DNA of 64,000 nt from Saccharopolyspora sp. NFXS83. Lineage in GTDB: Bacteria; Actinomycetota; Actinomycetes; Mycobacteriales; Pseudonocardiaceae. Shown here in pieces: positions 1 through 64,000 of the stretch (the first letter of the stretch is position 1; the number at the start of each line of letters is the position of its first letter). The stretch lies in the NCBI RefSeq assembly GCF_026241095.1, contig NZ_JAPFGB010000033.1:1-64000 (forward strand), given 5' to 3'. The translations under genes and the position numbers were made by a program. The notes under the pieces were generated by a model. The model saw only the letters and a program-made list of their open reading frames with translations. It did not search any database and had not been told where the DNA came from.

Positions 1-42
1 GACCTGGGGTGGCTCGCACGAGGGGGCGGGCCACCCCAGGTC
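1..42. terminator. Hairpin at left edge, likely terminator
   Basis: Positions 1-13 and 30-42 form a perfect 13-bp inverted repeat around a 16-nt loop. No T run follows, as is common for actinobacterial terminators. It probably ends a gene lying to the left of the window and separates it from the gene starting at 105. Confidence 0.5.
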
Positions 43-104
43 TGCTCTCCGGGGTTCACCCGCACGGCCGGGCCAAGATCCGCTTCGCGTAACCTGGTCA
101 CGTC

Positions 105-689
105 GTGGACATTTCGGACGAGTCCGCCGCGTCCGGCGGGCCAATTCCCACATTGCGCACCCCGAGCCGCACCCTGGTGGTCCTGGCCGGGCTGCCCGGC
201 GCGGGCAAGAGCACCGTGCTGCACAAGCTGATCGCGCCGCCGGGGACCGTCGTGCTCGACTCCGAGCAGGTCCGCGCCCGGCTCAAGGCACTGCTGCCCG
301 CCGCCGTCCCGTACCGCTGGTACCGCCCCCTGGTGCACGCGCTGCACCGCACGCGCATCGCCTGGTTCTGCTTCCGCACCGACGGCAGGGTGATCGCCCA
401 CGAGCCGTCCACCCGCGCCACGACCCGCCTCATGATGGTGCTGTTCGCGCTGATCACCGGCAGGCGCCGGGTTCTGGTGTGGCTGCACGTCGGTCCGGAG
501 GAGGCGCTCGCCGGGCAGCACGCCCGCGGACGGCTCATCCGCAGCCGCTCGTTCCAGCTGCACGTGCACCGCGCGTACCGGGTGCATCGCGCGCTGCTGT
601 CGGGGCGGGCGCCGCGCGGCTGGCAGGACGTGCGCCTGTTCACCCGGAACGACCTGGCCGCAGGCCTGCGGCTGACCGGCCGCAGGTGA
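105..689 (+). CDS. P-loop ATP-binding protein, kinase-like, function unknown
   Basis: This 194-residue protein has a clear Walker A motif, GLPGAGKST, at residues 29-37, followed by a short strand and LDSEQVR, the layout of small P-loop kinases and zeta-toxin-like ATPases. The middle is rich in Arg, with HRTRIAWF around residues 81-88. The GTG start at 105 is the first in frame and has no obvious Shine-Dalgarno sequence, so the message may be leaderless. It stands alone ahead of deaD. I see no signal peptide or membrane segment. Nucleotide binding is well supported; the substrate is unknown, and a phosphotransferase acting on a small molecule or RNA end is only a guess. Confidence 0.75.
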   Translation: MDISDESAASGGPIPTLRTPSRTLVVLAGLPGAGKSTVLHKLIAPPGTVVLDSEQVRARLKALLPAAVPYRWYRPLVHALHRTRIAWFCFRTDGRVIAHEPSTRATTRLMMVLFALITGRRRVLVWLHVGPEEALAGQHARGRLIRSRSFQLHVHRAYRVHRALLSGRAPRGWQDVRLFTRNDLAAGLRLTGRR

Positions 690-1008
690 GATTCGTCCCG
701 ATGCCACGGGTGGGTTCGTCATGGCGAACAGGTGATCGCTACCCTTGGACAACGGCGCGGAGGAAAAATCCGCCGCGTCTGGCTGAGACAGCGAGCTGCG
801 AGTGACTGGCAACAGTGTGTGTGCGTGCCAGGTGTGCGCGGCTTGTACATGCGCGAGCAGCACCGCGCGTACGCCCTGAGGACGGCGACGGCGGAGCTGT
901 GTTCGGACCTGACTGTTGCGATCGCCGCGTGCAGTGGACGTCGGTGCAGGGCCGTGACGCATCCCGGTTCAGCCCTGGCGACCACTAACGAGGAGATCCG
1001 CTACACCC
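690..1008 (+). other. 319-nt gap, probable promoter and long leader of deaD
   Basis: No convincing gene is present. A TACCCT hexamer at 740-745 could be a -10 box, which would leave a leader of about 260 nt before the helicase. Weak hairpins can be drawn inside, for example CTGGCA pairing with TGCCAG near 803-832. A good ribosome site, AGGAG at 991-995, ends the region. Confidence 0.4.
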
Positions 1009-2928
<1,920 letters not shown>

Positions 2929-2934
2929 TGACGA

Positions 2935-2970
2935 GGGCGGCGCGGTCTCCCCGAGGAGGCCGCGCCGCCC
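2935..2970 (+). terminator. Terminator of deaD
   Basis: A 16-bp stem (2935-2950 with 2955-2970, one G-U pair) closes on a 4-nt loop seven bases after the deaD stop, followed by a short CTTT. It is a strong intrinsic-type terminator. Confidence 0.8.
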
Positions 2971-3099
2971 GCTCTTTCGCACCGCGTTCGCCGCTCGGAC
3001 GCGGGCACCTGCCCGGCGGTCGCCCCAGGCGCTTCCGGCGACGGTTACCCTCGACCAGGTACTCAGGTACATCATTCGACTCAGGAGCGGCGAGAACCC

Positions 3100-4677
3100 G
3101 TGTTCGACACCCTTAGCGACCGGCTCACCTCGGTTCTGCAGAACCTGCGCGGCAAGGGCCGGCTCTCGGACGCCGACATCGACGCCACCGCGCGCGAGAT
3201 CCGCATCGCACTGCTGGAAGCCGACGTGGCGCTGCCGGTGGTGCGCGCGTTCATCGCGGGTGTCAAGGATCGCGCGAAGGGTGCCGAGGTCTCCGGCGCG
3301 CTCAACCCGGCGCAGCAGGTCATCAAGATCGTCAACGAGGAGCTCGTCGGCATCCTCGGCGGCGAGACCCGCCGGTTGGAGCACGCCAAGAACCCGCCGA
3401 CGGTGATCCTGCTCGCCGGCCTCCAGGGCTCCGGCAAGACGACGCTGTCCGGCAAGCTCGCCAAGTGGCTCGCCGGCCAGGGGCACACCCCGATGCTGGT
3501 GGCCTGCGACCTGCAGCGCCCGAACGCCGTGACGCAGCTCCAGGTCGTCGGCGAGCGCGCCGGCGTGCCGGTGTTCGCGCCGGAACCGGGCAACGGCACC
3601 GGGGACCCGGTGGACGTGGCGCGGCGCAGCCTCGACGAGGCCAAGCGCGCCCAGCACGACGTGGTCATCGTCGACACCGCGGGCCGCCTCGGCGTGGACG
3701 AGGAGATGATGCGCCAGGCCGCGGACATCCGGGACGCCGTCAGCCCCGACGAGATCATGTTCGTCGTCGACGCGATGATCGGTCAGGACGCGGTGTCGAC
3801 CGCGGAGGCCTTCCGCGACGGCGTCGGCTTCTCCGGCGTCGTGCTCACCAAGCTCGACGGCGACGCCCGCGGTGGCGCGGCCCTGTCGGTGCGGCACGTG
3901 ACCGGCCAGCCGATCATGTTCGCCTCCAACGGGGAGAAGCTGGAGGACTTCGACGTCTTCCACCCGGACCGGATGGCCAGCCGGATCCTGGGCATGGGCG
4001 ACATGCTCACCCTCATCGAGCAGGCCGAGCAGGCGTTCGACGCCGACCAGGCCGAGCAGGCCGCGCAGAAGCTCGGATCCGGGCAGCTCACGCTGGAGGA
4101 CTTCCTGGAGCAGATGCAGGCGGTCCGCCGGATGGGCCCGCTGCAGAACCTGCTGGGCATGCTGCCGGGCGCGAACCAGATGAAGGACCAGCTGGCCAAC
4201 TTCGACGAGAAGCACCTGGACCGGCTGCAGGCCATCATCCGCGGCATGACGCCCGCCGAACGCGACGATCCGAAGATCATCAACGCTTCGCGGCGGCAGC
4301 GCATCGCCAAGGGCTCCGGCGTCAACGTCAGCGACATCAACGACCTCGTGACCCGGTTCTTCGAGGCCCGCAAGATGATGCAGCAGATGGCGGGCCAGTT
4401 CGGCGGCTTCGGCGGCGGAGGCGGCACCAAGAAGGTCAAGAAGGGCAAGGGCAAGAACCGCAAGAAGATCAAGGGCCCGACGCAGCCCAAGGGCATGCGC
4501 GGCATGCCCGGCGGTTTCCCCGGCATGCCGCCCGGCGGATTCCCCGGAGGCATGCCCGGCGGAATGCCCGGTGCCGGTGCCGGTCAGGACACGTCCCAGC
4601 TCGAAGGCGGGCTCAACGAGCTCCCGCCGGGCTTCGACCCGTCCAAGCTGAACTTCGGCGGCAAGAAGAAGAAATGA
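3100..4677 (+). CDS. ffh: Signal recognition particle GTPase Ffh (SRP54)
   Basis: Ffh binds signal sequences and SRP RNA and, with FtsY, delivers ribosomes to the Sec translocon. The 525-residue protein shows the N domain (1-90), the GTPase P-loop GLQGSGKT at 107-114, DTAGRL, and TKLDGDARGG, then the methionine-rich M domain. The C-terminus is a long low-complexity tail of Lys-rich and Gly/Met/Pro-rich segments, longer than in Escherichia coli but usual in actinobacteria. The GTG start at 3100 is preceded by AGGAGCGG at 3083-3090. Its stop codon overlaps the next start (ATGA), so an amidohydrolase is translationally coupled. Ffh followed by an amidohydrolase is also the order in mycobacteria. 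Confidence 0.97.
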   Translation: MFDTLSDRLTSVLQNLRGKGRLSDADIDATAREIRIALLEADVALPVVRAFIAGVKDRAKGAEVSGALNPAQQVIKIVNEELVGILGGETRRLEHAKNPPTVILLAGLQGSGKTTLSGKLAKWLAGQGHTPMLVACDLQRPNAVTQLQVVGERAGVPVFAPEPGNGTGDPVDVARRSLDEAKRAQHDVVIVDTAGRLGVDEEMMRQAADIRDAVSPDEIMFVVDAMIGQDAVSTAEAFRDGVGFSGVVLTKLDGDARGGAALSVRHVTGQPIMFASNGEKLEDFDVFHPDRMASRILGMGDMLTLIEQAEQAFDADQAEQAAQKLGSGQLTLEDFLEQMQAVRRMGPLQNLLGMLPGANQMKDQLANFDEKHLDRLQAIIRGMTPAERDDPKIINASRRQRIAKGSGVNVSDINDLVTRFFEARKMMQQMAGQFGGFGGGGGTKKVKKGKGKNRKKIKGPTQPKGMRGMPGGFPGMPPGGFPGGMPGGMPGAGAGQDTSQLEGGLNELPPGFDPSKLNFGGKKKK

Positions 4678-5750
4678 CGGCGCCGCTGCACGTGCGCGGT
4701 GTCCTGCTGCCCGACGGCGAACTCGGTGAGCTGTGGATCGGGGACGGCCGGATCAGCCGCGCGCCGCTGCCCGGCGCGACCACCGTGTTCGACGGCGGCT
4801 ACGTCGTGCCCGGACTCGTCGACGCGCACTGCCACGTCGGCATCGGCCCGGACGGGCCGGTGGACCTCGACGTGGCGGCAAAGCAGGCCGAGATCGACCG
4901 GGACGCGGGCACGCTGCTCATCCGCGACTGCGGGGCGCCGATCGACACCAAGCCGCTGCAGCAGCGCGACGACCTGCCGCGCATCATCCGCGCGGGCAGG
5001 CACCTGGCGAAGCCGAAGCGCTACATCCCGTACCTCGCCGACCAGCTCGAACACGAATCGCAGCTGCCCGCGGCGGTGGCCGAGCAGGCCGCCGACGGCG
5101 ACGGCTGGGTGAAGCTCGTCGGGGACTGGATCGACCGCTCCGCCGGCGACCTCGCCCCGCTGTGGAGCGATGAGGTGCTGGTCGAGGCCATCGCCACCGC
5201 CCACGCGCACGGGGCCCGCGTCACCGCGCACGTCTTCGGGGAGGACGCGCTGCCCGGTCTGCTCGCGGCGGGCATCGACTGCATCGAACACGGCACCGGC
5301 CTCACCGACGACACCGTCGAGATGATGTCCCGGCACGGCACCGCGCTGGTCCCGACGTTGGTGAACATCGAGAACTTCCCCGGATTCGCGTCCGCGGCGA
5401 CGAAGTACCCGGATTACGCGAGCCACATGACCGCGCTCTACGAACGCGGCGACGCGACCGTCGCCAAGGCGATCGAAGCGGGCGTCCCGGTGTACGCCGG
5501 AACCGACGCCGGCGGTGGCATCGAGCACGGCGTGCTCGTCGACGAGATCCTCGCGCTGCACCGCGTCGGGATGTCGGCCGAGCAGGCGTTGGGCGCCGCG
5601 TCCTGGGAGGCCCGCGACTGGCTCGGGCACTCCGGGCTGCGGGACGGCGACGCGGCGGATCTCGTCTGCTACGACTCCGATCCGCGCAAGGAACTCGCCG
5701 CATTGCGCCATCCCCGGCGCATCGTCTTGAAAGGCGCCGTCGTCACCTGA
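4674..5750 (+). CDS. Amidohydrolase-superfamily protein coupled to ffh
   Basis: A 358-residue metal-dependent hydrolase of the imidazolonepropionase/dihydroorotase-like superfamily. The metal-binding pattern is complete: HxH at H52 and H54, a candidate carbamylated lysine K147 (VKLVGDW), H186, H206 in EHGTG, and D278 in GTDAGG. Flanking beta-rich segments (1-50 and the last ~60 residues) form the composite domain usual in this superfamily. The ATG at 4674 overlaps the ffh stop by four bases and has no separate ribosome site, so translation is probably coupled. The substrate cannot be read from sequence; a cyclic amide or a dipeptide is typical. A link to protein targeting has not, to my knowledge, been shown. 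Confidence 0.88.
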   Translation: MTAPLHVRGVLLPDGELGELWIGDGRISRAPLPGATTVFDGGYVVPGLVDAHCHVGIGPDGPVDLDVAAKQAEIDRDAGTLLIRDCGAPIDTKPLQQRDDLPRIIRAGRHLAKPKRYIPYLADQLEHESQLPAAVAEQAADGDGWVKLVGDWIDRSAGDLAPLWSDEVLVEAIATAHAHGARVTAHVFGEDALPGLLAAGIDCIEHGTGLTDDTVEMMSRHGTALVPTLVNIENFPGFASAATKYPDYASHMTALYERGDATVAKAIEAGVPVYAGTDAGGGIEHGVLVDEILALHRVGMSAEQALGAASWEARDWLGHSGLRDGDAADLVCYDSDPRKELAALRHPRRIVLKGAVVT

Positions 5751-5913
5751 ACGACGGTCCCCGCATCCGAATTCGGATGTGGGGCGGCGAATGCCGAAGG
5801 TAATCTGACGATTCCGCCGGAAATCGGCGTGCTGGACAGCAGACCACGGCCGAGCGGCGGGAAACGGGACGAGCGCGTCCAGGCCACGCCGCCCGCCCGA
5901 GACGGAGGCGCCC

Positions 5914-6714
5914 GTGCAGGTACCGCAGCCCGAGCCCACCGAAGGCGTTCCCGCCGTCGGGAAGATCGCGGGAGGAACCGCCATCGCAACGCAGGTGCAG
6001 CCGCCACCCGCGGAATCGGATCACCGGTGGGGGTTCGGCGCGTTCTTCCTCGCGGAAGCGGTGTTCATCCTCGCGTCGGTCACGCTGGCGGCCATCTTCG
6101 GTGATCCGGGGGAGAGCTCCTGGTTCACCGTGGCGCTCCCGCTGATGCTGATGGTGCCGACGCTGCTGTCCGCCGCGGTGGCCGTGGTGATCACAGTGGT
6201 GCGCGGCAACGGGCCGCGGCTCGACTTCGGGTTGCACTGGCGGTGGTCGGACATCACGACGGGCTTCGGCATCGGCGCGATCGGCCTGCTCAGCACGACC
6301 GTCGCCTCGATGATCTGGATCCGCTGGGTGGGACCGGAGAACGCCACCTCCACGGTGAGCACCCTGCTGGACGGGGTGCGGCTGCCGCCGCTGCTCGCCG
6401 TGCTGATCTTCCTGCACGTGTGGCTGATCGCCCCGGTGTGCGAGGAGATCCTCTACCGCGGCCTGCTGTGGGGCGCGATGGAACGGCTGCGCTGGAGCCG
6501 GATCAGCGCGTTCGTGCTGAGCACCGCGGTGTTCGCGATCGGGCACCTGGAACCCGAGCGCACCTGGTTGCTGCTGATCATCGCGATCCCGATCGGGGTG
6601 GCCCGGATGCGCACCGGCAGGCTCACCGCCAGCGTCGTCGCGCACCAGGTGAACAACTTCCTGCCCGCGCTGGGCCTGCTGCTGATCTCGCTCGGCGTGG
6701 TGGCGCCGTCCTGA
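5914..6714 (+). CDS. CPBP-family intramembrane protease (CAAX/Abi type)
   Basis: A 266-residue membrane protein with about seven hydrophobic segments after a 38-residue Pro/Glu-rich cytoplasmic N-terminus. The family signature is intact: EE at 177-178 within CEEILYRG, H211 in FAIGHLE, and H244/N248 in HQVNN. CPBP proteins include eukaryotic CAAX prenyl endopeptidases and bacterial proteins tied to bacteriocin immunity; the role here is unknown. The GTG start at 5914 follows GGAGG with about 5 nt spacing. It lies alone between ffh-amidohydrolase and rpsP, separated by 160 and 240 bp gaps. Confidence 0.88.
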   Translation: MQVPQPEPTEGVPAVGKIAGGTAIATQVQPPPAESDHRWGFGAFFLAEAVFILASVTLAAIFGDPGESSWFTVALPLMLMVPTLLSAAVAVVITVVRGNGPRLDFGLHWRWSDITTGFGIGAIGLLSTTVASMIWIRWVGPENATSTVSTLLDGVRLPPLLAVLIFLHVWLIAPVCEEILYRGLLWGAMERLRWSRISAFVLSTAVFAIGHLEPERTWLLLIIAIPIGVARMRTGRLTASVVAHQVNNFLPALGLLLISLGVVAPS

Positions 6715-6793
6715 GCGCGCCGGGGCCGCTCGCCCGGAATCGCCCACCGCGGCGGTCCCGGAATCGCGGCCGTGCCCGCGGCGGGTACCTCCT

Positions 6794-6826
6794 GCGAGGC
6801 CGAGCCGGGCATCTGGCAGAATAAAC
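6794..6826 (+). promoter_or_regulatory. Possible promoter of the rpsP operon
   Basis: The 244-nt gap before rpsP contains CAGAATA at 6817-6823, a reasonable actinobacterial -10 box, about 135 nt ahead of the start codon. No convincing -35 is visible. This is the only promoter-like sequence seen for the long downstream ribosomal cluster. Confidence 0.3.
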
Positions 6827-6958
6827 GCCTGTTCGCTGCGAGTCGGTCCCTCTCACCGTCCGCGGCCATCGACGTATGAGCCTTCCACACCGTATTTCCC
6901 CACACGGCTTGGTTTGCTCACCCGAGCACGAACGAGAGTCTGAGGAGCACCAGCACCC

Positions 6959-7408
6959 GTGGCTGTGAAGATCAAGCTGGCGCGGATCGGTAAGATCCGG
7001 GAGCCGCACTACCGCATCGTCGTCGCCGACTCGCGTACCCGCCGTAACGGCCGGGCGATCGAGACGATCGGTCAGTACCACCCCATGGAGAACCCCAGTC
7101 GCATCCTGGTCAACTCCGAGCGGGCGCAGTACTGGCTGGGTGTCGGCGCGCTGCCGACCGAGCCGGTGCAGGCGATCCTGGAGGTCACCGGCGACTGGCA
7201 GAAGCACAAGGGCCTGCCGGGCGCCGAGGGCACGCTGAAGGTCGCGGAGCCGAAGCCGAGCAAGCAGGAGCTGTTCGCCGCAGCTCTGGCCGCCGCCGGC
7301 GAGGACACCGTCGCCGACGCGACCACGCCGAAGAAGAAGGGCGGCAAGAAGGCCGACGCCGACGCGGCCGCCGCCGAAGAGCAGAAGTCCGAGGACGGCC
7401 AGGCGTGA
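6959..7408 (+). CDS. rpsP: 30S ribosomal protein S16
   Basis: S16 binds 16S rRNA and helps assemble the small subunit. The N-terminal 80 residues match the family closely ([24 protein letters not shown]). The total of 149 residues is longer than the roughly 80-90 of Escherichia coli because of a C-terminal extension rich in Ala, Lys and Glu, usual in actinobacteria. The GTG start at 6959 has GAGGAG at 6942-6947. The stop overlaps the next start (GTGA). It opens the cluster with khpA, rimM, trmD and rplS. Confidence 0.97.
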
Positions 7409-7644
7409 CGGTCCTCGCGGACGCGCTTGAACACCTGGTGCGCGGCATCGTCGACAACCCCGACGATGTCCGCGTCCAACTCCTCACCACCCGGCGCGGC
7501 CGCACCCTGGAAGTTCACGTCAACCCGGACGACCTGGGCAAGGTCATCGGCCGCAGCGGTCGCACGGCGACCTCGCTGCGCACCGTGATCTCCGGGATCG
7601 GCGGTCGTGGCATCCGGGTCGACGTGGTCGACACCGATCGATGA
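7405..7644 (+). CDS. khpA: KH-domain RNA-binding protein KhpA
   Basis: A 79-residue protein made almost wholly of one type-II KH domain, with the GxxG loop as GRSG in KVIGRSGR. KhpA proteins bind RNA and, in Gram-positive bacteria, affect cell size and translation. The GTG start at 7405 overlaps the rpsP stop by four bases, so it is translationally coupled to S16. The position between rpsP and rimM is conserved in actinobacteria and supports a ribosome-linked role. Confidence 0.93.
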
Positions 7645-7651
7645 GGACGGC

Positions 7652-8182
7652 ATGACCGGTCCGATGCTGGCCGTGGGCAGGGTGGCCAAGACGCACGGCG
7701 TGCGCGGCGAAGTCGTCGTCGACGTGCGCACGGACAGCCCTGAACTGCGGTTCGCGCCGGGCGCGGTGCTCGGCGTCCAGCGGCGCGGCAAAGCCGGGCC
7801 GGACACGCTCACCGTGACAGCCGCCCGGCCACACGCCGGGCGGCTGCTGGTGCGCTTCGAGTCGGTGGACGACATGGACGCCGCCGAGCACCTGCGCGGC
7901 GCCACGCTCATGGTGCGCGCGGACGCGCTGGAGGCCACCGACGATCCGGACGAGTACCACGACCACCAGCTCGAAGGCCTGCGAGTGGTGCTGCCGACCG
8001 GCGACGAGGTCGGCGTGGTGCGCGAAATCCTGCACACGCCCGGTGGCGAGCTGCTGTCGGTGCGCACCCCGGACGACGTGGAACGGCTCATCCCGTTCGT
8101 GTCGGAGATCGTGCCGGAGGTCGACCTGGCCGCCGGACGCGTCGTGGTGGACCCGCCCGAGGGCCTGCTCGGCGACGACTGA
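7652..8182 (+). CDS. rimM: Ribosome maturation factor RimM
   Basis: RimM binds S19 and helps mature the head of the 30S subunit. The 176-residue protein has the N-terminal beta-barrel ([14 protein letters not shown] near residues 7-20) and a C-terminal PRC barrel from about 100, containing LEGL and LIPFV. I place the start at ATG 7652, with GAGG at 7643-7646; an in-frame start 45 bases upstream would overlap khpA and has no ribosome site. Its product works on the same particles as S16 and L19. Confidence 0.94.
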
Positions 8183-8279
8183 CCACGCCCGGTGGCGGCG
8201 CACGCCGCGTCGGTGCTCGTCCGATCTCCGAACGCTGCCCGGCCACGCCGCCGGGACATCTCCTTGAAGGAACACCCCG

Positions 8280-9074
8280 TTGCGCATCGACGTCGTCACG
8301 ATCTTCCCCGAGTACCTGGCTCCGCTGCGCGCCGCGCTGCTGGGCAAGGCGATCGAGCGGGAGAAGATCTCCGTCGGGGTGCACGACCTGCGCGACTGGA
8401 CCCACGACGTGCACCGCGCGGTGGACGACAGCCCGTACGGCGGCGGTCCGGGCATGGTGATGAAACCCGACGTGTGGGGCGAAGCCCTCGACGAGGTGTG
8501 CGCGTCGCCGGAGGCGCGGCCCCGGTTGATCGTGCCCACTCCGGCCGGGCGTCCCTTCACCCAGCGGACCGCGGTGCGCTGGTCCGCTGAGCCGTGGCTG
8601 GTGTTCGCCTGCGGTCGCTACGAGGGCATCGATCAGCGGGTCGTCGACGAGGCGGCCGAGCGGATGCCCGTCGAAGAGGTCTCGATCGGCGACTACGTCC
8701 TGGTCGGCGGTGAAGTCGCCGCGCTGACCATGATCGAGGCCGTCGCCCGGTTGCTGCCGGGAGTGCTCGGCAACCCGGCCTCCGCCGAACAGGACTCGTT
8801 CTCCGACGGCCTGCTCGAAGGCCCCAGCTACACCCGGCCCGAGGTGTGGCGCGACCGGCCGGTGCCGGACGTGCTGCGCTCCGGCAACCACGCCGCCATC
8901 GCGCGCTGGCGGCGCGACCAGGCGCTGGAGCGGACCTACCACCGGCGGCCGGATCTGCTGGAGCGACTGCCCGCGCAGGACCTGAACGCCAAGGACCGCG
9001 CGCGGCTGGATACACTGCGCGCGGATGATGAAGCGGACGTTCCGGAAGGAACTCCGCAGCAGGGGCAGGACTGA
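8280..9074 (+). CDS. trmD: tRNA (guanine-37-N1) methyltransferase
   Basis: TrmD methylates G37 of tRNAs, preventing +1 frameshifting. The 264-residue protein carries the trefoil-knot SPOUT motifs: [17 protein letters not shown], the SAM-loop [10 protein letters not shown], and [14 protein letters not shown], then LEGPSYTRP and the C-terminal tRNA-binding helices. The start is TTG at 8280, preceded by GAAGGA at 8266-8271; no ATG or GTG fits the conserved [11 protein letters not shown] opening. A 97-bp gap separates it from rimM. Confidence 0.96.
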
Positions 9075-9154
9075 CCCCACCGGAGAGCCGCGAAGGCTCG
9101 TACTGCGGCGCTTTCCGGGGCCGGTTCCGGCGCCTGCCTGCGCGTCTGGCACAC

Positions 9155-9183
9155 TTGACGGGTTGCTGAAGCCGGATTCTGTA
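9155..9183 (+). promoter_or_regulatory. Candidate promoter for rplS
   Basis: TTGACG at 9155-9160 is a good -35 box; 17 nt downstream lies TCTGTA at 9178-9183. It is about 110 nt upstream of rplS inside the 221-bp trmD-rplS gap, so L19 can probably be transcribed independently of the upstream cluster. Confidence 0.45.
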
Positions 9184-9295
9184 CCGGCGCGCACATCGCA
9201 AGCCAAACCCCGTGTCAGGCGGCGGCCGCGGTTCAGACCCGGTCACGATTCGCGAGTGCACGGGTGCCTACGACACGGATGAGGACGGACCACCG

Positions 9296-9655
9296 ATGAA
9301 CACCCTGGACGCTCTGGACGCCCAGTCGCTGCGTTCCGACATTCCGGCCTTCCGGCCTGGCGACACGCTGAAGGTCTATGTCCGCGTCATCGAGGGTTCG
9401 CGCGAGCGGAACCAGGTCTTCCAGGGCGTCGTGATCCGTCGCCAGGGCGCAGGCGTCCGGGAGACCTTCACCGTCCGCAAGATCTCCTTCGGTGTCGGCG
9501 TGGAGCGCACCTTCCCGGTGCACACCCCGAACATCGCCAAGATCGAGGTCGCCAGCCGCGGCCAGGTCCGCCGGGCGAAGCTGTACTACCTGCGGGAGCT
9601 GCGCGGCAAGGCCGCCAAGATCAAGGAGAAGCGGGAGCCGATCGCCGCTTCCTGA
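9296..9655 (+). CDS. rplS: 50S ribosomal protein L19
   Basis: L19 sits at the subunit interface of the large subunit. The 119-residue protein has the family motifs [26 protein letters not shown], and the basic ending [13 protein letters not shown]. The ATG at 9296 is preceded by GAGGACGGA at 9281-9289; an upstream in-frame extension lacks similarity and is rejected. A strong terminator follows. Confidence 0.97.
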
Positions 9656-9686
9656 TGCGTGACGCCCGCCGGTGGCGGGTGACTTC

Positions 9687-9723
9687 GGACGACCCGGGTG
9701 CTTCGCGCCCGGGTCGTCCTTTT
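9687..9723 (+). terminator. Terminator after rplS
   Basis: A perfect 12-bp stem (9687-9698 with 9708-9719) with a 9-nt loop is followed directly by TTTT, a textbook intrinsic terminator. A weaker hairpin of about 8 bp lies just upstream near 9663-9680. Confidence 0.9.
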
Positions 9724-9929
9724 CGTGCGCGCCTGATCGTTCCGGTGATCCACGATCAGGTGAACGAGTTCGGTGGGGCGCGGCACATCGCGCCCGTTCC
9801 CGGATCTCCCGGAACCCGCACTGATCGACCGCGTGCCGGGAACCCGCACGTCACCGGCGGAATGCGGCCCCGCGGCCTCCGGCCGGGGCAGTCCGCCGGG
9901 GGGCACCGCGGTTCCAGTAGCCTGGCTGC

Positions 9930-10844
9930 GTGGCCGACGTCATGCGCTCTAATGGACCAGAAGAAGAGCCCCGCGAAGGCGCGGCTGCCGAGCACTCCGA
10001 AGGGGACGGTGGCCGCTCGCGGGGCCGCCGTTCGCGCGAACGGAAGGGATCGTTCTGGCGGGAGCTGCCGATCCTGATCGTCACCGCGCTGGTGCTCACG
10101 ATCGTGATCCAGGCGTTCCTGGCGCGGGTCTACGTGATCCCCTCGCAGTCGATGGAGCAGACGCTGCACGGCTGCGACGGCTGCCAGAACGACCGGGTGC
10201 TGGTGGACAAGGTCTCCTACCGGTTCACCGATCCCGAACCGGGCGATGTCGTCGTGTTCCGCGGCCCCGAGACGTGGGGGCACAACGACTTCCAGGTGGC
10301 CGAGCCGTCGAACCCGGTGGTGGGCTTCCTGCAGGGCGCCATGGCACTGGTCGGTTTCGGCTCGCCCGACGAGAAGGACTTCGTCAAGCGGGTCATGGCC
10401 ACCGGCGGGCAGACCGTCGAATGCTGCGACGACCAGAACCGGGTGCTCGTGGACGGCAAACCGCTCAACGAGCCCTACATCTACTGGGAGCCGGGTCGCG
10501 GCGACACGCAGCCGGACTTCGCGCCCGTCACCGTTCCGCAGGGATACCTCTGGGTGCAGGGCGACAACCGCAACGACTCCCTGGACTCCCGATTCCAGGG
10601 CGGTGGTGGCGTCAACGGTGCGGTGCCGGTGGACAACGTGATCGGCAAGGCGCAGGTGATCGTGCTGCCGCCGCAGCGCTGGCAGAGCATCTCGGAGACC
10701 AACCCGCAGGCCGACGCGCTCGGCGCCCCCGCCTGGCAGGCGGGCCTGCCCGCGGGCATCGGCTTCGCCGCCGCGTTCCCGGTGCTGTGGATGGGCCGCA
10801 GGTTCACCGCTGTCATCCGGCAGCACCACCAGGAGCGGCACTGA
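9930..10844 (+). CDS. lepB: Signal peptidase I
   Basis: LepB removes signal peptides from exported proteins at the outer face of the membrane. The 304-residue protein has a charged cytoplasmic N-terminus (1-44), one membrane segment (46-65), the nucleophile S74 in SQSMEQTL, and the general-base lysine K153 in VKRVMATGG, plus the [11 protein letters not shown] box. The usual Pro after SME is Gln here. A second hydrophobic stretch lies near 265-285. Two cysteine pairs (C82/C85 and C164/C165) could form disulfides. The GTG at 9930 is the likely start. It directly precedes rnhB by two bases. Confidence 0.95.
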
Positions 10845-10846
10845 CG

Positions 10847-11614
10847 GTGGGAGCGCGGTCCGCGGTCGCCGAGACGGGCTGGCGCCCGCCACGGCCGGTG
10901 ATCCGCCGCAGCAGCGGCAACTGGGCGCTGCAGAGCGCCCTGGACCGCAGCGGTCTCGGCCCGGTCGCCGGGGTGGACGAGGCGGGCCGCGGCGCGTGCG
11001 CGGGACCGCTCGTGGTGGCGTCCTGCGTGCTGCGCGCCGGGGACGCGCGGCGGTTCGAGGGGCTCACCGACTCCAAGGTGCTCAGCGAGGCGGAGCGGGA
11101 GCGGCTCTACGAGGTGATCGTGCGGCGGGCCGTCGCCTGGTCGACGGTGGTGATCGAGGCCGACGAGGTCGACGCGCTCGGCATCCACGTGGCCAACCTG
11201 GAAGGCATGCGGCGCGCGGTCGCGCGGCTGGCGGTGCATCCGGGCTACGTGCTCACCGACGGGTTCCGGGTGCAGGGCTTGGCGGCGCCGAGCGTGGCGG
11301 TGCTCAAGGGCGACCTGGTCGCGGCCTGCGTGGCCGCCGCGTCGGTGCTGGCGAAGGTCACCCGCGATCGCATCATGTGCGAGCTGGACGAGCGGTTACC
11401 GAGGTACGGCTTCGCCGGGCACAAGGGGTATTGCACGGTCCACCACACCGCGCGCATGCGCGAGCACGGTCCGAGCGGGGAGCACCGGTGGTCCTATTCG
11501 AACGTGGTCGCGGCGGCCCGGCTGCACGGGATGCGGTCGCCACGCACCGTCACCAGCAAACCCGGTCTGTTCGATGCTTCTGAGGGGGAAGTGGTGGACA
11601 ATGGGCGAACGTAG
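10847..11614 (+). CDS. rnhB: Ribonuclease HII
   Basis: RNase HII cuts the RNA strand at ribonucleotides embedded in DNA. The 255-residue protein shows the acidic metal site D44-E45 in GVDEAGRG, D138 in LTDGF and D174 in TRDRIM. The GTG start at 10847 sits two bases after the lepB stop with AGGAG at 10831-10835. An N-terminal extension of about 35 residues precedes the conserved core. The order lepB-rnhB-DUF2469 is conserved in actinobacteria. Confidence 0.95.
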
Positions 11615-11647
11615 AACGAACGGCGACGGGGAAGGGCTCGCACTGCG

Positions 11648-11974
11648 ATGAGCGCCGAGGATCTCGAAAAGTACGAGACCGAGATGGAGCTTCAGCTCTA
11701 CAAGGAGTACCGCGACATCGTCGGGCAGTTCACCTACGTCGTGGAGACCGAGCGGCGTTTCTACCTGGCCAACGCGGTGGACGTGCAGGTTCGCAACTCC
11801 GATTCGGAGGTCTACTTCGAGGTGTCCATGTCGGATGCGTGGGTGTGGGACATGTACCGGCCGGCGCGGTTCGTCAAGAAGGTCCGGGTGATCACGTTCA
11901 AGGACGTGAACGTCGAGGAGCTGGACAAACCGGAACTCCGATTGCCGGAGAACGGGCCGTTCGGCGGGAGCTGA
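11648..11974 (+). CDS. DUF2469 conserved actinobacterial protein
   Basis: A 108-residue acidic protein (SAEDLEKYETEMELQLYKEY at the start) belonging to DUF2469, found almost only in actinobacteria and always near rnhB; Rv2901c is the Mycobacterium tuberculosis member. It has no membrane segment or signal peptide and is rich in aromatic residues in the middle (WVWDMYRPARFVKK). Function is unknown. A terminator hairpin closes the unit at 12020-12053. Confidence 0.93.
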   Translation: MSAEDLEKYETEMELQLYKEYRDIVGQFTYVVETERRFYLANAVDVQVRNSDSEVYFEVSMSDAWVWDMYRPARFVKKVRVITFKDVNVEELDKPELRLPENGPFGGS

Positions 11975-12019
11975 CCGGTCGCGCCACCGGGCGGAGGGGC
12001 GCTCGGCGCTGATGTGGTG

Positions 12020-12053
12020 GAACGGGTGGTCGCCTGCGGGCGGCCACCCGTTC
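12020..12053 (+). terminator. Terminator after DUF2469 gene
   Basis: A 15-bp stem (12020-12034 with 12039-12053, one G-U pair) with a 4-nt loop lies 46 nt after the stop and is followed by TTCGTC. It ends the lepB-rnhB-DUF2469 unit. Confidence 0.8.
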
Positions 12054-12085
12054 TTCGTCGCAGCATTCATAGATCGTTTTCGATG

Positions 12086-12123
12086 GAGTTGTCCACAGGT
12101 CGTCGATCCATCCACAGATTTCC
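12086..12123 (+). repeat. 38-bp element with two DnaA-box-like motifs, copy 1
   Basis: The element contains TTGTCCACA at 12089-12097, a common high-GC form of the DnaA box, and CCATCCACA at 12108-12116, in the same orientation and 19 bp apart. It lies about 95 bp upstream of yraN. A second copy, identical at 34 of 38 positions, lies inverted at 18326-18363. Confidence 0.7.
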
Positions 12124-12216
12124 CAATTGGGCCTGGTGGGCGCTGATCGGCCAGGGCACTTTGGAAGTCGGGCCCGGAGAGCAGCTCCGGGCCGATTCCC
12201 AGCCCTGGAGGAGATC

Positions 12217-12630
12217 ATGGCGGTGCCCACTCTCGACTACCGACCGTTGCGCGGGGCGCTCTCGGACGTGCACGGGCAAGGCACTCACGCGCTCGGCCGA
12301 GCCGGTGAGCGGTTGGCGGCCGAACACCTGGAGAAGCTGGGCATCTCGGTGCTCGCCAGGAACTGGCGTACCGCGCACGGCGAGCTCGACATCGTCGGCA
12401 CCGACGGCTACCGCGTGGTGTTCTGCGAGGTCAAGACGCGCTCCGGGATCGACTACGGGGCGCCCCTCGACGCCGTCGGACCGAACAAGATCCGTCGCTT
12501 GCGGGAGCTCGCCAGAGCTTGGCTCGCGGAGCGGCGGCTGACCGGTTGCCAGGTCCGGTTCGACGTCATCTCCGTCCTGTGGCCCCCCAAGGGGCCGATC
12601 ACCCTTGACCACCTGCCGGGGGTGTTCTGA
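12217..12630 (+). CDS. YraN/UPF0102 nuclease-fold protein
   Basis: A 137-residue protein of UPF0102, whose fold resembles Holliday-junction resolvases and restriction endonucleases. The active-site pattern is visible as GELDIVG, then CEVKTRSG (the E-x-K of the nuclease core). The ATG at 12217 has GGAGGAG just upstream. The stop is immediately followed by the comM start. YraN-ComM-DprA is a widely conserved trio linked with DNA uptake and recombination, but the biochemical role of YraN is unsettled. Confidence 0.9.
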
Positions 12631-14148
12631 ATGGCGCTGCGGCGGACTTGGGCGGTCGCGCTGTTCGGCGTGGACGGCGTGCTGGTGGAGATCGAAGCGG
12701 ACGTGCGCAAGGGCGGCCTGCCGAGCGTGCAGCTGCTGGGATTGCCGGACACGGCCCTGCAGGAGTCGAAGAACCGGGTGCGCGCGGCGGTGCAGAACTG
12801 CCAGGAGGACTGGCCGAAGAGCTGCGTGACGCTGGCGCTGTCACCCGCCGCGCTGCCGAAGGCGGGCACCTCGTACGACCTGGCGTTGGCCTGCGCGGTG
12901 CTGGCCGGGGCCGAACAGGTGCCCGCGCACCGGCTGGAAGGCACGGTGCTGCTCGGGGAGCTGGCCCTCGACGGCCGGATACGGCCCGTGCGCGGACTGC
13001 TGCCGGGGCTGCTGGCGGCTCGGCGCGAAGGGATCCGGCGGGCGATCGTGCCGGTGGAGGGGCTGGCGGAAGCTCGGCTGGTCGACGGCCTCGAAGTGCT
13101 CGGGGCGGAGCGGTTGAGCGAGGTCGTCGACTGGCTGCGCGGGCAGGGCGAGCTCGTGGACGGTCCCGGCGAGGTCGTCTCCCGGCGCGCGACGTCGACG
13201 GAGGACCTGGCGGACGTGCTGGGGCAGCCGGAGGCGCGCTGGGCGCTGGAGGTGTCCGCCGCGGGCGGTCATCACCTGTTGCTGGTCGGCCCGCCGGGCA
13301 CCGGCAAGACGATGCTCGCGCGACGGCTCAGCGGGCTGCTGCCGGAGCTGTCGAGGCAGGAGGCGTTGGAGGTCACCGCGATCCACTCGGTGGCCGGCGA
13401 GCTCAGCGCGGACGCTCCGCTGGTGGCGGATCCGCCGTTCGTGGCTCCGCACCACTCCACCTCGGTTCCCGGTCTGATCGGCGGTGGGGCCGGGCTGGCG
13501 CGACCGGGAGCCGTCAGCCGCGCGCACCGGGGCACGCTGTTCCTGGACGAGGCGTGCGAGTTCGGTCCGCAGCGCCTCGAAGCACTGCGCACCGCGCTGG
13601 AGGAAGGGGAGGTCCGGCTCTCGCGGCGGGACGGGACGTTGCGCTACCCGGCGCGGTTCCAGCTGGTGCTGGCCACCAACCCGTGCCCGTGCGCGCCGGC
13701 CAGGGACGCCGACTGCCACTGCGCGCCGCAGGCGCGGCGCCGCTACTTCGGCAAGCTGTCCGGTCCGCTGCTGGACCGGGTCGATCTGCGCGTGGACATG
13801 CGCCCGGTCACCGCGACCACCATGCGCGCAGGCGGGCAGGCGGAGTCGACGGACGTGGTGCGCAAGCGGGTGTCGCGGGCGCGGGAAGTGGCGGTGCAGC
13901 GGTGGGCTTCGCGAGGCTGGCAGACCAACGGCGAGGTGCCCGGCCCGGTGCTCCGCCGCGAGTTCGCGCTGCCGGACGCGGTGACCGCGCTGCTGGACCG
14001 CGGGCTCGACGTGGGGGCGCTGACCGCGCGAGGCGCCGACCGCTGCCTGCGGGTGGCGTGGACGCTGGCCGATCTGGACGGCAGCGAGCGTCCGGAGGCG
14101 GAGCACGTGGCCGCCGCACTCGCGTTCCGGGAACGGAGGCTCGCATGA
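12631..14148 (+). CDS. comM: YifB/ComM-family AAA+ ATPase (Mg-chelatase-like)
   Basis: A 505-residue AAA+ protein. An N-terminal Lon-like domain (1-180) is followed by Walker A GPPGTGKT at 220-227, Walker B region LFLDEACEF, the cysteine-rich insert NPCPCAPARDADCHC (a likely zinc-binding site), and the ChlI-type C-terminus. ComM is a hexameric branch-migration helicase that extends recombination during natural transformation in other bacteria. The ATG directly follows the yraN stop with no gap, so the two are co-translated. DprA follows after 217 bp. Confidence 0.93.
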   Translation: MALRRTWAVALFGVDGVLVEIEADVRKGGLPSVQLLGLPDTALQESKNRVRAAVQNCQEDWPKSCVTLALSPAALPKAGTSYDLALACAVLAGAEQVPAHRLEGTVLLGELALDGRIRPVRGLLPGLLAARREGIRRAIVPVEGLAEARLVDGLEVLGAERLSEVVDWLRGQGELVDGPGEVVSRRATSTEDLADVLGQPEARWALEVSAAGGHHLLLVGPPGTGKTMLARRLSGLLPELSRQEALEVTAIHSVAGELSADAPLVADPPFVAPHHSTSVPGLIGGGAGLARPGAVSRAHRGTLFLDEACEFGPQRLEALRTALEEGEVRLSRRDGTLRYPARFQLVLATNPCPCAPARDADCHCAPQARRRYFGKLSGPLLDRVDLRVDMRPVTATTMRAGGQAESTDVVRKRVSRAREVAVQRWASRGWQTNGEVPGPVLRREFALPDAVTALLDRGLDVGALTARGADRCLRVAWTLADLDGSERPEAEHVAAALAFRERRLA

Positions 14149-14365
14149 ACGCGACGGCCGGAACGGTGCAAGCGATGCAGATGGTGCAATGCGAGGCGGC
14201 ATCGTGTCGATGTTCGTCGCACGGTGTCGATCCTCGATATTCCGGCGCGCTCCCGCGGTGCTCCTGGCTCGTGCGCGCGATTCGGTGCCCCGGTGCGAGG
14301 TCCGGATCGGCCGCCGGTGATCCGGCCCGTCCGAGCGGAACCGGTTCCGGCGACGGGGGTGTGCG

Positions 14366-15502
14366 ATGAGCGGGGAGGAGAAGGTTCGGCTCGCTCGTGC
14401 CTACCTGGCGGCGGTGGCCGAACCCCCGGCGCCGGCGTTGGCCGCCTGCGTCGCCGAACGCGGGCCCGTCCGCACGGCCGCACTGGTTCACGGCGGTTCG
14501 GCCCCCGGCGCGGTGGCCGACGAGGTCGAGTCCCGGCGGCGGCACGTCTCGGGCGCGGATCTCCTGGCGGCCACGCGGCGGATCGGTGCGCGGCTGCTGA
14601 TCCCGGAAGATCCGGACTGGCCCGCGGAGCGGTTCGGACTGCTCGCCGGGGCCGCCGAGGTCGGGGTACCGGGCATGGCGGCACCGCTGGCTCTGTGGGT
14701 GCGCGGCCAGGCCGATCTCGGCACGGCGCTGACCACCTCGGTGGCGGTGGTCGGGGCTCGCGCGGCGACCGGGTACGGCGAGCACCTCGCCGCCGAGCTG
14801 GGGCACGGTCTGGCCTCGGCCGGGTGCGCGGTGGTCTCGGGCGCGGCCTACGGCATCGACGGCGCGGCGCACCGGGGCGCGCTGGCCGCGGGAGGAACAA
14901 CCGTCGCGTTCCTTGCCTGCGGCATCGACATCGACTACCCGGCGGGGCACGGCCGGTTGTTGCGCGCCATCGCGCAGCAAGGAGTGGTGGCGACGGAGTA
15001 CCCGCCGGGCACCACGCCCCGACGACATCGGTTCCTGGTGCGCAACAGGCTGATCGCGGCGTGCGGCCAGGGCACCGTGGTCGTGGAGGCCGGGTCGCGA
15101 AGCGGCGCGGGCAACACCGCGAACACCACCGACGCGCTGGGGCTGCCGCTGATGGCGGTGCCGGGACCGGTGACCTCGGCGAGTTCGGTGGGCTGCCACG
15201 ACATGGTGCGTTCCGGGAAGGCGGTGCTGGTGACGTCCACGCCCCAGGTGCTCGAAATGATCAACCCGCTCGGGGCGGCGCCACCCGTCGATCCGGTACC
15301 GGCCGCTCGCCGCACCGACGCGCTGGAGCCGCGTGCACGACAGCTGCACGATGCGGTCAGCGCTTGCAACGGAGCGGACGCTGACCGGCTCGCGCAGGAA
15401 TCCGGGTTGTCCCTGCGCGCCGTTCGGGCCCTGCTGCCGGAGATGGAGCTGGCCGGCCTGATCGAGCGGAAGGAGGGCGGTTGGGCGGTGAGCGCCGGGT
15501 GA
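14366..15502 (+). CDS. dprA: DNA-processing protein DprA
   Basis: DprA loads RecA on incoming single-stranded DNA. The 378-residue protein has the Rossmann-like core with VAVVGARAATGYG and VSGAAYGIDGAAHRG, the segment RHRFLVRNRLIA, and a C-terminal winged helix (ADRLAQESGLSLRAVRALL). A SAM-like N-terminal domain covers about 1-110. I use ATG 14366; a GTG five bases upstream is out of frame. The 217-bp gap before it shows no gene. Confidence 0.94.
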   Translation: MSGEEKVRLARAYLAAVAEPPAPALAACVAERGPVRTAALVHGGSAPGAVADEVESRRRHVSGADLLAATRRIGARLLIPEDPDWPAERFGLLAGAAEVGVPGMAAPLALWVRGQADLGTALTTSVAVVGARAATGYGEHLAAELGHGLASAGCAVVSGAAYGIDGAAHRGALAAGGTTVAFLACGIDIDYPAGHGRLLRAIAQQGVVATEYPPGTTPRRHRFLVRNRLIAACGQGTVVVEAGSRSGAGNTANTTDALGLPLMAVPGPVTSASSVGCHDMVRSGKAVLVTSTPQVLEMINPLGAAPPVDPVPAARRTDALEPRARQLHDAVSACNGADADRLAQESGLSLRAVRALLPEMELAGLIERKEGGWAVSAG

Positions 15503-15595
15503 ACGTGCGGTGATCGACGGCGGCGCCGCGGGTGGGAGCGTGTTCACGGCGTGGCCCTCTTGACCGGACCACGTCCAAGGGCGAGCGTTTGCACC

Positions 15596-16564
15596 ATGGA
15601 ACGCAGACGGTCCGGCGCCGCGGCCAGAACGGACCTGCGCGCGGCACGCGCATCGCTTCCCGACGAGCTGGGTTCCGCGGTGGATCGGTTCCAGCGCCAC
15701 GTCTCGGCCGAGCGCGGCCTGTCCGAGCACACCGTGCGCGCCTACCTCGGTGACGTGGTCTCGCTGCTCGCCGACGTCGCGAACTCCGGCCCGGGACTGG
15801 ACCAGGTCACGCTGCCCGCGCTGCGGTCGTGGCTGGCGGGCCAGCACGCCCAGGGCATCAGCAGGGCGACGCTGGCGCGCCGGGCCGCGTCGGTGCGGAC
15901 CTTCACCGCGTGGGCGCACCGCACCGGGCTGCTCGCCGTCGACCCCGGGCCCAGGCTCACTGCCCCGTCCAAGCACCGGGCGCTGCCGTCGGTGCTGCGC
16001 GCCGACCAGGCGGACTCGGCGATGACCGCCTCCGCGGCCGGGGCCGAGCAGGGCGACCCGGTCGCCCTGCGCGATCACGCGCTGCTGGAGCTGCTGTACG
16101 CGACCGGGATCCGGGTGGCCGAGCTGTGCGGGCTCGACCTCGATGACATCGATCACGAACGGCGACTGCTCCGCGTGCTCGGCAAGGGGAAACGGGAGCG
16201 CGCCGTGCCGTTCGGCGTACCCGCCGATGCGGCACTGGAACGCTGGCTCTCGGCGGGACGGCCCGAACTCCGCACCGGAGGTTCCGGCCCGGCGGTTTTC
16301 CTGGGCGCCCGCGGCGGGCGGTTGGACCAGCGCATGGCACGCCGGGTGGTGCACGACGCAGTGCAGGCCGTGCCCGGCGCGGCCGATCTCGGACCGCACG
16401 GGCTGAGGCATTCGGCTGCGACCCATCTGCTCGAAGGAGGAGCAGACCTCCGTAGCGTTCAGGAGTTGCTTGGTCACGCTACGCTCGCAACGACCCAGCT
16501 TTACACCCACGTGACCGTCGACCGGCTGAAGGCGATTCATGACCGAACCCACCCCCGTTCCTGA
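15596..16564 (+). CDS. xerC: Tyrosine recombinase XerC
   Basis: XerC resolves chromosome dimers at dif with XerD. Using the ATG at 15596 the protein is 322 residues; a GTG 45 bases upstream is the alternative. The SAM-like core-binding domain covers 22-115. All catalytic residues are present: R173 (ATGIRVAEL), K197 (LGKGKRER), H268 and R271 ([10 protein letters not shown]), H294 (LLGHATL) and the nucleophile Y303 (LYTHV). Its last 26 bases overlap the start of whiG. The same place in the genome, between dprA and rpsB, holds xerC in mycobacteria. Confidence 0.93.
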
Positions 16565-17630
16565 CGACGCCGGGGGCGGTGCCCGCACCGTGGCCACGGA
16601 GGCGACATCGAGATCGACGTCGTCGAGGACGAGTCTCCCCGGCGAGCCGACCGCGCGGCGCAGCCAGAACGGCCACGACACGAGCTCCGGCACCAACGGC
16701 GCGCAGGTCAACGGCAGCCGGCACACCGACGGCGCGGCCACCCCCCAGGGGGCCGCGGCGCAGTCGGACACGGCCACCCGATCCAGGGTCGACCAGGGTG
16801 CTGACGCGGCGAAGCCCTCGACACCGGGGCGCCTGTCGTACCTCGTCGCCGACGACCAGCGCAGCGCTGACGACGTCGAAGCGGGCATCGTGGCGCTCTG
16901 GCACGCCTTCGGCGAACACCGCGATCAAGGGCTGCGGGACCGGTTGGTGCTGCACTACGCGCCGCTGGTGAAGTACGTGGCCGGCCGGGTCGGCACCGGG
17001 CTGCCCTCGCACGTCGAGGTCTCCGACCTGGTGCAGTCCGGCATCTTCGGGCTGGTCGACGCGATCGAGAAGTTCGAGCCCGAACGCGGCCTGAAGTTCG
17101 AGACCTACGCCATGCAGCGGATACGGGGCGCGATCCTGGACGACCTGCGCGCGCAGGACTGGGTACCGCGCTCGGTGCGCAGCCGGGCCAGGGACCTCGA
17201 GCGCGCGCTGGAGCGGTTGGAAGCGAAGCTGCAGCGCCACGCCACGGACGTGGAACTGGCCGACGAGCTCGACGTGTCCGCCGACGAGCTGCACGACCTG
17301 TTCGCGCAGCTGCAGATGACCAGCGTCGTCGCCCTCGACGACCTGATCAGCGTCGGCCGCGGTAGCGCCTCGCTCGCCGAGACGCTGCCCGACGACCGGG
17401 CGGAGGACCCGGTGGCGGCCCTGGTGGACCGGGACAGCCGCAGGCAGCTGGCGGAGGCGGTGGAACGGCTCAGCGATCGCGACCGGGTCGTGGTGACGCT
17501 CTACTACTTCGAGAACCTCACCTTGGCCGAGATCGGCAAGGTGCTGGGGGTGACCGAGTCCCGCGTCTGCCAGCTGCACACCCGCGCTGTCCTGCGCCTG
17601 CGCAGCAAGCTCACCGAACCTCAGCCGTGA
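16539..17630 (+). CDS. whiG: WhiG/FliA-type RNA polymerase sigma factor
   Basis: A sigma-28-like factor of 363 residues. Regions 2, 3 and 4 are complete: [49 protein letters not shown], and the region-4 helix-turn-helix [17 protein letters not shown]. In Streptomyces, WhiG commits aerial hyphae to sporulation and its gene also lies close to rpsB; mycobacteria lack it. About 105 residues at the N-terminus are low-complexity (Ser, Thr, Gly, Ala) and make this protein some 80 residues longer than the streptomycete one. The ATG overlaps xerC; an internal start is possible. Anti-sigma control by an RsiG-like partner is expected from the family, but none is in this window. Confidence 0.92.
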
Positions 17631-17659
17631 TCACGGCCTAGCGCTCGAACGTGCTGGAC

Positions 17660-18280
17660 TCACGAACCGGCTGGAGCTTCCGCGTCCCAGGGCAGCAGCC
17701 GCACCTCGACCCCGCCGAGCAAGGCGAGAGGATCGAGGTAGTCCGCGTCGCGGCGGGCGCCCCAGTGCAGGCACGCCGGCGCCGCGCAGCCGGGATGCCC
17801 CGGTTCGAGGACGCCGATCGGCTGGCTCGCGGCGACGTGGCGGCCGGCCTCGACGGTGGGGCGAACCGGCTCGTAGGTCGTGCGCAGGCCGTCCGCGTGC
17901 TCGATGGACACCACGGGGCGCCCGGCGAGCAGTCCGGCGTAGCCGACGACGCCCGCATCGGCCGCCGCCACGGTGGCTCCGGGCGCCCCGGCCAGGTCCA
18001 CGCCGCGATGTCCGGGGCCGTAGGCGCTGGTGGGCGGCACGAACGGGCGTGACACCGCGGAGCCGGGCAGCGGGTGGTGCAGCGGGTGGTGCAGCCCGGT
18101 CTGCGGCGGGGTAGGCGCGACACCGGGCTCCGCGCCCGGTGCGGTCGCGGCGGTCGCGGGGAACACCGCGGGCGCAACGATCAGCAGCACCGGCAGCAGC
18201 CGCGTGAGCAGGCCGGACCGGACGTGTCCGGAGCGCCGGTGACCGGCGCGGACGGGGAAGATCCGGGGGAGCGGGAGCAT
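17660..18280 (-). CDS. Secreted M23-family peptidase
   Basis: A 206-residue exported protein with a signal peptide (basic residues, then a hydrophobic stretch about 24-46 ending in Ala-rich sequence) and a C-terminal LytM/M23 domain. Metal ligands are seen in GHRGVDLAG (HxxxD) and in CLHWGARRD, where the family normally has HxH; the first His of that pair is Cys here, so activity is uncertain. M23 enzymes cut peptidoglycan cross-bridges. The ATG at 18280 has GGTGGA upstream; an in-frame TTG 42 bases further out is less likely. It converges on whiG, with 29 bp between the stops. A secreted M23 gene beside rpsB is also found in mycobacteria. Confidence 0.82.
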
Positions 18281-18781
18281 GCTTCCACCGTGACCCGCAC
18301 GGCGCGGCCTGGACAGGGGCAATCCGGAAATCTGTGGATGAATCGGCCGCCTGTGGACAACTCGCGACCTCGCCCTGGGCGGCTTTGCCCGTCGAGTACA
18401 CTATTAACGCGGTTTCGTGTGCGCACGATCCGACTTCGCGTGTCCGCGCGTCGCCGTCGGGAAACCGAACAACTCCACTCCCGCACCTGTGGTCCGCTCC
18501 TGGCGGTCCCGTACCGCGCTGAACGGCTTCGGCCTCCGGCTCGGCACGGCCGAACGGGAAACGCGAGACCACCCGGTCCGATCGATGATCGACCCGGTGT
18601 TCGGGAGCAGGGCGGTTCGGAGCTCCGGCGCAACGAGCGGTGCCTTCGAGGTCCCGGCCCGCAGGGCCAGGGTGGGGGCATCGGGCGCGGGCACCAGGGC
18701 AGCGGGCCACCCGGCTCGCCGCGAGAACCGAACCGCGCACCGCTCGGCGGTGCGCCCGACACAAGAGGTGCGAACAAGGCC
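18281..18781. other. 501-nt divergent gap between M23 gene and rpsB
   Basis: The region holds the second 38-bp DnaA-box-like element (18326-18363), then an AT-richer stretch with TACACT at 18397-18402 and CTATTAA just after it that may be the -10 region of an rpsB promoter. The rest, about 350 nt, would be leader; I see no convincing gene or named RNA in it. Confidence 0.45.
18326..18363 (-). repeat. 38-bp element with two DnaA-box-like motifs, copy 2
   Basis: Read on the minus strand this is the same element as 12086-12123, with four substitutions, three of them clustered in the 5-nt centre between the conserved arms. The two Cys-free motif cores TTGTCCACAGG and CATCCACAGATTTCC are unchanged. 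It lies between the M23 gene start and the presumed rpsB promoter. Confidence 0.7.
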
Positions 18782-19618
18782 ATGGCCGTCGTCACCATGA
18801 AGCAGCTGCTCGACAGCGGCGTGCACTTCGGGCACCAGACCCGGCGCTGGAACCCGAAGATGAAGCGCTACATCTTCACCGAGCGCAACGGCATTTACAT
18901 CATCGACCTGCAGCAGGCGCTGTCCTACATCGATGCGGCTTACGACTTCGTCAAGCAGACGGTCGCGCACGGCGGGACGATCCTGTTCGTCGGTACCAAG
19001 AAGCAGGCTCAGGAAGCCATCGCGGAGCAGTCGCTGCGCGTCGGCATGCCCTACGTGAACCAGCGCTGGCTGGGCGGCATGCTCACGAACTTCCAGACCG
19101 TGCACCGTCGCCTCCAGCGGCTCAAGGAGCTGGAGACCATGGAGCAGACCGGTGGCTTCGAGGGTCGCACCAAGAAGGAAATCTTGATGCTGACCCGCGA
19201 GAAGGACAAGCTCGAGAAGACCCTCGGCGGTATTCGCGACATGTCCAAGATCCCCAGCGCCGTCTGGATCGTGGACACCAAGAAGGAGCACATCGCCGTC
19301 GGTGAGGCTCGCAAGCTGGGCATCCCGGTCGTGGCGATCCTGGACACCAACTGCGACCCGGACGAGGTCGACTACCCGATCCCGGGCAACGACGACGCGA
19401 TCCGCTCCGCCGCGCTGCTGACCCGCGTGGTCGCCGACGGTGTCGCGGCGGGCCTGATGTCCCGCAGCGGCCGTGGCAACGGCGCCGCCGAGGGCGAGGA
19501 GAAGCCGCAGCCGACCGGCGAGGAGCCGCTGCCCGAGTGGGAGCAGCAGCTGCTGGCCACCGGTTCCGGTGAAGGCGCTCCGGCCCCCGCGGCCGACGAG
19601 CAGCCCGCTCAGTCCTGA
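18782..19618 (+). CDS. rpsB: 30S ribosomal protein S2
   Basis: S2 joins the small subunit late and is needed for mRNA binding with S1. The 278-residue protein has family signatures [31 protein letters not shown] and [21 protein letters not shown]-terminal acidic Pro/Glu tail of about 45 residues is typical of actinobacteria. ATG at 18782 with a weak AGAGG site. The rpsB-tsf order is nearly universal in bacteria. Confidence 0.98.
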
Positions 19619-19624
19619 TTCAGT

Positions 19625-19663
19625 CGTGCTGGTCACCCGCCGTCCGAGCGGGTGACCAGCACG
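19625..19663 (+). terminator. Perfect hairpin between rpsB and tsf
   Basis: A 16-bp perfect stem (19625-19640 with 19648-19663) with a 7-nt loop starts six bases after the rpsB stop. It should terminate or attenuate transcription into tsf, which lets S2 and EF-Ts be made at different levels. Confidence 0.82.
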
Positions 19664-19835
19664 ATCTTCGCGCCGACCGGCCACACTGGTGGCCGAGGCC
19701 AGTGGCGGCGGGCATCGCTGATGCGGCCGCCGCCTCTTTCGCGTCGCGAGCGGTTTCCGAAGGTTCTGGTTCCACCGGAGATCGCCGCTGAAACTTCCGC
19801 TGTGCACACATTCCGAAAAAGGACGGACCCGCACG

Positions 19836-20651
19836 ATGGCTAACTACACTGCGGCCGACGTCAAGCGTCTCCGTGACCTGACCGGCGCCGGCATGATGGA
19901 CTGCAAGAAGGCCCTCACCGAGACCGACGGGGACTTCGACAAGGCCGTGGAGGTCTTGCGCATCAAGGGTGCCAAGGACATCGGCAAGCGCGCCGAGCGC
20001 TCCGCCGCCGAGGGCCTGGTCGCCGCCGAGGACGGCGCGATGATCGAGCTCAACAGCGAGACCGACTTCGTCGCCAAGAACGACGAGTTCATCTCCCTGG
20101 CCGAGCAGGTCGTGAAGGCCGCCAAGGCCGCGAACTCCTCCGACCTGGAGATCGTCAAGGCCGCCCCGCTGGGCGACAAGACGATCGGTGAGGCCGTGCA
20201 GGAGCTCGCCGTCAAGATCGGCGAGAAGCTGGAGCTGCGTCGCGTCGCCGTCTTCGACGGCCAGGTGACGACCTACCTGCACCGCCGCGCCGCGGACCTG
20301 CCGCCGGCGGTCGGTGTCCTCGTCGAGTACACCGGTCCCTCCGAGGACGCGGCCCGCAACGCCGCGATGCAGGTGGCGGCCCTGAAGGCCACCTACCTGA
20401 CCCGCGACGACGTCGCGGAGGACGTGGTGGCGAACGAGCGCCGCATCGCAGAGGAGACCGCGCGCGCCGAGAACAAGCCGGAGCAGGCCCTGCCGAAGAT
20501 CATCGAGGGTCGGCTCAACGGCTTCTTCAAGGAGAACGTGCTGCTTGACCAGCCGTCGGTGCAGGACAACAAGAAGACCGTCAAGGCCCTGCTCGACGAG
20601 GCTGGCGTGACCGTGACCCGCTTCGCGCGGTTCGAGGTCGGCCAGGCCTGA
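19836..20651 (+). CDS. tsf: Elongation factor Ts
   Basis: EF-Ts exchanges nucleotide on EF-Tu. The 271-residue protein has the N-terminal UBA-like domain ([19 protein letters not shown]), the core with [10 protein letters not shown], and a coiled-coil dimerisation segment near the C-terminus. ATG at 19836. It is followed by a perfect palindromic hairpin. Confidence 0.98.
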
Positions 20652-20657
20652 TCTCGC

Positions 20658-20690
20658 CCGGTGCGGCGGTCGCGACCGCCGCACCGGTTT
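20658..20690 (+). terminator. Terminator after tsf
   Basis: A perfect 30-bp palindrome (15 + 15, 20658-20687) begins seven bases after the tsf stop and is followed by TTT. In RNA it would close on a short loop. Confidence 0.82.
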
Positions 20691-20745
20691 CGCGCCGCCG
20701 CCGGTTCGCTCTGGGCGTTCCCGGCGGCGGGGTTCGCGACCTGCA

Positions 20746-20778
20746 CGCCCCGCCTCCGCCCCCTGGGAGGGCGGGGCG
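20746..20778 (+). terminator. Second hairpin between tsf and pyrH
   Basis: CGCCCCGCCTCC and its near-complement GGGAGGGCGGGGCG form a roughly 12-bp G/C stem with one bulge, about 70 nt upstream of pyrH. It may act with the upstream palindrome as a tandem terminator or fold in the pyrH leader. Confidence 0.4.
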
Positions 20779-20846
20779 TTCGCGCAGCGCACCGCTGACG
20801 GTGCACTTCGATCACCGCGGAACAACAGCCTCACGGGAGGAACCCA

Positions 20847-21596
20847 GTGACCGACGACGGTCTGTCGGAAGACGGCTATGGGCGTGTGCTGCTCAAACTG
20901 GGCGGTGAGATGTTCGGTGGCGGTGCGGTCGGCGTCGACCCGAACGTGGTCGGCACGGTGGCCAGGCAGATCGCCGAGGTCGTGGCGGGCGGCGTCGAGG
21001 TCGCCGTGGTCATCGGCGGCGGCAACTTCTTCCGCGGCGCCGAACTGCAGCAGCGCGGCATGGAACGCGCTCGCGGCGACTACATGAGCATGCTGGGCAC
21101 GGTGATGAACTGCCTGGCGCTGCAGGACTTCTTGGAACGCGAGCACGACATCGACACCCGGGTGATGACGGCGATCGAAATGGGCCAGGTCGCCGAGCCC
21201 TACATTCCGCGCCGCGCGATCCGGCACATGGAGAAGGGCCGCGTGGTCATCTTCGGTGCGGGGACCGGCATGCCGTACTTCTCCACCGACACCGCGGCGG
21301 CGCAGCGCGCCCTGGAGATCGGTTGCGAGGTCGTGCTGATGGCCAAGGGTGTGGACGGGGTCTACACCGCGGACCCGAAGACGGACCCGACCGCGGAGCG
21401 CTTCGACGCGGTCAGCCACCGCGAGGTGCTGGAGCGAGGGCTCAAGGTGGCCGACGCCACCGCCTTCAGCCTCTGCATGGACAACCAGATGCCCATCCTG
21501 GTGTTCAACCTCCTGGAGGAGGGCAACATCGCTCGCGCCGTGCGCGGTGAGAAGATCGGAACCCTGGTCAGCACCCCGGCCGCAGCGTCCGCGTGA
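20847..21596 (+). CDS. pyrH: UMP kinase
   Basis: PyrH phosphorylates UMP to UDP and feeds pyrimidine nucleotide synthesis; bacterial enzymes are hexamers regulated by UTP and GTP. The 249-residue protein has the amino-acid-kinase fold: [20 protein letters not shown], and [13 protein letters not shown], then [10 protein letters not shown]. The GTG start at 20847 has GGGAGG upstream. It lies with frr and cdsA in the usual order. Confidence 0.97.
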
Positions 21597-21690
21597 CCGT
21601 GCTGGGATCCTGATCAGGTCCGCTACCGACGCCGCCGCGTCGCACGCGGCGCGCACTGTACACATCGGCCGGCACACCTAAGGAGCAACC

Positions 21691-22248
21691 GTGATCGACG
21701 AGACTCTCCTCGAAGGCGAGGAGAAGATGCAGAAGGCGGTGCAGGTGGCCAAGGACGACCTGGCCACGGTTCGCACCGGCCGCGCCAATCCGGGGATGTT
21801 CGCCAGCGTCGTCGTCGACTACTACGGTTCGCCGACGCCGCTGAACCAGCTGGCCAGCATCAGCGTGCCGGAGGCGCGGTTGGTCGTGGTCAAGCCTTAC
21901 GACGCGAGCCAGCTCGCCGCGATGGAGAAGGCCATCCGGGATTCCGACCTGGGCTTCAACCCGTCCAACGACGGGCAGCTGATCCGGATCTCCATTCCTC
22001 AGATGACCGAGGAACGCCGCAAGGAGATGGTTAAGCTCGCCAAGCACAAGGGCGAGGAAGGCAAGATCACCGTGCGCGGTATCCGGCGCAAGGTCAAGGA
22101 AGAGATCGACCGAGTCGTCAAGGACGGCGAGGCCGGTGAGGACGAGGGCACCCGCGGCGAGAAGGAGCTCGAGAGCCTGACGCACCGCTACACGGCCCAG
22201 ATCGACGAGCTCGTCAAGCACAAGGAAGCAGAGCTCCTCGAAGTTTGA
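21691..22248 (+). CDS. frr: Ribosome recycling factor
   Basis: RRF, with EF-G, splits the post-termination ribosome. The 185-residue protein has [11 protein letters not shown] near residues 27-37, the Ile/Pro-rich [15 protein letters not shown], and the long C-terminal helix. GTG start at 21691 with AAGGAG at 21679-21684. It directly follows pyrH after 94 bp. Confidence 0.97.
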
Positions 22249-22430
22249 GAGGCTGTCTTGCAACTGTGGTTCGCGGCTGCCGGGCCGCTTTCGCCGGCGG
22301 CGCCCGAGTGGGCGCCTGGTCGTTCCCGCTCGTGCCTTCCTCAGGTCCGGGCGCACGAGGTCCGGGCTCCGGGTGTGCTGGTACCGGGCGATCTTCGGTG
22401 ACGACCAGCCAGCGCGAAGGTGAGTCCGGG

Positions 22431-23276
22431 ATGTCCGCTTCCGTACCGGACCCGCCGTCGCGCCCGTCTCGCGCAGGTCGCGACCTGCGAGCGGCGATCG
22501 CTGTAGGTGTCGTGCTCGGCGCCGCGATCATCTTGTCGTTGCTGATGCTGCGGCACCTGTTCATCGGCATCGTCGCGGTGGCCGCCGCGGTCTCCACGGT
22601 GGAACTCGCCGGTGCGCTGCGCCGCGGCGCCGACATCCGGGTCAGCCTGCTGCCGGTGCTCGTGGGCGGCCAGCTGATGATCTGGTTGTCGTGGCCGTTC
22701 GGCCTGCGCGGGCTGCTGGTCGCCTTCACGATCACCACGCTGGGCTGCTTGGCCTGGCGTTTCCGGCTGGGCGTGGACGGTTATCTGCGCGACGTGACCG
22801 CTTCGGTGTTCACCGCCGCGTACGTGCCGATGTTCGCGTCGTTCGCCGCGATGCTGGCGGTGCCGGAGGACGGCGCGTTCCGCGCGCTGTGCTTCATGAT
22901 CGGCGTCGTCGCCTCGGACACTGGGGGCTATGCGTTCGGGGTGCTGCTGGGCAAGCACCCGATGGCGCCGTCGATCAGTCCGAAGAAGTCCTGGGAGGGC
23001 TTCGGAGGTTCGATGCTGACGGGCACTGTCGCGGGGGCGCTGTCGGTGACGCTGCTGCTGGAGGGCCAGTGGTGGCAGGGCGCGTTGTTCGGCGCCGCTC
23101 TGGTGTGCAGCGCGACGCTGGGCGACTTGATGGAGTCGGTCATCAAGCGGGACCTAGGCATCAAGGACATGGGCAACCTGCTGCCGGGGCACGGCGGTCT
23201 GATGGATCGGATGGATTCGCTGCTGCCGTCCGCGGTGGTGGCGTGGATGATGCTGTTCTGGTTGCTCCCGCAATGA
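22431..23276 (+). CDS. cdsA: Phosphatidate cytidylyltransferase
   Basis: CdsA makes CDP-diacylglycerol from phosphatidate and CTP for phospholipid synthesis. The 281-residue integral membrane protein has about eight hydrophobic segments and the C-terminal signature SVIKRDLGIKDMGNLLPGHG followed by LMDRMDS. ATG 22431 is chosen, with GAAGGTGAG upstream; an in-frame GTG at 22398 is possible. Longer open sequence upstream lacks family similarity. Confidence 0.94.
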   Translation: MSASVPDPPSRPSRAGRDLRAAIAVGVVLGAAIILSLLMLRHLFIGIVAVAAAVSTVELAGALRRGADIRVSLLPVLVGGQLMIWLSWPFGLRGLLVAFTITTLGCLAWRFRLGVDGYLRDVTASVFTAAYVPMFASFAAMLAVPEDGAFRALCFMIGVVASDTGGYAFGVLLGKHPMAPSISPKKSWEGFGGSMLTGTVAGALSVTLLLEGQWWQGALFGAALVCSATLGDLMESVIKRDLGIKDMGNLLPGHGGLMDRMDSLLPSAVVAWMMLFWLLPQ

Positions 23277-23286
23277 TCTGGTCGTC

Positions 23287-24018
23287 GTGGTGATCGGCTC
23301 CGATCCGGAGCCCCGGGTCACGCCGAGCCCGAACATCTGGCACTGGCCGGAGGTCTACGAGCGGGAGAACCGGGCGCAGGATTCGACCGGCGCGCTGTGG
23401 AGCGCGCTGCGCGACCGGTGCGACTGGGCGGGCCGGGACGTGGTGGACGTCGGGTGCGGCGACGGATTCCACTTGGAGGTCTTCGCGGAGTCCGCGCGGT
23501 CGGTGATCGGAATCGAGCCGCACGCGCCGCTGGTGGAGCGGGCGCGGCGGCGGGTCGCCGGGCTCTCGGGGGTGGACGTCCGCAGGGCTCCCGCGCAGCG
23601 GCTTCCGCTGGCCGACGCGAGCGTCGACCTGTTGCACGCGCGGACGGCGTACTTCTTCGGCCCGGGCTGCCAGCCGGGTTTGGCCGAGGCCGAGCGGGTG
23701 TTGCGGCCCGGCGGCACGCTGGCGATCATCGATCTGGACGGCTCGTGCGAGCCTTACGGGAAGTGGATGCGGGCGGACGCGCCTCGCTTCGACCCGCCTG
23801 CGGTGGAGCGGTTCTTCCAGCTGCACGGCTTCGACAGCGAGCAGGTGCGGACGGTGTGGCGGTTCGGCGATCGCGCGGAGCTGGCAGCGGTGCTGGGGAT
23901 CGAGTTCTCGCCGAAGGTGGCGCGTCGTGCGCTGCGCGAGGTCTCCGGGTGCGCGCTGGAAGTGGGCTATCGCCTGCGAATTCGCACCCGTCCGCTGGGG
24001 CTGCTTCGCGGTTCGTGA
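23287..24018 (+). CDS. Class I SAM-dependent methyltransferase
   Basis: A 243-residue soluble protein with the Methyltransf_11-type Rossmann fold: motif I VDVGCGDGFHLEVF near residues 51-64, the acidic end of strand 2 in IGIEPHAP, and motif IV-like SVDLLHARTAYFFGPG. A repeat of RVLRPGGTLAIIDLD is the usual motif V-VI. Substrate unknown. GTG at 23287 (a second GTG follows directly) begins ten bases after cdsA, so it is likely co-transcribed with it. Confidence 0.88.
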   Translation: MVIGSDPEPRVTPSPNIWHWPEVYERENRAQDSTGALWSALRDRCDWAGRDVVDVGCGDGFHLEVFAESARSVIGIEPHAPLVERARRRVAGLSGVDVRRAPAQRLPLADASVDLLHARTAYFFGPGCQPGLAEAERVLRPGGTLAIIDLDGSCEPYGKWMRADAPRFDPPAVERFFQLHGFDSEQVRTVWRFGDRAELAAVLGIEFSPKVARRALREVSGCALEVGYRLRIRTRPLGLLRGS

Positions 24019-24542
24019 ATTTCGAATTCCCCTTTCCGGATTCGGGTCGGGTTTTCCGGTGGGGTACCGACTGGTAGTTCCTTGCTCGGGAAAACACCTG
24101 CTGGGGCAAGGGATTGCTGCATCCCGGCAAGGTTGCTGACACGTAAAGTAGTTGCGGATCTCGATCGGCTGGGAATAACAACCGGCCAGACTATTAAGCC
24201 GAGCAGCATTATCGAGTACCGTTACCCTTCGGTGCTCTTGTCGCGATGCGAACGCCCCCGAATGACGCCTTGTTCCGGGGCTCCCGGCGTGATCGACTTG
24301 TGGCGGCGACGAGATGTGTGCGCCCGCTGCAACGACGCGGCGGCAGCGCCGCCCGCAGGTCCAGCAGCGACCCGCGACGGTGCCCCGTGACCGACCGCGG
24401 CCTCCAGCGCCGACCACGGCACACCGAGATGACCACCGAAACCGGTCAGCAGATCCACGATCGCGCCCGGCGAGCCGTTCCCGGACGGCCACGGGCCGGC
24501 GGCCCGACCCCGCCCGAGAAGACGCGCAACAGGAGCGACCAG
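24019..24542. other. 524-nt gap, lower GC, likely terminator plus promoter
   Basis: The first 250 bases are clearly richer in A/T than the surroundings. CCTTGCTC at 24080-24087 pairs with GGGCAAGG at 24104-24111, a possible terminator for the methyltransferase. Several AT-rich hexamers near 24140-24230 could belong to a promoter for the next gene. No convincing coding sequence is seen. Confidence 0.35.
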
Positions 24543-25025
24543 ATGGCCATTCACGCGGGGAGACCGGTGACCGCGGGCCTGAGCCAGGTCGCCCGGATGG
24601 ATCGACGCGAGCGAGCGCGGCTGGTCCGCGAGCTGTCCCGGCAGCACCCGACGTTCCGATCGCTGTGGCGGCAGGTGATGTTCGCCAGGGGCATCGCGTT
24701 CACCTCGGTCCTGGCGCTGGCGCTCGCCGTGATCCTGCTGGTGCAGGCGGATGTGCCCACGCGATGGGTGTCCGCGCTGGTCCTCGGCGGCCTGGCCGGG
24801 TTCGCCTACGTGGCGATAGTGCTCACGGATCACCGGTTCGACCTGCTGCTCGCGGTGCTCGGTGCGCACCGCACCGATGAGCTGCACGGACGGCTGCTCA
24901 CCGATGAGCTCTACGGCGCCGAGGCGGTCGAGAAGGAGGTCTCGCCGAGCGAGCCCGCTGATCGTTCCGGCGAGGAGGAGGCCGGCAGCAGGGAATGGGA
25001 CGAGGGCAGGCGTCGCGCCTGCTGA
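24543..25025 (+). CDS. Small membrane protein, two predicted TM segments
   Basis: A 160-residue protein I do not recognise. The N-terminal 45 residues are basic and soluble (QVARMDRRERARLVREL), followed by two hydrophobic segments near 48-70 and 78-98 and an acidic C-terminal tail. ATG 24543 has AGGAG at 24531-24535; an upstream ATG at 24429 is in frame but lacks a site. It ends five bases short of the stop of the convergent DtxR-type regulator. Confidence 0.65.
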   Translation: MAIHAGRPVTAGLSQVARMDRRERARLVRELSRQHPTFRSLWRQVMFARGIAFTSVLALALAVILLVQADVPTRWVSALVLGGLAGFAYVAIVLTDHRFDLLLAVLGAHRTDELHGRLLTDELYGAEAVEKEVSPSEPADRSGEEEAGSREWDEGRRRAC

Positions 25026-25030
25026 AGTGC

Positions 25031-25720
25031 TCAGGTCCGGATCGAGAGGGTGCCCGCGATCTCGGTGCCGAGGAAGTGCGTTTCGGCCTGCGCCGGTTCC
25101 CCGATGCGCACGACCAGCGGGCCGCCGAACGGTTTGCGCTCCACGACCTCGATCCGCGCGCCCAGCGTCATCCCGTGATCGGTGAGGTAGCGCAGCAGCT
25201 CCGAATCGGTGTCCCAGACCCGCGCGATGGTGCCGATGGTGCCGGGTTCGACCTGGTCGAGCAGCCGAGTGCTGGGCTTCTCGACGATGCCGTCCGCTGT
25301 GGGGATGGGGTCGCCGTGCGGATCGTGCGTGGGGTTGCCGAGCTTGGCGGCGATGTGCTCGATCAGTTCGTCGGAGACGGCGTGCTCCAGCGCGTCGGCC
25401 TCCGGGTGCACTTCGTCCCAGGTGTAGTCGAGCACCTCCACCAGGAACAGTTCGAGCAGCCGGTGCCTGCGGAGCACGTCGTAGGCCAACCGGCGGCCGT
25501 CCGCGGTGAGCTCGACGCTGCGGTACCGGACGTGGGTGACCAGCCCCAGCTGCGCCAGCTTGGTGATCATCCCGGACACCGACGAGGGGCTCAGCCCCAG
25601 CCGCTGCGTCAGCGTCGCGTTGGTCACGGCCACCCCGCGCTCGCTGAGCCCGTAGATCGCCCGGACGTAGTCCTCGACGGACGCCGACGGGCGTTCGGCC
25701 ATGCTTGTCATGCCATCCAC
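25031..25720 (-). CDS. DtxR/MntR-family metal-dependent repressor
   Basis: A 229-residue regulator with the three-domain DtxR plan: winged helix (ASVEDYVRAIYGL then LSPSSVSGMITKLAQLGL), metal-binding/dimer domain with DEVHPEADALEHAVSDEL around 102-119, and a C-terminal SH3-like FeoA domain (155-225). Conserved His, Glu and Asp residues in the dimer domain suit Mn or Fe binding. It is the last gene of a minus-strand unit behind a metal ABC importer, 34 bp after the permease, so it probably represses that importer when metal is plentiful. The start is GTG 25720 or one of two ATGs close downstream. Confidence 0.88.
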   Translation of the reverse strand: MDGMTSMAERPSASVEDYVRAIYGLSERGVAVTNATLTQRLGLSPSSVSGMITKLAQLGLVTHVRYRSVELTADGRRLAYDVLRRHRLLELFLVEVLDYTWDEVHPEADALEHAVSDELIEHIAAKLGNPTHDPHGDPIPTADGIVEKPSTRLLDQVEPGTIGTIARVWDTDSELLRYLTDHGMTLGARIEVVERKPFGGPLVVRIGEPAQAETHFLGTEIAGTLSIRT

Positions 25721-25754
25721 GATAGGAGACCGGACGGTGCCACGAGTGGGTGGA

Positions 25755-26633
25755 CTATCCGGCCGAAGCCGCCTCCGCCCGCCGCGCGCGTCGGCGCAGC
25801 ACCTCGCGCAGCAGGCCCTGGCCCGGCGCGAACAGGTAGGCGAGCAGGAACAGCGAGGCCTGGCAGAGCACGATCATCCCGCCGGTCGAGGTGTCCAGGT
25901 GGAAGCTCAGGTAGGTGCCCGCGATGCCGCTGCCGACCGACAGCGCTGAGGCCACGACCAGCATCCGGGGGAAGCGCCGGGTGAGCAGGAACGCGGTCGC
26001 GCCCGGAGTGATCAGCATCGCCGTCACGAGGATCACCCCGACGGCCTGCAGCGCGACGACCACGGTCAGCGCGAGCATGGTCAGCAGCAGCGCCCCGATC
26101 AGGCGCGGTCGCAGCCCGATGGCGTGCGCGTGGGTGGGGTCGAACGCGTAGAGCGTGAAGTCGCGGCGCTTGATCATCGCGATCGCCAGCGTGATCGCGC
26201 TGATCACCAGGACCTGCGCGATGTCTCCGTCGGTGACGCCGAGGACGTTGCCGAACAGGATGTGGTTGAGGTCGACCTGGCTGGGGATGCGCGACACCAG
26301 CACCACGCCCAGCGCGAACAGCCCGGTGAACACGACGCCGATCGCCGCGTCGCCCTTGAGCTTCGTGGTGCCGCGCACCGCACCGATCATGGCCACCGCG
26401 AGTCCGCCGAACAGGAACGCCCCGACGGAGAACGGCAGCGCGAACACGTAGGCCAGCACGACCCCGGGCAGCACGGCGTGCGACACGGCATCGCCGAGCA
26501 GGGACCAGCCGATCAGCGTCACCCAGCACGACAGCACCGAGCACACCAGCGCCGCGACGACGCTGACCAGCAGCGCGCGCCGCATGAACCCGAACTGCAG
26601 CGGCTCCAGCAGCCAGATCGCGATGTCGTTCAT
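25755..26633 (-). CDS. Metal ABC transporter permease (ABC-3 family)
   Basis: A 292-residue membrane protein with about eight hydrophobic segments, of the ZnuB/MntB family that imports Zn, Mn or Fe. Family landmarks are WTLIGWSLLGDAVSHAVLPG-like sequence after the second segment, FGNVLGV, and ITPGATAFLLTRRF. The ATG at 26633 overlaps the ATPase stop (ATGA), so the two are coupled. A short Arg-rich cytoplasmic tail ends the protein. It works with the ATPase and the lipoprotein upstream. Confidence 0.93.
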   Translation of the reverse strand: MNDIAIWLLEPLQFGFMRRALLVSVVAALVCSVLSCWVTLIGWSLLGDAVSHAVLPGVVLAYVFALPFSVGAFLFGGLAVAMIGAVRGTTKLKGDAAIGVVFTGLFALGVVLVSRIPSQVDLNHILFGNVLGVTDGDIAQVLVISAITLAIAMIKRRDFTLYAFDPTHAHAIGLRPRLIGALLLTMLALTVVVALQAVGVILVTAMLITPGATAFLLTRRFPRMLVVASALSVGSGIAGTYLSFHLDTSTGGMIVLCQASLFLLAYLFAPGQGLLREVLRRRARRAEAASAG

Positions 26634-27352
26634 CGGGCTCCTTCCGCCACGCCGAAGGTCCGGGCGAGCGTTTCCGGGGCGAGCACGTCGGCGACGGGAC
26701 CGTGCGCGAGGACCCGCTGGTGCAGCAGCACCGCCTCGTCGCACAGCGCGGGTGCGCCCGCGAGGTCGTGCGTGGAGATCATGATCGTGCGGCCCTCGTC
26801 GCGGAGTCCGCGCAGCAGCTCGCTGATCATCGCCTCGGAGCCCTTGTCCACTCCGGCGAACGGTTCGTCGAGCAGCAGCAGCTCGGCCTCCTGCGCGATG
26901 CCGCGAGCGACGAAGGCCCGCTTGCGCTGGCCACCGGACAGCGCGCCGATCGGATTGCGGGCCAGCGCGGTGAGTCCGACCCGTTCCAGCGCGTCAGCGA
27001 CGGCGGCCCGGTCGGCGGGCCGGGCGCGGCGGGTCGGCCCCATCCGGCCGTAGCGGCCCATCAGCACCACGTCGGCCACGGTGACCGGGAAGGTCCAGTC
27101 GACCGCCTCGGATTGCGGCACGTAGGCGACGAGCCCGTCGCCGCGGGCGCGCTTCGGGTCGCGGCCGAGCAGCCGGATCTCGCCGCTGTCCGGGTGCACG
27201 AGCCCCATCAGGGCCTTGAACAGCGTGGACTTGCCGGATCCGTTGACGCCCAACAGCCCGCACACCCGTCCCGGCGCGATGTCCATGGTCACGTCGTCGA
27301 GGGCGAGCGTCTCCCGGTAGGAGACGGTGACGTGCCGTGCCAGCACGCTCAT
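26630..27352 (-). CDS. Metal ABC transporter ATP-binding protein
   Basis: The 240-residue ATPase of the importer. Walker [10 protein letters not shown] at 35-43, the signature LSGGQ at 138-142 and Walker B LLLLDEP at 158-164 are intact, followed by the H-loop STHD. The ATG at 27352 overlaps the stop of the binding-protein gene by four bases. Its order, binding protein-ATPase-permease-regulator, is typical of manganese importers. Confidence 0.95.
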
Positions 27353-28317
27353 CGGGAACCTCCGGAGAGTCCGGTGACGATGGTTTCGGCGTCGTGGCGC
27401 AGCAGGTCCAGGTAGGTGGGGACCGGCCCGCCCGGTTCGGACAGGGAGTCGACGTAGAGCTTGCCGCCCAGCCGCGCGTCCGTCTCCTCGGCGACCTGGC
27501 GCTGGGCTTTGTCGTTCACGGTGGATTCGCAGAACACGGCCGGTATCCGCCGGTCGTCGACGAACCGGGTGGTGTTCTTGATCTGCTGCGGGGTGCCTTC
27601 TTCGTCGCTGTTGACCGGCCACAGGTACGCCTCGCGCAGACCGGTGTCCCTGGCGAGGTAGGAGAAGGCGCCTTCGCAGCTGACCAGGGCCCGCTGCGCC
27701 TCGGGGATCCGGGCGATCTCGGTGCGCAGGTAGGTCTCGATCTCGTCGAGCCGCCGCGTGTAGTTCTCGGCGTTGACCCGGAACGTCTCGGCGTGCGCGG
27801 GGTCGAGCTTGGTGAGCGCGTCGCGGATGTTCGCGACGTAGATCTTGGCGTTGCGCGGCGACATCCACGCGTGCGGATTGGCCTTGCCCTCGTAGCCCCC
27901 GGCTTCGACGGGGATCGGTTCGACGCCGGCGCTGAGCGTCACGTGCGGGGCTTCGCTGCGGGCCACGAACTGGGCGAACCAGCTCTCCAGACCGAGCCCG
28001 TTGTCCAGCACCAGATCGGATTTCGCGGCGGTGAGCAGGTCGCTGGGCGTGGGCTCGTAGCCGTGCACCTCGGCGCCCGGCTTGGTGATCGACTCGACCT
28101 CGATCGCGTCCCCGGCGACGGCCCTGGTCATGTCGGCGAGCACGGTGAAGGTGGTGACCACGGTGCGCTTGCCGTCGTCGGCGCGGCTCAGGTCGACGTC
28201 GCAGGCCGCCACCAGGGGCACCGTCGCGGCCAGCGCGGCGAGCACGGCCGCCGCACGCCGCGCTCTCGGCTGGCCGCAGCGAAAGTTTCGCTGGCGCGGA
28301 GAGCTGATTTTCGGCAC
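27349..28317 (-). CDS. Metal-binding lipoprotein of ABC importer, Mn/Fe type
   Basis: A 322-residue cluster A-I binding protein. A lipobox LVAAC ends at C39, so it is a membrane-anchored lipoprotein. Predicted metal ligands are H85 (VHGYEP), H149 (NPHAW), E215 (SCEGAF) and D290 (VDSLSE). A Glu at the third position, where zinc proteins have His, is the pattern of manganese binders such as PsaA. This and the DtxR-type regulator point to Mn, less likely Fe. The start is GTG 28317; it lies inside an inverted repeat that may be an operator. It is divergent from rlmN with 99 bp between. Confidence 0.93.
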
Positions 28318-28328
28318 TCCGAAACTTT
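28281..28328 (-). promoter_or_regulatory. Candidate operator over the start of the metal importer operon
   Basis: TTTCGG at 28309-28314 and CCGAAA at 28319-28324 flank the GTG start codon. In addition AAAGTTTC at 28282-28289 and GAAACTTT at 28321-28328 are exact inverted repeats. No classical DtxR or Zur box is present. The sites could bind the downstream DtxR-type protein or block ribosome access. Confidence 0.4.
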
Positions 28329-28416
28329 AACCGATGGGGTGAGGGTCGACCAGGGCCGCCGGTCCGCGGACGGGCCGACGAGCCGCCGGTGCCTTCGTGG
28401 GACACTGGTCGGCGCT

Positions 28417-29526
28417 ATGTCGACTTCACTTCCGCTGGTCTTCGACGCGCCCAAGCGCGGCATGCCCCCTCGCCACCTCGCCGACCTGTCGGTCGAGGAG
28501 CGCCGCGCCGCCGTAGCCGAGCTGGGCGAGAAGCCGTTCCGCGCCAAGCAGCTCGCGCACCACTACTTCGGCAGGCTCAACGCGGACGTGGAGTCGATGA
28601 CCGACATCCCCGCGGCGAGCAGGGAGAAGCTCGGCGCGGACCTGCTGCCGACGCTGCTGAGCCAGATCCGCACGCTGGACACCGACGAGGGCACCACGCG
28701 CAAGACGTTGTGGCGCGCGCACGACGGCACGCTGATCGAGAGCGTGCTGATGCGCTACTCCGAGCGCGCCACCGTCTGCATCTCCAGCCAGGCGGGCTGC
28801 GGCATGGCCTGCCCGTTCTGCGCCACCGGCCAGGGCGGCCTGCAGCGGAACCTGTCCACGGCGGAGATCGTGGACCAGGTGCGCACGGCGGCGGCGATGA
28901 TGCGGGACGGCGAAGTGCCGGGCGGTCCGGGGCGGCTGTCGAACGTCGTGTTCATGGGCATGGGCGAGCCGCTGGCGAACTACAAGCGGGTCATCGCCGC
29001 GGTGCGCCGGATCTGCGACCCCGCGCCGGAGGGCCTGGGCCTGTCGCAGCGTTCGGTGACGGTCTCCACGGTGGGCCTGGTGCCCGCGATCAAGCGGATG
29101 ACCGAGGAGCAGCTGCACGTGACGCTGGCCGTGTCGCTGCACACCCCGGACGACGAGCTGCGGGACACGCTGGTGCCGGTGAACAACCGCTGGAACGTCG
29201 CCGAGGTGCTGGAGGCGGCCCGCGGCTACGCCGACCACACCGGGCGCCGGGTGTCGATCGAGTACGCCCTGATCCGCGACATCAACGACCAGCCGTGGCG
29301 CGCGGACCTGCTGGGCAAGCTGCTGCACAAGCACCTGGGCCAGTTCGCGCACGTGAACCTGATCCCGCTGAACCCGACGCCGGGCAGCAAGTGGGACGCC
29401 TCGCCGAAGCCGGTGCAGCGCGAGTTCGTGCAGCGCGTCCGCGACGCGGGCGTGCCCTGCACGGTCCGCGACACGCGCGGCCAGGAGATCGCCGCCGCCT
29501 GCGGCCAGCTCGCCGCGGAGGGCTGA
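28417..29526 (+). CDS. rlmN: Dual-specificity rRNA/tRNA methyltransferase RlmN
   Basis: RlmN is a radical-SAM enzyme that methylates C2 of A2503 in 23S rRNA and A37 in some tRNAs. The 369-residue protein has the cluster motif CGMACPFC, the GMGEP loop in [13 protein letters not shown], and a C-terminal [18 protein letters not shown] with the two catalytic cysteine positions. The ATG at 28417 fits the family N-terminus. It is also found a little downstream of cdsA in other actinobacteria. Confidence 0.96.
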
Positions 29527-29999
29527 ACAGCCCGCCGATCGCGCGGCAGCGGGGTGCCGCCGCGGGTTCGCGGGCCTGGTCCCGGAGCAGTCACTCAGGT
29601 GACGGGGCGACTTCATCAAGTCGGATGATCTCGTTCGAGTCCGGCCGAGCCGGCGCACCGCGCGGACTGGTTGCCGCGTCACATACCCGCGGGCGGTCGT
29701 GCGCTGCAGCGACCAGCGCAGAATTCCACGATCACGCTCGTGCCGGGGTGCCGCGACGATCGGTGCACGATCATCGCGGCGTCCCGCGCAAGGGGTGTCC
29801 ATCGACCGTGTGGGGGCTCTGGAAAAACGGACCTGCCGGAGATCATGCTGGTGAGCGTGGTCCTGACCGACCGTCGGGACCGCGTCGGCCTGATGCCGAT
29901 GCCCCCGACCGGCGTCGGGCCCGGCCGACCGGACAGTGCTCCCTTCCCCTCGCACCGCACTGTCCGGTCGGACCCCCCGAGCCGCGGCGCCGAAGGGGA
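29527..29999. other. 473-nt convergent gap between rlmN and carbonic anhydrase
   Basis: Apart from the terminator at 29927-29969 I see nothing: no ribosome-site-supported gene, no tRNA and no repeat shared with the rest of the window. Confidence 0.4.
29927..29969 (-). terminator. Terminator of carbonic anhydrase gene
   Basis: A perfect 13-bp stem (29927-29939 with 29957-29969) with a 17-nt loop lies 30 bases past the minus-strand stop at 30000. Confidence 0.75.
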
Positions 30000-30488
30000 T
30001 CAGCCGATCTCGCGGAGCCTCCCGGTGGCGACGTCGAAGGCGAAGCCGCGCACCGAATCCTTCTTCGGGATGAAGGGGCTGGTGCGGACCCGCTCCAGGG
30101 ACCGCCGGACGTCGGCGTCGACGTCGGTGAACGACTCCGGCGCCCACTCGGGCTCGATCCCGGTGTCGCGCCGGAGGGACGCGGTGAACTCCTCGTCGGT
30201 GAACGTGAGCATGCCGCAGTCGGTGTGGTGGATCAGGACGATCTCCTCGGTGCCCAGCAGGCGCTGGCTGATCGCGAGCGAGCGGATCTCGTCCGCCGTG
30301 ATCACCCCGCCGGCGTTGCGGATCACGTGCGCCTCGCCCTCGTTGAGGCCGAGTGCGCGGTAGACGTCCAGGCGGGCGTCCATGCACGCCACCACGGCGA
30401 TCTTCTTCGACGGCGGCAGGGGCAGCGGGCCGTTGAATTCGGCGGCGTAGGCGTCGTTGTTGCGGAGCAGTTCATCGGTGACCGACAT
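30000..30488 (-). CDS. Beta-class carbonic anhydrase
   Basis: A zinc enzyme that interconverts CO2 and bicarbonate; bicarbonate is needed by carboxylases such as the one at 52-58 kb. The 162-residue protein shows C35-x-D37-x-R39 in VACMDARLD, and H88 and C91 in HHTDCGM, the zinc ligands. VIRNAGG follows as in the family. ATG 30488 has GAGGAAGG upstream. The enzyme is short, close to the mycobacterial Rv1284 type. It is monocistronic and ends in a strong hairpin. Confidence 0.94.
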   Translation of the reverse strand: MSVTDELLRNNDAYAAEFNGPLPLPPSKKIAVVACMDARLDVYRALGLNEGEAHVIRNAGGVITADEIRSLAISQRLLGTEEIVLIHHTDCGMLTFTDEEFTASLRRDTGIEPEWAPESFTDVDADVRRSLERVRTSPFIPKKDSVRGFAFDVATGRLREIG

Positions 30489-30800
30489 GGGGCAGCCTTC
30501 CTCGTCGTGGGAGGCGCGAACGCCGGGCGCCCGCGCCGAGCGGTAGCGGCGCGCACCGGGTGCGCGGCCCGTCGACACGCCTGGTCGAACAGCGAGCCCC
30601 GCCGAGTCGGCCAGAACGCGGTCAGCACCGCAGAGGTCATGCCCACGCTCCTCGGAGTCCGTTCGGATCGAGTCGCGTGGTCACCGCTCGGCGAGCCCGC
30701 CGCCGACGGGACGAAGACCACTTCGCGACGCCTTCCTACGGGTGCACGCCGAGTGCGCGCAAGGAGACACCACGTGATGGGACGCGCGAGCTCGGCGGAT
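30489..30800. other. 312-nt gap upstream of carbonic anhydrase
   Basis: This should hold the carbonic anhydrase promoter. An ATG at 30640 on the minus strand has a good GAGGAG site, but its frame runs on into the carbonic anhydrase gene and resembles nothing I know. No other feature is seen. Confidence 0.35.
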
Positions 30801-31883
30801 TCAGCCGGGTGGGGCTCCGGACGCGGTGATCCGCTCGGAGGTGTCCGGTGGCCAGGTGACGCACTCGCCGACGACGTCCCCGACGCCGACGCGGGGATCC
30901 GCGGAACCGGGCACGGTGATCTGGCCGTCCCGGACGGCTTCCCGCAAGCGGATCAGCACGCAGAGCTCGTAGGCCGAGCGGTCTATCCGGCCGTGCCGGT
31001 CGACGACCACGTCCAGCCAGGCCGAGGGCACCACACCGCGCACCGGGACGTCCGTCCCCGACGGGTAGAACCGCTCGGCGCCCCACGCGCGCGTCGTCTC
31101 CCCGAGCAGTTCGCCCAGCGCGGCCAGCAACGGCCAGCAGTCGGGCGCGGCGCTGCGGAACTCCAGCACCTGGAGCATCGCCGACAGCAGCTGCCGGTAA
31201 TCGGAGGTGTAGGCGACGTGCAGCGCGGCCCGGCCGGCTCTGGCGCGGCTGCGCTGCTCGTCCGCGCCGCGCAGCAGCGCTCCCAGGCCCTCGTCCGGCA
31301 CCGGCCACCACTCCCACTGCGCGAGCCCGCCCGCCGGGCCCGCGGTGCGCGCCGGCCGGCCCGTCTGCTGCAGGCGTTCCGCGACGCGCGCGTGCAACTC
31401 GTCCACCAGTGCGAACAGGACGTTGAGGACTTCGTGGGTGAGTTCCGCCTGCCTGCACCAGCAGAGCGCGGCCAGCAGCGACAGCCGTTCGCCGGGCGCG
31501 ACGGGCCGCCCGGCGAGCGCGCGATGCCGCCAGCAGTCGACGGTCTCCAGCGGTACGTCGTCGAAGGCGTCGGGTGGGAGCCGCAGCTCCCGCAGCCTGC
31601 CGAGCCGGTCGATCTCCCGGAGCAGCGCGGGCAACCGCTCGGGGGCGGGCGCTCCGCTCAGCTCGTCCAGGAAGGAGCTGGGCAACCGCAACGCGCGGAC
31701 GGCGCTGATCCCGTCGAGCTCCCGGCAGAGCGCCCGGGTGTCGATCCGCGCGGGAGCGGCCAGGAACTCGTGCGGTATCCGGTTGCGGCCCCGAGCGCCG
31801 AGCAACCCGGCGAGCTCATCCGTCGCCGACCCCAGGCGCGCCAAGACCCGCCGGTGCAGTTGCGGCTCCGGGGAATGGCCCAC
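30801..31883 (-). CDS. Tn3-family transposase fragment, intact frame, lacks catalytic domain
   Basis: This 360-residue protein resembles the middle of Tn3-family transposases. Segments LLAALCWCRQAELTHEVLN (137-155), SDYRQLLSAMLQVLEFRS (227-244) and VVPSAWLDVVVDRHGRIDRS (284-303) followed by YELCVLIRLREAVR match the part just ahead of the DDE domain in those ~1,000-residue enzymes. The N-terminal DNA-binding part and the whole catalytic DDE domain are missing, so it cannot transpose. The frame is unbroken, ends cleanly and starts at GTG 31883 with AGGAGG 15 nt upstream, so it may be a domesticated gene rather than debris. No terminal repeats, resolvase or passenger genes are nearby. Role unknown. 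Confidence 0.7.
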   Translation of the reverse strand: MGHSPEPQLHRRVLARLGSATDELAGLLGARGRNRIPHEFLAAPARIDTRALCRELDGISAVRALRLPSSFLDELSGAPAPERLPALLREIDRLGRLRELRLPPDAFDDVPLETVDCWRHRALAGRPVAPGERLSLLAALCWCRQAELTHEVLNVLFALVDELHARVAERLQQTGRPARTAGPAGGLAQWEWWPVPDEGLGALLRGADEQRSRARAGRAALHVAYTSDYRQLLSAMLQVLEFRSAAPDCWPLLAALGELLGETTRAWGAERFYPSGTDVPVRGVVPSAWLDVVVDRHGRIDRSAYELCVLIRLREAVRDGQITVPGSADPRVGVGDVVGECVTWPPDTSERITASGAPPG

Positions 31884-32047
31884 GAAGCGAAACGTAGACC
31901 TCCTGGGGCAAACCCGATCGAGCGACCTCCGAACAAGGAATGATCATCGCCGCAGGTCGGGTCGTGATCGGCTCGGCCGGGAGGAGGACGGACACCACCC
32001 GTTCGTCCTAACCGGGGCAAGTTCCCGGGTGACGACCGGGACGCCGG

Positions 32048-32320
32048 TCAGCGGCGACGGCGGCGGAGGTCCGCCAGCAGTCCGATCGCGACGGCCGCGG
32101 CGAGGCCGATGAGCCAGATGTCCTCGGTCTTGAAGGTGTCGCCGCCGCTGAGGATGCCGTGGTGGTTGCCCACCAGCATGATCAGCAACGCGAACACGGT
32201 GAACCAGCCCGCGATCTGGGTGCCCTTGGGGAACCCGCCGTGCCAGCCCCAGTCGACCGACGGCTCGTCTGCCGGGTCGATGGCCTGACCGGGCTTGGTC
32301 TCCAGCTCCGTGCTCGCCAC
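32048..32320 (-). CDS. DUF2631 membrane protein
   Basis: A 90-residue protein with a polar N-terminus (ASTELETKPGQAIDPADEPS), a WGWHGGFPKG stretch and two hydrophobic segments near 36-56 and 68-84, ending in an Arg cluster. It looks like the DUF2631 family of small actinobacterial membrane proteins usually found near dxr. GTG 32320 has AGGAGGG only three bases upstream, which decides the start over a longer in-frame reading. Function unknown. Confidence 0.72.
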   Translation of the reverse strand: MASTELETKPGQAIDPADEPSVDWGWHGGFPKGTQIAGWFTVFALLIMLVGNHHGILSGGDTFKTEDIWLIGLAAAVAIGLLADLRRRRR

Positions 32321-32521
32321 GTACCCTCCTGCGCCACAACCAGCCACCGGGGCGGTTGAACCTGCTCCTAGGCGCGGCACGAGCCACGCGTAGCCCATCT
32401 TCGCATACGCGGGACCGCCGACCGGGTGCCTGGTGACCCCCTGGGCACGCCTGGTGCTGAAACGAAGCCGCGGAACGGGAGGACCCGTTCCGCGGCTTCC
32501 TGGGAGTGGACCGGGGGCGTG

Positions 32522-32800
32522 TCAGCCCCCTTTGGCGGCCTTGCCGGTCCTGCCGACGATCAGCCGGTAGATGCCCAGCACGATGATCGCGCCGACGATG
32601 GCCAGCAGCCACGTGCGCCACGACCAGAAACTGCCCAATCCGACGTGGAAGATCCAGTTCCCGATCAGGCCGCCGACGAAAGCCCCGACCACACCCAGCA
32701 ACAAGGTGACGAGAATCCCGCCCGGATCCTTGCCTGGCATGATCAACTTGGCGATGGCGCCCACGATGAGACCGAGAACGATCCATCCGATGATGCCCAT
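32522..32800 (-). CDS. GlsB/YeaQ/YmgE-family small membrane protein
   Basis: A 92-residue, very hydrophobic protein with three membrane segments and the glycine-rich helix pattern of the transglycosylase-associated family (IIGWIVLGLIVGAIAKLIMP at the start). Members are stress-induced in several bacteria but have no proven activity. ATG 32800 has GGAAGGGG upstream; the frame extends 42 bases further but without a ribosome site. It is divergent from dxr, 154 bp away. Confidence 0.88.
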   Translation of the reverse strand: MGIIGWIVLGLIVGAIAKLIMPGKDPGGILVTLLLGVVGAFVGGLIGNWIFHVGLGSFWSWRTWLLAIVGAIIVLGIYRLIVGRTGKAAKGG

Positions 32801-32954
32801 GGCGCTACCCCTTCCTGCCTGGTCTTTGAAACGCTGAGCCATCGGTGCGAGCCGGTGGTTCAGACGTCCGGTGCTCGGGGCTTACTCCCCGATCGTGACG
32901 GCAATCTCGTCTTCGCGCACCGCGAGCGACCGATGATCGCCTGCTTCGGGGACA

Positions 32955-34271
32955 ATGGCGGCGATGGACACCGCGACCCCCGCTTCGAGCGCGCGCCCCG
33001 AATCCCCCGTCTCCGGAACCGGTGGCCCGGCAGGTGCCGCCGCCGAGCACGACTCCGCACGCGGGACGCCGCGCAGCGTGCTGATCCTCGGCTCGACCGG
33101 TTCGATCGGGACCCAGGCGCTGGACGTCATCCGGAACAACCCCGGCCGGTTCCGCGTCGCCGGCCTCGCCGCCGGCGGCAGCGACCCGGCCGCGCTGGCC
33201 GCGCAGGCCTTGGAGTTCGGGGTCGAGGCGGTGGCCGTGGCCAAGGGCACCGCCGCCGAGGACGTGCAGCTCGCGCTGTACGCGGAGGCGCAGCGGCTCG
33301 GCTATTCCACGGGGGACTTCCGGCTGCCGAAGCTGCTGGCGGGCCCGGAGGCGACGACCGAGCTGGTGCAGCGCACGCCCGCTGACGTGGTGCTCAACGC
33401 CGTCGACGGCTCGCGCGGGCTCAAGCCGACGCTGGCCGCGCTGGAGTCGGGCGCGACGCTGGCGCTGGCGAACAAGGAATCGCTCGTCGCGGGCGGTTCG
33501 CTGGTGCTGCGCGCGGCGAAGCCGGGACAGATCGTGCCGGTGGACTCCGAGCACTCCGCGCTGGCGCAGTGCCTGGCCGGCGGCAAGGCGGACGAGGTGG
33601 ACCGGCTGGTGCTGACCGCTTCCGGTGGCCCGTTCCGCGGTCGCAAGCGCCACGAGCTGGAGGGCGTGACGCTGCAGGAGGCGCTCAAGCACCCGACGTG
33701 GGCGATGGGCACGGTCGTCACGATCAACTCGGCCACGCTGGTGAACAAGGGCCTGGAGCTGATCGAGGCGCGGTTGCTGTTCGACGTGGACTACGACCGC
33801 ATCGACGTCGTGGTGCACCCGCAGTCGATCGTGCACTCGATGGTCACGTTCGTGGACGGCTCCACGTTGGCGCAGGCCAGCCCGCCGAACATGCGGCTGC
33901 CGATCGCGCTGGGGCTGGACTGGCCGCACCGGATCGCGAAGGCCGCGCCGCCGCTGTCGTTCTCGGAGGCGTCCTCGTGGACGTTCGAACCGCTCGACGA
34001 CGAGGCGTTCCCGGCGGTGTCGCTGGCCCGCCACGCCGGTTCCACCGGCGGGTGCCTGCCCGCGATCTTCAACGCGGCGAACGAGGAAGCGCTGGCCGCC
34101 TTCGTCGAAGGCAACAGTGGTTTCACCGACATCGTGCAGACTGTGGAGCGAACGCTCGCCGCGGCCGACCAGTGGCGCGGTGAGCCGCAGAGCGTCGATG
34201 AGGTCTTCGCAGCAGAGGAGTGGGCGCGAGTGAAATCCCGCGAGCTCGTGGCGGCCGGGAAGGGGCAGTGA
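32955..34271 (+). CDS. dxr: 1-deoxy-D-xylulose 5-phosphate reductoisomerase
   Basis: Dxr makes MEP, the first committed step of the non-mevalonate isoprenoid pathway, and is the fosmidomycin target. The 438-residue protein has an extra 38-residue N-terminus, then the NADPH site [26 protein letters not shown], the metal-binding VPVDSEHSA, and TASGGPFRG. Either ATG 32955 or ATG 32964 can start it. The stop shares one base with the start of rip (TGATG). IspG of the same pathway lies two genes downstream. Confidence 0.96.
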
Positions 34272-35554
34272 TGCTGGTCATCGTCGGCATCGTCCTGTTC
34301 TTCGTGGGGCTGCTGCTGTCCATCGCCTGGCATGAACTCGGTCACCTGCTCACCGCGAAGATGTTCGGGGTCAAGGTCACCCAGTACATGGTCGGCTTCG
34401 GCCGCACCGTGTGGTCGCGCAAGACCAGCGAGACCGAGTACGGCGTGAAGCTGATCCCGTTCGGCGGCTTCATCCGGATGATCGGCATGTTCCCGCCGAA
34501 GCGGGACGAGGAGTACGGGCGCACCGCCTCCTCGGCGCCGTGGCGCGTGATGATCGAGGACGCTCGGGAGGCGGCGGCCGAAGAGGTCACTCCCGAGGAC
34601 GCGCATCGGCAGTTCTACCAGCGCAAACCGTGGAAGCGGATCATCGTGATGGCCGCGGGGCCGTTCATGAACCTGATCCTCGCGGTGCTCATCTTCGCCG
34701 GGATCCTGATGGGCTACGGCACTCCGCAGCCGACCACCACGGTTCAGCTGGTCAACGAGTGCGTGGTCTCCGCGGACGCGAAGGACACCACGAACTGCCC
34801 GCCGGGCGCTCCGAAGTCGCCCGCCGCCGCCGCCGACTTCCGGCCCGGCGACAAGATCGTCGAGTTCAACGGCAAGCCGTACTCCTCGTGGAGCGAGCTC
34901 CAGCTCGCCATCCGCGGTTCGTCCGGGTCGGTCCCGATCGTGGTGGAGCGCGGTGACCAGCGCGTGACCCTGCACGCCGACCTGATCCAGGACAAGCGTC
35001 CCTCGTTGCAGGATCCGGACAAGACCGAGGTTGTCGGGTTCCTCGGGCTCTCGCCCAGCTCGGTCCTGGTCCGCCAGGACGTCGCCGGAGTGGCGAGCAC
35101 GATCGGCGGGTTCGTCACCCTCACCGCGCAGAAGATCGTTGAGCTGCCGCAGCGGGTGCCGGACCTGATCTCGGCCATCGGCGGTCAGGAGCGGTCCGAC
35201 GATTCGCCGGTGGGCATCGTGGGTGCCAGCCGCATCGGCGGTGAGGTGCTGTCCATGGACGAGGTCTCCGTGGGTGCGCGGCTGATCACCATGCTGAACC
35301 TGCTGGCGGCGGTGAACCTCTCGCTGTTCGTGATGAACATGCTGCCGATCCTGCCGCTGGACGGCGGGCACATCGCCGGTGCGCTGTGGGAGTCGCTGCG
35401 CCGGGGCATCGCGAAGCTGGTGCGCAGGCCGGATCCGGGTCCGTTCGACACGGCCCGGCTGATGCCGCTGGCGTACGGGGTGACGTTGATCTTCATCGCG
35501 TATTCGCTGCTGGTGCTGGTCGCGGACGTCGTCAACCCGGTGACGCTGCTCTAG
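34271..35554 (+). CDS. rip: Site-2 intramembrane metalloprotease (Rip/RseP family)
   Basis: An M50 zinc protease that cuts anti-sigma factors or other membrane proteins within the bilayer. The 427-residue protein has the HELGH site (H21, E22, H25) in the first membrane helix, a PDZ domain in about 165-255, and the second metal motif NMLPILPLDGGH near the C-terminus. It corresponds to Rv2869c/Rip1 of Mycobacterium tuberculosis, in the same dxr-rip-ispG order. Its start overlaps the dxr stop by one base. Confidence 0.95.
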   Translation: MLVIVGIVLFFVGLLLSIAWHELGHLLTAKMFGVKVTQYMVGFGRTVWSRKTSETEYGVKLIPFGGFIRMIGMFPPKRDEEYGRTASSAPWRVMIEDAREAAAEEVTPEDAHRQFYQRKPWKRIIVMAAGPFMNLILAVLIFAGILMGYGTPQPTTTVQLVNECVVSADAKDTTNCPPGAPKSPAAAADFRPGDKIVEFNGKPYSSWSELQLAIRGSSGSVPIVVERGDQRVTLHADLIQDKRPSLQDPDKTEVVGFLGLSPSSVLVRQDVAGVASTIGGFVTLTAQKIVELPQRVPDLISAIGGQERSDDSPVGIVGASRIGGEVLSMDEVSVGARLITMLNLLAAVNLSLFVMNMLPILPLDGGHIAGALWESLRRGIAKLVRRPDPGPFDTARLMPLAYGVTLIFIAYSLLVLVADVVNPVTLL

Positions 35555-35857
35555 CCGTCCGGCCGGCGCGTGAAATGTCGGTGAACGCCGGGACCGGGGT
35601 TCGGGATTGCCCACCGAAGATCACGCTCAGTGATCATGGCAGGGGTGAACCTTGCCCGGCCGGGTGAGTGGCTATCGGTATCGTGGGGCGGGGAACGGCA
35701 CGCGCCGGACACTCGGAGACCTCTCCGAGGGGTTTCCCGGAGCAGTGTCGGCACGCTCGTCGCTGAGCCGTCCCGTCCGCCGGGGCGCGGTACGAATCAC
35801 CTCGCCCCGCCGTAACTCATCAGCGCATCCGCGCAGCGCAAAGGTGGAGAGGAATCG
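35555..35857 (+). other. 303-nt gap before ispG
   Basis: No gene seen. GATCAC at 35619-35624 and GTGATC at 35630-35635 form a short inverted repeat that might be an operator or part of a weak terminator. The ispG ribosome site is GGAGAGGA shortly before 35858. Confidence 0.35.
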
Positions 35858-37015
35858 ATGACCGTCGATCTGGGGATGCCCGCAGCACCCGCCCCGACAC
35901 TGGGCGAACGGCGCAAGACCCGGCAGTTGCAGGTCGGTGCGGTCGGAGTGGGCAGCGACCACCCGATCTCCGTGCAGAGCATGACCACCACCAACACCGC
36001 CGACATCAACGGCACGCTGCAGCAGATCGCGGAGCTCACCGCCTCGGGCTGCGACATCGTGCGCGTGGCCTGTCCTAGCGCCGACGACGCCGAGGCGCTG
36101 CCCGCGATCGCGCAGAAGTCGAAGATCCCGGTGATCGCCGACATCCACTTCCAGCCGAAGTACGTGTTCGCGGCCATCGAGGCGGGCTGCGCGGCGGTCC
36201 GGGTCAACCCGGGCAACATCCGCAAGTTCGACGACCAGGTCAAGGAGATCGCGCAGGCCGCGAAGGACCACGGCACGCCGATCCGGATCGGCGTCAACGC
36301 CGGTTCGCTGGACCCGAGGCTGATGAAGAAGTACGGCAAGGCGGTGCCGGAGGCGCTGGCCGAGTCGGCGCTGTGGGAGGCGGGCCTGTTCGCCGAGCAC
36401 GACTTCCACGACATCAAGATCTCGGTCAAGCACAACGACCCGGTCGTGATGGTGCGGGCCTACGAGATCCTCGCCGAGCAGTGCGACTACCCGCTGCACC
36501 TGGGCGTGACCGAGGCCGGTCCGGCGTTCCAGGGCACGATCAAGTCCGCGGTGGCGTTCGGCTCCCTGCTGCGCCAGGGCATCGGGGACACGATCCGCGT
36601 CTCGCTGTCGGCGCCGCCGGTCGAGGAGATCAAGGTCGGCACCCAGATCCTGCAGTCGCTGAACCTGCGCCCCCGGAAGCTGGAGATCGTCTCCTGCCCG
36701 TCCTGCGGTCGTGCCCAGGTCGACGTCTACACGTTGGCCGAGGAGGTCACCGCCGGTCTGGAGGGCATGGAGGTGCCGCTGCGCGTCGCCGTCATGGGCT
36801 GCGTGGTGAACGGTCCGGGTGAGGCCCGCGAGGCCGACCTCGGTGTCGCCTCCGGCAACGGCAAGGGGCAGATCTTCGTCAAGGGCGAGGTCATCAAGAC
36901 CGTGCCGGAGGCCAAGATCGTGGAGACCTTGATCGAAGAGGCCATGCGCATCGCGGAGTCCATGGAGGGCGCCGAGGAGCAGGGCGACGGCAGCCCCGTC
37001 GTCACCGTCGGCTGA
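35858..37015 (+). CDS. ispG: 4-hydroxy-3-methylbut-2-enyl diphosphate synthase (IspG)
   Basis: IspG is the iron-sulfur enzyme of the penultimate MEP-pathway step. The 385-residue protein starts with the TIM-barrel part ([21 protein letters not shown]) and carries the cluster-binding cysteines in [11 protein letters not shown] and in [15 protein letters not shown] 35858. It shares the pathway with dxr upstream, and a hairpin at 37025 ends the unit. Confidence 0.97.
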
Positions 37016-37024
37016 TCACCGACC

Positions 37025-37057
37025 CCGCCCGCCGGGGCTCGGTTCCGGCGGGCGGTT
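37025..37057 (+). terminator. Terminator after ispG
   Basis: A perfect 11-bp G/C stem (37025-37035 with 37045-37055) with a 9-nt loop sits ten bases past the ispG stop and is followed by TTCTC. Confidence 0.75.
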
Positions 37058-37190
37058 CTCGTGCGCGACGGTCGTGGCTGATCGTGGTGCCACCTCTGGC
37101 GCTACGCCGTTCGGGTGATACCCGGTGGGTGTGCACCGGGTACGTCGGGCAGGGGAGCCCGTGGGCCGTTCGGTCTGGCAGTCTTTACCC

Positions 37191-38027
37191 GTGCTGAAGC
37201 TCGTCGGTGCCCGCCTGCTGGAGGATCGGGACGCGGTCCAGGTCCGCGCGGCGCTGGCCAGGGACCCGGTCGCGGCCTGCATGGTGGCGTCCAGGGTGGA
37301 ACCCGCCGGGCTTCGGCCGAGCAGGCTCGGCGGCGAGGTGTGGGGTTACGGCAGCAGGCTCGACGGGCTGTGCTTCTCCGGCGTCAACCTGATTCCGCTG
37401 TCCGGGGGACCGGACGCGATGCGGGCCTTCGCCGATCGGGTGTTGCGCCGACGCAGGGTGTGCTCCTCGCTGGTCGGTCCCGCCGAGCAGGTGCTGGCGC
37501 TGTGGGACGAACTCGCGGCCCAGTGGGGGCCCGCGCGCGAGGTGCGCGAGCAGCAGCCGTTGATGGTCCTGTCCGGTGAGCCCGCGGTGCGCCCGGACCC
37601 GCTGGTCCGCCAGGTCCGCCCGGAGGAGCTGGACCGCTATCTGCCCGCGGCCGTCGCCATGTTCACCGAGGAGGTCGGCGTCGACCCGTCCCGGGACGGC
37701 GGCGCCGCCGGATACCGCGCTCGGGTGGCGGAGCTGATCGCGGCGGGTCGGGCGTTCGCCCGCTTCGAGCACGGCGAGGTCGTGTTCAAGGCGGAGATCG
37801 GCGCGATGTCGCAGGCCGTCGGGCAGATCCAAGGCGTCTGGGTGCACCCGGACAAGCGCAGCTCCGGACTGGGCACGGCGGGCACGGCCGCCGTCGCCGA
37901 CCACCTGGTCCGCGGTCTCGGACGGGCCGCGAGCCTGTACGTGAACGGCTTCAACATCGCGGCCAGGGTCGCCTACGGCAAGGTCGGCTTCCAGCAGACC
38001 GGCACGTTCAGCACCGTCCTGTTCTGA
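37191..38027 (+). CDS. GNAT-family acetyltransferase with DUF4081 N-terminus
   Basis: A 278-residue protein of the Rv2867c type. The N-terminal half (1-130) matches DUF4081; the C-terminal half is a GNAT domain with the acetyl-CoA loop DKRSSGLGTA and an ending NGFNIAARVAYGKVGFQQTG. The substrate is unknown. I prefer GTG 37191, because sequence upstream of it in the same frame is unlike the family. The order ispG-GNAT-PBP lipoprotein is the same in mycobacteria. Confidence 0.88.
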   Translation: MLKLVGARLLEDRDAVQVRAALARDPVAACMVASRVEPAGLRPSRLGGEVWGYGSRLDGLCFSGVNLIPLSGGPDAMRAFADRVLRRRRVCSSLVGPAEQVLALWDELAAQWGPAREVREQQPLMVLSGEPAVRPDPLVRQVRPEELDRYLPAAVAMFTEEVGVDPSRDGGAAGYRARVAELIAAGRAFARFEHGEVVFKAEIGAMSQAVGQIQGVWVHPDKRSSGLGTAGTAAVADHLVRGLGRAASLYVNGFNIAARVAYGKVGFQQTGTFSTVLF

Positions 38028-38149
38028 CGCCCGCGCTGCGCCCCGCCCCGCTCGCGTCCGCCGAGTCGGACGAACCTCCGAAAGCCCCGGGCACAGGACC
38101 AACCGGGTGGGCGCTCGGAAGCCTCGGTCGACTTCGGCATACTTCGCGG

Positions 38150-39985
38150 GTGCGTTCCTCACGGATCTTCCCCCAGCGGGGCTCGCGTTCGCGGGTCCTC
38201 GCCGCGTTAACCGGGCTGGCGCTGACCCTCCCCGTCTCGGGCTGCGGCATGTTCCAGTCCGGCCCGTCCGCCCAGGAGATCGCCTCGTCGTTCCTGAACA
38301 CGTTCGCCGCGGGTGACACCGCGGGCGCCGCGGGCCGGACCGACGCCCCCGAGCAGGCCCGGCAGACGCTCGACGCCGCCCGCGGCGGCCTGTCGCCGCA
38401 GGCGGTGCGGTTCACCGTGACCAACGTCGTCGAGGACGAGGGCGGCGCCCCGGCCCGCGCCACGTTCGACGCGGATTGGGACCTCGGCGACGGCCGCGCC
38501 TGGCGGTACCAAGGCGCGTTCGAGCTCACCGAGTCCGACGACGGCTGGAAGGTGCACTGGGCGCCGTCGGTGCTGCACCCGAAGCTGGGCCCGGACCAGC
38601 GGCTGGTGCTCAACGAGCAGCGGCCGGAACCCCAGCCGGTGCTGGACCGCGACGGTGCCGAGCTGATGAAGTCGGAGCAGATCGTCACGGTCAGCCTCGA
38701 CCCGCAGCAGGCCGGAGACCTGCCGGGCGTCGCGGGGCGCCTCGCGGACGGCCTCGAACCGGTCGACCCGGAGATCACCCAGCAGACGATCTTGGACGGC
38801 GTCGGGCGCACGCCGCCCGGCCAGCCCTACGTGGTGGTCTCGCTGCGGCAGGCCGACTACGACCGGGTGCGCCCGGCGATCTACGACCTGCCGGGCGTGC
38901 GCTTCCCGGCGCAGCCGAAGCTGGTGACGGCCGAGCGCGGGTACGCCGCGCAGGTGCTGAACGGGGTGTCCGAGCAGGTCGACGAGCAGATCGCGGCGAA
39001 CTCCGGGTGGAGCGTCGCGACCGCCGACGCGCACGGCGCGCCCGTCGAGGTCCTGCAGGAGGCGCCGTCGCGGCCGGTGGACCAGGTGCGCACCACGCTC
39101 AGCGACCGCGTGCAGCGGGCCGCGGAGCAGGCGGTGGCGCCGGTGCCGCAGGCGGCGATGATCGTCGCGCTGCAGCCTTCCACGGGCGGTGTGCTGGCGG
39201 TGGCTCAGAACGACCCGGCCGACGCGCAGGGTTCGCCCGCGCTGAGCGGCCAGTTCCCGCCCGGCTCCACCTTCAAGATCGCGACTGCGGCGGCGGGGCT
39301 GGAAGCGGACAAGGTCAGCATCGACGCGCCGGTGGAATGCCCGAAGAGCAAGGTGTTCGACGGCCGCACGATTCCCAACGACAAGGACTTCGACCTGGGC
39401 GTCGTGCCGCTGCGCACCGCGTTCGCGAAGTCCTGCAACACGACGTTCGCGCAGCTCGCGGTGGACCTGCCCGCGCAGTCGTTGACCGACATGGCCCAGC
39501 AGCTCGGCATCGGCGTCGACTTCGAGGTGCCGGGCATCACGACGATCACCGGCCAGGCTCCGCCCGGTGAGAACACGACGGGGCGGGCGGCGAACGGGTT
39601 CGGCCAGGGCACCGTGCTGGCCAGTCCGTTCGGGATGGCGCTGGCCTCGGCGACGGTGGCGAACGGGTCGATGCCCACGCCGAAGCTGATCGAGGGTGCG
39701 GAGACGAAGGCCGACGCGCAGGTGGCTCCGCTGTCGCCGAAGACGCTGGAGCAGCTGCGTCCGATGATGCGGGAGGTCGTGCTGTCCGGGACGGCCACCG
39801 GGGTCGCGGGCGCGGGCGAGGTCGCGGGCAAGACGGGCACCGCGCAGTTCGGGGACGGCACCCATTCCCACGGCTGGTTCGTCGGTTACCGCGGTGACCT
39901 GGCCTTCGCGGTGCTGCTGGAGGACGCGGGCGAGTCGAAGCCGGCCGTGCAGGTCGCGCAGAGCTTCTTGTCGAACACGCCCTGA
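38150..39985 (+). CDS. Penicillin-binding lipoprotein, class B transpeptidase
   Basis: A 611-residue peptidoglycan transpeptidase anchored as a lipoprotein (lipobox VSGC, C32). An NTF2-like MecA_N domain (about 40-150) and a dimerisation domain precede the penicillin-binding core: S373 in STFK, S428-x-N in SCN, and KTG at 561-563 followed by TAQFGDG. It matches Rv2864c in domain plan and position. GTG start 38150. The vapBC pair follows 24 bp later on the same strand. Confidence 0.94.
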   Translation: MRSSRIFPQRGSRSRVLAALTGLALTLPVSGCGMFQSGPSAQEIASSFLNTFAAGDTAGAAGRTDAPEQARQTLDAARGGLSPQAVRFTVTNVVEDEGGAPARATFDADWDLGDGRAWRYQGAFELTESDDGWKVHWAPSVLHPKLGPDQRLVLNEQRPEPQPVLDRDGAELMKSEQIVTVSLDPQQAGDLPGVAGRLADGLEPVDPEITQQTILDGVGRTPPGQPYVVVSLRQADYDRVRPAIYDLPGVRFPAQPKLVTAERGYAAQVLNGVSEQVDEQIAANSGWSVATADAHGAPVEVLQEAPSRPVDQVRTTLSDRVQRAAEQAVAPVPQAAMIVALQPSTGGVLAVAQNDPADAQGSPALSGQFPPGSTFKIATAAAGLEADKVSIDAPVECPKSKVFDGRTIPNDKDFDLGVVPLRTAFAKSCNTTFAQLAVDLPAQSLTDMAQQLGIGVDFEVPGITTITGQAPPGENTTGRAANGFGQGTVLASPFGMALASATVANGSMPTPKLIEGAETKADAQVAPLSPKTLEQLRPMMREVVLSGTATGVAGAGEVAGKTGTAQFGDGTHSHGWFVGYRGDLAFAVLLEDAGESKPAVQVAQSFLSNTP

Positions 39986-39994
39986 AGTCAAAGT

Positions 39995-40007
39995 GCTACG
40001 TTGTAGC
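39995..40007 (+). promoter_or_regulatory. Candidate operator of the vapBC pair
   Basis: GCTAC-GTT-GTAGC is a perfect short palindrome ending two bases before the antitoxin ATG, the usual place for autorepression by a VapB-VapC complex. Confidence 0.5.
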
Positions 40008-40009
40008 TC

Positions 40010-40315
40010 ATGGAGCGGATCGGGGTCAGGGAGCTGCGGCAGAACGCCAGCCGCTACCTCAAGCGGGTGGCGACCGGCGAGTCGATCTTGGTGACGGACC
40101 GCGGCCGGACCGTCGCGGTCCTCAACCCGCCAACGCGCGCGCATTCGCTCTACGACGAATTGATCGCCGCCGGGGAACTGATCCCCGGTGACGGCGGCGA
40201 CCTCCCGGAACCGGGTGACCCGGAGGCCGGCGAGTTCGACGCGCGGTTCCCGGACGAACCGGGGCCGCGCACGACGCCGCCGGGCGACGACCGACGTGAA
40301 CAGGAGCGGCTTTGA
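40010..40315 (+). CDS. vapB: Phd/YefM-type antitoxin VapB
   Basis: A 101-residue antitoxin. The N-terminal Phd/YefM fold ([17 protein letters not shown], then [13 protein letters not shown]) should bind DNA as a dimer; the acidic Pro/Glu-rich C-terminus (60-101) should wrap the toxin. The stop overlaps the toxin start (TTGA), so the two are coupled. A palindrome lies directly upstream. In Mycobacterium tuberculosis a vapBC pair (VapBC23) occupies the same place between the PBP gene and map. Confidence 0.9.
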
Positions 40316-40704
40316 TCTACTTCGATTCCTCCGCGCTGGTGAAGCTGATCGCCCCAGAACCGGAGAGCAAAGCGCTCAGCGAATGGGTGCAGGCCCGGCT
40401 GGAGCAGCCCCGCATCACCAGCGCCGTCTCGCAGGTCGACGTGCTGCGCACGTTCCGCGAGTTCGGCCCGGCGATCGAGGACCTGGCCTCGATCATCCTG
40501 TCGAAGCTGGACCGGTTGCCGGTGAAGCAGGACGTGCTGGACACCGCGGCGGGGCTGCGTTCCCGGGTGAGCCCGCTGGAGGCGATCCACCTCGCGTCCG
40601 CGTGCAAGATCCGCGAGGGGTTGCACGCCTACGTCTCCTACGACAAGGCGCTGCTGGCCGCGGCGGAGGAGGAAGGGCTCGCCACGGCCTCGCCCGGTGC
40701 CTGA
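40312..40704 (+). CDS. vapC: PIN-domain ribonuclease toxin VapC
   Basis: A 130-residue PIN-domain toxin, a metal-dependent RNase that typically cleaves tRNA or rRNA. Predicted acidic site: D5 (FDSSALV), then D43 where most family members have Glu, E90 (PLEAIHLA) where most have Asp, and D111 (YDKAL). The two swaps keep the charge, so activity is plausible. The start is TTG 40312, overlapping the antitoxin stop, with CAGGAG upstream. Confidence 0.9.
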
Positions 40705-40835
40705 TCGAGCCGCCCGGTGTGCTGACCAGCCAGAACGTGCCGCCCGTCGCCTGTGCGGGTGGCTCGCTCCCGCGGCGCGGGCGTGGCGGGACGGGGAGCG
40801 GTCGGGTCCGGATCCCACGTTCTAGAGTGAAGGGC

Positions 40836-41693
40836 ATGCCCGTACGCGCACCGTTGCAGCCAGGAGTCCAGACGCCCCGCCGGCCGGTGCCGGTGACGAT
40901 CGAGCGGCCCGAATACGTCGACAAGCCCGCTCCGCGCCGCAACACCGACCCGGACGTGCAGCCGCCCGAGGTCATCGAGGCGATGCGGGTGGCGAGCAGG
41001 CTCGCGGCGCAGGCGCTGCAGCTGGCGGGCAAGACCATCGAGCCCGGTGTCACCACCGACCGCGTCGACGAGGTCGTGCACCAGTTCTTCGTGGACAACG
41101 GCGTGTACCCGTCGACGCTGGGTTACCGGGGCTTCCCGAAGTCCTGCTGCACCTCGCTGAACGAGGTCATCTGCCACGGCATCCCGGACTCGACGGTGGT
41201 CGAGGACGGCGACATCGTCAACGTCGACGTCACCGGTTTCATCGGTGGCGTGCACGGCGACACCAACGCCACCTTCATCGCCGGTGAGGCGTCCGAGGAG
41301 GTGCGGCTGCTGGTGGAGCGCACCCACGAGGCGACGATGCGCGGCATCAAGGCGGCGAAGCCCGGCCGCCAGCTCAACGTGGTCGGGCGGGTCATCGAGT
41401 CGTACGCGAAGCGCTTCGGCTACGGCGTGGTGCGGGACTTCACCGGGCACGGCATCGGCCGCTCGTTCCACTCCGGGCTGGTGGTGCTGCACTACGACGA
41501 GCCGTCGGTGCAGACCGTGCTGGAACCGGGCATGACGTTCACCATCGAGCCGATGATCACCTTGGGCACCCACGAGTACGACATGTGGAGCGACGGCTGG
41601 ACGGTGACCACGCGGGACAAGTCGTGGACCGCGCAGTTCGAGCACACCATCCTGATCACCGAGGACGGCAACGAGATCCTCACCCAGCCGTGA
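40836..41693 (+). CDS. map: Type I methionine aminopeptidase
   Basis: Map removes the initiator methionine from nascent proteins. The 285-residue enzyme has the five metal ligands of the pita-bread fold, visible in [31 protein letters not shown] and FTIEPMI. The N-terminal extension with [12 protein letters not shown] is the SH3-motif-bearing extension of the actinobacterial type-1c form (as MapB). ATG 40836 with GAAGGG upstream. The stop overlaps the cobQ start (GTGA). Confidence 0.96.
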
Positions 41694-43222
41694 GCGGTCT
41701 GCTGGTCGCCGGGACGACCTCGGACGCGGGCAAGAGCGTCCTGGTCGCCGGGATCTGCCGCTGGCTGGCGCGTTCGGGCGTGCGGGTGGCGCCGTTCAAG
41801 GCGCAGAACATGTCGAACAACTCCGTGGTGTGCCCGGACGGCGGTGAGATCGGCCGGGCGCAGGCCGTGCAGGCGGCGGCGTGCGGACTGGAGCCGTCGG
41901 TGCGGTTCAACCCGGTGCTGCTCAAGCCCGGCGGGGACCGCAGCTCGCAGGTCGTGGTGCTGGGCGAAGTGGCCGGTGAGGTCACCGCGTTGTCCTACCG
42001 GGAGCGCAAAGCGGCGCTGCTGGAGACCGTGTCGTCCACTTTGGAAGGACTGCGGGGCGACTACGACCAGGTGATCTGCGAGGGTGCGGGGTCGCCCGCC
42101 GAGATCAACCTGCGGGCCACCGACATCGCGAACATGGGCCTCGCGCAGGCCGCGCGGCTGCCGGTGCTGGTGGTCGGCGACATCGATCGGGGTGGCGTGT
42201 TCGCCGCGCTCTACGGCACCTTGGCGCTGCTGGACGCGGCCGATCAGGCGCTGGTGTCCGGATTCGTGATCAACAAGTTCCGCGGTGATCCGGCGTTGCT
42301 GGAGCCCGGTCTGGAGCAGGTGCGGGCGCTGACCGGCCGACCCGTGCAGGGCGTGCTGCCCTGGTCGGAGGAGCTGTGGCTCGACGCCGAGGACTCGTTG
42401 TCCTACGTGGCCGACGGGGTGGTGGGAAATCCGGCCCCGCCGCTGGGGGACCAGTGGCTCCGGGTCGCGGTGCCGAAGCTGCCGCGCATCTCCAACGCCA
42501 CCGACATCGAGGCGCTGGCGGCGGAACCGGGCGTGGCAGTGCGGTTCGTGACCGAACCGTCCCGGCTGACGGACGCGGACCTGGTGGTGCTGCCCGGTTC
42601 CAAGGCGACCGTCGAGGACTTGGCGTGGCTGCACCGGACGGGGCTCGCGGACGGGGTGCTCGCGCACGCGCGGGCGGGGCTGCCGGTGTTCGGGATCTGC
42701 GGCGGCTTCCAGATGCTGTCCCGGCGGATCACCGACGAGGTCGAATCCGGCGGCGGTGTCGTCGACGGCCTCGGGTTGCTCGACCTGGAGATCGAGTTCG
42801 AGCCGAAGAAGACGCTGCGCACCCCGAGCGGCACCGCGTTCGGCGAGGCGGTCACCGGCTACGAGATCCACCACGGCACTCCGGTGCGGCCCGGCGACGA
42901 CCTGGTTCCGCTGATCACGACCGAGTTCGGCGCGGAGGGCGCGGTCAGCGGTGCCACGTCCGGCACGCATTGGCACGGCCTGTTCGAGAACGACGCGTTC
43001 CGCCGTCGATTCCTCGCGCACGTCGCCCGCCAAGCGGGACGGGACGGTTTCGCGGCCTCCCCGGACGTGTCGTTCGCGGCGTTACGGGAGGGGCAGCTGG
43101 ACCTGCTCGGCGACCTCGTCGAACGGCACCTGGACACCGACGCGCTGCTGCGGCTGCTCGACGGCGGGGCGCCGCGCGGTCTGCCGCTCGTCGGACCTGC
43201 GGCGATGCACGCGGGGAAGTGA
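41690..43222 (+). CDS. cobQ: Cobyric acid synthase
   Basis: CobQ amidates adenosylcobyrinic acid a,c-diamide at four positions in cobalamin synthesis, using glutamine. The 510-residue protein has the ATP-binding start [13 protein letters not shown], the segment [11 protein letters not shown], and a C-terminal class-I glutamine amidotransferase with the nucleophile Cys in ICGGFQM and the catalytic His in [13 protein letters not shown] 41690 overlaps map. No other cobalamin gene is in the window. Confidence 0.95.
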
Positions 43223-43241
43223 CGCGCGTAACATCTCCGGC

Positions 43242-43514
43242 ATGGCGACTGAGATCTCGGTGGAAGAAGCGCAGGCGCGGCTGCCGGAGCTGCTGGACCG
43301 CGTGGAGTCCGGTGAGGAGATCGTCATCACCCGCTTCGGCGCACCCTCGGTGGCGTTGCAGCGGGCCGGTGCCGGCAGGTCGCGGGAGGTCGTGACCTCA
43401 GGGGTGCTCACCGGCGCTTGGCTCGCCCCGATCGCCGGGGACGCCGCGGCGGATTCGGGCACCTTCGACTTCGGGACCGACTACTCGGCGGGTGAGGTCG
43501 GCTTCTCCGGCTGA
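43242..43514 (+). CDS. Orphan Phd/YefM-type antitoxin
   Basis: A 90-residue protein with the Phd/YefM N-terminal fold (ISVEEAQARLPELLDRVESG, EIVITRFGAPSVAL) and a long acidic C-terminus. No PIN or RelE-like toxin follows: the next gene converges on it, with 34 bp of overlap between the two 3' ends. It may pair with a distant toxin, be a remnant, or act as a stand-alone repressor. ATG 43242. Confidence 0.8.
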   Translation: MATEISVEEAQARLPELLDRVESGEEIVITRFGAPSVALQRAGAGRSREVVTSGVLTGAWLAPIAGDAAADSGTFDFGTDYSAGEVGFSG

Positions 43515-44179
43515 ACGTCGATCGCGTCGAGCAGCTCGTCCAGGAACCCGCCTGCCTCGGCCGCGGCGCGGTCGGCGTCGCCGGAGCGCACGGCGTTGAG
43601 CAGCTCGGTGTGCGAGACCTGGGTGACCGACGCGGGGTCGAAGGTCGTGGCGACGCTGGACTGCACGGCCTCGCTGATGCCTTCGTAGAGCCCGATCAGC
43701 AGCGGGTTGTGGGAGGCGGCCACCAGGCGCAGGTGGAACCGGGTGTCCTCGTGGACGACCACTTCGCGGTCGAGGCGGTCCACCGCGTCGTCGCGGGCGG
43801 CGAGCAGCGTCTCCAGCTCGGCGACGTCCTCATCGGTGCGCGCCGCGGCGGCCAGCCGGGCGGACTCGACCTCCAGCGCGCGGCGCACCTCCAGGATGCG
43901 GCGCAGCTCGGAGCCGCAGAGCCGCCGGACCGCGCCGGAGAGCTCGTTGGTGGCGCGGACGAAGGTGCCGTCGCCCTGGCGGACCTCCAGCAAGCCCGCG
44001 TGCGCGAGTGCTCGGACGGCTTCCCGCACCGTGTTGCGGCCGACGCCGAGTGCGGTGACGAGTTCCGATTCGGTGGGGATGCGTTCCCCCAACGGCCATT
44101 CGCCGGAGCTCACCAGCGCGCGCATCTGCGCGATGACCTGTTCGACCAGACCCGTGCGCTGGGTGGTGACCAAAGGCAC
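43481..44179 (-). CDS. GntR-family regulator, FadR subfamily
   Basis: A 232-residue repressor with a winged helix (IPTESELVTALGVGRNTVREAV near 33-54) and a C-terminal FCD domain with metal/ligand-binding histidines (ED-TRFHLRLVAASHN, then SHTELL). It is divergent from the MFS gene, 49 bp away, and a perfect 17-bp palindrome lies in between, so it most likely controls that transporter and itself. The ligand is probably a small organic acid. Confidence 0.9.
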   Translation of the reverse strand: MPLVTTQRTGLVEQVIAQMRALVSSGEWPLGERIPTESELVTALGVGRNTVREAVRALAHAGLLEVRQGDGTFVRATNELSGAVRRLCGSELRRILEVRRALEVESARLAAAARTDEDVAELETLLAARDDAVDRLDREVVVHEDTRFHLRLVAASHNPLLIGLYEGISEAVQSSVATTFDPASVTQVSHTELLNAVRSGDADRAAAEAGGFLDELLDAIDVQPEKPTSPAE

Positions 44180-44196
44180 TGAAGGGTCCTTTCATC

Positions 44197-44220
44197 CAAA
44201 CATCCTATGTTTGCCATACT
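44197..44220 (+). promoter_or_regulatory. GntR operator palindrome and -10 box of MFS gene
   Basis: CAAACAT-CCT-ATGTTTG (44197-44213) is a perfect 7-3-7 palindrome, right for a FadR-type dimer. CATACT at 44215-44220 looks like a -10 box; the message would begin at or near the ATG at 44229 and so be leaderless. Confidence 0.7.
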
Positions 44221-44228
44221 AGGTGGCG

Positions 44229-45575
44229 ATGTCTCCTGAGTCGCACACCCAGCCCCCGATCGATCGAGTTCCCACCGACCGTGTGACCGACCAGGATGCC
44301 AGGTCAGCGGCTTCGGCCGCGTCCGGCACCCGGGCCGACGAATCCTCCGCGCTGGCCAGAGCCGAAGTCCTCGTGAACGAAGGCGCCGCGGAGACGATGG
44401 CGCCGTCCCGCTCGCGCGCGTTGGCAGGCGGCGGACTGCTGCTGGCGGGCGTCGCGCTGGCCGCCGCGAACATGCGCCCCGCCGTCACCAGCCTCGCCTC
44501 GATCCTCGGCGAGGTGCGCGATTCGCTCGGTGCGACCAGCACCTGGGCCAGCATCGTGACCTCGGTGCCGACCCTGTGCTTCGGCGTCGCGGGCATCGGT
44601 GCGCCGCTGCTGGCCCGCCGGTGGGGGATGAACCGCGTCGTCGGCGGCTCGCTCGCGCTGCTCACCGCCGCGATGATCGCCCGCGTTCTCGGGGGCCCGT
44701 GGGCGCTGCTGGCGGGCACGGTGCTGGTGTGCGCGGCGATCGCCATGTGCAACGTGCTGATCCCGGTGGTGGTGAAGGAGTCCTTCCCCGGCCGCGTCGG
44801 CCTGGCCACCGGCCTCTACACGACGGCGATGGCCGCCGGTGGCGCCACCGGTTCGGCGATCACGCCGTGGCTGAACTCGGCGACCGGGAACTGGCGGTGG
44901 TCGCTGGCGACGTGGACGGTCGTCGCGCTGGCCGCGTTGTGCGTCTGGATTCCCGGCACCCGCAAGCGGCCCACCACCAAGGCCGTCACCGAGGTCAAGG
45001 GTGAGCGGCGATCGCTGATGCGCAACCCGTTGGCCTGGCTGATCACGTTCTACTTCGCGATGCAGTCGACCATCGCCTACGTGGTGATGGGCTGGCTGCC
45101 GGAGGTGTTCAAGGGCGCGGGCATGGACGCCACCTCGGCCGGAGCCCTGCTGGGCGTGCTGCTGTTGATCGGCGTGCCGATCAACATGGTGTTGCCGCCG
45201 CTGGTGACGCGGACCCGAGGCCAGTCCGGTTGGGCGTTGCTGATGGGCACGCTCATGTTCGCCGGCTTGCTGGGGCTGCTGCTCGCGCCGCTGGCTGCGC
45301 CGATGCTGTGGGCGGTGCTGATGGGCATCGGCATGAGCGCGTTCCCGCTGGCGCTGGTGATGATCTCGCTGCGCACCCGCAACGCTGCTGACACCGGGCA
45401 GCTCTCGGCGATGGCGCAGAGCATCGGCTACCTGATCGCCGCGTCGGGGCCGTTCCTGTTCGGGATGCTGCACGACGTGACGGCGACCTGGTCGGTGTCG
45501 CTGATCGCGGCGCTGGTCATCGTCGTCGCGCAGACGATCGTCGGCATGCTCGCCGGACGCCCCCGCGTGATCTGA
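44229..45575 (+). CDS. MFS transporter, CynX/NimT family
   Basis: A major-facilitator transporter of about 448 residues with 12 hydrophobic segments after a 60-residue soluble N-terminus. Its first helix contains ANMRPAVTSLASIL, which is typical of the cyanate/nitroimidazole (CynX/NimT) branch. The substrate is not predictable. The ATG at 44229 fits the -10 box better than the GTG at 44223. It is divergent from a GntR repressor. A palindromic repeat follows its stop after 13 bases. Confidence 0.88.
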   Translation: MSPESHTQPPIDRVPTDRVTDQDARSAASAASGTRADESSALARAEVLVNEGAAETMAPSRSRALAGGGLLLAGVALAAANMRPAVTSLASILGEVRDSLGATSTWASIVTSVPTLCFGVAGIGAPLLARRWGMNRVVGGSLALLTAAMIARVLGGPWALLAGTVLVCAAIAMCNVLIPVVVKESFPGRVGLATGLYTTAMAAGGATGSAITPWLNSATGNWRWSLATWTVVALAALCVWIPGTRKRPTTKAVTEVKGERRSLMRNPLAWLITFYFAMQSTIAYVVMGWLPEVFKGAGMDATSAGALLGVLLLIGVPINMVLPPLVTRTRGQSGWALLMGTLMFAGLLGLLLAPLAAPMLWAVLMGIGMSAFPLALVMISLRTRNAADTGQLSAMAQSIGYLIAASGPFLFGMLHDVTATWSVSLIAALVIVVAQTIVGMLAGRPRVI

Positions 45576-45588
45576 GCGGAGCTCGCCG

Positions 45589-45637
45589 AGTGAACGGCCC
45601 GTTCGTCCAATCCCGTTGGGCGAACGGGCCGTTCACT
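45589..45637. repeat. 47-nt palindromic repeat, copy 1
   Basis: Arms GTGAACGGCCCGTTCG and CGAACGGGCCGTTCAC are exact complements; the inner CCAA/TTGG pairs too, giving a stem of about 21 bp on a 5-nt TCCCG loop. It begins 14 bases after the MFS stop. Confidence 0.85.
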
Positions 45638-45664
45638 TCACTCGGGGAGTGCGCCGCAGCCGGA

Positions 45665-45711
45665 GTGAACGGACCGCTCGTCCGACCGCGTTGGGTGAAC
45701 GGGCCGTTCAT
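45665..45711. repeat. 47-nt palindromic repeat, copy 2 (degenerate)
   Basis: Same unit as the previous copy, with two mismatches and four G-U pairs in the 21-bp stem and a CCGCG loop. It starts 28 bases after copy 1. Confidence 0.75.
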
Positions 45712-45735
45712 CCCGGCAGGGGCTCGGTGAGAGTG

Positions 45736-45786
45736 GAGTGAGCGGACCGTTCGTCCAATCCCGTTGGGCGAAGGGTCCGTTCACTC
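45736..45786. repeat. 47-nt palindromic repeat, copy 3
   Basis: Stem of 23 bp with one G-G mismatch and two G-U pairs, loop TCCCG. It carries A/T where copy 1 has C/G at the ninth stem position. It ends 31 bases before the stop of the convergent TetR gene. Confidence 0.85.
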
Positions 45787-45816
45787 ATGTCGGACGGGCC
45801 GCTGGGCGGCGGGTGA

Positions 45817-46431
45817 TCATGGCTGCTGGGGAGCCGTTTCGAGGATGCGGTGGATCGCGCGGTGCGCGCGGTCGACTGCCTGGGGATCGTGGTCGAGTTG
45901 CAAGGCTTGGTTCAGGGCCAGGCCGACCGCGATGATCTCGAACACGGCCTGGTCGACGTCGACGTGCGCGGGCAGTTCGCCGTTGGTCGCCGCCGCGGAG
46001 AGCTCGTCGCGCAGCCGGCCGCGCCACCACGACCACCGTTCGGCGACGGCGTCGCGCACCAGGCCGGGGCGGCCGTCGAACTCGCTCGACGCCGCGGTGA
46101 GCAGGCAGCCGCCGGGCAGTTCCAGGGTGGCCAGGAAGCTCACCGAGTTCTCGCAGAGCGCGCGCAGCCGCGGCATGCCCTGCCGGTGCTGCTCGGCGGC
46201 CTCGACGACGCGCCGCCAGAAGTCCGCGAAGGCGTCGTCCAGCGTCGAGGCCTGCAGCGCTTCCTTGGTGCCGAAGTGCCCGAGCACGCCGGATTTGCTC
46301 ATCTCCAGCTCGCCCGCCAGGCGGCCGATGGTGACGCCTTCGAGTCCTTCCGCGGAGGCGATCTCGGTGGCGCGGTGGATGATCCTCGCTCGGGTGGCGC
46401 GGGCTTCCGCCGCGGAGCGTCGAGGTGACAT
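45817..46431 (-). CDS. TetR-family regulator
   Basis: A 204-residue repressor with the N-terminal TetR helix-turn-helix (TIGRLAGELEMSKSGVLGHFG, about 34-54) and a helical C-terminal ligand domain rich in Trp and Leu (TetR_C_6-like). It is divergent from the metallo-hydrolase gene, and large inverted repeats overlap the promoter between them, so it probably represses that gene and itself. The ligand is unknown. Confidence 0.9.
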   Translation of the reverse strand: MSPRRSAAEARATRARIIHRATEIASAEGLEGVTIGRLAGELEMSKSGVLGHFGTKEALQASTLDDAFADFWRRVVEAAEQHRQGMPRLRALCENSVSFLATLELPGGCLLTAASSEFDGRPGLVRDAVAERWSWWRGRLRDELSAAATNGELPAHVDVDQAVFEIIAVGLALNQALQLDHDPQAVDRAHRAIHRILETAPQQP

Positions 46432-46439
46432 GGCCGCAG

Positions 46440-46490
46440 TTTAGCGTCCGACCGTGCGCTATTGACTTGGCGAACGATCGGACGCTAAAT
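46440..46490 (+). promoter_or_regulatory. TetR operators overlapping a strong promoter
   Basis: TTTAGCGTCCGA (46440-46451) and TCGGACGCTAAA (46478-46489) are exact inverted repeats; the similarity extends to 18 of 21 bases per arm. Between and within them lies TTGACT (46462-46467), 17 bases, then CTAAAT (46485-46490), a near-consensus promoter for the downstream gene. Confidence 0.8.
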
Positions 46491-46527
46491 TTTGCCCGGT
46501 CAACCGGAGAACCGAGGAGGACGCGCT

Positions 46528-47310
46528 ATGCGCATCCGGCGTTTGGCCTGGGCAGGGCTGGAGATCGAAGCCGAGGGAGCGACCGTGGTGGTGGACCTGG
46601 TCCAGCACCCCAACGAGCTGTTCGGTCTCCGCGATCCGCAGGCGGAGCTGCCTGCTCCCTCCGCCGGAGCGGTCGACGCCGCGCTGGTGACGCACCTGCA
46701 CGTCGATCACACGGGCGTTCCGGCTCTGGCGCGGGCGCTGCGCCCCGGCGCGCCGGTGTTCCGTCCCGCGCCCTTCGCGGACGTGCTCACCGAGGGGGTC
46801 GAGCGGGAGCTGAGCGCGAGCGGCCTGGCCACCGAGGTCGTCGCCGAGTGGGAGCGGCGGGAGGTCGGCCCGTTCCGGATCACCGCCGTGCCCGCCGTAG
46901 ACGGTTTGGGATCACCGCAGGTGAGCTGGGTCGTGGAGGCGGATGGCAGCCGGATCCTGCACGCCGGGGACACCTTGTTCCACGGTGCCTGGTGGTCCAT
47001 CGCCGCGCGCTGCGGGCCGTTCGACGCGGTGTTCCTGCCGATCAACGGGGCGGTGGTCGACGCTCCCGCTCTGCAGCCGCCGAGCCCGTTCCCGGCGGCG
47101 ATGGGGCCGGAGCAGGCGGCGGTCGCGGCGCGGATCCTCGGCGCCCGCGCGGCGGTGCCGATCCACCACGACGACGAGCACCTGATCAAGCCGCCGGGTT
47201 ACGTGGAAGTCGACGGCCCGGTGGCCGAATTCCGGATCCACGCGGGAGGAATCGCGCACGTCCTGGACGTGGGGGAGTGGCGGGACTTCACGGGCGAACT
47301 CGCCGCGTGA
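46528..47310 (+). CDS. Metallo-beta-lactamase-fold hydrolase
   Basis: A 260-residue hydrolase with the binuclear site HLHVDH (H56, H58, D60, H61), then HAGDTLF and IHHDDEH near the C-terminus. It resembles the UlaG/YtnP-like MBL branch rather than true beta-lactamases; the substrate is unknown. ATG 46528 has GAGGAGG at 46514-46520. Control by the divergent TetR gene is likely. A partial copy of the palindromic repeat touches its stop codon. Confidence 0.9.
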   Translation: MRIRRLAWAGLEIEAEGATVVVDLVQHPNELFGLRDPQAELPAPSAGAVDAALVTHLHVDHTGVPALARALRPGAPVFRPAPFADVLTEGVERELSASGLATEVVAEWERREVGPFRITAVPAVDGLGSPQVSWVVEADGSRILHAGDTLFHGAWWSIAARCGPFDAVFLPINGAVVDAPALQPPSPFPAAMGPEQAAVAARILGARAAVPIHHDDEHLIKPPGYVEVDGPVAEFRIHAGGIAHVLDVGEWRDFTGELAA

Positions 47311-47313
47311 GCT

Positions 47314-47340
47314 TCCCCGTTGGGCGAACGGTCCGTTCGC
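47314..47340. repeat. Palindromic repeat, partial copy 4 (right half)
   Basis: Only the loop and the right arm (47320-47340, TTGGGCGAACGGTCCGTTCG plus one base) are recognisable, five bases after the metallo-hydrolase stop. The stop itself, in GTGAGC, may come from a truncated left arm. Confidence 0.6.
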
Positions 47341-47357
47341 CCTGCGGCGCTGTCGGG

Positions 47358-47404
47358 GTGAACGGCCCGATCGTCCAATCCCCTTGGTCGAACAGTCCGT
47401 TCAC
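47358..47404. repeat. 47-nt palindromic repeat, copy 5
   Basis: Left arm 47358-47378, loop TCCCC, right arm 47384-47404, with four mismatches. First of three copies spaced about 15 bases apart. Confidence 0.75.
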
Positions 47405-47419
47405 TCGGTTGCAGGTCGG

Positions 47420-47466
47420 GTGAACGGACCGTTTGTCCAACGGGGTTGGGCGAACAGTCCGTTGAC
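47420..47466. repeat. 47-nt palindromic repeat, copy 6
   Basis: Left arm 47420-47440, loop CGGGG, right arm 47446-47466; two mismatches and two G-U pairs. Confidence 0.78.
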
Positions 47467-47482
47467 TCGGTTCGGGTTGTGG

Positions 47483-47529
47483 GTGAGCGGGCCGTTTGTC
47501 CAATGGGGTTGGGGGAACGGGCCGTTGGC
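47483..47529. repeat. 47-nt palindromic repeat, copy 7
   Basis: Left arm 47483-47503, loop TGGGG, right arm 47509-47529. It ends 20 bases before the stop of the convergent cation-efflux gene. Confidence 0.75.
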
Positions 47530-47549
47530 TTGGCGGGTCTTGGGGTGGT

Positions 47550-48206
47550 TCAGCAGCAGTGGTGGCCTCGCCAGGCCTCGCGGCCTTCCTTGGCGGCGAC
47601 GGCGGCGATCACGAGGGCGGCCAGCGGGTCCGCCCAGTACCAGCTGAAGAGCGTGTTGAGCAGCAAGCCGGCCAGCAGCACTCCGGACAGGTAGGTGCAC
47701 AGCAGCGTCTGCTTCGAGTCGGCCACCGCTGAGGCCGACCCGAGTTCGCGCCCCGCCCGGCGCTGCGCGTAGGACAGGCCGGGCATCACCGCGAGGCTCA
47801 ACGCGGCCAGCACCAGGCCCACCGTCGAATGATCCGCCTCGGCGCCATCGAGCAGGCTCCGCACCGACTCCACCGAGACGTAGGCCGCCAGCGCGAAGAA
47901 CGATACGGCGATGATCCGCAACGTGACGCGTTCCCGAGCTTCCGGATCGCGGGCGCTGAACTGCCAGGCGACCGCGGCGGCCGAGGTGACCTCGATCGCG
48001 GAGTCGAGCCCGAATCCGATCAGCGCCACCGACGACGCCACCTTGCCCGCCGTCAACGCGATGACGGCTTCGATGACGTTGTAGGTGATCGTCGCTGCGA
48101 CCAGCCACCGCACCCGCCGTCGCAGGGCAGCCCGTCGAGCCTCGGTCGGCTCCGGAGCCGAGCAGCTCCCGCGGCAGGCTTGATCGCGGTCCGCCTCAGC
48201 GCTCAC
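47550..48206 (-). CDS. Cation-efflux (CDF-like) protein
   Basis: A 218-residue membrane protein with about six hydrophobic segments and the CDF-like motifs GFGLDSAIE and ADSKQTLLCTYLSG, each with an Asp in a membrane helix that would bind metal. The usual C-terminal cytoplasmic domain is absent; instead the protein ends HHCC. C11 and C15 lie in the short N-terminus. It overlaps the CmtR-like regulator by 11 bases, so the cargo is probably Cd or Pb, or Zn. GTG 48206. Confidence 0.85.
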   Translation of the reverse strand: MSAEADRDQACRGSCSAPEPTEARRAALRRRVRWLVAATITYNVIEAVIALTAGKVASSVALIGFGLDSAIEVTSAAAVAWQFSARDPEARERVTLRIIAVSFFALAAYVSVESVRSLLDGAEADHSTVGLVLAALSLAVMPGLSYAQRRAGRELGSASAVADSKQTLLCTYLSGVLLAGLLLNTLFSWYWADPLAALVIAAVAAKEGREAWRGHHCC

Positions 48207-48543
48207 CTGCCACCTCCGAGAGGGGCGCGTCGTTCAAGCACGGCTGCGACTGCTGCACCGCCAGCACGACCTGCACCAGTTCTCCCAGTGCCGCCGACAA
48301 GTGCGGGTCGGCGAGTTCGTACCGGGTCTGCCGACCTTCGAAGGTCGCTACGACGAGGCCGCACCCGCGCAGGCAACTCAGGTGGTTGGACACGTTCGAC
48401 CTGGACAACCCGAGATCGGCCGCCAGCTTCCCGGGATAACCGGGCCCGTCCAGCAGCGCCACCAGCAACCGGCATCTAGTGGGGTCGGCCAGGGCTTTTC
48501 CCACGCGGGCCAGCGCCGCTTTCTTCGCCTCACATGTCAGCAC
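48196..48543 (-). CDS. cmtR: CmtR-type Cd/Pb-sensing ArsR/SmtB repressor
   Basis: A 115-residue metal sensor very close to Mycobacterium tuberculosis CmtR, which is induced by Cd(II) and Pb(II). The three metal-binding cysteines of that protein are at identical positions: C57 and C61 (SCLRGCG) and C102 (QPC). The winged helix is RSNVSNHLSCLRGC. C4 and C24 are also conserved. In M. tuberculosis CmtR sits near a P-type ATPase gene; here the partner is a cation-efflux protein. GTG 48543 lies inside a large palindrome. Confidence 0.93.
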   Translation of the reverse strand: MLTCEAKKAALARVGKALADPTRCRLLVALLDGPGYPGKLAADLGLSRSNVSNHLSCLRGCGLVVATFEGRQTRYELADPHLSAALGELVQVVLAVQQSQPCLNDAPLSEVAGER

Positions 48544-48570
48544 ACGCTGAACAGTACAGCCTGCGCTGAC
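48536..48570 (-). promoter_or_regulatory. Candidate CmtR operator
   Basis: Two 17-bp arms around a single central base match at 14 of 17 positions; the outer six (GTCAGC with GCTGAC) are exact. The palindrome covers the GTG start of cmtR, so binding would also block translation or leaderless transcription. Confidence 0.6.
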
Positions 48571-48581
48571 CAGTTGGCGGG

Positions 48582-48628
48582 GTGAACGGACCGTTCGTCC
48601 AAGCGGATTGGACGAACGGTCCGTTCAC
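48582..48628. repeat. 47-nt palindromic repeat, copy 8 (perfect)
   Basis: A perfect 21-bp stem (48582-48602 with 48608-48628) on a GCGGA loop. At the ninth stem position it has A-T where copy 1 has C-G. It directly abuts the stop codon of the gene at 48629. Confidence 0.9.
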
Positions 48629-48847
48629 TCAGTTCGGCGCCGGGGAGCCGAGGAGCTCCGCGTTGGCTCGGCCGACTGCGCTGGTGAGTTCGGCGAAAGC
48701 CTTTTCGGTGAAGTTCAGGGTCAGGCCGTCGCCGCTGCCTCGGAAGTCCAGCTGGACGGACCGGTCCGGTTCGGTCTCGAAGGTGATCCTGACCTGCTCG
48801 GACAGGCACACGTAGGTGTCGTTCTCGACCGCTCGCTGCTCGCGCAT
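48629..48847 (-). CDS. Small acidic protein, unknown
   Basis: A 72-residue protein that I do not recognise. It is soluble and acidic, with alternating beta-like residues in the middle (VRITFETEPDRSVQLDFRG) and a helical end (TEKAFAELTSAVGRAN). ATG 48847 has AGGAGGAG just upstream, which supports it being real. It is divergent from the XRE-DUF397 pair and ends in the perfect palindromic repeat. A link with the XRE system is possible but unproven. Confidence 0.65.
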   Translation of the reverse strand: MREQRAVENDTYVCLSEQVRITFETEPDRSVQLDFRGSGDGLTLNFTEKAFAELTSAVGRANAELLGSPAPN

Positions 48848-49001
48848 CCGGTCTCCTCCTGATCTGCGGTGTCTCGGTACAGTTCACGAAAGATCTTCAT
48901 TTAAGCCGCATAGTTAGGCTTGTGGGAGAAATAGACCACAGGTTGTGGTTCACTGTCGGTCCCCTGATCAGGTAGCCATCGGTTCAGCCGGAGGAGATTT
49001 C

Positions 49002-49865
49002 GTGCCCACAGGCCGCCAAACCGTCGAGCGCCGTCAGCTGGGGCTCACGCTCCGCCGACTCCGGCGTGAAGCAGGACTGTCGCAGCAAGAGGCGGCTCGC
49101 GCGATCAACCGGCACTACACCCGCATCAGCCATCTCGAATCGGCGAAGGCCTCGCTGAGCATCGAGGAGCTCGGGTTGCTGCTCGACCGCTACGCGGTGT
49201 CCGACGCGGATCGGGAAACCGTGCTCGCGTTGGGCGCGGTGGCTCGGAAACGACAGCGCGGGAAGGGATACACCGATCAGCTGCCCAAGTCGTTCGAGCG
49301 GCTGGCCGACCTGCAAGCAGATGCCGCCGCGATCGGCTTTTACGACACCGGAATCGTTCCGGGTCTCGCACAGTCGCAGGACTACGTGGTCGCGTTGATG
49401 CGCGTAGGGGACGGAATCTGGTGGGAGCCCTCCGAAGCGGAGATCGAGCGTCGGATCGAGTTCCGGCTTCAGCAGCAGCGGCGGGTGTTAGAGGCAGAGG
49501 AACCGAAGCAGATCGACTTCGTGCTGACCGAATCGGCGCTGGAAGAAACGGTCGGGAGCACGGCGATCATGCGCGGCCAGCTCCTCCACCTGCTCCAGCT
49601 GGGTGAACGTCCGTCGGTGACCGTTCGGGTTCTGAGTCGGGCGACCACCTCCAAGTTCCTCCTCGGAGGTGGTCTCATCACGTTGGACTTCGCCGGGAAC
49701 GCGCCTCGCATCGCTTGCGCCACTTCCCACGGTCCCTGTACTTACCACGATCAAGAGGTGGAAACTGCGCCCATGTTCCGGGCATGGGAGTGCGTTCGAC
49801 AGCTTGCCCTTGATCCGGAACCGGCTCGTGACTTGCTCATCGAGAAGCTGAAGGATCTGAAGTGA
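49002..49865 (+). CDS. XRE-family regulator with DUF5753 domain
   Basis: A 287-residue protein with an N-terminal XRE helix-turn-helix (LRREAGLSQQEAARAINRHY, about 19-38) and a C-terminal DUF5753 ligand domain (FYDTGIVPGLAQS onward). This is the Scr1-like architecture, expanded in filamentous actinobacteria and almost always next to a DUF397 gene. GTG 49002 has GGAGGAG at 48990-48996, deciding the start over a longer frame. Its stop overlaps the DUF397 start by one base. Confidence 0.92.
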   Translation: MPTGRQTVERRQLGLTLRRLRREAGLSQQEAARAINRHYTRISHLESAKASLSIEELGLLLDRYAVSDADRETVLALGAVARKRQRGKGYTDQLPKSFERLADLQADAAAIGFYDTGIVPGLAQSQDYVVALMRVGDGIWWEPSEAEIERRIEFRLQQQRRVLEAEEPKQIDFVLTESALEETVGSTAIMRGQLLHLLQLGERPSVTVRVLSRATTSKFLLGGGLITLDFAGNAPRIACATSHGPCTYHDQEVETAPMFRAWECVRQLALDPEPARDLLIEKLKDLK

Positions 49866-50041
49866 TGCGCTACGACACCGGGTGGTTCAAGAGCAGCCGC
49901 AGTTCGACCTCGTCCAACGCCTGCGTCGAAGTCCGGCTGACCGAGCGCGCGGTCTCGGTGCGGGATTCAAAAAACCGGCAGGGCGGCGAGTTATCGGTAG
50001 GACACAGCGAGTGGGCTGCGTTCCTGGTGGCGCTACGTTGA
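49865..50041 (+). CDS. DUF397 small protein
   Basis: A 58-residue protein with the DUF397 plan: WFKSSRSSTSSNACVEV near the start, VSVRDSKNRQGGELSV in the middle and EWAAFLVALR at the end. Its ATG shares one base with the stop of the XRE gene (TGATG). Such XRE-DUF397 pairs behave like toxin-antitoxin or morphological-control units in Streptomyces; here the exact role is unknown. Confidence 0.88.
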   Translation: MRYDTGWFKSSRSSTSSNACVEVRLTERAVSVRDSKNRQGGELSVGHSEWAAFLVALR

Positions 50042-50061
50042 TCTAGCGGTGGGTCCGCTGC

Positions 50062-50571
50062 TCAGCTCCGTGGTGGCAGGCGGTGGAGTTCGACGTTCGT
50101 CAGCGTCCCGTCGGAGACTTCCGCCGTTTGGTAGGTGCAGTGCGGTTGGCGTCTGCGGTCGGTGGGGGAGCCGGGGTTGAGCAGGCGCAGGCCGTTCGGC
50201 GTGACCGTGTCCCACGGGATGTGGCTGTGGCCGAAGACGAGGACGTCGGTGTCGGGGAAGTCCTCGTCGCAGCGGCGTTCGCGGCCTTGGGCGGCGCCGG
50301 TTTCGTGGATCATCGCGAAGCGGACGCCGTCGAGCTCCACCCGCGCGATCTCCGGCAACCGGCGCCGAAGTTCCTCGCCGTCGTTGTTGCCCCACACGCC
50401 GATGAGCCGCGCGCTGCGGGACTCCAGTTCGTCCAGCAGCGGCGGCTCCACCCAATCTCCGGCGTGGAACACGACATCCGCTTGCACGACCTCCCGCCAC
50501 ACCTGCTCGGGCAGCGCCTTGGCGCGCTTGGGCAGGTGCGTGTCGGCGAGCAGCAGCAGGCGCACGCTCAC
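50062..50571 (-). CDS. YfcE/MJ0936-type metallophosphoesterase
   Basis: A 169-residue calcineurin-like phosphoesterase with the metal motifs LLADTHL (D10, H12), VFHAGDW (D39), GVWGNND, IHET and GHSHIPW. Members hydrolyse phosphodiesters; the substrate is unknown. GTG 50571 overlaps the stop of mycothione reductase (GTGA), so it is coupled to it. It has no signal peptide. Confidence 0.9.
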   Translation of the reverse strand: MSVRLLLLADTHLPKRAKALPEQVWREVVQADVVFHAGDWVEPPLLDELESRSARLIGVWGNNDGEELRRRLPEIARVELDGVRFAMIHETGAAQGRERRCDEDFPDTDVLVFGHSHIPWDTVTPNGLRLLNPGSPTDRRRQPHCTYQTAEVSDGTLTNVELHRLPPRS

Positions 50572-51971
50572 TCCGGGTGCAGTTCCAGGCCGAGCAGGGC
50601 GTTTTCGAGCAGTTCCGGCATCGCCGGGTGGATCCAGTACTGGCCGCGGGCCATCGTGCGGGCGTCCAGGCCGAACTGCATGGCCTGGATCAGCGGCTGG
50701 ATCAGCGTCGGCGCCTGCGGGCCGATGATGTGCGCGCCGAGGATGGTTCCGTCGGCGGGGTCGGCGAGCAGCTTCAGGAAACCGGTGGTGTCCTCCATCG
50801 CCCAGCCGTAGGCGATGTCGCCGTAGTTCTGGATCTTCGTGACGTAGTCGACGCCCTGCTCCCGCGCCTGCTGCTCGGTGAGCCCGACCGCGGCGATCTG
50901 CGGGGACGAGAACACCGCGTGCGGCACGTAGGTGTGGTCGGAGTCGATGAGCTCGTCGGGGTGCAGCAGGTTGTGCTGCACGACGCGCTGCTCGTGGTTG
51001 GCGACGTGCTTGAGCTCGTGGTCGGAGCTGATGTCGCCCAGCGCCCACACGCCGTCGACGGAGGTGCGCTGCTCGGCGTCGACCTCGATCTTGCCGTCCT
51101 CGCGGACCTTGAGGCCGCCGGCCGCCGCGTCGATCAGGTCCGTGTTCGGTTCGCGGCCGACCGCGACGAGCAGCTGCTCCGCCTCGACGGTTTCGGCGCC
51201 GTCGGGGCCTTCCAGGTGCAGCCGCACGACGTCGCCGTCGCGTTCGACGGCGGTCTGCTTGCGGTTGAGGCGCACGTCCCAGCGGGCCTGGGCGAGTTCG
51301 GTGAAGCGCTGCGAGATGTCTTCGTCCTCGGCGCGCAGCAGCGCCCCGGAACGGGCCACCACCGTCACCTCGACGCCCAGGGCGGAGAACACGTGCGCGA
51401 ACTCGGCGCCGATGAACCCGCTGCCGAGGATGATCATGCGGTCGGGCAGTTCGTCCAAGCGCATCACGCTGTCGCTGGTGTGGAAGTCGACCTCGTCGAT
51501 GCCGGGGACGTCCGGTGTGGCCGGGCGACCGCCCGCGGCGACGACGAACCGGTCCGCGGTGATCGTCTCCGGACCGGACCCGGTCGCCACGGTCAGTTCC
51601 TTCACCCCGGTGAACCGGGCCTCGCCCTGGAACAGGGTGACGTTCGCGCTGCCCTCGGCGCGGTAGCGGCGGCCCCCGTCGGAGATGGCGTCGATGCGCC
51701 CGAAGATGCGGTCCCGGATGTCGCGCCAGCGCACGTCCCGCAGCTCCAGGTCGACGCCCAGCTTGGTGCCCACGCCGGGGCTCGCGGCGGTGTCGGCGGT
51801 GTGCACGAACATCTTCGTCGGGATGCAGCCCACGTTCAGGCAGGTACCGCCGTAGTTCCCGGTGCTGCCGACGCCCTTCTCCACGATCGCGACGTTCCAG
51901 TCGTCGAACCGCTCGTCGAGGATCGAGTTGCCGGAACCGCTGCCGATGATGACCAGGTCGAAGTGGGGCAT
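50568..51971 (-). CDS. mtr: Mycothione reductase
   Basis: This flavoprotein disulfide reductase regenerates mycothiol, the low-molecular-weight thiol of actinobacteria, with NADPH. The 467-residue protein has the FAD site DLVIIGSGSGNSI, the redox pair C44/C49 in GGTCLNVGCIPTK, a second GSGFIGAEFAHVF dinucleotide site, and the C-terminal HPAMPE with the catalytic His. It aligns closely with M. tuberculosis Mtr through GQYWIHPA. ATG 51971 or 51977. The DUF2469 and CmtR genes also have mycobacterial counterparts. Confidence 0.95.
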   Translation of the reverse strand: MPHFDLVIIGSGSGNSILDERFDDWNVAIVEKGVGSTGNYGGTCLNVGCIPTKMFVHTADTAASPGVGTKLGVDLELRDVRWRDIRDRIFGRIDAISDGGRRYRAEGSANVTLFQGEARFTGVKELTVATGSGPETITADRFVVAAGGRPATPDVPGIDEVDFHTSDSVMRLDELPDRMIILGSGFIGAEFAHVFSALGVEVTVVARSGALLRAEDEDISQRFTELAQARWDVRLNRKQTAVERDGDVVRLHLEGPDGAETVEAEQLLVAVGREPNTDLIDAAAGGLKVREDGKIEVDAEQRTSVDGVWALGDISSDHELKHVANHEQRVVQHNLLHPDELIDSDHTYVPHAVFSSPQIAAVGLTEQQAREQGVDYVTKIQNYGDIAYGWAMEDTTGFLKLLADPADGTILGAHIIGPQAPTLIQPLIQAMQFGLDARTMARGQYWIHPAMPELLENALLGLELHPE

Positions 51972-52156
51972 GTCCATCCTGTGCTCGTCGTGGGTACCGC
52001 GGTGCGCGGCGCCGAAGGCGCACCTCGCGGTACAACCCCGCGGGCGGCCTGCTGATTCCCGGAGGGCGTCGCTGATCACCCGTCCGGTGGTCGAGTCCGT
52101 GCGGGCACCGCTGGAGGAGCGCCGCCGCGAGGATCCGGAACGGGCCGGTCCCGCTT

Positions 52157-52174
52157 ACCTACTACCACGTAGGT
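52157..52174 (-). promoter_or_regulatory. ACCTAC-N6-GTAGGT inverted repeat upstream of mtr
   Basis: A perfect inverted repeat of 6-bp arms with a 6-nt spacer, about 185 bases upstream of the mtr start, in a locally A/T-richer stretch. It could be an operator for an unidentified regulator. Confidence 0.35.
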
Positions 52175-52354
52175 TTACCCTGGATCTACTCCTCAGGGAT
52201 GTCGACCGGCCTCGACCAAGATCACTAACTTGGACCTCGCATCGCTGTGCGCTAATGCCGGAACGGGTGCGGCCGTGCGGCGATCAACGGGGAGGCACGG
52301 GCGGGGATGGCCCTCCAGGGGGTGGTCATCCCCGCTTCCCCTTCGCGCTCCGGC

Positions 52355-52385
52355 CGAGCCCGCGACCGCGCGGGCCGCGGGCTCG
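52355..52385 (-). terminator. Terminator of the large carboxylase gene
   Basis: A perfect 10-bp G/C stem (52355-52364 with 52376-52385) with an 11-nt loop lies just past the minus-strand stop at 52394. Confidence 0.7.
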
Positions 52386-52393
52386 ACCCGTCC

Positions 52394-57865
<5,472 letters not shown>

Positions 57866-58167
57866 CGGATGAGCCTCCTGATTTGCCACGCACAACAGGC
57901 GACGTCCGAAACCCCGGAGCGTCGCCTGCACCTACCTACACCCTGCTCCGTCAACGGGTGGTGTACCAATGTCCGACCTGGCGCATGCCGGAGCCGAGGT
58001 TTTGTAGGAACCCACCAAAAAGTTAGCGGAGATCACCGCTGGAGCGACTGCGGACGCAGGTCTACCACATGAATTCGGGTGGGATCCTGGAAGATCGGCC
58101 GAGGCGCCGAGCGCCGGCTTTCCGCACCGGCCCGACCACGGTGTCCGGCGGCGGCTAGGTTCGCACG
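57866..58167. other. 302-nt divergent gap between carboxylase and sensor kinase
   Basis: Promoters for both flanking genes must lie here. TACACC at 57937-57942 and GGTGTA at 57960-57965 form a weak inverted repeat on the carboxylase side. No gene or known RNA is seen. Confidence 0.35.
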
Positions 58168-59337
58168 GTGAACTCAGCTCGCTGGACCACGTGGGCGCAG
58201 CGGTACCCGTACCTGGCGGACGCGGTGCTGGCGGGCTTCGTCACCTACGTCGCGCTGCTGGGCATCGCACCGGCCGACGTGCTCCACAGCGGCGACCCCG
58301 GCCCGGTCGCGTACACCGCGGCCGTGCTCGGCGCGGCACCGCTGGTGCTGCGCAGGCGGTACCCGCTGATCGTGCTGGTGGTGGTCGCGCTCGCGCTGAC
58401 CACGTTCTACGGCTCAGGCTGCAAGACCTCCCTCGGGCTGCTCGGGCCGCTGGTCGCGATCTACACCGTGGCGGTGCGCCACCCGCTGAACCGGTCCGTG
58501 CCCGTCGCGGTCTCCGTGATCGCGGTGGTCACCGGCGGAGTCGCCTACGGCATCGCCGACTTCACGTGGTCGGCGCACTCGTTCGCCGGGATCCTGTTCG
58601 GCGCCACGCAAGCGGTCATCGCGGTCGTCCTGGGCTACGCGATCCGGGTGCGCGGCGAACAGGCCGAACGACTGCGCCACGAGCGGGACCTGGAGGCCGA
58701 GCGCGCCGTCACCGAGGAACGCATGCGCATCGCGCACGAACTGCACGACGTCGTCGCCCACCACCTGTCCGTCGTGTCCGTGCAGGCGAGCCTCGCGCGC
58801 TACGTGCTCGACTCCGACCTGGAAACGGCCCGCGAGGCGCTGAACACGATCTCGGCGACCACCACCAGTTCCCTCGACGAGCTCGGCAGGTTGCTGCGGG
58901 TGCTGCGGCCCAGCCTGGAACGGCCCGACGCCGACACCAGATTCCTGCCGCAGCCCGGACTCGACGAGCTCCCGGTGCTTCTGGAACGGGTCCGGTCCTC
59001 CGGTGTGGCGGTGGAGCTGCGCACCGAAGGCGAACCGCGAGCCCTGTCACCGGGCGCTGAACTGTGCGCCTACCGCGTCGTGCAGGAAGCGCTGACCAAC
59101 GTGCTCAAGCACGCCCCGGCGGCCACCGCCGACGTCGTCGTGCGCCACGACGCCGACGCCGTCACCGTGCTCATCCGCAACGAAGGCGCACCCGCCCCGA
59201 AGAGCGGCAGGCCGTCCGGGCACGGTTTGATCGGCATGTGCGAACGGGCGAAGATGTACGGCGGCACCGTCGAGGCGGGACGTCGCCCCGAGGGCGGTTT
59301 CCAGGTCACGCTGCGCATTCCCCGCGCCGGGGACTGA
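58168..59337 (+). CDS. NarL-type sensor histidine kinase (first system)
   Basis: A 389-residue membrane kinase of the HPK7/DesK group. About five hydrophobic segments cover 18-160 with almost no extracellular domain, so it may sense the membrane itself. The dimerisation box EERMRIAHELHDVVAHHL carries the phospho-acceptor H193, and an HATPase domain ends the protein (VVQEALTNVLKHA, GHGLIGMCERA). GTG 58168. It is followed by its response regulator after 19 bases. Confidence 0.92.
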   Translation: MNSARWTTWAQRYPYLADAVLAGFVTYVALLGIAPADVLHSGDPGPVAYTAAVLGAAPLVLRRRYPLIVLVVVALALTTFYGSGCKTSLGLLGPLVAIYTVAVRHPLNRSVPVAVSVIAVVTGGVAYGIADFTWSAHSFAGILFGATQAVIAVVLGYAIRVRGEQAERLRHERDLEAERAVTEERMRIAHELHDVVAHHLSVVSVQASLARYVLDSDLETAREALNTISATTTSSLDELGRLLRVLRPSLERPDADTRFLPQPGLDELPVLLERVRSSGVAVELRTEGEPRALSPGAELCAYRVVQEALTNVLKHAPAATADVVVRHDADAVTVLIRNEGAPAPKSGRPSGHGLIGMCERAKMYGGTVEAGRRPEGGFQVTLRIPRAGD

Positions 59338-59356
59338 CCGGACCGGGAGCGGCGGC

Positions 59357-60025
59357 ATGACCGGTGTCCTCATCGTCGACGACCAGGACCTGCTGCGGGC
59401 CGGGTTCGCCGCGCTGCTGCGCGCCACCCCCGGCATCGAGGTCGTCGGCGAAGCCGCGAACGGTCGCGAAGCCGTGGCGCTGGCGAAGGAACTGCGCCCC
59501 GACGTGGTGCTGATGGACCTGCGGCTGCCCGAGCTGGACGGGGTGGGCGCCACCGAGCGGATCCTCGCCGAGACCGAACCGCCGCGGCCGGGAATCCTGG
59601 TGCTGACGGTGTTCGACCTGGACGACTACGTGTACTCGGCGCTGCGGGCGGGCGCTTCGGGGTTCCTGCTCAAGGACAGCCCGCCGGAGACGCTGATCAC
59701 CGGGGTGCGCACCGTCGCCGACGGCGGGATGCTGTTCGGCCCCACCATCACCCGGCGGTTGGTGGAGACCTACATGCGGGTGCCGCCGCCGAACTCGGGG
59801 ATCCCGTCGCAGCTGTCCACGCTCACCCAGCGGGAACTGGGCGTGCTGCGGCTGATCGCGACCGGTGCCACCAACGCCGAGATCGCCGAACACCTCGTCG
59901 TCAGCGAGGGCACCGTGAAGACGCACGTGAACCGGGCGATGACGAAGCTCGGCGTGTCCAGCCGAGCGCAGGCAGTGGTGGTCGCCTACGAAACGGGTCT
60001 CGTCGTGCCTCGGGGGAGGGGCTGA
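59357..60025 (+). CDS. NarL/FixJ response regulator (first system)
   Basis: A 222-residue regulator with a receiver domain (acceptor D54 in LMDLRLPE, VDDQD at the start, conserved K in LLKDSPP) and a C-terminal LuxR helix-turn-helix (TNAEIAEHLVVSEGTVKTHV). ATG 59357 with GGGAGCGG upstream. It forms a two-gene operon with the kinase. The targets are unknown. Confidence 0.94.
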   Translation: MTGVLIVDDQDLLRAGFAALLRATPGIEVVGEAANGREAVALAKELRPDVVLMDLRLPELDGVGATERILAETEPPRPGILVLTVFDLDDYVYSALRAGASGFLLKDSPPETLITGVRTVADGGMLFGPTITRRLVETYMRVPPPNSGIPSQLSTLTQRELGVLRLIATGATNAEIAEHLVVSEGTVKTHVNRAMTKLGVSSRAQAVVVAYETGLVVPRGRG

Positions 60026-60070
60026 GGGCCCGTTCCTGATTGGTCTGCTTTGGTGTCCGGGTGGCGGAAC

Positions 60071-60155
60071 CTCAGCGGTTTCCTCGCTGCGGGATCCTTC
60101 TCCCGAATGGCTGCGCCACGAGGGAAGAAGCCGTCCTCGCGAGGAAACCGCTGAG
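60071..60155. terminator. Long inverted repeat between two convergent regulators
   Basis: Arms 60071-60087 and 60139-60155 are perfect 17-bp complements with a 51-nt loop. The pairing continues outward to about 25 bp with three mismatches, and an inner stem (CTTCTCCC with GGGAAGAAG) can form in the loop. It sits between the 3' ends of the two regulator genes and is best explained as a two-way terminator. Confidence 0.65.
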
Positions 60156-60301
60156 AACCCGCCGGTGGTCCGGCTGCGTGCGTGGTCACTGCTCAGCGGC
60201 TCCGGCGCTGACAAGACACGGATCAAGGACGTTGCTCACCTGGAACGACGAGCTCGAAGTCGGGCTCCGCGCTACTCGGCCCGTTCCGGGAGGAGCTCTG
60301 C

Positions 60302-60946
60302 TCAGGCGAGGCCCGCGTCGTGGGTGACGATGGCGACCTGGGTGCGGTTCGAGGCGCCGAGCTTGCCCATGATCCGTCCGATGTGGACTTTCACGGTGGA
60401 GGCGCTCATGTAGAGGTGCCCGGCGATCTCCGCGTTGCTCAGGCCCTGCGCCACGGCGATCGCCACCTCCCGCTCGCGCGGGGTGAGCCGGTCCATCTTG
60501 CCGCGGGCGTCGGAGTTCTCCTTGCCCGCGGCGAACGCACCCAGCAGCCGCTTGGTGATCCGCGGGGAGAGCATCGCCTCGCCGGAGGCCACGGTGTGCA
60601 CCGCGGCGGCGAGCTCGCGCGGCGGCGTGTCCTTGAGCAGGAACCCGGAGGCCCCGGCCTGCAAGGCGGCGTGCACGTACTCGTCCACGTCGAACGTGGT
60701 CAGCACCAGCACGGCGGGCGCCTCGGGCAGCGCGGTGACCCGCTTGGTCACCTCCAGGCCGTCGACGCGGGGCATCTGGATGTCGGTGAGCACCACGTCC
60801 GGCCGGTGCTTGGCCACCAGTTCGACGATGCCCGAGCCGTCCGGAGCCTCCGCCGCCACCTCGATGCCCGGATCCGATTCGAGGATGAGGCGGATGCCAC
60901 CGCGCACCAGTTCCTCGTCCTCCAGCAGGACCACCCTGATGCCCAC
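60302..60946 (-). CDS. NarL/FixJ response regulator (second system)
   Basis: A 214-residue regulator with EDEELVRGG, the acceptor D55 in LTDIQMPRVDG, conserved LLKDTPP and a C-terminal LuxR helix-turn-helix ([20 protein letters not shown]). GTG 60946. It is the last gene of a unit with the histidine kinase and ABC exporter upstream, 109 bp after the kinase. It probably controls the exporter. Confidence 0.93.
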   Translation of the reverse strand: MGIRVVLLEDEELVRGGIRLILESDPGIEVAAEAPDGSGIVELVAKHRPDVVLTDIQMPRVDGLEVTKRVTALPEAPAVLVLTTFDVDEYVHAALQAGASGFLLKDTPPRELAAAVHTVASGEAMLSPRITKRLLGAFAAGKENSDARGKMDRLTPREREVAIAVAQGLSNAEIAGHLYMSASTVKVHIGRIMGKLGASNRTQVAIVTHDAGLA

Positions 60947-61055
60947 GTGACTCCCCGCGCCCGACGACGTTGCCGCCCCACGGTATCCAGCCCGGTCCCG
61001 GACCCCTCAAGGTGTCCCGGAACCGGGCACGGTGGTCACGGTCCGATGTGGACTG

Positions 61056-62273
61056 TCAGGAGGCGTTCGCGCCCTCCAGCACCGGGAAGGCGGCCCGCAC
61101 CCGGTATCCGTCGTCGTCGGTTCGGCCCACCTGCAAGGTGCCGCCCGCGAGGGTGACGCGCTCGCGCATGCCGATCAGGCCGTAGCCGGAGCCCTCGACG
61201 ACCGTCGTGCCCTCGCCGCGCTGGTTGGTGACCTCCACGGCCAGGCCGTCCCCGCTCGCGACGACCTCGGCGCGCACCGGCGAGCCGGGGGCGTGCTTGC
61301 CCGCGTTCGTCAGCGCCTCCTGAAGCACGCGGTACGCGGCGCGGCCGACCACCGTGGAGGTCTCCGGCAGCTCCTCCGGCATGTCCAGCGTGATGTCCGC
61401 GCCCGCCGCGACCGAATCCGCGACCAGGTCTCGCAAGCCGTCCAAGGTCGGTGCCGCGTGGTCGCCGCCGGGGTTCTCGGCGTCGTCGCGCAGCGCCCGC
61501 AGCATCTCCCGCAGCTCGCTGAGCGCGGCCGAGCTGGACACCCGGATGACCTCGGCGACCTCCTCGGTGCGCTGGTCGGTGGCCGTCATCGTCAACGCGC
61601 CCGCCTGCAACGAGATGACGCTGACCCGGTGGGCCACCACGTCGTGCATCTCGCGGGCGATGCGCCGCCGCTCGGCGGTGACGGCGCGCTCGGCGAGCAG
61701 ATCCCGCTCCCGCTCGGCCTGCACGGCGCGTTCCCGCAGGCTCGTCAGCAGGTCCCTGCGCGAGTAGAGCCACAACCCGAGCAGCAGCGGCATCGCGGAC
61801 ATCAGCGCGAACCCGGCGAGCACGCCCAGCACCACCGTGAGCGGGCCGTCCGACCACAGCGAACCGTTCTCCGGCAGCAGCACCCGCACGACGTGCGCAC
61901 CGGCGACGATCCCGGCACCGACCCACGTGACCGGGCTCGGCCCGCGGCGACTGGCCAGCGTGTACATCGCGACCACCATTCCGGTGGCGCCGCCGTCGGT
62001 GCCCGCCAGCAGCGAGTGGATCGAGGCGGCCACGACCGCGACCAGCGGGAACCGCCTGCGCAGCAGCATCGCGCCGAACAGCGCCGCGTTGCCGGGGATC
62101 AGCACCCACTGCTGCCAGACCGCCGGATCGTCCGGCATCGCCACCGCCGCCGACGCGATCAGCAGATCCAGCAGCAGCGATCGGAACTTGCCGTCCCACA
62201 AGGCCAGCCGAGCGGCCCACTTCCCGTTTTCACGCACCTGACCAAGGTAGGGGTCGGCCTCGGCGGGAGACAT
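61056..62273 (-). CDS. NarL-type sensor histidine kinase (second system)
   Basis: A 405-residue kinase with about five hydrophobic segments between 30 and 170, then the box AERRRIAREMHDVVAHRV with the acceptor H210, and an HATPase domain (VLQEALTNAGKHAPG, GYGLIGMRERV). Its ATG shares one base with the permease stop (TGATG). ABC exporter-kinase-regulator units of this kind respond to cell-envelope agents in other actinobacteria. Confidence 0.92.
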   Translation of the reverse strand: MSPAEADPYLGQVRENGKWAARLALWDGKFRSLLLDLLIASAAVAMPDDPAVWQQWVLIPGNAALFGAMLLRRRFPLVAVVAASIHSLLAGTDGGATGMVVAMYTLASRRGPSPVTWVGAGIVAGAHVVRVLLPENGSLWSDGPLTVVLGVLAGFALMSAMPLLLGLWLYSRRDLLTSLRERAVQAERERDLLAERAVTAERRRIAREMHDVVAHRVSVISLQAGALTMTATDQRTEEVAEVIRVSSSAALSELREMLRALRDDAENPGGDHAAPTLDGLRDLVADSVAAGADITLDMPEELPETSTVVGRAAYRVLQEALTNAGKHAPGSPVRAEVVASGDGLAVEVTNQRGEGTTVVEGSGYGLIGMRERVTLAGGTLQVGRTDDDGYRVRAAFPVLEGANAS

Positions 62274-63082
62274 CACGCATCCCGTCGGGAGAGCAGCACC
62301 GCGGCTGCCACCGACAACGCGGTCGTGATCCCCAGCAGCGGCAGCGGCATCCACCAGCTCGCCGTGTCCGGGTTCTGGAACAGCTGAGCCGTGGCGGCGA
62401 ACGGCATCGCCGCGAAGTCCCAGTGCAAGGTCAGCACGAGCATGACCTCCAGCAGCAGCGGCACGAGCAGCACCGCGCTGAGCGCGACGGCGGAGCTCCT
62501 GGTCAGCCCGGCCAGCGCGAGCCCGAACAGCGCCGAGAGCACCACGTAGAGCAGCACCCCGGCGGTGACGGTCGACACCATCGCGAGATCACCGGGCAGC
62601 AGCAGCACGTAGGTGATCGCCACCGACGCGAGCGAGACCACCGCGCCCACCGCCGCGGTGAGGGCCGTCTTCGCCAGCACCACGTGGGTGCGCGACCGCA
62701 CCGCCAGCAACGTGGTGGTGATCGTCCGGTTGCGGTAGTCGGTGGCGAACACGTTCACGCCGATCGCCGCGACGAACAGCGCCGCCAGCTTCGGCGTCAT
62801 CGCGAAGGACTGGTCGAACGCCTGCGCCGCACTGAGGTCCTTGGTCATGGCGTACCCGGCCGCCAGCGCTTGCAGCAGCAGCGCCGCCCCGGCCAGCAGC
62901 CACGGGGTGCGCAAGGTCCGCAGCCCGGTCCACTCGTAGCGCAGCGCCGCGCCGAACCCCGGTCGTGCGCTCGCGGAATCGCGTGCTCCAGGACGCGGGG
63001 CGGCCGGACGCACCGGTTGGTGCCGGACGGTCGGGCCGTCCACGCCGCGCGGGTCGTGATGGGTGTCGTAGCGCAGGTTCAT
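62273..63082 (-). CDS. ABC exporter permease
   Basis: A 269-residue membrane protein with six hydrophobic segments after a soluble N-terminus of about 45 residues (His/Arg/Pro-rich). It resembles the ABC-2 type permeases of antibiotic- or lipid-export systems. The ATG at 63082 overlaps the ATPase stop (ATGA). The substrate is unknown. Confidence 0.87.
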   Translation of the reverse strand: MNLRYDTHHDPRGVDGPTVRHQPVRPAAPRPGARDSASARPGFGAALRYEWTGLRTLRTPWLLAGAALLLQALAAGYAMTKDLSAAQAFDQSFAMTPKLAALFVAAIGVNVFATDYRNRTITTTLLAVRSRTHVVLAKTALTAAVGAVVSLASVAITYVLLLPGDLAMVSTVTAGVLLYVVLSALFGLALAGLTRSSAVALSAVLLVPLLLEVMLVLTLHWDFAAMPFAATAQLFQNPDTASWWMPLPLLGITTALSVAAAVLLSRRDA

Positions 63083-63816
63083 GCCGCGTTCCTCTCGTTT
63101 CCCCGGTACTGGACGGTCGCCGACGTCGCGGCCAGGTACGCGTCCTCCAACGTGCCCCTCGGTGCGTGCCGGGCGATGAAGTCCGGCACGGACGCCGCGC
63201 CGAGCAACCTGCCGCCGCCGATCACGACCAGGTCGTCGGCCAGCTGGGACATCTCCGAGAGCAGGTGCGAGGACGCGAACACGGTGCGCCCCTCGGCGGC
63301 CAGGCCGCGCAGGAACCGCCGCATCCAGTGCACGCCCTCCGGGTCGAGCCCGTTCGCCGGCTCGTCCAAGATCAGGTATTCCGGGTCGCCGAGCAGTGCG
63401 GTGGCGAGCCCGAGCCGCTGGCGCATGCCGAGGCTGAACTTCCCGGCGCGGCGCGACCGCGCGGACTCCAGCCCCACCGCCGCGAGCGCCCGATCGACCT
63501 CCGAGTCCGGGATCCCGGTGCTCGCCGCGACCATCCGCAGGTGGTCCCGCGCGGTCCGAGCCGGATGTGCGGCACCCGCGTCGAGCAGCGTCCCGACGGT
63601 GCGCAGCGGATCCGCCAGCTCCCCGTAGGTCCGCCCGCCGAACGTGGTGCGCCCCTGCCCGTGGTCGAGGCCCAGCATCAGCCGCATGGTGGTGGACTTC
63701 CCGGCACCGTTGGGCCCGAGGAATCCGGTGACGACGCCCGGCCGCACGGTGAACGAGAGGTCGTCGACGACCGTCGTGCTCCCGTGCCGCTTCGTGAGCC
63801 CTTGCGCAGTGATCAT
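63079..63816 (-). CDS. ABC exporter ATP-binding protein
   Basis: A 245-residue ATPase with Walker A GPNGAGKST near 34-42, the signature motif as LGMRQ (SLGMRQRLGLA), which departs from the usual LSGGQ but is common in this exporter branch, and Walker B YLILDEPANGLDPEG. The H-loop SSHL follows. ATG 63816 has AAGGAG upstream; the open frame continues further but without similarity. It opens the exporter-kinase-regulator unit. Confidence 0.93.
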   Translation of the reverse strand: MITAQGLTKRHGSTTVVDDLSFTVRPGVVTGFLGPNGAGKSTTMRLMLGLDHGQGRTTFGGRTYGELADPLRTVGTLLDAGAAHPARTARDHLRMVAASTGIPDSEVDRALAAVGLESARSRRAGKFSLGMRQRLGLATALLGDPEYLILDEPANGLDPEGVHWMRRFLRGLAAEGRTVFASSHLLSEMSQLADDLVVIGGGRLLGAASVPDFIARHAPRGTLEDAYLAATSATVQYRGNERNAA

Positions 63817-64000
63817 GGTGTGACTCCTTTCCCTGGGCACCAGATTTCTCCACGACGGGCCTGCGGGGCGTCCTGCTTCAGGGCACGGCGTCGTACGACT
63901 TTCCGCCAAGTCGGCTCGGCCCGAAGTGCGGACGTGCGGAGGCCCCGTCGCGGGACAACATGGATCTCGTCGGCGGCACGGAGCCGCCACCCGAGAGGAA
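63817..64000 (-). other. Upstream region of the exporter operon, window edge
   Basis: The 184 bases to the right edge should contain the promoter of the exporter unit. I see no repeat, operator-like palindrome or separate gene. Confidence 0.3.

Follow-up and report, generated by a model that had tools for sequence, protein, structure and literature searches.

BIMEs of E. coli are mosaic arrays of REP elements that have been reported to bind gyrase or IHF. The attC sites of integrons are palindromes at gene 3' ends, in which the letters vary while pairing is kept. Like BIMEs, the repeats described here form palindrome arrays in the non-coding stretches that follow genes, but their sequence differs and neighbouring units are spaced on an 11-bp ladder. 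They share with attC the position at gene 3' ends, the variable letters and the kept pairing, but they lie beside convergent as well as tandem genes and show by eye no attC core-site consensus. REP elements form two superfamilies, GTAG and CGTC, the latter with 4-5 nt loops and without a dedicated transposase, and the same source mentions untagged REP-like families of M. tuberculosis (PMC3733652). Untagged actinobacterial REP-like repeats as such are therefore known, although the main text of PMC3733652 nowhere uses the words Actinobacteria, Saccharopolyspora, Rhodococcus or Mycobacterium. REP elements as presented there are also short, palindromic, extragenic and present in many copies, but they have stems of 5-13 bp plus a tag. 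The units described here have 21-nt arms and are symmetric, with paired GTG/CAC ends and no unpaired GTAG or CGTC tag. Repeats of this kind are known. Their fixed geometry and spacing ladder, in contrast, are not in any paper found in the open PMC literature. No paper there was recognised as describing these repeats, which is no proof of absence.

The window, the 64-kb stretch of DNA analysed as a whole, contains the seven complete 47-nt palindromes and the single half copy that the sequence-only reading had reported at 45.59-48.63 kb (Table 1). When up to 3 mismatches were allowed, the arms matched at 15 places in the window, all within this region (0 expected from 100 shuffles), in agreement with the confinement noted before. 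The reported 21-nt arms and constant loop length are also borne out, with a gap of 5 nt in 7/7 units. Arm pairing comprises 21/21 positions in the unit at 48582 and 20 in the unit at 45590, while the other five contain at least 3 mismatches. The predicted hairpin energies of the seven units range from -19.6 to -41.6 kcal/mol (folding z-scores -2.62 to -9.41), and the conserved palindrome extends slightly past 47 nt. Genes were called as open reading frames by our own codon-usage scorer, not taken from an annotation. By these calls the full units lie outside genes as had been claimed, but the half copy, had it kept its left arm, would reach into the end of the gene at 46528-47310. No Rfam family matched at its gathering score; 10 matches fell below the gathering scores, mostly to miRNA models.

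Table 1. Palindromic units and neighbouring genes in the 64-kb window.
Feature	Position	Strand	Context
Unit 1, full palindrome, array A	45590..45636	.	between convergent MFS and TetR genes
Unit 2, full palindrome, array A	45665..45711	.	
Unit 3, full palindrome, array A	45738..45784	.	
Half copy (right arm), array B	47320..47340	.	past the stop at 47310 of the 46528-47310 gene
Unit 4, full palindrome, array B	47358..47404	.	between convergent metallo-hydrolase and cation-efflux genes
Unit 5, full palindrome, array B	47420..47466	.	
Unit 6, full palindrome, array B	47483..47529	.	
Unit 7, perfect 21-bp arms	48582..48628	.	directly adjoins the 3' end of ORF 48629-48847
MFS transporter gene	44283..45575	+	3' end towards array A
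TetR-family regulator gene	45817..46431	-	3' end towards array A
Metallo-beta-lactamase-fold hydrolase gene	46528..47310	+	3' end towards array B
Cation-efflux gene	47550..48206	-	3' end towards array B

The host, a Saccharopolyspora, is described as a soil actinobacterium. Exact 15-nt half sites occur 224 times in its genome and 0 times in the reversed control, and 661,287 bp sampled around hits contain 169 full copies (0 in the control; one of 170 candidates, with 11 mismatches, was dropped at the cut-off of 8). A purely local duplication, which the earlier reading had considered, is thus contradicted by units throughout the host genome and in its relatives. None of the 169 copies lies within a called gene, and most adjoin gene 3' ends, often between convergent genes. 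Leaving aside 12 of the 169 copies at locus edges, 72 occupied gaps have two called neighbours, of which 32 are convergent, 30 tandem and 10 divergent, compared with 69, 214 and 95 among all gaps of at least 47 nt. The arrays in tandem gaps are closer to the 3' end of the upstream gene in 26/30 cases. Because the host, G001 and G003 stretches and 6/10 of those from G005 were chosen around known hits, the share of gaps with units is overestimated there; some G018 stretches were also placed at known hits. Genome G020 was sampled regardless of hits, although 20 of its 25 stretches were added because the first 5 contained units: 498,380 bp hold 31 units, with 23 between convergent genes, 7 between tandem genes and 1 inside a gene. 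Units lie at a median of 18.5 nt from the gene 3' end in G020, and of 18 nt in the named stretches. An exclusion from the replication terminus, hinted at by an incomplete list of G018 matches, was rejected in view of copies at 1.95 and 2.25 Mb.

Repeats of the same build are present in other Pseudonocardiaceae and some Rhodococcus. Two inverted RTGAA-N7-TTC-N6 (or close) arms of 21 nt, each with the GAA-N7-TTC boxes, flank a 5-nt gap; S. spinosa also has units of this build. The arm letters are lineage-specific and altered on both sides: arm pairing across genera is 94.9%, with 110 double-changed cells compared with 40.4 in shuffles. The gap is 5 nt in 28/30 strict G020 units in a search that permitted gaps of 1-15, and in 112/113 host and 24/26 G018 units from stretches picked with 5-nt patterns. 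Several subfamilies, grouped by eye, coexist in the single G020 genome, and the geometry is fixed across them. G018 contains 239 pattern matches per strand. An exact form of the pattern is restricted to 5/298 genomes of the order, host included, and the exact Saccharopolyspora unit has 0 matches in genome_contigs, a set in which near relatives were possibly left out. A de novo search of 100 kb each in G021 and G017 did not find the build. A viral origin was considered and rejected, as the exact pattern has 0 matches in viral contigs.

Neighbouring copies in Saccharopolyspora and in a second genus with other arm letters lie approximately 63-64 + 11n bp apart, forming a helical ladder. The period was first noticed in the host genome, and phase 64 was set after G018 had been seen; G018, the source of phase and period (V 0.879, n=15), is therefore itself no test of the ladder. 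Its spacers are 17 (seven times), 18, 21, 28 (three times), 39, 61 and 94. In a V test with period 11 and phase 64, restricted to spacings of 48-150 and compared with a null of uniform jitter by 5.5, the host gave V 0.380 (n=91, 0/20000), G001 0.331 (n=101, 0/20000; deduplicated 0.303, 1/20000) and G003 0.404 (n=35, 3/20000), the arrays of these three genomes being of shared ancestry. Five spacings from other loci (64, 107, 64, 65 and 75) gave V 0.937 (2/20000), and G005 contributes 2 spacings only (63 and 65; 1011/20000), a number too small for the test. With V of 0.3-0.4 the Saccharopolyspora ladder is blurred. Off-ladder pairs occur at 71 (the sole G020 pair), 78 (an A. chiangmaiensis genome) and 68 (G018), and G001 has two spacings of 30, outside the range of the test. 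These pairs notwithstanding, spacing is periodic at about one turn of DNA, as in a phased protein-binding array. Spacing that tracks the turns of the double helix suggests a protein that reads the units. The ladder, the placement between convergent genes and the family-wide build go beyond the initial reading.

With a chance that we put slightly short of even, the repeats of Pseudonocardiaceae and some Rhodococcus form a REP-like superfamily of gene-end palindromes of 47 nt, which a putative lineage-specific multimeric protein reads as double-stranded DNA and which probably act as a two-way boundary or termination element. Adjacent units would be set on one helix face. Bound at 3' ends, chiefly between convergent genes, the protein might stop or insulate transcription from both sides, as a road-block or a supercoiling boundary; this step is less certain than the recognition of the unit. 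The copies would have spread in the host genome by a non-RAYT route, and the arrays would then expand mainly by head-to-tail duplication. Several results count against this reading: the blurred ladder of Saccharopolyspora, the off-ladder pairs, spacer changes between orthologous arrays that are not multiples of 11, the 10/72 divergent host gaps, the few genomes with an exact form of the pattern, the lack of overall arm covariation in the host and the slightly larger phase deviation of its more similar pairs. A more far-reaching version is possible but doubtful, in which an undescribed nucleoprotein system of the Pseudonocardiaceae, a putative lineage-evolving multimer, reads the 47-bp double dyad (GAA-N7-TTC, 5-bp gap, inverted copy) and assembles along arrays on one helix face, so that convergent genes are separated by two-way boundaries of transcription or supercoiling.

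The palindromes could instead act as RNA hairpins in the transcripts of both flanking genes, as bidirectional factor-independent terminators, which we regard as a tentative alternative of rather low probability. The strong hairpins of the seven window units and the short distance to gene 3' ends would fit, and clusters of hairpins have been described as terminators (PMC8355165). The G020 units, often in the middle of the gap between convergent genes, are placed exactly as a two-way terminator hairpin would be, which counts against a protein-read element. The 12 nt around the stem end contain 3.6 T, compared with 2.3 for 36 other gene-end hairpins here, but only 1/30 tandem arrays is followed by at least 5 T in 10 nt, and a separate terminator-like hairpin stands between the gene and the array in some gaps. 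Nor do the copies show a sense-strand preference for G-U over A-C (74 and 57 in the host, p 0.16; 92 and 76 in G001, p 0.25). In the copy closest to the gene 3' end, G-U and A-C number 23 and 23 in the host and 7 and 32 in G001, the opposite of what a terminator predicts, with an unexplained A-C excess in G001. The arms of one copy do not covary overall in the host (3095 paired cells, shuffled mean 3100.4), the sole exception being a weak signal at pair 9/39 (122 compared with 111.5 shuffled, 5/500). The loops of 71 tandem copies, oriented by transcription, are pyrimidine-rich in 31 and purine-rich in 40; none of these three tests supports selection at the RNA level. The specialised terminator proposed from the sequence is conceivable, the units forming stable hairpins just behind genes, but lacks RNA-level support. 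Intrinsic terminators between convergent genes resemble the units as hairpins, but the units lack a T run behind the stem as well as an RNA-level signature and have a fixed 47-nt geometry, and an RNA hairpin needs no exact 5-nt gap, 21-nt arms or 11-bp ladder.

It is unlikely, in our estimate, that the units are a mobile or formerly mobile REP-like repeat that serves no host function and is tolerated behind genes as harmless. Dispersal in many copies requires a copying route, and several subfamilies in one genome, decayed copies and mostly head-to-tail neighbours (75 direct, 11 inverted, 5 ties) agree with such a repeat. Copy number also differs in 16 of the 30 orthologous gaps that are filled in both the host and G001. 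These 30 gaps, in a sample chosen around hits, are nevertheless 30 of 32 occupied ones; the other 2 are filled in G001 only, one of them keeping a decayed unit in the host (by eye). With regard to a MITE of an insertion sequence, no clean empty site was seen in the host-G001 orthologous gaps. Neutral repeats would not be expected to form a ladder or to keep one geometry across the G020 subfamilies. The REP-like label given earlier holds broadly for short, palindromic, extragenic, many-copy repeats near gene 3' ends, but its RAYT link fails in the host: the suggested transposase flanked by the unit was sought with PF01797 (Y1_Tnp) only, in the host and 40 relatives, and the host has no match, so the association was rejected for this genome. 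G001-G003, G009 and G018 also have 0 matches. Y1_Tnp occurs in 7/41 genomes, among them the unit carriers G004, G005, G010 and G012. Scanning around 4/13 matches, which are other than those of G004, G010, G012 and the second of G005, revealed one unit, in G005, beside an IS200/IS605-type tnpA/tnpB pair (by eye). The ladder might also be an imprint of array making, left by a machinery of duplication or insertion that measures in steps of 11 bp rather than by selection on a bound protein; we hold this to be quite improbable. The sharpest ladder is in G018, whose neighbouring copies look alike by eye, and the nine spacer changes of at least 5 nt between orthologous arrays (-18, -10, -9, -5, 8, 12, 20, 26 and 28) are out of phase, not multiples of 11. 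Against such an imprint, and against a neutral repeat, similar (young) pairs are not clearly better phased than old ones: the mean phase cosine is 0.346 in young and 0.540 in old pairs of the host, and 0.399 and 0.359 in G001. In the host, deviation from the phase even rises slightly with the similarity of the pair (rho 0.25, p 0.015; G001 rho 0.08, p 0.45).

If the ladder reflects a bound protein, one unnamed chromosome-organising or termination factor would be common to many gene ends of actinomycetes in industrial use, S. spinosa among them, and array spacing would give experimental access to the helical repeat of DNA in vivo. If the units are a mere repeat, they would still constitute a superfamily of REP-like elements that belongs to neither of the tag classes of PMC3733652, and would still mark many sites at which related genomes differ, with copies at 16/42 breakpoints. 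Copies are also found at or near some contig ends of the host assembly.

The 47-nt palindromes that the sequence-only reading had claimed are present: seven complete units plus a single half copy lie between 45590 and 48628, and they are indeed the only ones in the window; all 15 arm matches with up to 3 mismatches lie inside the repeat stretch, while 100 shuffles of the window yielded 0. Each unit is built of two inverted 21-nt arms with 5 nt between them, and a smaller dyad, GAACGG-N-CCGTTC, is present inside each arm. A separate inverted repeat, located where the TetR and metallo-hydrolase genes diverge, is perhaps a candidate TetR operator.

Repeat units and neighbouring features (window positions unless another stretch, L-number, is named)
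Feature	Position	Context	Basis
Array A (three units)		between facing 3' ends of MFS transporter and TetR regulator genes	ORF calls
Array B (half copy and three units)		between facing 3' ends of metallo-hydrolase and cation-efflux genes	ORF calls
Unit 1	45590		
Unit 7		adjoins 3' end of small ORF	ORF calls
Inverted repeat TTAGCGTCCGACCG...CGATCGGACGCTAA	46441-46488	present in G001 too (L149 5971)	
1.1-kb module	47485-48580	cation-efflux and ArsR-type genes, located between units 6 and 7	
Repeat region including four genes	45580-48646		
Larger segment	45578-50107		
72-aa ORF and divergent HTH_31/DUF5753 regulator	48629-49865	ORF without Pfam match; presumably a common small-protein pair of actinobacteria	
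Two short overlapping ORFs	40010-40704	resemble antitoxin and PIN-type toxin pair	by eye
Separate hairpins (examples)	L083 6303, L071 6580	between gene and array	
IS200/IS605-type tnpA/tnpB element	L230 1333-2400	directly behind a unit in G005	by eye

The covariance-model search that the earlier reading had proposed finds the units genome-wide and across the genus. With a model of the seven copies, 150 of 150 scored candidates match in the own genome (6.9 Mb in 70 contigs; both strands counted), and the scored candidates all match (132) in each of the five other Saccharopolyspora genomes searched. The exact half site GTGAACGGNCCGTTC occurs 109 + 115 times in the own genome and its reversed pattern 0 times. 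A sample of 661,287 bp, consisting of 40 stretches chosen around hits and the window, holds 169 copies with up to 8 mismatches, and its reversed sequence holds none. Contig C18 of this assembly starts in a unit and C43 ends in one; the ends of C22 and C36 lie no more than about 0.3 kb from units, and the arrays may be a cause of the assembly breaks.

The location outside genes noted in the window extends to the sampled stretches of the genome, with 0 of 169 copies inside a called ORF. Gaps with units and two called neighbours (72) are convergent in 32 cases, tandem in 30 and divergent in 10; all gaps of at least 47 nt comprise 69, 214 and 95, respectively. Where the gap is tandem, most arrays (26 of 30) lie nearer to the upstream gene's 3' end than to the next start (median 26 nt vs 127.5 nt). 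Gaps with units in G018, a genome of another genus, are convergent (13), tandem (4) or at an edge (1). In the compared genome G020, whose stretches were placed independently of hits, 23 of 31 units are convergent, 7 tandem, 1 inside and 0 divergent; the convergent ones, frequently mid-gap, occupy 22 gaps in a sample holding 53 convergent gaps of at least 47 nt. Of the 79 matches listed in 79 named stretches, 35 lie between convergent and 28 between tandem genes, 4 in divergent gaps, 5 at an edge and 7 inside genes, and some of these 7 may be gene-call errors.

Assignment to a REP-like superfamily is well supported. A degenerate pattern matched at least 79 stretches, and the matches listed all come from Saccharopolyspora, Halosaccharopolyspora, Halopolyspora, Pseudonocardia, Actinomycetospora, Actinophytocola, Lentzea, Allokutzneria, Rhodococcus and one Pseudonocardiales MAG. 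We compared 27 units (those of the window, 23 from degenerate-pattern stretches and 3 that the model detected): pairing holds in 94.9% of cells, and both-sided changes, which fall at pattern-free letters or in units found without the pattern, affect 110 cells vs 40.4 in shuffles. Units of G020 and G024 keep the frame RTGAA-N7-TTC-N6, 5 nt and the inverse, while the other letters differ; at least five subfamilies, grouped by eye, coexist in G020. The gap is exactly 5 nt in 28 of 30 G020 units (strict boxes, gaps of 1-15 allowed), and in 112 of 113 own and 24 of 26 G018 units, whose stretches were found with 5-nt patterns. The exact pattern form, which is blind to variants like the G018 letters, is patchily distributed: counting the own genome, 5 of the 298 genomes in the order carry it, and among 396 in the phylum the own genome is the single carrier. 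At the orthologous place of unit 1, the palindrome of G002 (L102) shares the build but not the letters (GTGAATGCCTC...), as though a different subfamily had taken over.

Neighbouring own copies start 61 to 141 nt apart, apart from two longer outliers (271 and 561), and this spacing is periodic (best period 11.5, R 0.448, n=91; 0 of 2000 jittered sets as high). G001, which shares array ancestry with the own genome, has a period of 11.0 (R 0.41, n=103). In G018, where the arms read GAACGGCACTTTC, all but two of the spacers (17 x7, 18, 21, 28 x3, 39, 61 and 94 nt) follow 17 + 11n. When the period (11) and the phase (64) are set from G018, the ladder statistic V is 0.380 in the own genome (null 0/20000), 0.331 in G001 (0/20000; 1/20000 after deduplication) and 0.404 in G003 (3/20000). 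Five further stretches, from Pseudonocardia, Saccharopolyspora and Actinomycetospora, give spacings of 64, 107, 64, 65 and 75; one pair in G020 (71) and one in A. chiangmaiensis (78) do not fit the ladder. The joint fit for own and G001 is 62.8 + 11.2n. Facing arm dyads of neighbouring units would thus lie about 33, 44, 55 ... bp apart, or whole DNA turns of about 11 bp, which is close to the expectation for underwound cellular DNA.

The exact geometry and the ladder lead us to prefer a mechanism, proposed from sequence, in which a putative protein would read the units as double-stranded DNA. The strongest rival is a two-way terminator. The stem end itself is T-rich, but T runs downstream are missing (seen in 1 of 30 arrays), and in several gaps a separate hairpin sits between gene and array. 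RNA hairpins on a single-stranded linker would have no reason for ladder spacing. A transcript hairpin also predicts more G-U than A-C on the sense strand, and no such excess was found in the own genome (74/57, p 0.16) or G001 (92/76, p 0.25); the unit nearest the 3' end gives 23/23 and 7/32, respectively. The arms change jointly across lineages but show no overall covariation within copies of the own genome (3095 paired cells, shuffled mean 3100.4), as if both arms answered to the same reader, although the missing covariation could also mean that the copies are young.

Among 127 orthologous gaps, 95 are empty in both own and G001, 30 occupied in both and 2 in G001 only; copy number is unequal in 16 of the 30. 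Units at matching places have a likeness of 0.892 (37 pairs) vs 0.828 for permuted pairs (0/2000), and spacers diverge most, with 0.69 identical aligned columns compared to 0.90 for units and 0.88 for copy-free gaps. Neighbouring units are mostly head to tail (own: 75 direct, 11 inverted, 5 ties; G001: 87, 11 and 3), which suggests that duplication is the main way in which arrays grow. Structural differences of at least 250 bp have 42 breakpoints, of which 16 are no more than 40 nt from a unit, several of these being mere array-size changes; positions this close to a unit account for 3.2% of all bases and 18.9% of the intergenic ones. G001 and G002 lack the 1.1-kb module and their sequence joins at a unit, G003 has about 210 bp instead of the entire repeat region, and the larger segment is missing from G004 and G005. 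It is possible that IS200/IS605-type elements, one of which was recognised by eye in G005, use the units as insertion targets.
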